This document shows positions 1 to 32,991 of a stretch of DNA of 32,991 bases, piece after piece (within the stretch, counting starts at the first letter, position 1; each line of letters starts with the position of its first letter). Under the pieces are notes generated by a model, which was not told the DNA's origin, searched no databases, and worked only from the letters and a program-made list of their open reading frames with translations. The stretch spans positions 1 to 32,991 of the forward strand of contig JAPOZO010000048.1 in NCBI GenBank assembly GCA_026706025.1, in the 5' to 3' direction. The stretch comes from Candidatus Poribacteria bacterium. Its GTDB lineage: Bacteria > Poribacteria > WGA-4E > WGA-3G. The position numbers were made by a program, and so were the translations under genes.

Positions 1-23
1 AAATGACACTGCATGACATTATT

Positions 24-55
24 CAAGTGTATACTTAATTATAGGATACACCATA
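24..55 (+). repeat. Single end of an interspersed terminal-inverted-repeat family
   Basis: This 32-base stretch, starting CAAGTGTATA and ending ACACCATA, matches 26 of 32 positions with the reverse complement of 20146-20177, one terminus of the element between tsf and rpsB. Only one end is visible here. It is either a solo or degraded copy, or its partner lies outside the window. Confidence 0.6.
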
Positions 56-97
56 GTTTTAAGAAATCCTCGGGTTTCAGATCTTTTTTAGGTATCC

Positions 98-119
98 GGT
101 GCGGTTAGGAAACCGCACC
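98..119. repeat. Perfect 9-bp palindrome with 4-base loop
   Basis: GGTGCGGTT (98-106) and AACCGCACC (111-119) are perfect inverted repeats around AGGA, followed by a C-rich flank. There is no T-tract, so it is not a classic terminator. It lies beside the terminal-repeat copy at 24-55 and is probably an interspersed palindromic repeat. Apart from this, that repeat end and the promoter region, 1-303 holds no gene that I can see. Confidence 0.6.
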
Positions 120-190
120 TACCGGGCTTGGTTACCCAAAATCGAAATAAAAATAGAAAACTAAATAGTCATGGTTTTAGGAAAATAAAA

Positions 191-220
191 TTGGCAAATG
201 CTCTGAAAATATGGTATACT
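191..220 (+). promoter_or_regulatory. Sigma70-type promoter of ndk with extended -10
   Basis: TTGGCA (191-196), an 18-base spacer and TATACT (215-220), with a TG one base upstream of the -10 (212-213). Transcription would start near 227, giving a leader of about 75 bases before ndk. Confidence 0.65.
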
Positions 221-224
221 TAAA

Positions 225-244
225 AAGGCTTGATGTCAAGCCTT
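225..244. promoter_or_regulatory. 20-bp perfect palindrome at the predicted ndk transcription start
   Basis: AAGGCTTGA (225-233) and TCAAGCCTT (236-244) are perfect inverted repeats separated by TG. The site begins 5 bases after the -10 and covers the predicted start point. It could be an operator or a 5'-end RNA hairpin. The sequence alone does not decide between them. Confidence 0.45.
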
Positions 245-303
245 GAATGCTTATATCGCTAAGCGTGCTATGGAGGCGCGTGCGAAGTTGATATGGAGGG
301 ACC

Positions 304-768
304 ATGGAAATAGAGCAGACGCTGGTTTTAATCAAACCGGATGGCGTTCAACGTGGGTTGGTCGGTGAAATTATTGCCCGCTACGAACGCAGAGGACTCA
401 AGATTGCTGGAATGAAACTGCTGCTGCTTCCGCGCATCGCGGCAGAAGCACTCTACGCTGTCCATCACGGAAAATCATTTTACGACGTACTCATCGAATT
501 CATGACATCGGCACCTATTATTGCCTTGGCTATTGAAGGACGAAATGCTATAGAGTTGGTACGTATCCTTAACGGAGAGACCGACCCAAAGAAATCTAAG
601 CCGGGGAGCATCCGAGGCGATTTCTCTGTTGATATAACGCATAATGTTGTGCACGCATCGGATTCTCGGAAAAGTGCTCAGCGCGAATTGGACATCGTGT
701 TCGCATCTGATGAGCGTTATGAATATAACCGTGCGGATGAAGGCACGCTTCATGTTAAAGCGGTGTAA
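304..768 (+). CDS. ndk: Nucleoside diphosphate kinase
   Basis: Transfers the gamma-phosphate of ATP to nucleoside diphosphates through a phosphohistidine, balancing cytoplasmic NTP and dNTP pools. The 154 residues span the whole family length. The N-terminus has the typical LVLIKPDGVQRG strand. The nucleotide-binding segment TDPKKSKPGSIRGDF lies at about 93-107. The active-site motif reads NVVHASDS (114-121) with the catalytic histidine at 117; most members have NxxHGSDS, so one glycine is alanine here. The ATG follows TATGGAGGGACC, a good ribosome binding site. A clear extended -10 promoter and a palindrome lie upstream. The NPCBM gene follows 75 bases downstream on the same strand and may be co-transcribed. 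Identification is secure. Confidence 0.97.
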   Translation: MEIEQTLVLIKPDGVQRGLVGEIIARYERRGLKIAGMKLLLLPRIAAEALYAVHHGKSFYDVLIEFMTSAPIIALAIEGRNAIELVRILNGETDPKKSKPGSIRGDFSVDITHNVVHASDSRKSAQRELDIVFASDERYEYNRADEGTLHVKAV

Positions 769-843
769 CTTAGACAAAGCAAACTGTCGAAAAGCTTTCT
801 GAGGATTTTTGCAAAACTATATAACAGACGGAGGTTAATAAAA

Positions 844-1620
844 TTGAAATTTGCGAATATTTCTGTGCTAATTGCCATGCTTATCGTTGGATTGGCTTTC
901 AGCGTTTACGCAGCCAAAGACGACTGTGAAAACCTTGATGGCGATGGCGCGAAACCTATTAAAGAGGTCGGCAAAGAAGGCGATGCCGTTCAGAACGACT
1001 ATGACGAAGTCATAGAGGAAGACGATCGAAAAGGCGTTACGTATCTCGCCTTAATCGGAGGCAGCCAACCGAAGCCTAATGCATGCGGACTTACTCCGAA
1101 GAACCCGGAAGGAGAATGGACAGGTTGGGGCGGTCCCTTAAACTTCGACAACGCCACGATCGGCGAAGGTGCTGCAACCCGGAACCATATCGTCATCGGC
1201 GGTATCTACTTTGAACGTGGGATTGGTGCCCACGCTATTGGCACGTTCGTTTATGATCTTAGTGGTGATAAGTACCTCAAGTTCGAGGGGTATGTCGGCA
1301 TGTCAGACGAAAAAGATCCTGCTGAGTGCGGTCACGGCGGCAGCAGCGACTTCATCTTCAGTGTTGATGGTAAGCAGGCTTTCAAATCTGAAACACTCCA
1401 AGGCACTGATGGCGGAAAGAACGTTGACGCTCTTAAAGTGGAATTTGACATTCCATCAGGTGCCAAAGAACTTGAAATCGTCATGGGTGATGGCGGCGAC
1501 GGCATCGGTTGTGATCATTCGGCAATCGGTGATGCGAAATTGCTAAATGCGCAAGCACTCGCTGTTGAGCCTGCCAATAAACTCCCGACTATCTGGGGAC
1601 ACTTGAAAGATAGTTATTAG
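844..1620 (+). CDS. Secreted NPCBM-domain protein
   Basis: A 258-residue exported protein. Residues 1-23 form a signal peptide with a hydrophobic core ending VYA. An acidic, probably flexible segment follows (about 24-62). Residues about 100-235 fit an NPCBM/NEW2 carbohydrate-binding-module-like domain: IGGIYFERGIGAHA at 118-131, a beta-rich core, FSVDGKQAF at 172-180, and an ending like DAKLL. No catalytic domain is present, so a role in binding glycans or at the cell surface is inferred from the family. The start is TTG, chosen because GGAGG lies 9 bases upstream; the next ATG is inside the signal peptide. The last 20 residues (LAVEPANKLPTIWGHLK) closely match the tail of the following LamG protein. 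A strong terminator follows. Confidence 0.8.
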   Translation: MKFANISVLIAMLIVGLAFSVYAAKDDCENLDGDGAKPIKEVGKEGDAVQNDYDEVIEEDDRKGVTYLALIGGSQPKPNACGLTPKNPEGEWTGWGGPLNFDNATIGEGAATRNHIVIGGIYFERGIGAHAIGTFVYDLSGDKYLKFEGYVGMSDEKDPAECGHGGSSDFIFSVDGKQAFKSETLQGTDGGKNVDALKVEFDIPSGAKELEIVMGDGGDGIGCDHSAIGDAKLLNAQALAVEPANKLPTIWGHLKDSY

Positions 1621-1661
1621 ACCTCGAAAATTGCCCTACGCTTGAAGTAGGTGTGGACGCT

Positions 1662-1724
1662 ACCTGATTTAGACAAGGTGTTCCGTATTTGTATGCGGAA
1701 AACTGTGTCTAAATCAGGTTTTTT
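1662..1724 (+). terminator. Rho-independent terminator after the NPCBM gene
   Basis: ACCTGATTTAGACA (1662-1675) and TGTCTAAATCAGGT (1706-1719) are perfect 14-bp inverted repeats. The downstream arm runs into six T residues (1719-1724). The loop holds a second small TTCCG/CGGAA stem. Confidence 0.85.
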
Positions 1725-1725
1725 G

Positions 1726-1754
1726 TTGCAATTTTATACAATTTATTTTATGAT
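1726..1754 (+). promoter_or_regulatory. Candidate promoter of the LamG gene
   Basis: TTGCAA (1726-1731), a 17-base spacer and TATGAT (1749-1754), directly after the preceding terminator. It gives a leader of about 70 bases. An imperfect inverted repeat (CCATAGCGT at 1784-1792 with ACGCTTATGG near 1802-1811) lies in that leader. Confidence 0.5.
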
Positions 1755-1829
1755 AAATTTTAGATAAAGAATAAACCCTAATACCATAGCGTCTACTCAA
1801 CACGCTTATGGTAATATTGAAAGGACAAT

Positions 1830-2600
1830 ATGATGAAAAAACTTTTATTAATCCTTGGTGTGGTATGTTTCAGTCTCATGGCTATTCACATCAGCACAGC
1901 TGAGATTGATTTCGATACTGCGGTCGGTATCTGGCTCTTTGATGAAGGCAAAGGTGCGGTCGCTAAAGACATATCAGGTGAAGGAAACGATGGCGAAGTC
2001 GTCAAAGCCCCATGGGTGGATGGAAAATTCGGCAAGGCACTCGACTTTGATGGAAAAGCCGGCTGTGTCAAGACTGAAGAGAAACTTCTTGAGGCTCTCG
2101 AAGAATTCACTATTCTTGCATGGATACAAAGCACGGACGATCCGCCCGCCCGGACTGGACTCGTCGGACAGAACAATGCACCTGAGTTTGGCTTTATTAC
2201 GACGAATGAGCTTAGCCTCTGGACCCCTGCAGCGGGTCTGACAAATAATGCTTGGAAACACAAACACGGTGATGGCGAATGGCATCACGTCGGGTGTGTC
2301 GCCACGACAGAGTACGTCCATACTTATATTGATGGTGAATACGCTGAGAAAAAAGGCAAATGGGCAAACCATGGCGCAGCTAATTTTAACGTCAATATTG
2401 GTGGTTGTGGTGTCTGGGATGCAGGTGGAAACTTTTTCCCGGGTCTAATGGACGAAGTCATGATTTTCCACTCGGCACTGGAACAAGAAGATATTCAGGA
2501 GCTGATGGACAAAGGCTATCAAAATTATTTGGCTGTTGACCCCGCAGGTAAACTCGGTACAACTTGGGGACATATTAAAGCTACGCATCATATCAGGTAA
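1830..2600 (+). CDS. Secreted LamG/concanavalin A-like lectin domain protein
   Basis: A 256-residue protein with a signal peptide (about 1-24, ending ISTAE). Nearly all the rest is a laminin-G-like jelly-roll domain. GIWLFDEGKG (33-42), the DxSGxGNDG motif around 47-55, ALDFDG (70-75), ILAWIQ (95-100), WHHVGCVATT (151-160), YIDGE (166-170) and GLMDEVMIFHSALEQEDIQELM (about 205-226) are the conserved strands of LamG_3 proteins. Such domains bind sugars or calcium outside the cell, but the ligand is unknown. The tail LAVDPAGKLGTTWGHIK (234-250) resembles that of the preceding NPCBM protein. Two adjacent ATGs (1830, 1833) fit the AAAGGA ribosome binding site; the second has the better spacing. 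No enzyme motif is visible. Confidence 0.82.
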   Translation: MMKKLLLILGVVCFSLMAIHISTAEIDFDTAVGIWLFDEGKGAVAKDISGEGNDGEVVKAPWVDGKFGKALDFDGKAGCVKTEEKLLEALEEFTILAWIQSTDDPPARTGLVGQNNAPEFGFITTNELSLWTPAAGLTNNAWKHKHGDGEWHHVGCVATTEYVHTYIDGEYAEKKGKWANHGAANFNVNIGGCGVWDAGGNFFPGLMDEVMIFHSALEQEDIQELMDKGYQNYLAVDPAGKLGTTWGHIKATHHIR

Positions 2601-2619
2601 TAGCCTTTCCTTTTTCAAC

Positions 2620-2668
2620 ACTCGTAGACGTACTGGGTTATAGTAAATTCCATAGTGCGTCTACGAGT
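2620..2668. terminator. Hairpin between convergent LamG and TPR genes
   Basis: ACTCGTAGACG (2620-2630) pairs perfectly with CGTCTACGAGT (2658-2668). The stem extends to about 15 bp with one wobble. It lies between two convergent gene ends and could block transcription from both sides. Neither flank has a clear T-tract, so a repeat origin is also possible. Confidence 0.4.
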
Positions 2669-2712
2669 AACCTACCCGTTGATCTCCCTACGCCTTACAC
2701 ATACCTACGCGT

Positions 2713-4413
2713 CTACTTTAATTCATGCAGTTCTGTGAGTTTGTCTAACACGGCCTTATTCCCCGGTTCCAATTCTAAAACCCGTTCAAAAGCACCAATC
2801 GCCTCTGGAATATTTCCAAGTTCCTGATAAGCAACACCTAATGCTCCGTATGCGCGAACGTGCGTCGCCTCAATTGCGATAACCTTTTTAAAGAGTGAGA
2901 TGGCTTCGAGATAATCCTTCTTTGTCAGAAAAATTAAGCCGAGTCTGTAAATGGCTTGGACATCGGTTGCGTCATGGGTGATGACCTGTTTATAGTGTGG
3001 CTCGGCTGCTGTATAACGCTGTTTTTTCCAATAGGCACCGGCAAGCGCGCGATGCGCGGACAGTTGAGATGGGACGAGTTCAAGTGCTGCCTGATAGTGC
3101 CGAATTGCCTCTCCAAGCTGTCCTGTGTTCTCATACACTGTCGCAAGATTCGCGTGTACATTTGAGAAAAAAGTGGCGTAATCTGAAGGGTTTAACTGTT
3201 CGGGAGATTCGCTATCTGTTTTATTTTTTTTAAACTGAAGTGCCATTTGGCAGGCACGGATCGCTGCAGTGGTCTGTCCGGTTTCATAATAGATCTGTCC
3301 TATATAGTTATGCGCCTGCGCTTTCAAGTAGGCTCTCTCGTCTGTACTTCTCTGCTTCTGAACCTCTATATCCTTGTCGAGTAGCAACAGAAGGTGTTCT
3401 AATACTGCCAAGGCTTCGGGGTGCTGTGCTGTGTAGAGGAGTGAAACGCCATAGTCGAACCAGACCTTTATATCTTTCTGTTCGTCTGAGATAAGCGTCT
3501 CAAATTCAGCGACAGCACTTGTATAATCGCCTTCTGACATATAACGTCTACCGCGTTCGGCGTACAACGATGCAGTGACACCTGCCTGCAGCACATCCCA
3601 CCACAGCGGGTCCGATAACTCGCCATATTGACTCGGATGGCGTGCTGCTTGTGCGTGTCGTTTTGCCGCTTGCTTATCCCCTAATGCTGTAACAACCTGT
3701 GCCATCAATGCATGCGCTTCAGTTTGCCGCGGATTCAGGCGCAGTGCGTTCTCTAAATGTCTTTTGGCAAGTTTCACTTGTTGTCTTGCAAGTGCAATTT
3801 CGCCGAGCCAGAGTTCAGAAAACGGGTTGTTCGGTTGAAAGTGTTTCGCGCGTTCCAAGTGATGTCTCGCATCTTCAAGCTTCCCTAAAATTCGGAGTGC
3901 AGAAGCAAGATAGAGATGCCCGGGCGCGTATTCCGGGTTCAACATAAGTGCTCGCGTGAGATGCTCGACTGCTTCCTCCGGTTGACGCTCCTTCGTCAAA
4001 CGTCCCAAAAAGTAGAACCATCTGAATTCCTTAGGCGCGAGTATACTCGCTCGACGATAACACGGTATCGCTGGTGTCTCCCAACCATGGATGAGATAGA
4101 CGTGCCCCAATTGACCCCAGACATCCGCATCATCAGGAGAATTCCGCACGGCTTCTTGTGCAGTTTCAATTGCCTCCAAAAGCAATTTCTCCTCAACTAA
4201 GTCAAGGTCTGCAGGCTGTGGAATAGTGGTCAGTACGGATTTTTTTTCAAAAAATCCTTTCAGTTGTCGGTTGTCAGTTACAAGAGGTTTCTCGTCTACG
4301 TTTCCGTCCTTTACCTGACTGCTGCTCGCTGATTGCCGATTGCTAATTTCACTAACCGCAAAAACAGGTAGGCTAATTAGCATGAGAAGAAAAAAGAGAA
4401 TTGATTTTATCAA
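2713..4413 (-). CDS. Exported TPR-repeat protein, translationally coupled to the UnbV gene
   Basis: I place the start at a TTG (4413-4411) that shares TTGA with the upstream gene's TGA stop and follows a GGGG Shine-Dalgarno 7 bases away. The frame stays open upstream to 4497, but that would overlap the previous gene by 88 bases and put a basic stretch before the signal peptide. From the TTG the product is 566 residues and opens with a clean signal peptide ending PVFA. A low-complexity linker of about 60 residues follows. TPR units then run from about residue 80 to the end, with a break near 260-290. TPR arrays mediate protein-protein contacts. Pairing with an FG-GAP/UnbV protein is common in several environmental phyla, but the joint function is unknown. 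The linker is built from repeat-like DNA (see findings). Confidence 0.8.
   Translation of the reverse strand: MIKSILFFLLMLISLPVFAVSEISNRQSASSSQVKDGNVDEKPLVTDNRQLKGFFEKKSVLTTIPQPADLDLVEEKLLLEAIETAQEAVRNSPDDADVWGQLGHVYLIHGWETPAIPCYRRASILAPKEFRWFYFLGRLTKERQPEEAVEHLTRALMLNPEYAPGHLYLASALRILGKLEDARHHLERAKHFQPNNPFSELWLGEIALARQQVKLAKRHLENALRLNPRQTEAHALMAQVVTALGDKQAAKRHAQAARHPSQYGELSDPLWWDVLQAGVTASLYAERGRRYMSEGDYTSAVAEFETLISDEQKDIKVWFDYGVSLLYTAQHPEALAVLEHLLLLLDKDIEVQKQRSTDERAYLKAQAHNYIGQIYYETGQTTAAIRACQMALQFKKNKTDSESPEQLNPSDYATFFSNVHANLATVYENTGQLGEAIRHYQAALELVPSQLSAHRALAGAYWKKQRYTAAEPHYKQVITHDATDVQAIYRLGLIFLTKKDYLEAISLFKKVIAIEATHVRAYGALGVAYQELGNIPEAIGAFERVLELEPGNKAVLDKLTELHELK
4230..4345 (-). repeat. 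Interspersed-repeat-derived segment inside the TPR coding sequence
   Basis: The inverted repeat GGATTTTTT (4237-4245) / AAAAAATCC (4249-4257) with its flank reading CTGAAAGG on the minus strand is almost identical to intergenic DNA at 8763-8796. It is followed by TTGTCGG/TTGTCAG heptamers (4262-4280) and further 7-base units near 4320-4345. All of it is translated as the linker between signal peptide and TPRs. Confidence 0.65.
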
Positions 4414-6161
4414 AAAGGCACCCCTTTTCCTTGATAAACCTTTACACGTTGATTCGCAGGTGTCCCTGGGAATCTCTCGCGGCTTCCGTCTTGCCAATAC
4501 ACGTCAATCGCTTGAATTTCACTGATTGTTCCTAACCCGAAATGCACACTCGGTTCGCTACTACTAAGATAACTCGTCCCAGACAGCACATAGCCTGTCA
4601 ATGTACGTGATTCAGTTTGGAGCGTTACTTGTGCCCCGAGTGCACCTCGATTTTCGGTGATAGCTTGCACGAATAACCAATGATACTGAGGTGGCGGTGC
4701 GTCGTTTCGGAAAACGCGAAGCTGATTATCAAGACTGCTCACCACCATATCAATATCGCCGTCTCGGTCAATATCACCGAAAGCCATTCCGCGGCTCACC
4801 TCAACACGTTCTGTAAAGTCAGGCGCACGTGAACTCACATCACTGAAATGGGCTGTCGGAAACCCTCGGAGACCGTCAGGGGTCGTAGAGGTTGGGTTGC
4901 CCAACCCATGCGGACGAGGCAACCTCGCCCTTACGACAGCTGATGGCTGATTGCTATTTCGGAAGAGGAGATTGGGTTCGGCATAAAAATTCCAGAATTC
5001 GCCAACATCTGCTCCATCCAAGATCTCCCCGCGCTTTACCCTTCCATTGACGAGCGCGATGTCAAGATCGGCATCGTTGTCGAAATCAAGGAAACCGCAT
5101 CCAAAGCCTGTCCAACGTAGGTCGCGTCCGGCGAAACCTGCTATTTCAGTCATGTCAGTAAATACAGAGTGGTTAGCGGCGATATAAAGGGTATTTGTCT
5201 CGCCGGATAAGTGCGTTGCGAAGAGGTCAGGAAGCGTATCACCGTTGATATCCCCGACAGCGACGCCCATGCTGCCTTCGGGTTGTCCGTAAGCATTAAA
5301 CGCAAGCCCATGCAATATGGCTTCCTCAGCAAAAGTGCCGTCGGTCTGGTTTACCCAGAGATAGTTCGCTTCGCCATCGTTGGCAACAAAAAAATCCGCC
5401 CAACCATCACCCGTCAGATCCAGACACACAACACCGAGGCCTCTGCCGGACATTGCGGCGATCCCTGTCTGTTCGGTCACATCTGTGAAAGAGCCGTTGC
5501 CGTTATTTTGGAACAGGCGATCTGTTGCCGGCTCAAAGACTTTTGGATTACAATAATCTGGCGCGCTGTGTTTCCCGCGACACACCATTTCTGGATCAAA
5601 TTGAACGTAGTTGGCAACATAGAGATCGAGGTCCCCATCCCTGTCGTAATCACCAAAGGTTGCGGATGTTCCCCAAGCCTCATTTGAGAGACCTACCTCT
5701 TCTAATATGAATGTACCGTCACCCTTGTTTCGATAGAAAACATCGGGACCGTAATTCGTCACATAGACATCTACGTCGCCATCATTATCGACATCACCGA
5801 TTGCCACGCCTTGTCCGTAGCCTTCGTGTCCGATGCCAGCGGTTTCCGTAACGTCAACAAACGTTCCATCGGGTTGTTGTTGAAAAAGGAGATTCGGGGC
5901 AGGTGAGTCCTCTTTGCCGGGTGGTGGAAATCGGATGTGTAGGACATCCAACGCGCCATCATTATTGTAATCAAAGAGTGCAACTCCGCTCCCGATGACC
6001 TCAGGTAGGGCATGCGTGCCTGCAGCCCAAGAAGCCTCGGTCTGTGAGAAACCGAGCGCAGCCGTCACCTCCGTAAATAGGGGTTTGTCGGTCTCTGCTT
6101 GTGCTGCCGACAGCAATCCACTTACAACAATGAATATAACAGCATATAACTTCGTAAACAT
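4410..6161 (-). CDS. Exported FG-GAP/VCBS protein with ASPIC/UnbV domain (CRTAC-like)
   Basis: A 583-residue protein with a signal peptide (1-22, ending AQA). At least seven calcium-loop motifs of FG-GAP/VCBS type are visible: DYNNDGALD (64-72), DVDNDGDVD (123-131), DYDRDGDLD (171-179), DLTGDGWAD (248-256), DINGDTLPD (304-312), DFDNDADLD (359-367) and DIDRDGDID (463-471). Together they suggest a beta-propeller. The C-terminus (about 503-575: NRGALGAQV, SGTSYLSSSEP, HFGLG, VYWQDGS) is the ASPIC/UnbV domain. Proteins of this type are extracellular or periplasmic and probably adhesive or ligand binding; no enzyme site is seen. Residues about 403-438 are an unusual Pro/Arg/Gly-rich insertion encoded by a palindromic repeat. 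The start lies 26 bases after the ATP-grasp gene and the stop overlaps the TPR gene start. Confidence 0.88.
   Translation of the reverse strand: MFTKLYAVIFIVVSGLLSAAQAETDKPLFTEVTAALGFSQTEASWAAGTHALPEVIGSGVALFDYNNDGALDVLHIRFPPPGKEDSPAPNLLFQQQPDGTFVDVTETAGIGHEGYGQGVAIGDVDNDGDVDVYVTNYGPDVFYRNKGDGTFILEEVGLSNEAWGTSATFGDYDRDGDLDLYVANYVQFDPEMVCRGKHSAPDYCNPKVFEPATDRLFQNNGNGSFTDVTEQTGIAAMSGRGLGVVCLDLTGDGWADFFVANDGEANYLWVNQTDGTFAEEAILHGLAFNAYGQPEGSMGVAVGDINGDTLPDLFATHLSGETNTLYIAANHSVFTDMTEIAGFAGRDLRWTGFGCGFLDFDNDADLDIALVNGRVKRGEILDGADVGEFWNFYAEPNLLFRNSNQPSAVVRARLPRPHGLGNPTSTTPDGLRGFPTAHFSDVSSRAPDFTERVEVSRGMAFGDIDRDGDIDMVVSSLDNQLRVFRNDAPPPQYHWLFVQAITENRGALGAQVTLQTESRTLTGYVLSGTSYLSSSEPSVHFGLGTISEIQAIDVYWQDGSRERFPGTPANQRVKVYQGKGVPF
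4882..4937 (-). repeat. Palindromic repeat inserted in frame in the UnbV coding sequence
   Basis: Outer inverted ends GTCGTA (4882-4887) and TACGAC (4932-4937) enclose two tight hairpins: GGTTGGG-TTG-CCCAACC (4890-4906) and CGAGG-CAA-CCTCG (4915-4927). Heptamer-like DNA (AGCTGATGGCTGATTGC) follows directly. The reading frame stays open across all of it. Confidence 0.75.
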
Positions 6162-6186
6162 GATGTTATTCCCAAAGGTATCGGGG

Positions 6187-7512
6187 TTACAAATCCCTCC
6201 TACACGGTAAAATCACAAACTCCAATTGTTGATGTGCTTCACGTAATGCCGTTTCTACGGCTGCAGGTGTTTCGGCACGCGCGAAGATGAAACCGAGATA
6301 TCGCGCCCCCTCTGGTAACGGCACCACTTCCCCACCAATCGGAATTGTGATACTGACTTCTACAATACCGTCTACGCGATGTGCATCTGTTTTGCCGCGT
6401 ACTTCACCGAGAATACCAGCCTTCGGTACAGGAATCATCATAACCCCCGCTGCCTGCTGTTCTCGCTGTAACATTTCTACGGGTTGACCAATGGCGTGTC
6501 GGATAACGAGTTCCTCCAGCGACATTCCGGTTCCAAACCGGAGCGTCCTGGCACAGAGTCCGCCAATCGTCCGTGCCGCAATTTCGATGAGATGTGCCCC
6601 GTTGTCATTATAACGCAACTCGGCGTGAACAGGCCCATGTTGAAGTCCTAAAGCGGTGGCTGCCTCTGCTGTCGCGCGATGCAGCGCATCCTGGACCTCC
6701 ACCGATAGACGAGAAGGTGTAACATAGAGCGTCTCCTCAAAAAAAGGGCCTTCGAGCGGATCGGGTTTATCAAAGAGCGCGAGCACTTTAAGTTCACCGT
6801 CTAAGAGGATACCCTCCAATGCCACCTCTATTCCGGGAATATAGTCCTCAACGAGCAGATATTGTGAAGCGTGCGCCAAGGCATCGGGGTTATAAACCGC
6901 TTCTACGTTGGTATCATCCTTCAAAGTGTGGAGCAGTTTTGTTGTCCGCTGAAAGGCTTCGACAAATTCGGTAGGTGTGTCTGCACGGATGACGCCACGG
7001 CTTGCGGAGAGAGAGAGGGGTTTGATGACACACGGCAAACCGACTTGTGTATCTGTAGGATTGGATGACCCAACCCCTACGATTTCAGCGGGGTCATCAT
7101 AGATAGAGAAGCGTTGGTAAGCGGGTCCCGATACACCCTTCGTTGATAGTGTGTGCCTTAAGCGGTATTTATTGCGCGTCGCTTTTGCTGAAGCGACAGG
7201 ATTATGTGGAAGCCCTAAAGCCTCTGATGCAGTCGTCGCAAGCAGGGTTGTATCGTCATCGACACCGACAATTGCCGCAAGCGGATATGTATCATCAAAT
7301 TCGAGGATTGCCTGTGTTGCCACGGTTGGCGCGCTGAAGTCTAACACCAGGGTATGGCGCGGCGAGAGGTCCGCTGTCGTTGCTGCTTCTTCTGACGCGA
7401 CGACGACCTCCACATCAAGTTTCGAGGCAGCATCAAGGAAGTCCGCGGCTCGATATGTGCGTGTTGGCAGGAGCAGGAGAATTCTCGGTTTTTTTAACGG
7501 TTGATGCTGCAT
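6187..7512 (-). CDS. ATP-grasp ligase, L-amino acid ligase/BacD-like
   Basis: A 441-residue cytoplasmic enzyme of the ATP-grasp superfamily, which joins a carboxylate to an amine or thiol through an acyl phosphate. A Rossmann-like preATP domain starts at about residue 10 (ILLLLPTRTYRAADF). The central domain has an ATP lysine in VIKPLSLSASRG (about 162-173), VEDYIPG (221-227) and metal-binding acids in HAELR (297-301) and LIEIAAR (308-314). The C-terminal part (about 354-435: MIPVPKAGILGEVRG, EVVPLPEGARYLGFIFA) fits the LAL_C2 domain of L-amino acid ligases. The substrate cannot be read from sequence. Residues 144-154 (IVGVGSSNPTD) are encoded by a palindromic repeat. It lies 69 bases after the aldolase-like gene and 25 bases before the UnbV gene, probably in the same transcript. 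Confidence 0.85.
   Translation of the reverse strand: MQHQPLKKPRILLLLPTRTYRAADFLDAASKLDVEVVVASEEAATTADLSPRHTLVLDFSAPTVATQAILEFDDTYPLAAIVGVDDDTTLLATTASEALGLPHNPVASAKATRNKYRLRHTLSTKGVSGPAYQRFSIYDDPAEIVGVGSSNPTDTQVGLPCVIKPLSLSASRGVIRADTPTEFVEAFQRTTKLLHTLKDDTNVEAVYNPDALAHASQYLLVEDYIPGIEVALEGILLDGELKVLALFDKPDPLEGPFFEETLYVTPSRLSVEVQDALHRATAEAATALGLQHGPVHAELRYNDNGAHLIEIAARTIGGLCARTLRFGTGMSLEELVIRHAIGQPVEMLQREQQAAGVMMIPVPKAGILGEVRGKTDAHRVDGIVEVSITIPIGGEVVPLPEGARYLGFIFARAETPAAVETALREAHQQLEFVILPCRRDL
7055..7080 (-). repeat. Palindromic repeat in frame in the ATP-grasp coding sequence
   Basis: On the minus strand GTAGGGGTTGG pairs with CCAATCCTAC around a short loop, with one substitution and one indel between arms. 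The GGTTGGG/CCAAC core resembles the first hairpin of the element at 4882-4937. It encodes residues 144-154, next to the ATP-binding KPLSLSASRG segment. Confidence 0.6.
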
Positions 7513-7550
7513 TCGGAAATCTCCTGGAAACAGTTTTCAGTACGATTTTC

Positions 7551-7578
7551 TCTCACTGCGAGGCAAACTGACAACTAT
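7551..7578. repeat. Dispersed repeat, copy in the ATP-grasp/aldolase gap
   Basis: The stretch CTCACTGCGAGGCAAACTG and its flank ACAACTATT recur almost identically at 8795-8821, next to the priA stop codon. A partial copy (TTCTCACTGCGAAGCATG) is at 16307-16324, overlapping the end of dxr. It belongs to the same repeat-rich spacers as the 7-bp arrays. Confidence 0.6.
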
Positions 7579-7581
7579 TAA

Positions 7582-8541
7582 CTAACTGGTACGGGAACCT
7601 CTCAACAATTTCTGATACGATGCGTGTGCATTCTGCGCATCCTCCTCACCATCAAGGACACGCCGCAGGCATTGCACGAAGCCGATCGGATCCTCTTCGC
7701 CAAAGATGGTACGTCCGAACAGAATCGCGCGCCCACCGTTGCTGACAACATTGTGCGCTAAGGCGAATGTGCTACGTGCATTTTGGCGAGGACCGCCCAA
7801 CGCACCGATGACCAACGTCGTATCGAATTGGCACAACTCAGCCCAGACCTCAGCGGCTGTGTAAGCGGTTTTAATAAAGCGCGGGCGTTGGTGTTTTCGG
7901 AGATAACTCATCGTCCGGACAATAGAATCGGCGACATACATGCCTCGTTTTTCTTCATCCATTCCGGGCAGTTTAATGTTCGGCAAAAACACCTCTAAGA
8001 GATGATCGAATCCTTCGATTTCACCAACAACATGTGCGAATTGTACATACGCCTGTAACATCCGCTCATCAGCGATGGGATCGTTATTGAGCGTAATGGA
8101 GTATAGCCCAAGGTTAACGCGACATTCAAGTGCGGGCCCGATGAGTGCCTCACAATAGCGTTGCATATCCTCTGGAAATACCGTCTGAAACGGCATTGAC
8201 GGACTCGAAGTATAGACACCAAACCGCGGATTCCAGATAGCGGTTTCCGAGTTCATCCGGACGATTGGCGTAATCGGCGAGTTTTCAAAAAGGTTTTCTT
8301 CAAGTGCAAGCGTTTCTGCATCAGCGGGTGTCATCAGAAGTCCATCTAATTGTCCATCAGCGACAAGGTCGCGTTGCAGTTGCAAAAACTCTGCATGTGT
8401 GCGGTAGTGAGGTTTTGGGTGCTGCACCTGCCCGAGTCCTTTAATCCCTGCGGATGCGAGTGGATCCGCAGCGAAAACCAGAATCGGGTTCTGTGCAAGC
8501 AAGTCTGTATCAGCAAGTTTATCAAATATCCGGTTGCCCAT
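7582..8541 (-). CDS. Class I aldolase-like protein (DhnA/LsrF/DeoC fold)
   Basis: A 319-residue cytoplasmic protein that looks like a TIM-barrel class I aldolase of the DhnA/FbaB/LsrF group. A buried strand ILVFAADPLAS lies at 20-30. RFIKTAYTAAEVW at 221-233 offers Lys224 as the likely Schiff-base lysine. LVIGALGG (243-250) and a phosphate-binding-like segment AILFGRTIF (272-280) follow, which is the order seen in LsrF-type aldolases. The substrate is unknown. The start ATG follows AAGGAAA at a rather long spacing of about 11 bases. It sits between priA and the ATP-grasp gene on the same strand, separated from priA by 283 bases of repeat-rich DNA. Family placement is moderately sure; the exact reaction is not. 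Confidence 0.7.
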   Translation of the reverse strand: MGNRIFDKLADTDLLAQNPILVFAADPLASAGIKGLGQVQHPKPHYRTHAEFLQLQRDLVADGQLDGLLMTPADAETLALEENLFENSPITPIVRMNSETAIWNPRFGVYTSSPSMPFQTVFPEDMQRYCEALIGPALECRVNLGLYSITLNNDPIADERMLQAYVQFAHVVGEIEGFDHLLEVFLPNIKLPGMDEEKRGMYVADSIVRTMSYLRKHQRPRFIKTAYTAAEVWAELCQFDTTLVIGALGGPRQNARSTFALAHNVVSNGGRAILFGRTIFGEEDPIGFVQCLRRVLDGEEDAQNAHASYQKLLRGSRTS

Positions 8542-8631
8542 TTTTTTTTAAATTTCCTTGCGGTTAAATCGAGTGGGTTGTTACTTCAAATGCCTTTCCT
8601 TAGAGCCGTCCTCCAAATGTAAAGCTAAGAC

Positions 8632-8657
8632 AAATTATGCCATTTAAGGCATAATTT
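8632..8657. repeat. Perfect 10-bp inverted repeat in the priA/aldolase gap
   Basis: AAATTATGCC (8632-8641) and GGCATAATTT (8648-8657) are perfect inverted repeats around ATTTAA. It lies about 90 bases upstream of the aldolase-like gene. It could be an operator or a weak terminator after priA, but it has no proper T-tract. Confidence 0.5.
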
Positions 8658-8678
8658 CATTACGGACTACGGTTTTAG

Positions 8679-8699
8679 TTATCAGTTATCGGTCGTCAG
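8679..8699. repeat. Heptamer array (TTATCAG-type)
   Basis: Three 7-base units: TTATCAG, TTATCGG, TCGTCAG. Same family as the arrays near 12314, 17513, 18526, 20062, 21576 and 24469. Confidence 0.7.
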
Positions 8700-8762
8700 T
8701 TTGCCTCACAGTGAGAGTTACAAGAGGTTTTTGATAATTCCAACATCTCCTGTACCTGATGA

Positions 8763-8821
8763 CTGAAAGGATTTTTTGAAAAAAAAATCCGTATTCTCAC
8801 TGCGAAGCAAACTGACAACTA
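8763..8821. repeat. Composite dispersed repeat downstream of priA
   Basis: The hairpin GGATTTTTT (8769-8777) / AAAAAATCC (8782-8790) with flanks CTGAAAGG and CCGTATT matches the segment coded within the TPR gene at 4230-4263. It is followed by the CTCACTGCGAAGCAAACTG repeat also found at 7551-7578. The A/T-rich hairpin could also act as a terminator for priA. Confidence 0.65.
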
Positions 8822-8824
8822 TTT

Positions 8825-11392
8825 TTAGAGTGTACTCGTTGGATCAATATCTATCACAAATTCAATAGCCTTTGATTTTATGATGGCTGGTGGTTCGTCA
8901 GTAAAACGCTTAAAGAGCCTCCCTATCTTTTTAGCATCGGGACTTCGGAGCAAGAGATGCCACCGAAATTTCCCTTCAATTTTCGAGAGTGGTGCCGGTG
9001 CGGGACCGAGGATCTCCACCGATGTCTCTTCAACAGTGGGAGCTTGTGAAGCGTGTTCTCGGTCCTCCTGCCAAATTTCGAGTTGATCTCGTGCAGCATG
9101 TGCGGCATCAATAACCGCTTGCTCGTCTTTGCCTCGAAGTAAGAGGGTCGCAACGTGAGCGAAAGGTGGATACCGTAGCGCGTCCCGCGCGACGACCTCC
9201 TGTGCATAGAAATCAAGGTAGTCGTGTTTCTGTGCTGCCTCTATACAGTAGTGCCCAGGCATGTAGGTTTGGATGACGACCTTGCCTTCAAGTTCTGCGC
9301 GTCCAGAACGTCCTGCGACCTGTGTGAGTAGACTGAACGTCTGTTCGCTTGCTCGGAAATCAGGAAGATTCAAGGCGATATCCGCTGCGATAACCCCGAC
9401 AAGTGTGACGTTCGGGAAGTCCAATCCCTTCGACACCATCTGTGTGCCTATCAGGATATCAATTTTTTGTTGTTCAAATTCCGCTAAAATCTGCTGATGT
9501 GCGTTTTTCCGCGCCGTTGAATCCGCATCAAACCGCTTTACACGTGCTTTCGGATATGCCTTGCGTACCTCTTGTTCAACCGCCTCCGTCCCTGCGCCAA
9601 AAAAGCGAATCGCATCACTACTACACTGCGGACAGGTTTGTTGTGTCGGACGGTTACCGCCACAATGGTGGCAGACAAGCCGCTGCGTTTCACGGTGATA
9701 GGTGAGTGAGATAGAACAGTTGTCGCACCGCTCGACATAGCCACAGGTGCGGCAGAAGACATAAGTGGAGTGCCCACGCCGGTTAAGAAACAGGATAGTT
9801 TGTTCTCGCCGCACAAGCCGCTCCTCAATGGAGCTTCGGAGCAGATCCGAGAAGATGGTCCGGTTCCCTTTTTTCAACTCGGTTCGCATATCAACGATGT
9901 GAACGTCGGGCATTTTTCTATCAAAAACACGGTCGGGTAGGCTTAGGAGCCGATAACGTCCATTGCGTGCCCGATGAAAACTTTCAAGGGAGGGTGTCGC
10001 GCTTCCGAGTAGAACGGGGCATTTTGCGAGGTCGCTCCGCTTCTGTGCGACTTCCCGTGCATGATAGCGGGGCGCAGTATCCGATTTATAGGAATCCGAA
10101 TGCTCCTCGTCCATAATCAGCATCCCAAGTTTTTGGACCGGGGCAAAGATAGCAGAGCGCGGTCCAATGACAATATTGGCTTCACCCTTTTGGATACGAT
10201 GCCACTGGTCATAGCGTTCGCCGTCACTCAATCGGCTATGCAGTAAGGCGACGCGCTCACCGAACCGCCCCACAAATCGAGAGGCAGCCTGCGGTGTGAG
10301 CGAAATCTCTGGGACCAATACAATGACAGATCTACCATTTTTAAGGACATCTGCCATCGCCTGCATATAGACCTCTGTTTTCCCGCTTCCCGTTACGCCG
10401 TGAAGTAAAAAGGTTGGTGGTTGTTTAATACTGTTGCCCGAGGCGGCTTCTGTGGTGTGTGATACCAGTACGTTTTTAATTTGCGTGAAGGCTGCGGATT
10501 GCGCGGAATTCAAGAGGAGCGGTTGCGTCGGCGCGACAGGTTCAAGACTCAGTGGGTTCCGCACCGTTTCTGCCTGTACTATATGAATAAACCCGTGTCT
10601 TTCAAGGGTCCGTAGCAGCGAAACACTGGCGTTTACTCGCTTCATCAAGTCTGCTGTTGCCAAAGGTGCCCCTTCATCAAGAAGGAATTGCAGAATCTCT
10701 GCCCGCTTGACATCGGCAGCATGGAGACGGTTAGCTGAACGCTGTGGGGCTGCATTTTCGTGAACGTCCGAGGTTTCATTCTTGAGCTGTTGAATCGCCG
10801 CCTCAACATCAGCAGTTGGTAAAGCTAATTGCGCGACAGTGGTTTTTTGTGTGGTAGCCTTCGGTTTATGCGTAACATTGGTTTCAACAACACCTTTTTC
10901 GCGGAGTCTCCTGATTCGCGAACGGACATCTTGAGAGCTTAAACCGGTTCGTCTGGCAAGCTGATTGAGCGAGAGTTCGCCCTCTGCTTCCAAAAGCGCG
11001 ACGAGTTTTTTTTGTACTTTTCCGAGGGATCCTGAAAATTCAGGTAGGAGTCGGACCTGTTCCGTTTTCTGGGTCCGGACAGCGGCGGGTACTGCACAAT
11101 AAAGCGCGACCCCCCACGAACAGACATAATAGTCCGCCATCCATTTCGTAAGGGTGAGCATCTCAGGCGAGAACATCGGTGTTTCATCGAGACACTCGGA
11201 GACATTCTTGATAAGGTTGGGGGCGAGGTCAGTTTCATCAAGCCGTTCAACGACGACGCCCTCGTGCTTCGTTCTGCGAAACGGTGCTAATACTCGCACA
11301 CCGGGTTGTAAAACCGGGTCCAGCTGCGGCGGTACGCCGTAGGTAAACACTTGATCTACTGATAACGGAAAAGCAACGTTTGCATAGCGCAT
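8825..11392 (-). CDS. priA: Primosomal protein N' (replication restart helicase PriA)
   Basis: Superfamily 2 helicase that rebuilds the replisome at stalled forks. The 855 residues are longer than typical proteins of about 730. The N-terminal 3'-DNA-binding domain is visible (MRYANVAFPL, residues 1-100). A winged-helix region with extra length follows (about 120-275). Walker A GVTGSGKT is at 332-339, DEEH at 428-431 and GSATPSLE at 463-470. The eight zinc-binding cysteines are present at 547, 550, 556, 559, 574, 577, 587 and 590, as is the helicase C-domain with QMVSKGLDFPNV and QVAGRSGR. The extra length lies mainly between the 3'-binding domain and the helicase core (about 175-225). It follows the uracil-DNA glycosylase gene by 193 bases on the same strand. 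Identification is secure. Confidence 0.97.
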   Translation of the reverse strand: MRYANVAFPLSVDQVFTYGVPPQLDPVLQPGVRVLAPFRRTKHEGVVVERLDETDLAPNLIKNVSECLDETPMFSPEMLTLTKWMADYYVCSWGVALYCAVPAAVRTQKTEQVRLLPEFSGSLGKVQKKLVALLEAEGELSLNQLARRTGLSSQDVRSRIRRLREKGVVETNVTHKPKATTQKTTVAQLALPTADVEAAIQQLKNETSDVHENAAPQRSANRLHAADVKRAEILQFLLDEGAPLATADLMKRVNASVSLLRTLERHGFIHIVQAETVRNPLSLEPVAPTQPLLLNSAQSAAFTQIKNVLVSHTTEAASGNSIKQPPTFLLHGVTGSGKTEVYMQAMADVLKNGRSVIVLVPEISLTPQAASRFVGRFGERVALLHSRLSDGERYDQWHRIQKGEANIVIGPRSAIFAPVQKLGMLIMDEEHSDSYKSDTAPRYHAREVAQKRSDLAKCPVLLGSATPSLESFHRARNGRYRLLSLPDRVFDRKMPDVHIVDMRTELKKGNRTIFSDLLRSSIEERLVRREQTILFLNRRGHSTYVFCRTCGYVERCDNCSISLTYHRETQRLVCHHCGGNRPTQQTCPQCSSDAIRFFGAGTEAVEQEVRKAYPKARVKRFDADSTARKNAHQQILAEFEQQKIDILIGTQMVSKGLDFPNVTLVGVIAADIALNLPDFRASEQTFSLLTQVAGRSGRAELEGKVVIQTYMPGHYCIEAAQKHDYLDFYAQEVVARDALRYPPFAHVATLLLRGKDEQAVIDAAHAARDQLEIWQEDREHASQAPTVEETSVEILGPAPAPLSKIEGKFRWHLLLRSPDAKKIGRLFKRFTDEPPAIIKSKAIEFVIDIDPTSTL

Positions 11393-11585
11393 ATTTTTAA
11401 ATATTGGGTTTTCGCTCCGTTTTGTCCGTTGTCCAAAACGGGTTTCGGATCAAACTGATAGCGATAATTACTTTCCAGTTTATTTTACAGGTCCAATTGA
11501 TTGTCGGCTTTCAACAGCCAGTAAGGAGGTTTTTGATGAAATCAGAAACTTCTTTGCTGATGGAAACCGACACCTATTCTCACTT

Positions 11586-12305
11586 CTATCCTTGCGCCAA
11601 AAATGTGAGCACCTTTTTTATGTCTTCCCACACCTCACGTTTGGCATTTGGATTTCTGAGGAGGTATGCGGGATGATAGGTCGGCATAATAACCGGCGGC
11701 TTTTTATGTGGAAGGACGTGCAGTCCGGGGACATTGCACTCATGGAAATCACCGCGAAGTTTAGTAATACCTACTTTTGTATCAAGCAACATCTTTGCGG
11801 CGAAACTCCCGAGTGCCACAATCACCTTCGGTTGAATCAGTTCGATTTGGCGCATTAAATATGGACTACAGGTTGCGACCTCGTCCGCTTCAGGATTTCT
11901 ATTGCCGGGCGGGCGGCATTTAAGTACATTGGCGATATAGACATCGGCGCGCTTAAGTTTCATCCCCGACTCAATGATTTGCGTCAGTAATTGACCGGCT
12001 CGACCGACAAAAGGTTCTCCCTGCCTATCCTCGTCAGCCCCGGGCGCTTCACCGATGAACATAAGGTCAGCGTTCGTATTCCCGACCCCAAAAACGACAC
12101 TATTCCGTGTCTCGTGTAACGGACATTTGGTGCAATTCCCGGCATCTGTTGCCAATGCGGGTAGATCGAAATCCGCATAAGGCGACTGCTGTTCAGGTTC
12201 GCGTAGTTCTGTTTCTATGAAGCCGAATTTAAGTTGCTCTTCCATGTATTCCCTCACACTTGCGACGAGTTCTATGTACTCTTTTCTGAAGTTGTCGGTA
12301 TCCAT
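11586..12305 (-). CDS. Type 4 (family 4) uracil-DNA glycosylase
   Basis: Removes uracil from DNA and carries a 4Fe-4S cluster. Residues 1-50 are an N-terminal extension. The cluster cysteines fit C58, C61, C130 and C146 (CTKC, LKC, ATC). Motif I is GEAPGADED (86-94) followed by [12 protein letters not shown] (96-107), and [13 protein letters not shown] (126-138) is typical of the family. The C-terminal motif HPAYLLRNP contains His211. The order and spacing match family 4 enzymes in the SPO1 polymerase-related group. The start codon is preceded not by a Shine-Dalgarno but by TATTAAA and then four perfect TTATAAG heptamers (12314-12341), so how translation begins is unclear. The gene lies between the first RseP copy and priA. 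Confidence 0.93.
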
Positions 12306-12313
12306 TTTAATAG

Positions 12314-12341
12314 TTATAAGTTATAAGTTATAAGTTATAAG
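12314..12341. repeat. Perfect heptamer array, 4 x TTATAAG
   Basis: Four identical 7-base units stand 8 bases upstream of the uracil-DNA glycosylase start codon. The period equals that of the TTRYCAG arrays elsewhere, suggesting a variant of one family. Perfect identity suggests recent expansion by slippage. Confidence 0.85.
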
Positions 12342-12462
12342 TTAAGAGGGTTCCTGGAACAGTTCCGTCTTCTGTGAAGGTTTCCACAGAAAACCTTTTT
12401 AACTGTTAAGCAAAAGGTTTTTCGGAGGAAATCGCCTTGAAAACTGACAACGATTCCCCTGA

Positions 12463-14151
12463 TTAATTTCTGAGATCGTGAATCAAAGACATGCCATCAA
12501 ACCAAGTGATGTACAAGAACAGGGCAATTAGGAGAACTTTGCTAACCTGTTGAACAACTTCCTGTACCCTCCGAGGTATCGGCCTGCCCCGGACCTTCTC
12601 AACGGCACAAAAGAGCAGCTGCCCGCCATCAGCAATCGGAATCGGTAACAGATTGATAATGCAGAGATTGATACTGATAAACCCGATGAAAAAGATGACA
12701 CTGCTCCAACCGAGACGGCTAAACATGTTGCTCGTCGCAGTCACAATGCCCATTGGACCGGCGAGATGTTTCGGTGAAACTTCCCCACTAATCAACTGCT
12801 GGAACGTTCTGCCAACGGCAGTAAAGGTCAGCCCTGTCGCTTCAACACTTTTCCCAAACCCTGTGAACAGGTTATATTCCGGCAAAGGCACTTTTTTCGG
12901 AGCCAGTTGCATCCCGCTCAGGGAGGTGCGCCACATCAATCCGAACATAATATTTTCCGGGTCTGTCTCTGAACTTTGCGCCTCGCTCGAAAGGGTTACT
13001 TGTTTCAGGTTCCCCGCCCGGATCAAACCGATTTGAATCGGTTGGTTCGCCTGTGCCATGAGTTGCGAGTAGAGCGTCATCTCGTCTATTGCCTCTCCAT
13101 TAAGCGTCGCAAGGACATCTCCACTCCGAATCCCAGCGTCTTCGGCAAGGCTCCCTTTTTGAACGCTTGCTATCACACGCCAATCCACCGGCATTTCAAG
13201 CATAAGTGTTTCGTCCGCACGGCGAATTCCAAGCACCAACGTCTCTCGATTCTCGTTGATGTTATTATAAAGTGCTTTATATTTCTCATCAACCCAATTT
13301 GCTGAAGGGTGCCAGACACCATAACCAAAGTATGGAACGTTATAGAGTTTCTCACCGTTGATGCTCTCAATTACGTCGCCAACCTGAAGACCGGCGTGTG
13401 TAGCGATGCTTCCTTCCGTGATGTGATTCACGATTGTCTCGTCTCCACTATTTACCCGAATTTCACCGATATCGCCTCTGCCGCTCGGTATAGCATCCGG
13501 TCTAACAGTGAGGGTGTGGCGTATGCCATCGCGTTCTACAACGAGTTCAAGGTCCTTGTTCGCACCTGTGATAATTCGGGTTTGGAACGCAGACCAATGA
13601 CGGATCGAGTCTCCATTGATTGAAACAAGCGTGTCCCCAGGCATAAGTCCACCGGCTGCCCCAGGTCCATCGCCAGCGACCCACCCTATTTGAACTGTCT
13701 TTTCCGCAGCGAGCGGCATGCCGGTCAATCCCCCGATTAACCGCGCAGCATCCGCGTTCAGTCCAATAGCAAATATAGACCAATATACGAAAACACCAAA
13801 CAAAAGATTAACAGCGGGGCCCGCCGCAACAACAAACGCGCGGCTGCCGAGCGATGCACTCGCAAATTCGCCAGGTGCCCGAGTCTGTTCGCTGGGATCC
13901 ATGCCTTCCATTTCGACATATCCACCAAACGGGAGCAGCGAGATTTTATATTCCGTTTCACCGCGCTGAATCCCAACAAGCTTCGGACCGAAACCGAGAG
14001 AGAAGGTCCTTACCTTAATACCGCAGCGCTTCGCCGCATAAAAATGACCGAGTTCATGGATGAAGATAAGGAAACCGAGCGGAATCATCGCGAGAAACCC
14101 AACTTTGATGTACGGGAGGATGAAACCAATGAAGTCAACGAAAAATTCCAT
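12463..14151 (-). CDS. RseP-like site-2 intramembrane metalloprotease, copy 1
   Basis: A membrane-embedded zinc protease of the RseP/S2P family that cuts transmembrane segments of regulatory proteins. FIHELGH gives zinc ligands His32 and His36 with Glu33. The third ligand lies in NLLPIPIADGG at Asp508. The 562 residues exceed E. coli RseP (about 450) because three PDZ-like segments can be read: about 150-215 (GGLMPGDTLVSING), 230-310 (AGLQVGDVIESING) and 320-385 (AGIRSGDVLATLNG). N- and C-terminal hydrophobic helices flank them. The ATG follows AAAGGGTAATAGAC. It is one of two tandem paralogues separated by 383 bases; both keep the metal motifs. It follows dxr and cdsA, the usual setting of rseP. 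Confidence 0.93.
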   Translation of the reverse strand: MEFFVDFIGFILPYIKVGFLAMIPLGFLIFIHELGHFYAAKRCGIKVRTFSLGFGPKLVGIQRGETEYKISLLPFGGYVEMEGMDPSEQTRAPGEFASASLGSRAFVVAAGPAVNLLFGVFVYWSIFAIGLNADAARLIGGLTGMPLAAEKTVQIGWVAGDGPGAAGGLMPGDTLVSINGDSIRHWSAFQTRIITGANKDLELVVERDGIRHTLTVRPDAIPSGRGDIGEIRVNSGDETIVNHITEGSIATHAGLQVGDVIESINGEKLYNVPYFGYGVWHPSANWVDEKYKALYNNINENRETLVLGIRRADETLMLEMPVDWRVIASVQKGSLAEDAGIRSGDVLATLNGEAIDEMTLYSQLMAQANQPIQIGLIRAGNLKQVTLSSEAQSSETDPENIMFGLMWRTSLSGMQLAPKKVPLPEYNLFTGFGKSVEATGLTFTAVGRTFQQLISGEVSPKHLAGPMGIVTATSNMFSRLGWSSVIFFIGFISINLCIINLLPIPIADGGQLLFCAVEKVRGRPIPRRVQEVVQQVSKVLLIALFLYITWFDGMSLIHDLRN

Positions 14152-14534
14152 GTCTATTACCCTTTTTTTAGGAGCAAGGCTCTCATGCCTTAACTCATTA
14201 GTGTTTTGTTATAACTTGTGTGTTTTTTATCAGACCTTACGCAAAATGATGGAATTACGACTTTTACCCCGCGGTAGGGACCCGTTCCCCTTTCCAGTAA
14301 TGAGTGGGGATCCTGGTTAGCAACCACACGTACCGGGGAATCACGTAAATCCTATTTATATCTATTAAGCAATATTAAGAAACAAATTTTAGGTTTTGAG
14401 GAAGGATAGAAGCGCAGGCAGACTAGAAGAATCCCTATCTATTATCTTCCAACCTTCCATTCTTCCAATCTTCCAACACAATTGCGGATTCAAAACTTCA
14501 ATGTTAATACTTAAACTTGCTTATAACTCAGAAG
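14152..14534. other. Spacer between the two RseP-like genes, repeat rich, no gene seen
   Basis: No credible coding sequence. The left end carries the ribosome binding site of copy 1. Four 8-base units of TCTTCCAA type lie at 14445-14476. The stretch 14230-14350 (starting near CTTACGCAAAAT and ending near CACGTAAATCC) has weakly inverted ends and a GC-rich centre and may be a decayed small mobile element. This last reading is low confidence. Confidence 0.5.
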
Positions 14535-16220
14535 TTAATTTCTGAGATCGTAAATCAGGGACATGCCATCGAACCAAGTGACGTACAGGAAGAAGGCAAT
14601 CAGAAGGACAACGCTGATTTGTTGAACAATCTCCTGCGCCCTTCGAGGCATAGGCTTGCCACGAATCTTCTCAACAGCAAAAAAGAGGAGCTGCCCGCCA
14701 TCAGCAATCGGAATCGGTAACAGATTGACAATAGCGAGATTGATACTGATAAACCCAACGAAAAAGATGAGACTGCGCAAACCGAGATGGCTGAATTTGC
14801 CGGTCATGTGGATAATACCGACGGGACCGGCGAGGTGTTTCGGTGATACCTCACTGCCAATCAACTGTTGCAACGTTCTACCGATAGCGGTAAAAGTTAG
14901 CCATGTGGCTTCAACACCTTTCCCGAACCCAGTCAAAAGGTTGTATTCCGGCAAAGGTGCTGTTTTGGGTGCCAGTTGCATGCCGCTGAAGGTGGACTGC
15001 CACATCAATCCGAGCACGACTTCTTCTGGGTCTACCGCTGAACTTTGCGTTTCGCTTGAAAGAGTTACTTGTTTCAGGTCCCCCTCCCGCGTCAATCCGA
15101 TTCGAATCGGTTGGTCCGCCGCTGCCATGAGTTGCGAGTAGAGTGTCGTCTTATTTATCAACGCTCCGTTAAGCGTAAGCAGCATATCTCCATTCTGAAT
15201 CCCCGCCTCTTCAGCGACACTCCCCTTTTGAACACCTGCTATCACCTGCCAATCCACTGGCAGTTGAACCGTGAAGACCTCATCAGCTCGGCGAACGCCA
15301 AGCGTTAATGCCTCTCGATGCTCGTTAATGCTATTATAGAGTGCCTTATATTTCTCATCAATCCAGTTCGCTGACGGGTGCCACACCCCGGAACCAAAGT
15401 ACGGGACACTATGAAGCCTCTCGCCGTTGATGCTCTCAATAACATCCCCGACTCGAAGGCCGGCTTGTGCTGCGAGACTTCCGTCTTCAATATGACTCAC
15501 GATTGTTGTGTGTCCACTACTCACCCGAATTTCACCGATATCACCTCTAACACTCGGTATCGCATCCGGTTTAACAAAGAGGGTTTCGTGGACACCATCT
15601 CGCTCTACAACGAGTTCCAACGTTTTATTCGCACTTGTGAGAATTCGGGTTTGGAAGGTAGACCAATGACGGATTGAATCGCCATTGATTGAAACAAGTA
15701 TGTCGCCGGGCATAATGCCTCCTGCGGCTCCAGGTCCATCGTCAGCGACCCATCCGACTTGAACCGCCTCCGACCCGCCGAGCGGTCTGCCGGTAAAACT
15801 ACTGATGAGATTGGCAGACCCTCTGTCAAGTCCAGTTGCGAAGACAGCCCCATAGACCAAAACACCAAACAAAAGATTAATAGCGGGCCCCGCGGCAACA
15901 ACAAAAGCGCGGTTGCCGAGCGATGCACTCGCAAATTCGCCAACGGCACCCGTCTGCTCGCTTGGATTCTCACCTTCCATCTGGACATAGCCACCAAATG
16001 GAAATACGGAAATTTTATATTCCGTCCCGCCTCGCTGAATCCCGACAAGTTTTGGACCGAAACCGATGGAAAAAGTGTTCACCGTGATACCACACCGTTT
16101 CGCGGCATAAAAGTGGCCGAGTTCATGAATAAAAATAAGAAAACCGAGAGAAACAATTGCGAGAACCACCGTCCTGAAGTGCGGAAGGAAGGAGTTTATT
16201 AGATCAATCAAGAATTCCAT
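14535..16220 (-). CDS. RseP-like site-2 intramembrane metalloprotease, copy 2
   Basis: A 561-residue paralogue of the neighbouring gene, in line with it across its whole length and easily more than half identical by eye. It has FIHELGH (His32, Glu33, His36), three PDZ-like segments (GGIMPGDILVSING, AGLRVGDVIESING, AGIQNGDMLLTLNG), the same NLLPIPIADGG metal motif and the same C-terminal tail TWFDGMSLIYDLRN. Even the region before the ATG (AAGGATAATAGAC) is shared with copy 1, so the duplication included the ribosome binding site. It is the copy next to dxr and therefore probably the positional orthologue of rseP. Divergence is spread over the protein, including the hydrophobic helices, so the two may cut different substrates. 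No defect is visible in either. Confidence 0.93.
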   Translation of the reverse strand: MEFLIDLINSFLPHFRTVVLAIVSLGFLIFIHELGHFYAAKRCGITVNTFSIGFGPKLVGIQRGGTEYKISVFPFGGYVQMEGENPSEQTGAVGEFASASLGNRAFVVAAGPAINLLFGVLVYGAVFATGLDRGSANLISSFTGRPLGGSEAVQVGWVADDGPGAAGGIMPGDILVSINGDSIRHWSTFQTRILTSANKTLELVVERDGVHETLFVKPDAIPSVRGDIGEIRVSSGHTTIVSHIEDGSLAAQAGLRVGDVIESINGERLHSVPYFGSGVWHPSANWIDEKYKALYNSINEHREALTLGVRRADEVFTVQLPVDWQVIAGVQKGSVAEEAGIQNGDMLLTLNGALINKTTLYSQLMAAADQPIRIGLTREGDLKQVTLSSETQSSAVDPEEVVLGLMWQSTFSGMQLAPKTAPLPEYNLLTGFGKGVEATWLTFTAIGRTLQQLIGSEVSPKHLAGPVGIIHMTGKFSHLGLRSLIFFVGFISINLAIVNLLPIPIADGGQLLFFAVEKIRGKPMPRRAQEIVQQISVVLLIAFFLYVTWFDGMSLIYDLRN

Positions 16221-16245
16221 GTCTATTATCCTTTTTTGGGAATAG

Positions 16246-16266
16246 CCATCAGTGATCAGCCATCAG
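16246..16266. repeat. Short heptamer array upstream of RseP copy 2
   Basis: Three units: CCATCAG, TGATCAG, CCATCAG. They lie in the dxr/rseP spacer. This spacer also carries the TTCTCACTGCGAAGCATG repeat at 16307-16324, which runs into the 3' end of dxr. Confidence 0.6.
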
Positions 16267-16309
16267 TAAAGACGTAAGCGTTACAGAACTCCTTTTTTGC
16301 TGACTGTTC

Positions 16310-17509
16310 TCACTGCGAAGCATGCCGACTGCTGAAAGCCATTTTTGTGTGATTTTTTATGAGTGAATTTGCTGTTGCTTTTGCCCACCGATCTGCCTCA
16401 AGGATATCTGGGAGTGTCGGTTCTGGAACCACAGTGTGCTTATCCATGACCTGTCCGAGGATAACCGGTATATCCATAAACCCGATGTCTGCGTTAAGAA
16501 ACGCCTCCACGACGATCTCATCTGCGCTGCTTAATACCACGGGGAGTGTGCCGCCAACGTTAGCGGCAGTATAAGCCAACGAGAGACACGGGAATTTTTC
16601 AAAATCAACAGGTTCAAAGTGTAGTGTGCGCGCCTCCTGTAGATCCAGACGTGGTACGGGTGCTGAGAGTCTACGGGGATAAGTTAAAGCGTATTGAATC
16701 ATAATACGCATATCTGTGGGACCTAATTGTGCGAGTGTAGAACCGTCTGTCCATTCCACCATAGAATGAACGATACTTTCCGGGTGAACAACGATGTCAA
16801 TTTTTGAGAGTTCTATATTAAATAACCATTTCGCTTCGATGACCTCCAGCCCTTTGTTCATCATCGTTGCGGAATCAATAGTAATTTTTGGTCCCATCTT
16901 CCAATTCGGGTGCTGGAGTGCTTGTGCTGGCGTTACAGAATAGAGTTCCGCTTTCGGTACCTTTCGGAAGGGACCGCCAGAAGCAGTAATCAGGAGTCGA
17001 TGGATTTCTGCTTGTTGGTCGCGTGTGCCTTCCAAACATTGGAAGATGGCACTCATTTCGCCATCTATAGGTATTAAGTTAACGCCATTTGTCTTAACCG
17101 CTGCGTTAACAAGCGGTCCCGCCATGACCATTACTTCTTTATTTACAAAAGCAATGTCTTTGCCGGCGTTGATCGCCGCCAAGGTCGGTAATAAACCTGC
17201 GCTACCGCCCATGCCATCTAAGACTTGAGAGGCTTGCGGCATTGTGGCTACGGCTTGAAGTCCCTCGGTACCAGCGAGTATTTCTGTCCCATTGATGTCC
17301 CGAATACGCGCTCGGAGTATGCCTGCGGCAGTCGGTTCATTTACCGCCACCAACGTTGGACGATACCGCCGAATCTGTTGCTCAAGGGTATCAACGTCGC
17401 GGTTCGCTGCGAGGCCGACGACTTTAAATTCGTCAGCATGCGTTTCAACAACGCTGAGGGCGTTCTTCCCAATAGAACCCGTGCTACCGAGTATGGCGAT
17501 ATGTTTCAT
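16310..17509 (-). CDS. dxr: 1-deoxy-D-xylulose 5-phosphate reductoisomerase
   Basis: Makes 2-C-methyl-D-erythritol 4-phosphate with NADPH, the committing step of the MEP isoprenoid pathway. The 399 residues match the family. The Rossmann motif is LGSTGSIGKNAL (7-18). Metal ligands are conserved (Asp149, Glu151, Glu222), and so are SGGPFR, HPNWKMG (200-206), DSATMMNKGLEVIEA and VHPESIVHSMVEW. Two usually invariant positions differ: the loop reads DGEMSAIFQ where DSEHSAIFQ is normal, so the serine equivalent to E. coli Ser151 is Gly150, and NKESL reads NKEVM. The start codon is preceded directly by five heptamer repeats with no visible Shine-Dalgarno. It sits between cdsA and the duplicated rseP, its standard context. 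Function is still very likely DXR. Confidence 0.95.
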   Translation of the reverse strand: MKHIAILGSTGSIGKNALSVVETHADEFKVVGLAANRDVDTLEQQIRRYRPTLVAVNEPTAAGILRARIRDINGTEILAGTEGLQAVATMPQASQVLDGMGGSAGLLPTLAAINAGKDIAFVNKEVMVMAGPLVNAAVKTNGVNLIPIDGEMSAIFQCLEGTRDQQAEIHRLLITASGGPFRKVPKAELYSVTPAQALQHPNWKMGPKITIDSATMMNKGLEVIEAKWLFNIELSKIDIVVHPESIVHSMVEWTDGSTLAQLGPTDMRIMIQYALTYPRRLSAPVPRLDLQEARTLHFEPVDFEKFPCLSLAYTAANVGGTLPVVLSSADEIVVEAFLNADIGFMDIPVILGQVMDKHTVVPEPTLPDILEADRWAKATANSLIKNHTKMAFSSRHASQ

Positions 17510-17512
17510 TAG

Positions 17513-17547
17513 TTGTCAGTTATCAGTTGTCAGTTATCAGTTGTCAG
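17513..17547. repeat. Heptamer array, five units, abutting the dxr start codon
   Basis: TTGTCAG and TTATCAG alternate perfectly (G-A-G-A-G at the third base) over 35 bases, ending 3 bases from the dxr ATG. No ribosome binding site lies between array and start. Confidence 0.9.
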
Positions 17548-17634
17548 TCACTTTTAAAAATCCACTCCAACTTGGCGCGCCTCAAGAATTGGTGAATTGT
17601 TAGGTCAAAACCGCCTCACTGAAAACTGAGGGCT

Positions 17635-18465
17635 CTAAAAGTGTCTTGTCAATTCCCAATAGTAATAGAGGGCAGGCGTGCTAAAAATTAGGCTGTCACA
17701 TCTATCAATAAAGCCGCCGTGTCCTGGAATTATGTCTCCCGAATCCTTGACCCCAGCCGTGCGTTTCATCAGCGATGCGCTGAGGTCGCCAAGTTGTCCG
17801 AGTAGGCTCAACAACAACCCAATAAAAGCAGCGTCCAGCCAAGAGAAAGTGTCTTTCAGAAGAAGGACACCGAGTCCAAAGCCGATTAAAGTGCCGACAA
17901 CCAATCCACCGATGGTCCCCTCCACTGTTTTGCGAGGGCTGACAGGAGTGCCGAGTTTATGTTTACCGAAGGCTCTCCCGACGAGATACGCGCCGGTGTC
18001 GCTGCACCAAACCGTGCCGCATAACAAGAAGATCAGGTGTCTGCCGATCGGTTCCGCGTTCCGCAGCAAAATGAGATGGTATCCTAATACCCAACCGATT
18101 GTGAGGATACCGGTTAATTTCAGCGTGACGGCAATCAACTCACCGTCAACTTTCGCTCTAAAGATACTTTCAGCAAAAACATAGATGAATACGAAAGTAA
18201 AGAAACTAAACATTACTGCCGAAACAGGCAGAGACTTTGTCAAGACAGGTGAGAGATGCGCTAACAAGCAGAACGCGCCCGTCAGGAATACTGTCATCAC
18301 AGGATTCAATTTTTCAGTAAAATGTTGCGCCAGACGACAGTACTCAACTTGCATCATCAACATAGCGATTAATACAAGTAGCAGGTAGAGCCAATCCCCC
18401 CAATAGATAATCAGGACGACTAACGGCACCAGCACAACCGCACTCAGGACTCTCCGCCAAAACAT
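17635..18465 (-). CDS. cdsA: Phosphatidate cytidylyltransferase (CDP-diglyceride synthase)
   Basis: Integral membrane enzyme that turns phosphatidic acid and CTP into CDP-diacylglycerol, the precursor of membrane phospholipids. The 276 residues contain about eight hydrophobic segments. The C-terminal signature SLMKRTAGVKDSGDIIPGHGG followed by FIDRCDS (about 231-257) fits the family pattern closely, and GTVWCSDTGAYLVGRAFGKHKL with SPRKTVEGTIGG is the conserved region before it. The spacer to frr (190 bases) is filled with heptamer arrays and a long hairpin, where many genomes have uppS. The Shine-Dalgarno before ATG is weak (GTGGGA). The neighbours dxr and rseP are the usual ones. Confidence 0.95.
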   Translation of the reverse strand: MFWRRVLSAVVLVPLVVLIIYWGDWLYLLLVLIAMLMMQVEYCRLAQHFTEKLNPVMTVFLTGAFCLLAHLSPVLTKSLPVSAVMFSFFTFVFIYVFAESIFRAKVDGELIAVTLKLTGILTIGWVLGYHLILLRNAEPIGRHLIFLLCGTVWCSDTGAYLVGRAFGKHKLGTPVSPRKTVEGTIGGLVVGTLIGFGLGVLLLKDTFSWLDAAFIGLLLSLLGQLGDLSASLMKRTAGVKDSGDIIPGHGGFIDRCDSLIFSTPALYYYWELTRHF

Positions 18466-18499
18466 AGGTTCAGTATCCCACTTAAATAGTTTTCAGTTC

Positions 18500-18518
18500 G
18501 GTTTTTCTGCGAAAAACC
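18500..18518. repeat. Perfect 8-bp hairpin upstream of cdsA
   Basis: GGTTTTTC (18500-18507) and GAAAAACC (18511-18518) around TGC, flanked by TTTCAG on both sides. It is similar in layout to the GGATTTTTT/AAAAAATCC hairpins at 4237 and 8769. Confidence 0.6.
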
Positions 18519-18525
18519 TTTCAGT

Positions 18526-18618
18526 TTGTCAGTTACCAGTTACCAGTTACCAGTTGTCAGTTACCAGTGACCAGTTAAGGATGTCTCATCAAGTTCTTAA
18601 CTGGTTACTGGTTACTGG
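18526..18618. repeat. Inverted heptamer arrays forming a long hairpin between frr and cdsA
   Basis: Seven units of TTACCAG type (18526-18574) are followed by an inverted array. The arms 18557-18579 and 18596-18618 pair over 23 positions with few mismatches, including CCAGTTAAG with CTTAACTGG. The loop of 16 bases holds a small GATG/CATC stem. A related inverted stretch continues to about 18645. Confidence 0.75.
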
Positions 18619-18655
18619 AAACGGGTAACTCCTACAACTGATAACCGAGAACCAC

Positions 18656-19243
18656 TTAAGTTTCCAACAATTCCGTTTCTTTCGCCTCCGTTAATTCGTC
18701 AATTTGGTTGATATACGTATCAGTGAGCTGCTGCACGGGGTCTGCGGTAGCCTTTCCGCGTTTTTTATCGCCGCCGCGCCCACGACTTTTACCGCCGCCG
18801 CCCCCTGAATCACCGTCAAGTTTTTTGACAGCGTCATTGGCATCCCGGCGGATATTTCGAATGGCAACTTTCCCCTCTTCAGCGAGTTTACGTACGACCT
18901 TCGTTAGTTCAGTCCGTCGTTCTGTCGTGAGTTCGGGAACCAGGATTCGGATAACGTTCCCGTCGTTGCTCGTTGAGAGTCCCAAATCCGAATGGGCTAT
19001 AGCCTTCTCAATCTCTGTAATTAGCGTTTTATCCCAGGGTTGAATGACAAGCAGACGCGGCTCAGGTGTCGTAATCGTACCGACCTGACTCAGTGGACTT
19101 TTGGTACCGTAGTAGGTAACAGTAACCTGATCCAATAGTGCCGGTGTCGCGCGCCCGGTTTGCACATGCGACAATTTTGTCGCTGTTACTTCAATGGTTT
19201 TCTTCATCCGGGATTCAGTTTCTTGAAGTATCTTCTGTTGCAT
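18656..19243 (-). CDS. frr: Ribosome recycling factor with glycine/basic insertion
   Basis: Releases mRNA and tRNA from post-termination ribosomes together with EF-G. The 195 residues cover the whole family (about 185 usual). LSHVQTGRATPALLDQVTVTYYG (about 24-46) and the hinge/beta domain are normal, as is the closing helix VQQLTDTYINQIDELTEAKE. Between the two C-terminal helical parts lies an unusual insertion at about 143-167, rich in Gly, Lys and Arg (SGGGGGKSRGRGG), in place of the acidic SEDDxxRAE stretch most bacteria have. A GAGGG ribosome binding site precedes the ATG. pyrH, normally just upstream, is absent: tsf is only 202 bases away. Identification is secure despite the insertion. 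Confidence 0.94.
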   Translation of the reverse strand: MQQKILQETESRMKKTIEVTATKLSHVQTGRATPALLDQVTVTYYGTKSPLSQVGTITTPEPRLLVIQPWDKTLITEIEKAIAHSDLGLSTSNDGNVIRILVPELTTERRTELTKVVRKLAEEGKVAIRNIRRDANDAVKKLDGDSGGGGGKSRGRGGDKKRGKATADPVQQLTDTYINQIDELTEAKETELLET

Positions 19244-19364
19244 CTGATTTTTTCCCTCTAAGACATCGCGGATACCTGTGGTGCCCTACCAAACTCAACA
19301 AAGGTGCTGCCCTTCAATGACAAGGCATCGCGACGGAAGCTGCGCTTCTGCCTCTTAGCTTATC

Positions 19365-19439
19365 ACCATTTAGTCTTATGGCAGCCTCAATCCCCGACGC
19401 TGCTGGTGCGATCTCTGCACACATTCGAGACTAAATGGT
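19365..19439. repeat. 75-bp segment bounded by perfect 12-bp inverted repeats, after tsf
   Basis: ACCATTTAGTCT (19365-19376) and AGACTAAATGGT (19428-19439) are perfect inverted repeats, 6 bases from the tsf stop codon. The inner 51 bases are mixed and GC-richer. There is no T-tract. A small non-autonomous element or a processing hairpin between tsf and frr are both possible. Confidence 0.6.
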
Positions 19440-19445
19440 TGTGTA

Positions 19446-20042
19446 TCATGACTGTCCAAGCACATAAAGAACAAAACGTTTAACGACAATATTCTCACCC
19501 AATTGGGCGATAGCGTCCTTGACAAGGATCTCAATGGTCTTATCTGTATCGCGAATATAGGGCTGCTGTAGGAGACATGTCTCTGAGTAAAATTTAGAGA
19601 TGCGTCCCTCAACGATCCGTTCAGCGATATGTGGAGGTTTCCCTTCTTGTTCGGCTTGTGCTTTTAGGATCGCCTTTTCAGCTTCAAGATCCTCGGCAGG
19701 TACATCTTCGGATTTAACATATTTCGGTTTAGCGGCGGCCACCTGCATCGCGATCTCTTTCGCCAACTCTTGGAACTGCTCCGTCCGCGCGACGAAATCG
19801 GTTTCACAATTCAGTTCGACTAATGTGCCGACGCGACTTCCAGGGTGGATATAGGAGACAATGAGCCCCTCTTCTGCTGCCCTGCTGCCTTTGAGTTCAG
19901 AAGCTTTCAAACCTTGCTCCCGTAGTTTCTGAATTGCTACGTCGATATCTCCGTTCGTTTCGGTTAGCGCCTTTTTGCATTCCATAATCCCCGCACCCGT
20001 ACGCGAACGGAGTTCGCTAACCATCTTTGCTGTAATTGCCAT
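19446..20042 (-). CDS. tsf: Elongation factor Ts, short form
   Basis: Guanine nucleotide exchange factor that recharges EF-Tu. The N-terminal UBA-like domain is clear: MVSELRSRTGAGIMECKKAL (7-26), with AIQKLREQGLKAS just after. The TDFVAR motif lies in LNCETDFVART (about 77-87). At 198 residues it belongs to the short EF-Ts form with a single core subdomain, as in Thermus (about 196), rather than the 280-residue E. coli form. AAGGAGG stands before the ATG. It follows rpsB by 370 bases of repeat-rich DNA, much longer than usual, and precedes frr. Confidence 0.96.
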   Translation of the reverse strand: MAITAKMVSELRSRTGAGIMECKKALTETNGDIDVAIQKLREQGLKASELKGSRAAEEGLIVSYIHPGSRVGTLVELNCETDFVARTEQFQELAKEIAMQVAAAKPKYVKSEDVPAEDLEAEKAILKAQAEQEGKPPHIAERIVEGRISKFYSETCLLQQPYIRDTDKTIEILVKDAIAQLGENIVVKRFVLYVLGQS

Positions 20043-20061
20043 CCATCCTCCTTGTAATTGG

Positions 20062-20108
20062 TTGTCAGTTGTCAGTCCAAGTAGTTATCAGTTGTCAGTT
20101 GTCAGTTG
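20062..20108. repeat. Heptamer array upstream of tsf
   Basis: Units TTGTCAG (20062-20075, two copies), then TTATCAG and TTGTCAG (20085-20098), a 3-base interruption and another TTGTCAG (20102-20108). They lie just upstream of the tsf ribosome binding site. Confidence 0.75.
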
Positions 20109-20145
20109 TCAGTTAAAGAGGTTTACTTGGACTTGAACAGTCCAA

Positions 20146-20280
20146 CTCTTATAGTGGATCCCGTAATTACTTATACACTTGCCTTATTATGTGAATTTGT
20201 AAATGTGCGTTTCGTGGAGGCACCGGAAACCAACGGTTCCCTATGCTACAAGTGTAAACATATTTTTGGATTTTACTATA
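20146..20280. mobile_element. 135-bp MITE-like element with ~32-bp terminal inverted repeats
   Basis: The left end 20146-20177 (TATAGTGGATCC to TATACACTTG) is the imperfect inverse of the right end 20249-20280 (CAAGTGTAAACA to TTTTACTATA). The inner 71 bases contain a GGAAACCAACGGTTCC partial palindrome and no open reading frame. A related end lies at 24-55. It is too short to encode a transposase, so a non-autonomous element is the likeliest reading. It occupies the centre of the 370-base rpsB/tsf spacer; the rest of that spacer holds the heptamer array and nothing else I can identify. Confidence 0.65.
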
Positions 20281-20412
20281 ACTGAAAACTATTCCCTTTC
20301 AGCAAGCACGGTTATCATATAGATAACGCGTTATACGGTTTTGACCGCGCCAAAACTGGTAAGTATTTATGGCGCGATTGCTAATTAAGAAGCAACCGCG
20401 CGCAAAAGTCTC

Positions 20413-21315
20413 TTATTGGGATTGCCGTCGTGGGGGTCTTCCTCTCCGTCGCTGGCGAGGTGCGCGCGCTTGACGTTGCTCACTGTCGCCAATAGCTTCG
20501 GGTTCTGCGGACAACTGTGCTTCTTCAAGAATCGCGGCACTCTCTTCCTCATGTCGTTCGGCTTCAAGCACGGCATCTACGGGGCGAGTGACATCAGGTT
20601 GTGCTGCCTCGTCTGAGACCTCTGCGCCTTCTGATGCCCCCCCGCGTCCTTGAATGACCGACTCCGCTAAAACGGAGCAGATAAGCCGGATTGAACGGAT
20701 TGCATCGTCATTTCCGGGGACCGGCAGATCAATCGGGTCAGGATCACAGTTGGTATCCACAATTGCGATGATCGGGATACCCAATTTATTCGCCTCGGCA
20801 ATAGCCGTATGCTCCTTACGTGTATCCGTTACGACGACAACTTCAGGGAGCCTTTTCATTTCTCTGATGCCACTGAGGTTATTGTCGAGTTTGCCTTTTT
20901 CGCGTCGCAGGCGTATTACCTCTTTTTTCGGCATCTGTTCAAAGACCCCATTTGTCTCATCGGCATCCAATTTATCCAAACGGTTGACACTCCGACGGAT
21001 GGTCTGGAAATTAGTGAGCATTCCGCCAAGCCAGCGGTGGTTCACGTGGTACATCTCACATCGAACAGCCTCGCCTCGGACAGCTTCTTGGGATTGACGT
21101 TTTGTACCGACAAATAGTACCCCGCCGCCCTTTGAAGCGATGTCTTGCACGAACTCTGCTGCGGTTTCAAGCATCCGTAACGTCTTTTGTAGATCAATGA
21201 TATAGATCCCATTTCGCTCGGCGAAAATGTACTCTGCCATCTTCGGATTCCAGCGACGGGTCTGATGTCCAAAATGAACTCCACATTCAAGGAGTTCTTT
21301 CATTGTAACAGCCAA
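20413..21315 (-). CDS. rpsB: Ribosomal protein S2
   Basis: Structural protein of the 30S subunit. The core (about 1-225) is canonical: [77 protein letters not shown] and the closing DDAIRSI. The last 70 or so residues are a low-complexity tail, first acidic and Ala-rich, then basic ([11 protein letters not shown]), that most S2 proteins lack. I accept the TTG at 21315 as start because AGGAGG lies 6 bases upstream, while the first ATG would be 18 bases away. A strong promoter lies about 180 bases upstream, giving a long leader. It heads the minus-strand housekeeping block. Confidence 0.96.
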
Positions 21316-21333
21316 AAAAAACCTCCTACGGTT

Positions 21334-21409
21334 CGCAGAAGCGACACTGCCTCTGCTGGGTTTCTGCGTCCACCTCCTTCACATCTGCATCAGACTCTCA
21401 GCACGAGAG
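21334..21409 (-). promoter_or_regulatory. Structured 5' leader of rpsB, possible S2 autoregulation
   Basis: On the transcript two hairpins can form: CTCTC/GAGAG (21395-21409) and CGCAGAA/TTCTGCG (21334-21368, 7 bp perfect, 21-base loop). A second GGAGG lies between them (near 21373-21377). Ribosomal protein S2 represses its own mRNA in several bacteria. That this leader does so is inference from its length and structure only. Confidence 0.35.
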
Positions 21410-21498
21410 AACCCGCTGTGCAAATCGAGAGGTGTGTTGTATTTACAATTGAAGTTTAAACGTCCGGTGAACACCTATTCATCGGAATTGATACGAAT

Positions 21499-21527
21499 AT
21501 TTTACCACAGAAACAGTTGAATTTCAA
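21499..21527 (-). promoter_or_regulatory. Promoter of the rpsB block
   Basis: On the minus strand TTGAAA (21527-21522), a 17-base spacer and TAAAAT (21504-21499), with TG one base before the -10. The sequence TGTGGTAAAAT mirrors TGTGGTATAAT of the divergent gene. Transcription would start near 21492. The rest of 21316-21713 holds the rpsB leader, a heptamer array and the divergent promoter. Confidence 0.7.
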
Positions 21528-21575
21528 GTTTAAGTGTTATAACACACGTCTTAGATGGATGTCAAGGAAAATTAG

Positions 21576-21603
21576 TGGTCAGTTACCAGTTGTCAGTTAT
21601 CAG
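21576..21603. repeat. Heptamer array between divergent rpsB and kinase-like genes
   Basis: Four units: TGGTCAG, TTACCAG, TTGTCAG, TTATCAG. Located upstream of the rpsB promoter. Confidence 0.75.
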
Positions 21604-21686
21604 TCATCGAGAGAATAATAGCGAGCAATCAGCAAGTGTCGCTTCTACAATGGCTCTGGGAAAATTATAGAATTCGATCGGAGGTT

Positions 21687-21696
21687 GTGGTATAAT
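21687..21696 (+). promoter_or_regulatory. Extended -10 promoter of the kinase-like gene
   Basis: GTGGTATAAT contains a perfect TATAAT (21691-21696) with the extended TGn. No good -35 is visible, as is usual for extended -10 promoters. The leader would be only about 12 bases, overlapping the ribosome binding site. Confidence 0.55.
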
Positions 21697-21713
21697 TTAA
21701 GGGGAGGGAAAAG

Positions 21714-22796
21714 GTGGAACATCTGATTGAACATATCACTGCACACTTCAAAACAGATGCGGATGCACTCAAATTTGAACCGATTCAACACGGTACGCGA
21801 CAGCGGCGCAACGTCTGCATTCTGAAATTCGATACTGAAAAGTACCTGCTAAAACAATATGATATGACAACACCTGTCGTCGATGCCGGACACACGCCTT
21901 TACAGATTGAAGCGGCTGTTCTCACACTTTTACACGACAAAGGTTGTCAAGTGCCTCAACTCATTTGGAAATCAGAACGCCTCCATTCGCTACTATTAGA
22001 GTGGTGTGGTGAGTTCACACTTGACGCGCTCGTCCAGTCCCATAAGAAACCCGCCCAGTCTATTACTGCACTTCTGTACACGATACTCCGAGAATTGTGT
22101 AAGATTGAGAACTGTTTTACAACGCACGCGGCACAGTTCGCGCCTTATGTCTTCCGTTTTAATGCACAAACAATTCTGCGAGATTTACTGGAACAGGGCA
22201 AAAAAGTCGTCGGTTATCTCTCACATCTTAACAACAGCCGGATGTCATCTGCTGAAATAGAGAGGTTCACAGATACATGGAACATGTTTGCGAACCGTTT
22301 ACAGCATGCGCCGACAACACTTGGCAACTTGGACAACAACGCTCGGAATATCGTCATTCGGGACGTATCTCCGTTCTTTATCGACTTCGCGAGTATCGGT
22401 TGGAATTGGCAAGCGATGCGCCTTGTGCAGCTATTCAATAGTATTGGTGCCTTCCTGGTTCCACCGCTTGAAACCGGCAATTTCGTTTCCCTCTTAGACA
22501 GAGAACTTGTCAATACCTATGCCGAGTGGGTAAGTACACACCGCGAAACTTGTCCACCCGCAGAGGTCGCGGCGCGTGTTGACGGTCATCACCTATTGTT
22601 CTACCTCTCGGTTATCCATCAACTCTTGCAGGCTACCGCGCAGCCCGAAGCCGCCGAAAGCAGGATACTCCTTGAGGCGTGGGGCAATGCACAGGCGAGA
22701 TTCCAAAGCGCGCTCACACATGTTACTGATATTCATCTAAGCGACGACATTTGTACAAATCGGATACGGGAGCTGATAGGCGGTTTTTCTGCCTAA
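21714..22796 (+). CDS. Divergent aminoglycoside-phosphotransferase/CotS-like kinase-fold protein
   Basis: A 360-residue protein with the outline of the APH/choline kinase fold. YLLKQY has the ATP lysine (47). IEAAVL holds the helix-C glutamate (66). GNLDNNARN (204-212) stands where HGDxxxxN is expected, keeping Asp207 and Asn212 but with Asn205 instead of the usual His. FFIDFASIGW has the metal-binding Asp224. Such enzymes phosphorylate small hydroxyl compounds or sugars; the substrate is unknown, and a lipid or carbohydrate kinase is as likely as a drug kinase. The GTG start is preceded by GGGGAGGG 5 bases upstream. It is transcribed divergently from rpsB and has no close partner on its strand, so context adds little. 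Confidence 0.65.
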   Translation: MEHLIEHITAHFKTDADALKFEPIQHGTRQRRNVCILKFDTEKYLLKQYDMTTPVVDAGHTPLQIEAAVLTLLHDKGCQVPQLIWKSERLHSLLLEWCGEFTLDALVQSHKKPAQSITALLYTILRELCKIENCFTTHAAQFAPYVFRFNAQTILRDLLEQGKKVVGYLSHLNNSRMSSAEIERFTDTWNMFANRLQHAPTTLGNLDNNARNIVIRDVSPFFIDFASIGWNWQAMRLVQLFNSIGAFLVPPLETGNFVSLLDRELVNTYAEWVSTHRETCPPAEVAARVDGHHLLFYLSVIHQLLQATAQPEAAESRILLEAWGNAQARFQSALTHVTDIHLSDDICTNRIRELIGGFSA

Positions 22797-22863
22797 GGCG
22801 GTAGCGGTTTAAATCAAGATTTTCAGAATGAGAGGCTGGACAGGGGCAACTTGCGTTATGGTA

Positions 22864-23274
22864 TCAGTTCTTACTCTTAGCATCCTCAAGGACTGCACCG
22901 ACAAGTTTCCCGAAAAACGTCTGAATTTCCGGTGTTGACGGCTTTTTTTCATTAAACTCGGTCTGATACGATTTTAGCACCTCATAGAGTGATGTCAGGT
23001 TAACCCGCCGTCTCCGAATCGCTTCACGGACGTGTTGAAAGTTTTCAACAATCTGTTCCTCTGGGATGCCGTCAGGTCTTTGGTCCTCTGACTTAAGGTG
23101 TTTTTCGACGCTGTTCAGGGCGCGTTCTGCCATCCAATGGTGTGCCCCTTCAGGTCCTCCGACCTGGCGGTAGATTACAACTACAGCGATCAAGCTGACA
23201 CCTACAATCACTAATAAAAAAGTCAGAACTCGCCTATAGCAGCCACTTAGTTTTCTGCTTATTATATTCGCCAT
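22864..23274 (-). CDS. Small membrane-anchored protein of unknown function
   Basis: I do not recognise this 136-residue protein. A basic start (RKLSGCYRR, 7-15) is followed by one strong hydrophobic helix at about 16-36, then a charged, mostly helical, presumably extracytoplasmic segment with EHxxHW-like AHHWMAERAL (44-53) and RRRRVNLTSLYEVL (about 87-100). The layout suggests a single-pass protein, N-terminus inside. The Shine-Dalgarno is poor: GGAGG stands 19 bases away. It follows the amidohydrolase by 67 bases on the same strand and may be the last gene of that transcript. It faces the kinase-like gene tail to tail. Confidence 0.55.
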   Translation of the reverse strand: MANIISRKLSGCYRRVLTFLLVIVGVSLIAVVVIYRQVGGPEGAHHWMAERALNSVEKHLKSEDQRPDGIPEEQIVENFQHVREAIRRRRVNLTSLYEVLKSYQTEFNEKKPSTPEIQTFFGKLVGAVLEDAKSKN

Positions 23275-23341
23275 ACGTATTTTTTAGTTCGGGACCTCCG
23301 CGAGGTTCATAGATTTGTATTTTTTATAGGACTTATGGAAA

Positions 23342-24463
23342 TTATAGTGAAATCTTTCCCTCACGTATCGTTAGTGCCGCCTTCAACTTTTGATTTCCGA
23401 TAAATTTTGTCCCGTGGGCATCAAAGTATTCAAATTCACCGTCAAGGGCTTCAAATACCGCAACATCTGCGACGGTACCAACTTTCAGATGACCGAGCTG
23501 CGCCTCACGTTGAATAGCCTTCGCGGCACTGAAGGTCGCCTTGTCAATTACCTCTTCAAGTGACAAACCTAAGTGCATCAATTTCGATAGTGTTGTCGGC
23601 AGATCGTAGACGGGACCGTTGATGTTTCCAGTGTGAAGATCGGTGCTGATAACATCGGAGATAAAACCCTGTTCGATAGCACGTTGGGCAATTTCGTAAT
23701 GAAAACTGCCAGCCCCGTGACCGACATCAAAGATAACACCGTCTTCGCGGGCCTTCCATGCCTCGGGAATGACCCTACCTTTTTCGTCAACGATATTATC
23801 ACCGTTGCCTTGGAAACAGTGCGTAATCACATCACCGGGGCGGAGTAATTTCAAAATATCGGGGAGCGGCACACCGGCACCGATATGGCACATCACAGAT
23901 GTTCCAGCGCGCTCGGCGGCTTGGATAGCAAGTTTCAAGGGTTCAACACCGTTATCACCGACCTGACCTTTCCCTTGACGTACTTTCACGCCGACGGTGA
24001 TGTCGCGATGCTGTTGTAATGTTGCCGCAACGCGTCCGGGATCGGCATAGGCTATATCAAACATTTCGCCCACAGGTCCGTAGACGAGTCCAATACCTGA
24101 GATGTGAATGTAGGTAAGGATATTTGTCTGGGCGGGTTCGGCAATGAATTCTCGGAAACCGGGAAATGTCACCCAACTCGGGCTCCCGGCATCCACAACA
24201 GTGGTAGTCCCTGCCATCGGGCAAATCGCGTCGGCTCTAATGCCCCATGTTGTTACACCGTAATAGACGTGTGTGTGGATATCAACCAGTCCGGGTGTTA
24301 CGTATTTATCTTTCACAGAGACGGTCTGTGTCGCTGCAGTATCGGGAATGTCGGGTTCAATTGCTGCGATAACACCGTCAGCAATTGCGACATCTCGCAC
24401 TGCATTCAAACCTTGCGCGGCATCAATGACAGTGCCATCTTTCAGTAGGATGTCATACTTCAT
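23342..24463 (-). CDS. Metal-dependent amidohydrolase/deacetylase, dihydroorotase-like
   Basis: A 373-residue amidohydrolase-superfamily enzyme. The flanking beta-sandwich (1-55, DILLKDGTVIDAAQGL) and C-terminal return (LGHLKVGTVADVAVFE) are typical. Metal ligands are HTH (His63, His65), a probable carboxylated Lys160 in VGVKVRQGKG, His193 in MCHIG, His215 in THCFQG and the catalytic Asp275 in STDLHTGN. The DxHTHVYYG and KVRQ pattern is that of the AHA_3915/EF_0837-type amidohydrolase/deacetylase group rather than pyrimidine dihydroorotase. The substrate is probably an N-acyl amino acid or cyclic ureide (inference). The ATG is preceded almost directly by TTATCAG repeats with no visible Shine-Dalgarno. 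It lies 78 bases after queE. Confidence 0.85.
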   Translation of the reverse strand: MKYDILLKDGTVIDAAQGLNAVRDVAIADGVIAAIEPDIPDTAATQTVSVKDKYVTPGLVDIHTHVYYGVTTWGIRADAICPMAGTTTVVDAGSPSWVTFPGFREFIAEPAQTNILTYIHISGIGLVYGPVGEMFDIAYADPGRVAATLQQHRDITVGVKVRQGKGQVGDNGVEPLKLAIQAAERAGTSVMCHIGAGVPLPDILKLLRPGDVITHCFQGNGDNIVDEKGRVIPEAWKAREDGVIFDVGHGAGSFHYEIAQRAIEQGFISDVISTDLHTGNINGPVYDLPTTLSKLMHLGLSLEEVIDKATFSAAKAIQREAQLGHLKVGTVADVAVFEALDGEFEYFDAHGTKFIGNQKLKAALTIREGKISL

Positions 24464-24468
24464 TTTAG

Positions 24469-24503
24469 TTATCAGTTATCAGTTTTCAGTTATCAGTTAC
24501 AAG
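24469..24503. repeat. Heptamer array abutting the amidohydrolase start
   Basis: Five units: TTATCAG, TTATCAG, TTTTCAG, TTATCAG, TTACAAG. The array ends 5 bases from the ATG, leaving no space for a ribosome binding site. Confidence 0.85.
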
Positions 24504-24541
24504 ATGTTAAGGTTGAGCCCCGGAGATCATCTACAGTGAAG

Positions 24542-25222
24542 TTAGACCCCGCGTTTATCACCCCAAATGTCGACATGCACACGAGGGGAGTAGCGATATC
24601 CGTTCTCTTTGCAGAGGTTGACCAGCCATTCTTGTTTCTGTTGTAGCACGGCAGACGTTGTGCCTTGCGGCATCAACAGAATCGTCTCGGCAGGGATACC
24701 GATTTCTGTTTGTAGCGTCTGGATCTCAGTCAAATCTTCAGGCGTATCTACAACAAATTTCACTTGGCACGGATACGCCTCCAAAAACTTACGGATAACC
24801 TCCGGACAGATGCGTTCGCGTTCGTGACGTTTGAAAAAGCGATTATCTTCCGATGGATTGGAGTTCCGCAACTTCGGACTCATTGAAATGAGATGCGCTG
24901 CAACCGCCGCGAACAGTGTAGCGTTCGTTTCAATCGTAATGTGGTGTCCCCGTTTATCAAGTTCATGACAGAGTTCCATCAACTCTTTGGGTTGAATAAA
25001 GGGTTCACCGCCAGTGATAACAACATGTTTACACCCGTAACGCGTGATCGCAGCAACGCTTTCGGCAACGGTGATGTCCCGATCTTCGGGTTCCCAAGAT
25101 GTGTAAGGTGTATCACACCAAACACATCTCAGATTGCAATAACTCGTTCGAAAAAAAACAGAGGGTACACCGATGAGTTGCCCTTCACCCTGAATGGTAT
25201 GAAAGAGTTCGCTGAATTTCAT
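24542..25222 (-). CDS. queE: 7-carboxy-7-deazaguanine synthase
   Basis: Radical S-adenosylmethionine enzyme that contracts 6-carboxytetrahydropterin to 7-carboxy-7-deazaguanine, for queuosine or other deazapurines. The 226 residues open with the QueE signature FHTIQGEGQLIGVPSVFFR. The cluster cysteines are C29, C33 and C36 (CNLRCVWC), followed by DTPYTSW. VVITGGEPF (67-75) and IETNAT (97-102) are also present. The C-terminal part (VKFVVDTPED, LLMPQGTT, SPRVHVDIWGDKRGV) matches the long QueE type. No queC, queD or queF lies in the window. It is on the same strand as the VOC gene upstream (154 bases) and the amidohydrolase downstream. Confidence 0.95.
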   Translation of the reverse strand: MKFSELFHTIQGEGQLIGVPSVFFRTSYCNLRCVWCDTPYTSWEPEDRDITVAESVAAITRYGCKHVVITGGEPFIQPKELMELCHELDKRGHHITIETNATLFAAVAAHLISMSPKLRNSNPSEDNRFFKRHERERICPEVIRKFLEAYPCQVKFVVDTPEDLTEIQTLQTEIGIPAETILLMPQGTTSAVLQQKQEWLVNLCKENGYRYSPRVHVDIWGDKRGV

Positions 25223-25376
25223 TTTTTAAATAAATATGAACTTCTGCTCGGCTTTGTCCGCCCCTTCCGAGTAACGGGTGGGGGGGCCTGTCCAAAACCG
25301 GTTCTTGATTAAACCTGCTACCTGGGTTCAGCCGAACCAAACGCGGTGCGTATGAAGTCGTGCGCGTGGTGCAGGA

Positions 25377-25748
25377 CTACGCCTCAATGAGTTCGATTTG
25401 AACGTTATCGGGTCCCTTGAAAAACGCCATCATTAACCCGTTGGGTTTCAGGTCTTCAAGTTCCGCGCCTTTTGCTTGGAGTTTCGCGACCTCTGCGTCC
25501 AAATCCTCTACGGTGAAAGCGAGTTGGTAGACACCCCAGCGTGGATTGCCGCTGGTGGCTTCAACATCCATATCTCCAAACTTAGGCGATAGAAAAATCC
25601 GTTCCCCACCGACTTCCATTCGGACAATTTTTAAGCCGCGGACCTCAACGGTTTCATCAACTTTTCCATCAAACATCTCTTCATAATAACGAACTGCACC
25701 TTCTAAATCTTCACAACGAAGATGAACGTGGTGAAATGTAACTGCCAT
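25377..25748 (-). CDS. Glyoxalase/VOC superfamily protein
   Basis: A 123-residue vicinal-oxygen-chelate protein made of two beta-alpha-beta-beta-beta units: FHHVHLRCEDLEGAVRYYEE (5-24) and YQLAFTVEDLDAEVAKLQAKG (about 72-92), ending FKGPDNVQIELIE. Possible metal ligands are the N-terminal histidine and the final glutamate. The usual histidine of the second unit is Gln, so the metal site may be altered. The substrate is unknown. I choose the ATG at 25748 because AAGGAAG lies 8 bases upstream and the predicted transcription start (near 25813) lies at the end of the longer open frame. It is the first gene of a VOC-queE-amidohydrolase group. Confidence 0.8.
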   Translation of the reverse strand: MAVTFHHVHLRCEDLEGAVRYYEEMFDGKVDETVEVRGLKIVRMEVGGERIFLSPKFGDMDVEATSGNPRWGVYQLAFTVEDLDAEVAKLQAKGAELEDLKPNGLMMAFFKGPDNVQIELIEA

Positions 25749-25819
25749 TGTCAAAACTTCCTTTCTTTGAAAAATGCCTCCGACAAGCGCGCAAGGCAAA
25801 AGATGATACAAGATACAAA

Positions 25820-25848
25820 ATTATCACATAATCTGTTGATTGTGTCAA
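25820..25848 (-). promoter_or_regulatory. Promoter of the VOC-queE-amidohydrolase group
   Basis: On the minus strand a consensus TTGACA (25848-25843), a 17-base spacer and GATAAT (25825-25820), with TG one base before the -10. It predicts transcription from about 25813. Confidence 0.75.
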
Positions 25849-25917
25849 ATTGTTTTTTGGTCCAGCTGAATGTTAGATTCCGAAAAAATACCGAGATACA
25901 ACGAAGCAATTGTTTCA

Positions 25918-25944
25918 GGCGGCGCGCAAATATTGCGCGCCGCC
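25918..25944. repeat. Perfect 12-bp GC-rich hairpin with ATA loop
   Basis: GGCGGCGCGCAA (25918-25929) pairs perfectly with TTGCGCGCCGCC (25933-25944). It lies in a divergent spacer, so a terminator is unlikely. It resembles a palindromic interspersed repeat, or an operator upstream of the VOC promoter. Confidence 0.7.
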
Positions 25945-26318
25945 ATTACAATTTTTGCGCGTTGGCAACAGATGGCGGATTCCAGACAGGTTCTGTTTCT
26001 TTAATGAGATTCTTTAGAAAAAGGTGACGTACTTTTGATGAACTTAGTGAACACCTGTGTTTTAAGCGATTGATGGTGCAAATTGTCTCTGAATCTTAAC
26101 GGGTTTGACACACATATTTGCTTTTGGAAACATTGGCATAAAACTTGCTCACGCATATACTGATGTGATTCGATTTCATCTGAAGGAAGTGTCATGAAGG
26201 TGTGTTTAACTTTTTGAAGGTAACGAATATTTAAATTGAACGTTAGATAGTATAGGAATTCGGCAGAGAAGTGGATTGACATCTCAAGTGTTTTAGTAAA
26301 TGGAATAAAGAGAAAATT

Positions 26319-26660
26319 ATGGCAGCTAAAATTCGCAAAAGAAATGGCATCACGATTTTGGAACCTGGCGGTAAAATGGTGGAATCCTCCGTCCCCGAAT
26401 TACGGGAAGTAATCTTACCAGAGATAGAGGCTGCCGATGCGCCACACATTCTCATCAATTTTGAGCACGTCAATAGGATGGATAGCTCAGGACTCGGTGC
26501 CCTTGTGGAGGTACGGAGCCTTGCATCACGAAGGAATGGTCGTATCGGGGTCATCAATGTTAGTCAACAGATCAACGATCTGATTGTTCTCAGCCGACTC
26601 GTTCGGGTCTTTGAACATTACGACAGCGAAGATGCCGCAGTTTCTGGATTATCCATCTGA
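26319..26660 (+). CDS. STAS-domain anti-sigma factor antagonist, paralogue 1
   Basis: A 113-residue protein consisting of one STAS domain, the fold of SpoIIAA and RsbV, which bind anti-sigma kinases when unphosphorylated and so release a sigma factor. ILINFEHVNRMDSSGLGAL (44-62) is the hallmark; Ser57, second of the DSSG pair, corresponds to the phosphorylated serine. GRIGVINV and LIVLSRLVRVFEHYD, with a final SEDAAVSGL, complete the domain. No kinase, phosphatase or sigma factor gene lies nearby. The ribosome binding site is weak (AAGAGAA). Paralogue 2 starts 59 bases downstream with no terminator between, so the two are probably co-transcribed. Confidence 0.92.
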   Translation: MAAKIRKRNGITILEPGGKMVESSVPELREVILPEIEAADAPHILINFEHVNRMDSSGLGALVEVRSLASRRNGRIGVINVSQQINDLIVLSRLVRVFEHYDSEDAAVSGLSI

Positions 26661-26719
26661 AACCGACAGTTTCTGGATAGTGTCTGAGGCAGGGAACAAA
26701 TACCTAAAAGGAGAAAATT

Positions 26720-27061
26720 ATGGCAACTGAGATTCGCCAGCAAGATGGCATCACAATTGTGGAACCGAATGGAAAAATAGTTGGACCCTCTGTATCCGAC
26801 TTACGGGAAGTAATCTTGCCGGAGATAGAGGTTTCCGAGACACCACGCATTCTCATCAATTTTGAGCACGTCAATATGATTGACAGTTCAGGCCTCGGCG
26901 CCCTTATGGAGGCACGGGCGCTCGCATCACGAAAGAACGGTCGTATCGGGGTCACCAATGTCGGGAAACACATTAGAAATCTGATTGTTCTTAGCCGGAT
27001 TGTTAGCCTCTTTGAACATTTTGATAACGTGGCTGACGGCGTTTCAGGGTTATCCACCTAA
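26720..27061 (+). CDS. STAS-domain anti-sigma factor antagonist, paralogue 2
   Basis: Exactly the same length (113) as its neighbours. The phospho-acceptor region reads MIDSSGLGALMEARALASRKNG (53-74), so Ser57 is kept. It shares the stretch LREVILPEIE with paralogue 1 alone, which makes these two the closest pair, while its C-terminus (FEHFDNVADGVSGL) is the most divergent of the four. The ATG follows AAAAGGAGAAAATT, a good ribosome binding site. A strong intrinsic terminator follows 28 bases after the stop, ending the first transcription unit of the array. Its partner protein cannot be told from the window. Confidence 0.92.
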   Translation: MATEIRQQDGITIVEPNGKIVGPSVSDLREVILPEIEVSETPRILINFEHVNMIDSSGLGALMEARALASRKNGRIGVTNVGKHIRNLIVLSRIVSLFEHFDNVADGVSGLST

Positions 27062-27088
27062 ATCCCGAAATTTTGTGTCGAAACTCAA

Positions 27089-27119
27089 AAAGGGATGTTT
27101 TAGCATCCCTTTCTTTTTT
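27089..27119 (+). terminator. Intrinsic terminator after STAS paralogue 2
   Basis: AAAGGGATG (27089-27097) and CATCCCTTT (27104-27112) pair perfectly around TTTTAG, followed by C and six T residues. Confidence 0.9.
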
Positions 27120-27148
27120 AGACGACAACAAATTTGAGTAAATTCAAA

Positions 27149-27207
27149 AAACGAACTTTTTCTGAACAGGAGTTGACTAAAGTAAACGAACCCTAAAGTA
27201 AACGAAC
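27149..27207 (+). promoter_or_regulatory. AAACGAAC repeats upstream of STAS paralogue 3
   Basis: AAACGAAC occurs at 27149-27156, 27184-27191 and 27200-27207. The last two lie within a perfect 15-base direct repeat, CTAAAGTAAACGAAC, at 27177-27191 and 27193-27207 (period 16). A related leader with one AAACGAAC (27989-27996) and TGACTAAA precedes paralogue 4. A regulator or alternative-sigma binding site is a reasonable inference. Confidence 0.5.
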
Positions 27208-27306
27208 ATTTAAACTGAACGTTTAATTATGTAAAATTCAAAAGAGCAGTCAACTAATATTTCAAAATACCCATCAAAGTAGAAAAAAACAAAAAAGGAA
27301 AAAATC

Positions 27307-27648
27307 ATGATTACTAAAATTCGCGAGCAAAACGGCATCTCAATTGTGGAACCCAGCGGAAAAATAATGGGACCCGCAGCATCGGAATTATGGGACGCGA
27401 TTTCACCGCAGATAAAGGCTTCCGATACACCTCGCATCCTCATCAATTTTGAACACGTCAATAGAGTTGATAGCTCAGGCCTCGGTGCCCTCATGATCGC
27501 ACGTGCTGCTATAGCACGAAAGAAAGGTCGTGTTGGGGTCATCAATGTCAGCAAACATATCAATAACCTGATTGTTCTGAGTCGTCTCGCGAGCCTCTTT
27601 GAACGGTTCGACAGCGAGGACGCTGCGATTTCCGCATTAGCAGCTTAA
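27307..27648 (+). CDS. STAS-domain anti-sigma factor antagonist, paralogue 3
   Basis: Third 113-residue STAS protein. VDSSGLGALMIARAAIARKKG (54-74) keeps Ser57. It differs from the others before the core (SELWDAISPQIKASD at 26-40) and at the end (ALAA), while the ILINFEHVN and LIVLSRL blocks are unchanged. That pattern suggests shared fold and partner type with a varied surface. The ATG follows AAAAAGGAAAAAATC. It has its own spacer, with AAACGAAC repeats upstream and a terminator just after, so it is probably an independent transcript. Confidence 0.92.
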   Translation: MITKIREQNGISIVEPSGKIMGPAASELWDAISPQIKASDTPRILINFEHVNRVDSSGLGALMIARAAIARKKGRVGVINVSKHINNLIVLSRLASLFERFDSEDAAISALAA

Positions 27649-27672
27649 AACCCAAAATTCTGGGCATTTCAT

Positions 27673-27701
27673 AAGGGGGTGGTTTTACCACTCCCTTTTT
27701 T
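27673..27701 (+). terminator. Intrinsic terminator after STAS paralogue 3
   Basis: AAGGGGGTGGT (27673-27683) and ACCACTCCCTT (27687-27697), one G-T wobble, loop TTT, then T residues through 27701. The stem-loop core resembles that after paralogue 4. The rest of 27649-28109 is AT-rich spacer carrying the leader of paralogue 4 and no gene that I can see. Confidence 0.88.
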
Positions 27702-28109
27702 GTTTTGCACGCTTCTGTCGTTATTCGCTTAGTTTTTCGAATCGCGATCTACCCCAAAAACACTAATTTTGGATTAAATACGCCAATAAACCTTATTTTT
27801 TGCGATTTTTCTAAAAATTTTGCACCCTTTTTACTAACGAAATGCGTCATTAACAATTGAAAGCATCGCTAATCGGAAAATAGACTTGAAGAAAAACAGA
27901 CGTCCGTAGCGTTTGTCTTACAAAAGGATTGGTGAGTCGAACGGCGGGGTTTGATTCAAACGTGGATATTTATGAGATACTTTGAAAAAAACGAACTTTT
28001 TTTGATCGTATCTGACTAAACTATCAAATAAGCAAATTGAAAGTTCAAAAAATTTAGAGAAGCGAATTGCCAACTTTAATGTTTTAGCAAAATTAAAAGG
28101 GAGTAAATC

Positions 28110-28451
28110 ATGACCACTAAAATTCGTCAACAAAACGGCATCACAATTTTGGAACCCAACGGAAAACTAATGGGACCCTCTGTATCCGAATTACAGACAG
28201 CACTTTCGCCACAGTTAGAGACATCTGATGCCCCTCGCATCCTTATTAATTTCGAGCACGTCAATAAAATCGACAGTTCAGGACTTGGTGCACTTATGGG
28301 AGTCCGTGCCGTGACAGCACGAAAGAAAGGGCGTATCGGGGTCATCAATGTCAGTAAACAGATCAAAAATCTGGTTGTTCTCAGTCGGCTCGTTCGGGTC
28401 TTTGAACATTATGACAGCGAGGCTGCAGCGGTTTCGGCACTATCCGTCTAA
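28110..28451 (+). CDS. STAS-domain anti-sigma factor antagonist, paralogue 4
   Basis: Fourth 113-residue STAS protein. IDSSGLGALMGVRAVTARKKG (54-74) keeps Ser57. It ends LVRVFEHYDSEAAAVSAL, like paralogue 1, but shares NGKLMGPSVSEL and TARKKGR features with 2 and 3, as expected from repeated duplication with gene conversion. AAAAGGGAG precedes the ATG. The upstream region contains AAAAAACGAAC and TGACTAAA in the same order as before paralogue 3. A very strong terminator follows. It is the last of the array; the heparinase-like gene after it has its own promoter. Confidence 0.92.
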   Translation: MTTKIRQQNGITILEPNGKLMGPSVSELQTALSPQLETSDAPRILINFEHVNKIDSSGLGALMGVRAVTARKKGRIGVINVSKQIKNLVVLSRLVRVFEHYDSEAAAVSALSV

Positions 28452-28476
28452 AATCCAAAATCTTTGGAACTTCAAA

Positions 28477-28509
28477 CGGGGATGGTTTTACCATCCCCGC
28501 TTTTTTTTT
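28477..28509 (+). terminator. Intrinsic terminator after STAS paralogue 4
   Basis: CGGGGATGGT (28477-28486) and ACCATCCCCG (28490-28499) pair perfectly around TTT, followed by C and nine T residues. Confidence 0.93.
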
Positions 28510-28669
28510 GCGGAGTGAAGTTGTCCTTTTAATGTCTGAACTGTGATTTATGGGATTTTAGAGATTACCGGGATAAGAGTGAACCCAAAATTTTTGATTT
28601 GAGGTTTCAAGCATCTTGCGTTGAGCATTTTCGGAGAGGTGTCGCGATACAGCAAAGAGATTGTGTCGG

Positions 28670-28699
28670 TTGACAGATTATCCGCAATGCTGTTATTAT
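28670..28699 (+). promoter_or_regulatory. Promoter of the heparinase-like gene
   Basis: Consensus TTGACA (28670-28675), an 18-base spacer and TATTAT (28694-28699), with TG one base before the -10. The leader would be about 23 bases. Confidence 0.7.
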
Positions 28700-28728
28700 G
28701 TTGGAAACCTGAAATATAGGGTCCTAAC

Positions 28729-30828
28729 ATGCTGTTGGAAAAATGGACGACGCTCCGAACTGAACATATCCAATTACTTGCCGAAGAACTCGCGAGGCAG
28801 CAGATACCTATCATTGTGCAACTCGAACCGATCGCGGATTGTGAGGAGCTGCTGACCTTCTCGGAGTCGAATCCGACACCGGTTGAATTTACGCCACAAC
28901 ATCCGGCATGGCGGTTGGAATCCGTCGCGGCGCGTGTCATTGAGGGAGTCGCAGTTGCCGCGCATGAACCGCTGACCGAGTTGGGATACCGAGAACTCGC
29001 GCGTATCCTGTTAGAACACGCCGTTTATCTCTACGCCTATCCCGATGGTGAACCGCGTCCGAGGCTTGAAGCCGGGAGCGCATTGGCATTGGTGGGTAAC
29101 GTCTGTGCGTCGCTTCCGCACTCCGAACTCTGGCGACTCGCTGGGTTTGGGAGGATCTCCGCAGTGCTTGCCGAGGTTGCACCCGGACCAACGGATTCGC
29201 ATCTTACCCTACCGATTGATGTCGCCTTCTCGCTTGCCAACGAACGAAACCTCCCGATTCTGGCATCTGCGATTGACACTTATAACACCGTTCTCAAGCC
29301 GAATTTCACACCGCAAAACCGTTTCGACTTGCCCCTCAGCGATAGCGATTTTTTTGAGGCACTCAATTTGGATTTTCCGGGAATGGAAGCCGTGAACGCA
29401 GCGGTACTCGCAGACGATATACACACCGCGAAAACCGAATATACCGCCTTTCGTCGGCAGTTCCTAAAAGACTTTGTGGGAGGGATTTCTAATCCCGACT
29501 CTGTCCTGTTAGAAAGATCCGATACTTATGCTACTGCCAAAACCTATCTTGAGTGTCTGCTACGGTTGTCTATCCATCCGACTCCGGCTATCACAGCGAC
29601 TACGGAAATCGGTATCGCAGCGCACCTGTTCCCAGAATTCCGGGAAAATGAACAACTCCGTAAGTTGGCACTGCAGCGTTACAAGTGGATCATCGACGCA
29701 TTCTTCCATGCTGACGGGTTTCATAAAGACCGGACACTCCGGGCACAAGTCGAGGCAATCGCGGATTTCGCGAGATTCCTCCGCTTTCAGTCTGACGTAC
29801 AAACTGAAGAATTACGCGATGTACTTGAGAAGTTGGTCGCAGCATGCATCCATTTAAGCAGACCCGATTGTTCGTTCCCGCCACTCGGTCCGCTCCCTGC
29901 GCCTAATTTTGATGCCGTTGAACTCTGCACTATCGCTGATAGCCGCTTCAAGTATCCTGACACGACATCGCACGCGCTCCCTGAAACTGGCTGCTACGTC
30001 ATGAGAGACAACTGGAAGCCTGATGGACAATACCTGTTCTTTGATGCACATCCAAAGGGACAATCCAACAACACTGATATATCAAGTCTGGCACTCTATG
30101 CGCACGGACGACAATTGACAACAAGCGCAGTCCATGTGCTTGGTACGACATCAACAGGCTCTGATGTGCTTGGTACACAATGGGCAACAACCTCTGCTTT
30201 TGATTGGGTCGAACAATGGTACCAAGCTGTAGGTGTTCACCACAAACGCGCCATCTTCTACCTTAAGGGTGAATACTTTATCTTGCACGATCTTGTATTG
30301 GGTGCGGAAGCGCAAACACTGGAGCAGACTTTCCGTCTCGGTGAAAGCGTAGATACTCACATCAATGCGGATACCGGACAGGCATGGACAGAGGAGGCGC
30401 GTCGCAGTAATCTCTTTATTGGCGCAATGGGGACGACTGACCTCACGGTAGCGTTAGAGGGAAACGGTGTTGTCCATCGGTGTAACAGCAAACCGCCAGT
30501 CGTGCTGAATACGCTTCTTTATCCGATGAGACCCGCTGTCACAACATATCCTACCATTTCGGACATTGAGGTTCGCACGGATTCGGATGTCTTAGGGACA
30601 GGTTTTACCCTCGAATTGCCGAACACAACAGACACGTTCCTGATCTCTGACGACGGCTTGGCGGAGATGTCTACTGAAGATATTCGGTTTGTCGGGGAAT
30701 ATCTGTTCTTACGAAGAGATGCTTCTGGCAGTGTTCAATTCATTATGCTGAACGGACGGTTTTTGAAGGTGGGTCCGAAAGTCCTTGCCGATTTAGATGA
30801 ACCGTGCGAAAGTTATGTGGAGATGTAG
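28729..30828 (+). CDS. Heparinase II/III-like protein with altered catalytic motifs
   Basis: A 699-residue protein with the two-part plan of heparinase II/III-type polysaccharide lyases: an alpha/alpha-toroid (about 60-380) and a beta-sandwich domain from about 415 (ALPETGCYVMRDNW, YLFFDAHPKG, LALYAHGRQL, FYLKGEYFILHDLV). Such enzymes cleave uronate-containing glycans by beta-elimination with Tyr and His residues. Here the toroid motif usually like DGxxxExSPxYH reads DGFHKDRTLRAQ (329-340), and the sandwich motif usually GxHxHADxLS reads GQSNNTDISS (444-453), so the expected Tyr/His residues seem missing. No signal peptide is present, so the protein appears cytoplasmic. It may be a non-catalytic homologue or act by other residues. 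The ribosome binding site is weak. The gene ends 30 bases from the convergent macro-domain gene. Confidence 0.75.
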   Translation: MLLEKWTTLRTEHIQLLAEELARQQIPIIVQLEPIADCEELLTFSESNPTPVEFTPQHPAWRLESVAARVIEGVAVAAHEPLTELGYRELARILLEHAVYLYAYPDGEPRPRLEAGSALALVGNVCASLPHSELWRLAGFGRISAVLAEVAPGPTDSHLTLPIDVAFSLANERNLPILASAIDTYNTVLKPNFTPQNRFDLPLSDSDFFEALNLDFPGMEAVNAAVLADDIHTAKTEYTAFRRQFLKDFVGGISNPDSVLLERSDTYATAKTYLECLLRLSIHPTPAITATTEIGIAAHLFPEFRENEQLRKLALQRYKWIIDAFFHADGFHKDRTLRAQVEAIADFARFLRFQSDVQTEELRDVLEKLVAACIHLSRPDCSFPPLGPLPAPNFDAVELCTIADSRFKYPDTTSHALPETGCYVMRDNWKPDGQYLFFDAHPKGQSNNTDISSLALYAHGRQLTTSAVHVLGTTSTGSDVLGTQWATTSAFDWVEQWYQAVGVHHKRAIFYLKGEYFILHDLVLGAEAQTLEQTFRLGESVDTHINADTGQAWTEEARRSNLFIGAMGTTDLTVALEGNGVVHRCNSKPPVVLNTLLYPMRPAVTTYPTISDIEVRTDSDVLGTGFTLELPNTTDTFLISDDGLAEMSTEDIRFVGEYLFLRRDASGSVQFIMLNGRFLKVGPKVLADLDEPCESYVEM

Positions 30829-30858
30829 GTAGTGGGTTGGCACGCGGTACGCAACATG

Positions 30859-31443
30859 TCAGGATGCAAGGAGATGCGATGCTGTCAAATATTCTGGTGG
30901 TATTGTGCGTTCCCTTGGCAAATAGATTGCAACAGGAATACCGATGCCGTGCAGGTATTTGCACATTAACGGTCCCACATCTTTCCAGTCTAATCCGCCT
31001 AACCCGCATCCCAATGCAGGCATCGCGAGGGATTGAATGCTTTGCTTTTTAAAATTCCGTTGTACCCAGTCTAATCCGCCTTCAATATCCTCTAAACGTG
31101 AGTTTTCTCTCCATTTCCGCTTTGTTGCAAAAAGCAGGAACCACTTTACAGCGTTAGGGGTAATAAGATCAGCACCAAAGTCTGCTAATTCCTCATCCAA
31201 TGACCCCTCGCGCTTATAGAGATACGGCTTTATCTGCGTGATACGTCTTGATCGGCAAGCATCTTGATATGCTACGTAGACATCGGGGAATTTTTGCTTG
31301 GCACGCAATGCTAATCCTCTGCCCATGACGCTTTGGAGATTGACTGGGATTGTCAGTGTCTGTAGTCTTGAGAAAAACAGATCACCATCAACAATCGAAA
31401 GATTATCTCCAATTCGTTTTATGCTATGCGGCAGGATAGGCAT
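30859..31443 (-). CDS. Macro-domain protein, DarG/TARG1-type ADP-ribosyl hydrolase
   Basis: A macro-domain protein close to the N-terminal domain of DarG, which removes ADP-ribose from DNA bases and counters the DarT toxin. Visible blocks are VDGDLF (18-23), TIPVNLQSVMGRGLALRAKQKFP (about 31-53), FATKRKWRENSRLEDIEGGLDW (105-126) and PALGCGLGGLDW (142-153). I start at the ATG at 31443 (194 residues) because AGAGGT lies 7 bases upstream and a promoter-like site overlaps the longer frame, which opens at 31521. The C-terminal DarG domain is missing, and no darT gene is within the window, so the substrate could be protein or DNA. The nearest gene on its strand is the AAA/nuclease-like gene upstream. 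Confidence 0.85.
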   Translation of the reverse strand: MPILPHSIKRIGDNLSIVDGDLFFSRLQTLTIPVNLQSVMGRGLALRAKQKFPDVYVAYQDACRSRRITQIKPYLYKREGSLDEELADFGADLITPNAVKWFLLFATKRKWRENSRLEDIEGGLDWVQRNFKKQSIQSLAMPALGCGLGGLDWKDVGPLMCKYLHGIGIPVAIYLPRERTIPPEYLTASHLLAS

Positions 31444-31510
31444 GTAGGTTACCTCTGTTCCCAAACTAAAACCAAAAGTGTGTGAACAATCTCTGGACGC
31501 GATTTTCCGA

Positions 31511-31540
31511 TTAATCCTCAATGGTGACCATAGATGTCAA
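31511..31540 (-). promoter_or_regulatory. Candidate promoter of the macro-domain gene
   Basis: On the minus strand TTGACA (31540-31535), an 18-base spacer and GATTAA (31516-31511). The -10 is only fair. Confidence 0.45.
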
Positions 31541-31575
31541 TTTAGGGATTTTTCACGACTTTTTAGAACAACTAT

Positions 31576-31652
31576 TATAAACATGCCGCCCTTACAGGGC
31601 TTGGGTCTTTTTTGGCCATATACCGCTATAAACATAACGTCCCTACGGGACT
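31576..31652. repeat. Two 26-bp hairpin repeats with compensatory stem changes
   Basis: Units TATAAACATGCC... (31576-31601) and TATAAACATAAC... (31627-31652) share their outline. The stem is GCCCT/AGGGC in the first and GTCCC/GGGAC in the second, both with loop TAC. The paired differences keep the stem. They lie in the 343-base gap before the macro-domain gene; apart from these and the promoter I see nothing there. Confidence 0.65.
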
Positions 31653-31786
31653 AAAGAGGGTTTTGAAGTCTTCAAGGTTTCCGCGGATATCCTACCGCAA
31701 TTCGCAGACCCCTTCCACACACAACGTCTCACCCGATTCTCGATCGTTTGGGATATTTAGAAGCTGCTATGGTACAATACGGCATT

Positions 31787-32991
31787 TCATACTCCTTCAC
31801 TTGAAGGTCGTTCTTGTACAACAGGAATCACATAACTCCGGACTGTTACATCGTCAATCGTCTCCGTCTCTACACGCGACTCTGGCTCTTGACGATGGTC
31901 AAATACGATATAGTATCCTTGCGTTGTGCCTTCCAACTTCAGGTATGCTGCTAACTGTTTCTTGCCTGCTTGGTAGCGACTATCGCCTCGCCAAATCTTT
32001 GTCTCAATAATGTATTTTCGCTGATTGTGGGTGATGAGGATGTCCATTCTCCCACGACCAGTTTGCACCTCTATGTGCATAACACCACCGATACGTCTAA
32101 CAAATTCGTCAAGATAGGCGAGCAGGAGGTGCCGTCCTACCGATTCTTGCGGCGTACCGGGCACCTGCAAAATTCTGAAACCTGCCCGTGCTATGAAATC
32201 TCGGAAGTTATCCAGTAACGCCTCCATCTGAATCTGGCCTGTAGATGTGAGATACTCATGAAGTGCTTCGCCAGTATCTTCCGAGAAGTATTCTTGCTCT
32301 AACCCGTTTACGAGTGGCTTGAACGTCCTCATAATCCGGTAGAGATAAATCGGATTGAGAATCTCACACATACCATCAGTCCCTTCTTTAATAACGCCAT
32401 AAGTGGCAAGTTCACTGATAATATCATCGTCGAGATTAAAGTCTACGCCTTCTTCACGCGCCATAATCCGCATGAGAACGCTTTCAAAGCGCGGATTCCT
32501 GCGGATATTGGTCGTCAGATGTTCAATGTTGGTATTCCGTCCACGGAGGAGTTGCGTATGTGCCATTGAAAAGTGTGCCATTGTAATCGGTTCGGTCTTT
32601 GGAATATCTGATTCTTCCGTGAGGATCTGCGCGAATCGGTTGACAAGAACAGGTTGCCCGGCGGTCTGCTTATGAATCGATTCAATGACCTCTGGAGCAA
32701 ACCGTTGACCAACTTCTTCCACATATTGCCCAAAGAGTTCTTGTACCTGTTCAAGTGTGAAGTTAGGTAAGTTGAACTCATCTTGGATATTGAACGGGGA
32801 GATCGACCTGTCGTAGTTCAGCTGCGTAATACTTTTGACTCCAACAATGCCGACACTGTGTGGACAACGAGAGATGGGATTTGAGACGTAGATACGGCGG
32901 AGCGAATGCAGAAACCCTTTCAGGGCTTCCTGCGGAATACCGTCAAATTCGTCTATTACAAGGATTACGCGCTGATCGCCCAAAAGCTTGG
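31787..32991 (-). CDS. AAA-family ATPase with C-terminal PD-(D/E)XK nuclease-like domain, 5' end cut off
   Basis: The frame is open to the window edge, so the N-terminus, including any Walker A, is missing; about 400 residues are visible. They begin with a Walker B-like strand RVILVIDEFDGIP, then GIVGVKSITQ (sensor-like), a helical lid region (LEQVQELFGQYVEEV, HKQTAGQPVLVNRFAQIL) and a winged-helix-like segment. The C-terminal 130 residues fit a PD-(D/E)XK fold: GRMDILITHNQRKYIIETKIWRG supplies the Asp and E-T-K catalytic set. The architecture matches AAA_ATPase/PDDEXK_9 proteins, which are abundant in some genomes and of uncertain function; mobile-element or defence roles have been proposed. 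The macro-domain gene follows on the same strand. Confidence 0.75.
   Translation of the reverse strand, partial: KLLGDQRVILVIDEFDGIPQEALKGFLHSLRRIYVSNPISRCPHSVGIVGVKSITQLNYDRSISPFNIQDEFNLPNFTLEQVQELFGQYVEEVGQRFAPEVIESIHKQTAGQPVLVNRFAQILTEESDIPKTEPITMAHFSMAHTQLLRGRNTNIEHLTTNIRRNPRFESVLMRIMAREEGVDFNLDDDIISELATYGVIKEGTDGMCEILNPIYLYRIMRTFKPLVNGLEQEYFSEDTGEALHEYLTSTGQIQMEALLDNFRDFIARAGFRILQVPGTPQESVGRHLLLAYLDEFVRRIGGVMHIEVQTGRGRMDILITHNQRKYIIETKIWRGDSRYQAGKKQLAAYLKLEGTTQGYYIVFDHRQEPESRVETETIDDVTVRSYVIPVVQERPSSEGV

Follow-up and report, generated by a model that had tools for sequence, protein, structure and literature searches.

How a palindromic repeat with two hairpins comes to lie within the coding sequence of a bacterial gene, and whether the peptide that it encodes matters to the protein, are the questions raised by a locus in Candidatus Poribacteria. 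The window, that is, the whole stretch of DNA analysed here, comprises 32,991 nucleotides of contig JAPOZO010000048.1 from GCA_026706025.1, a metagenome-assembled genome of 6.27 Mb in 103 contigs. The following features were located in it, the stems of the element being defined by its fold and by pair counts.

4410-6161, minus strand: gene for an UnbV/FG-GAP protein of 583 aa with a signal-like N-terminus (Pfam FG-GAP_3, UnbV_ASPIC)
4883-4936, minus strand: palindromic element of 54 nt, two hairpins within an outer stem, encoding most of residues 409-427 (VVRARLPRPHGLGNPTSTT)
4932-4936, minus strand: 5' arm of the outer stem, TCGTA
4912-4930, minus strand: hairpin 1, GGGCGAGG/CCTCGTCC
4890-4906, minus strand: hairpin 2, GGTTGGG/CCCAACC
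4883-4887, minus strand: 3' arm of the outer stem, TACGA
4938-4961, minus strand: heptamer-like DNA upstream in the gene, encoding RNSNQPSA (residues 401-408)
4845-4880, minus strand: heptamer-like DNA downstream in the gene, encoding PDGLRGFPTAHF (residues 428-439), variable among orthologues
8665-8703, 12307-12345, 17499-17565, 18526-18592, 20078-20130 and 24462-24514: examples of arrays of 7-bp units like TTGTCAGTTATCAG

Read on the minus strand, 4883-4936 is TCGTAAGGGCGAGGTTGCCTCGTCCGCATGGGTTGGGCAACCCAACCTCTACGA, in which the TCGTA/TACGA outer stem encloses both hairpins; folded as single-stranded DNA, it reaches -15.3 kcal/mol (z = -4.15), and 0 of 200 shuffles folded equally well. The first-pass annotation had described a 56-base unit with inverted ends and two inner hairpins that is translated without breaking the frame. 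Its sequence and positions are borne out, and the reading frame is open across the whole palindrome and throughout the 583-residue ORF, but the unit that repeats in the family is 54 nt long, the outermost G/C pair (4882/4937) lying outside the family consensus. The window holds one convincing copy of the palindrome, which a covariance model matched at E = 1.1e-25 in a whole-genome search.

Together with three adjoining bases, the element encodes residues 409-427 of the protein. The anchors LLF and DVS are 49 residues apart in the window protein and mostly 18 apart in homologues from other phyla (Acidobacteria, Verrucomicrobia, Planctomycetes and others), and the annotated view that residues 403-438 are additional to FG-GAP relatives agrees with this surplus of about 31 residues. 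Alignment with UnbV homologues, both close and distant, found the inserted residues absent, and no distant genome carried the same residues. Within the genus, the interval in UnbV orthologues is 11-72 residues long. Those of G000, G015, G029, G005 and G011, which cluster together with G006, contain the element; as G006 is without the element, a loss or an earlier split is needed. The more distant G019 has a partial copy in a different frame (GRGEAPSSARVGQ), other orthologues have heptamer-derived sequence or a AAACACCCAAGCAAAAACACCC element, and seven have just 11-17 residues in all. AlphaFold assigned pLDDT <50 to residues 407-433, between strands 398-402 and 439-441, a confidence that is also lowered by the few sequences aligning there, and this suggests that the insert forms a disordered loop.

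The palindrome is not peculiar to this gene. The nucleotide search of the source genome and its relatives, in which the absence of any further copy would have counted against the first-pass reading, found the unit dispersed in both, with seven more close copies in its own genome at E < 1e-6. At E<=0.01, the source genome has about 53 distinct places matched by the covariance model, many as single hairpins, and 37 of the 38 genomes of the genus have matches, although hairpin 1 was paired one base out of register in this census model, which may have made the census slightly insensitive; the pair counts use the corrected structure. Strong matches extend to several families of the order, and beyond the order they are at most weak. 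In a genome of another family, a cluster of the palindrome family (L413, G038:C6:12322-13604) holds several copies about 102 bp apart. An alignment of 64 full-length copies has 95.3% of its pair cells paired and shows two-sided changes in 30 cells, against 7.9 in shuffles; as it was fitted to a model of the same structure, these counts lean towards that structure.

Copies also lie within core metabolic genes, and those in carB, pyrC and HAM1 were confirmed in frame by comparison with solved structures and orthologues. The carB gene encodes 34 residues where E. coli CarB has about 4, and the oligomerisation-domain match stops at that point; in pyrC, the element directly precedes the metal-binding segment; in HAM1/RdgB, it lies between LRR and AYEVVSLN. 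Further in-frame copies were found in WD40, GspK-like, transporter-like and TPR/FG-GAP genes, names that were read from the sequence rather than from a Pfam search. In the source genome, 19 of the 53 places are intragenic, as judged by an open frame and the codon score on both sides, and by the same criterion so are 205 of 400 positions drawn at random from the window and the surroundings of these loci; residence in genes is thus below chance yet far from excluded. Under a stricter rule, 21 of the 64 full-length copies are intragenic, several of them orthologous, which leaves about a dozen genes. They use four reading frames (11, 8, 1 and 1 copies), the four of the six that are free of stops; frames five and six contain the TAG of GTAG. 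The coding copies are oriented 19 to 2, a bias that falls to about 10 to 2 genes once orthologues are removed. As a separate observation, HAM1 orthologues (L278-L306) carry a different extra segment in nearly every species at the codons after ELTEMLR, and one of these (SSTDNFAQARVLGQN) resembles the UnbV insert of G001 (SSTDTFAKARVVGQG), a likeness that points to another dispersed coding repeat.

Such well-preserved stems raise the alternative that the hairpins act on mRNA or DNA, through stability, translational pausing or the binding of gyrase or another protein, and are kept in genes for this reason. Among the UnbV carriers, the total divergence of the element is also lower than that of flank synonymous sites, which would suit such a role and counts against a wholly neutral old insertion; some constraint on the element is possible, as is homogenisation between copies. 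However, most orthologues of the same host genes (UnbV, pyrC, HAM1 and carB) are without the element, its copies keep to no consistent position or gene class, and upkeep of the stems is equally expected if the hairpin serves mobility alone. We therefore consider a role in mRNA or DNA unlikely.

The heptamer-like flank that the first-pass annotation had pointed out is real, and its kind recurs: an exact 7-base period was found in the flanks of 26 of 58 full-length copies against 2.9 expected, and it is absent at lags of 5, 6, 8 and 9, which indicates that copies often sit in heptamer repeat DNA. The corresponding site in carB and UnbV of relatives is taken up by heptamer stretches that lack the palindrome, and this comparison of sequences suggests that the heptamer DNA preceded the palindrome there. 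In carB, the element substitutes for part of the heptamer stretch and does not merely split the heptamers, and none of the orthologues compared showed a clean 54-nt empty site whose flanks were identical. Self-complementary flanks were considered as a general rule and rejected, as they are not significant at most loci; since UnbV is among these, we do not claim that its element lies within a folded heptamer palindrome. Heptamer DNA is also common elsewhere in the window, where 7-bp units such as TTGTCAGTTATCAG form many, mostly intergenic arrays (repeat family D2), and the neighbouring TPR-type gene (2713-4497, minus strand) has in-frame heptamer-like DNA at 4255-4345 that encodes SNRQSASSSQVKDGNVDEKPLVTDNRQL, just past its signal-like N-terminus. 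A further repeat of the window, at 26298-28462, comprises four copies of an about 300-nt direct repeat and a linked 145-nt part, 73-83% identical, and each copy of the direct repeat carries a 113-aa ORF on the plus strand.

Heptamer DNA beside many copies, in numbers that vary at the same loops (UnbV and carB), would also be expected had the segment grown by local slippage or duplication of heptamers, its likeness to the dispersed unit being due to gene conversion and not to transposition. This is quite improbable in our judgement, as the palindrome itself is not heptameric, its 54-nt form is fixed across genes and genomes, and the element is also found away from heptamers, for example in the transporter-like and GspK-like genes.

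Selection could instead be acting on the encoded peptide if it had acquired a use, such as that of a linker or binding segment, which would fit its retention in five species in UnbV. On the contrary, pN/pS among the five orthologous UnbV copies is 1.38 in the element, based on 19 codons in these five carriers, compared with 0.13 in flanking codons; constraint on the encoded residues is relaxed. Moreover, the four frames yield unrelated peptides, and the element is read in two frames at a single site both in UnbV (G000 and G019) and in pyrC (G029 and G006), from which we conclude that the peptide sequence is probably unimportant. A selected peptide is thus very improbable, and most likely the peptide has no specific function. 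An assembly artefact or chimera, which a draft of 103 contigs might invite, is refuted by the assemblies of four other species, which have the element at the same codons; that of G005 is a single contig.

We infer that the element of the window is a dispersed, REP/RPE-like mobile palindrome that entered a loop-coding part of the UnbV/FG-GAP gene and is read through, a reading drawn from sequence comparison to which we give a probability of about three in four. It is supported by the dispersal of the unit, the absence of its residues in homologues, the intact frame and the predicted disordered loop; by its recurrence in unrelated core enzymes in four frames with relaxed constraint; and by the kept stems, the period-7 flanks and the presence of Y1 transposase genes in 37 of 38 genomes. 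The lack of a flanking transposase and of a clean empty site, and G006 without the element, count against it. Some Y1 genes are flanked by other GTAG hairpins, but none of the approximately 74 Y1 loci inspected had a transposase or RAYT gene flanked by the palindrome unit. L208, with a CTGGGT-type hairpin 280 bp upstream of an IS200-like gene, was rejected as the source, being just one such case. Other families of GTAG hairpins (GTAGGTGCGGTTTGCAACCGCACC, GTAGGAGCGAGCTGTGCTCGC, GTAGGCGAGGTTTCCCAACCTCGCC) flank the RAYT-like genes L062, L063, L064, L238, L240, L241 and L252.

On this reading, the palindrome probably spreads as a hairpin-forming copy, moved in trans by a Y1/HUH (RAYT-like) transposase and/or as part of MITE-like elements, and it would insert into 7-bp repeats that such loops already contain. 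Insertions that break genes would be lost and in-frame insertions in loops would survive; the element may be tolerated because its 54 nt make 18 codons, four of its six frames lack stops, and the loop accepts extra residues. A broader proposal, which we advance tentatively and at somewhat less than even odds, is that several repeat families, among them the palindrome, heptamer arrays and the AAACACCCAAGCAAAAACACCC element, keep entering the same core-protein loops and displacing one another there, so that the proteomes carry fast-changing, repeat-derived disordered segments and the repeat DNA in a loop becomes the landing site for the next repeat. The present results extend protein-coding palindromes to a large-genome, sponge-associated phylum and offer a natural experiment, in which loops of CarB, PyrC, HAM1 and UnbV with and without repeat-derived peptides can be compared across tens of related species, making the spread of repeats, the tolerance of proteins and the seeding of new linkers testable. 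They also caution that segments derived from repeats are present in gene models and protein families of Poribacteria.

Among known systems, bacterial MITEs resemble the family in that related hairpins occupy the middle of short elements bounded by long terminal inverted repeats (TTATAGTAAA; GTGAGTTTGATA). Such elements, 107-126 bp long and ending in TTATAGTAAA/TTTACTATAA, are centred on eleven distinct single hairpins of the source genome. In other species, arms like GTGAGTTTGA and TCAAACTCAC were judged by eye to flank about nine full-length copies, and a strict pattern picks out three. The coding copies differ in having the hairpin pair alone, without outer terminal repeats. GTAG REP dimers likewise have two facing hairpins with GTAG outermost, are dispersed as single and paired units, and lie in some cases within genes and in some inside larger palindromes, as described in the survey by Di Nocera, De Gregorio and Rocco (2013, PMC3733652), and the Poribacteria element is similarly dispersed as single units and head-to-head dimers. 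However, GTAG REPs are defined there by an unpaired GTAG, whereas the Poribacteria element pairs GTAG with CTAC: the GTA/TAC columns of the outer stem are paired in at least 62 of 64 copies, and GTAG is paired in single units too. Association with RAYT genes holds for part of the GTAG REP families; in Poribacteria, RAYT-like genes are present and some have other GTAG hairpins beside them, and none was seen flanked by the palindrome unit.

A parallel in behaviour is offered by the RPEs of Rickettsia, palindromic DNA that interrupts many unrelated genes in frame and is apparently tolerated there. The same is found in Poribacteria, as the first-pass annotation had anticipated; the element has a different sequence and host and begins with GTAG, a distinction drawn from the literature descriptions of RPEs. 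The annotation's further suggestion of a second lineage with this habit has to be given up, since that survey (PMC3733652) already catalogues intragenic GTAG/CGTC REPs in Opitutus, Thauera, Xanthomonas and others, some GTAG REPs adding 20-30 residues to genes of known function, and classes RPE-4 and RPE-6 as CGTC-type. Poribacteria, which do not appear in the available survey text, are a further lineage, and the literature searched, which left out most subscription journals, yielded no report of gene-embedded repeats in them. The Poribacteria element works as RPEs and intragenic REPs do and is ordinary in principle; what is notable is that it extends to core enzymes of metabolism and that different repeats have made use of the same loops.
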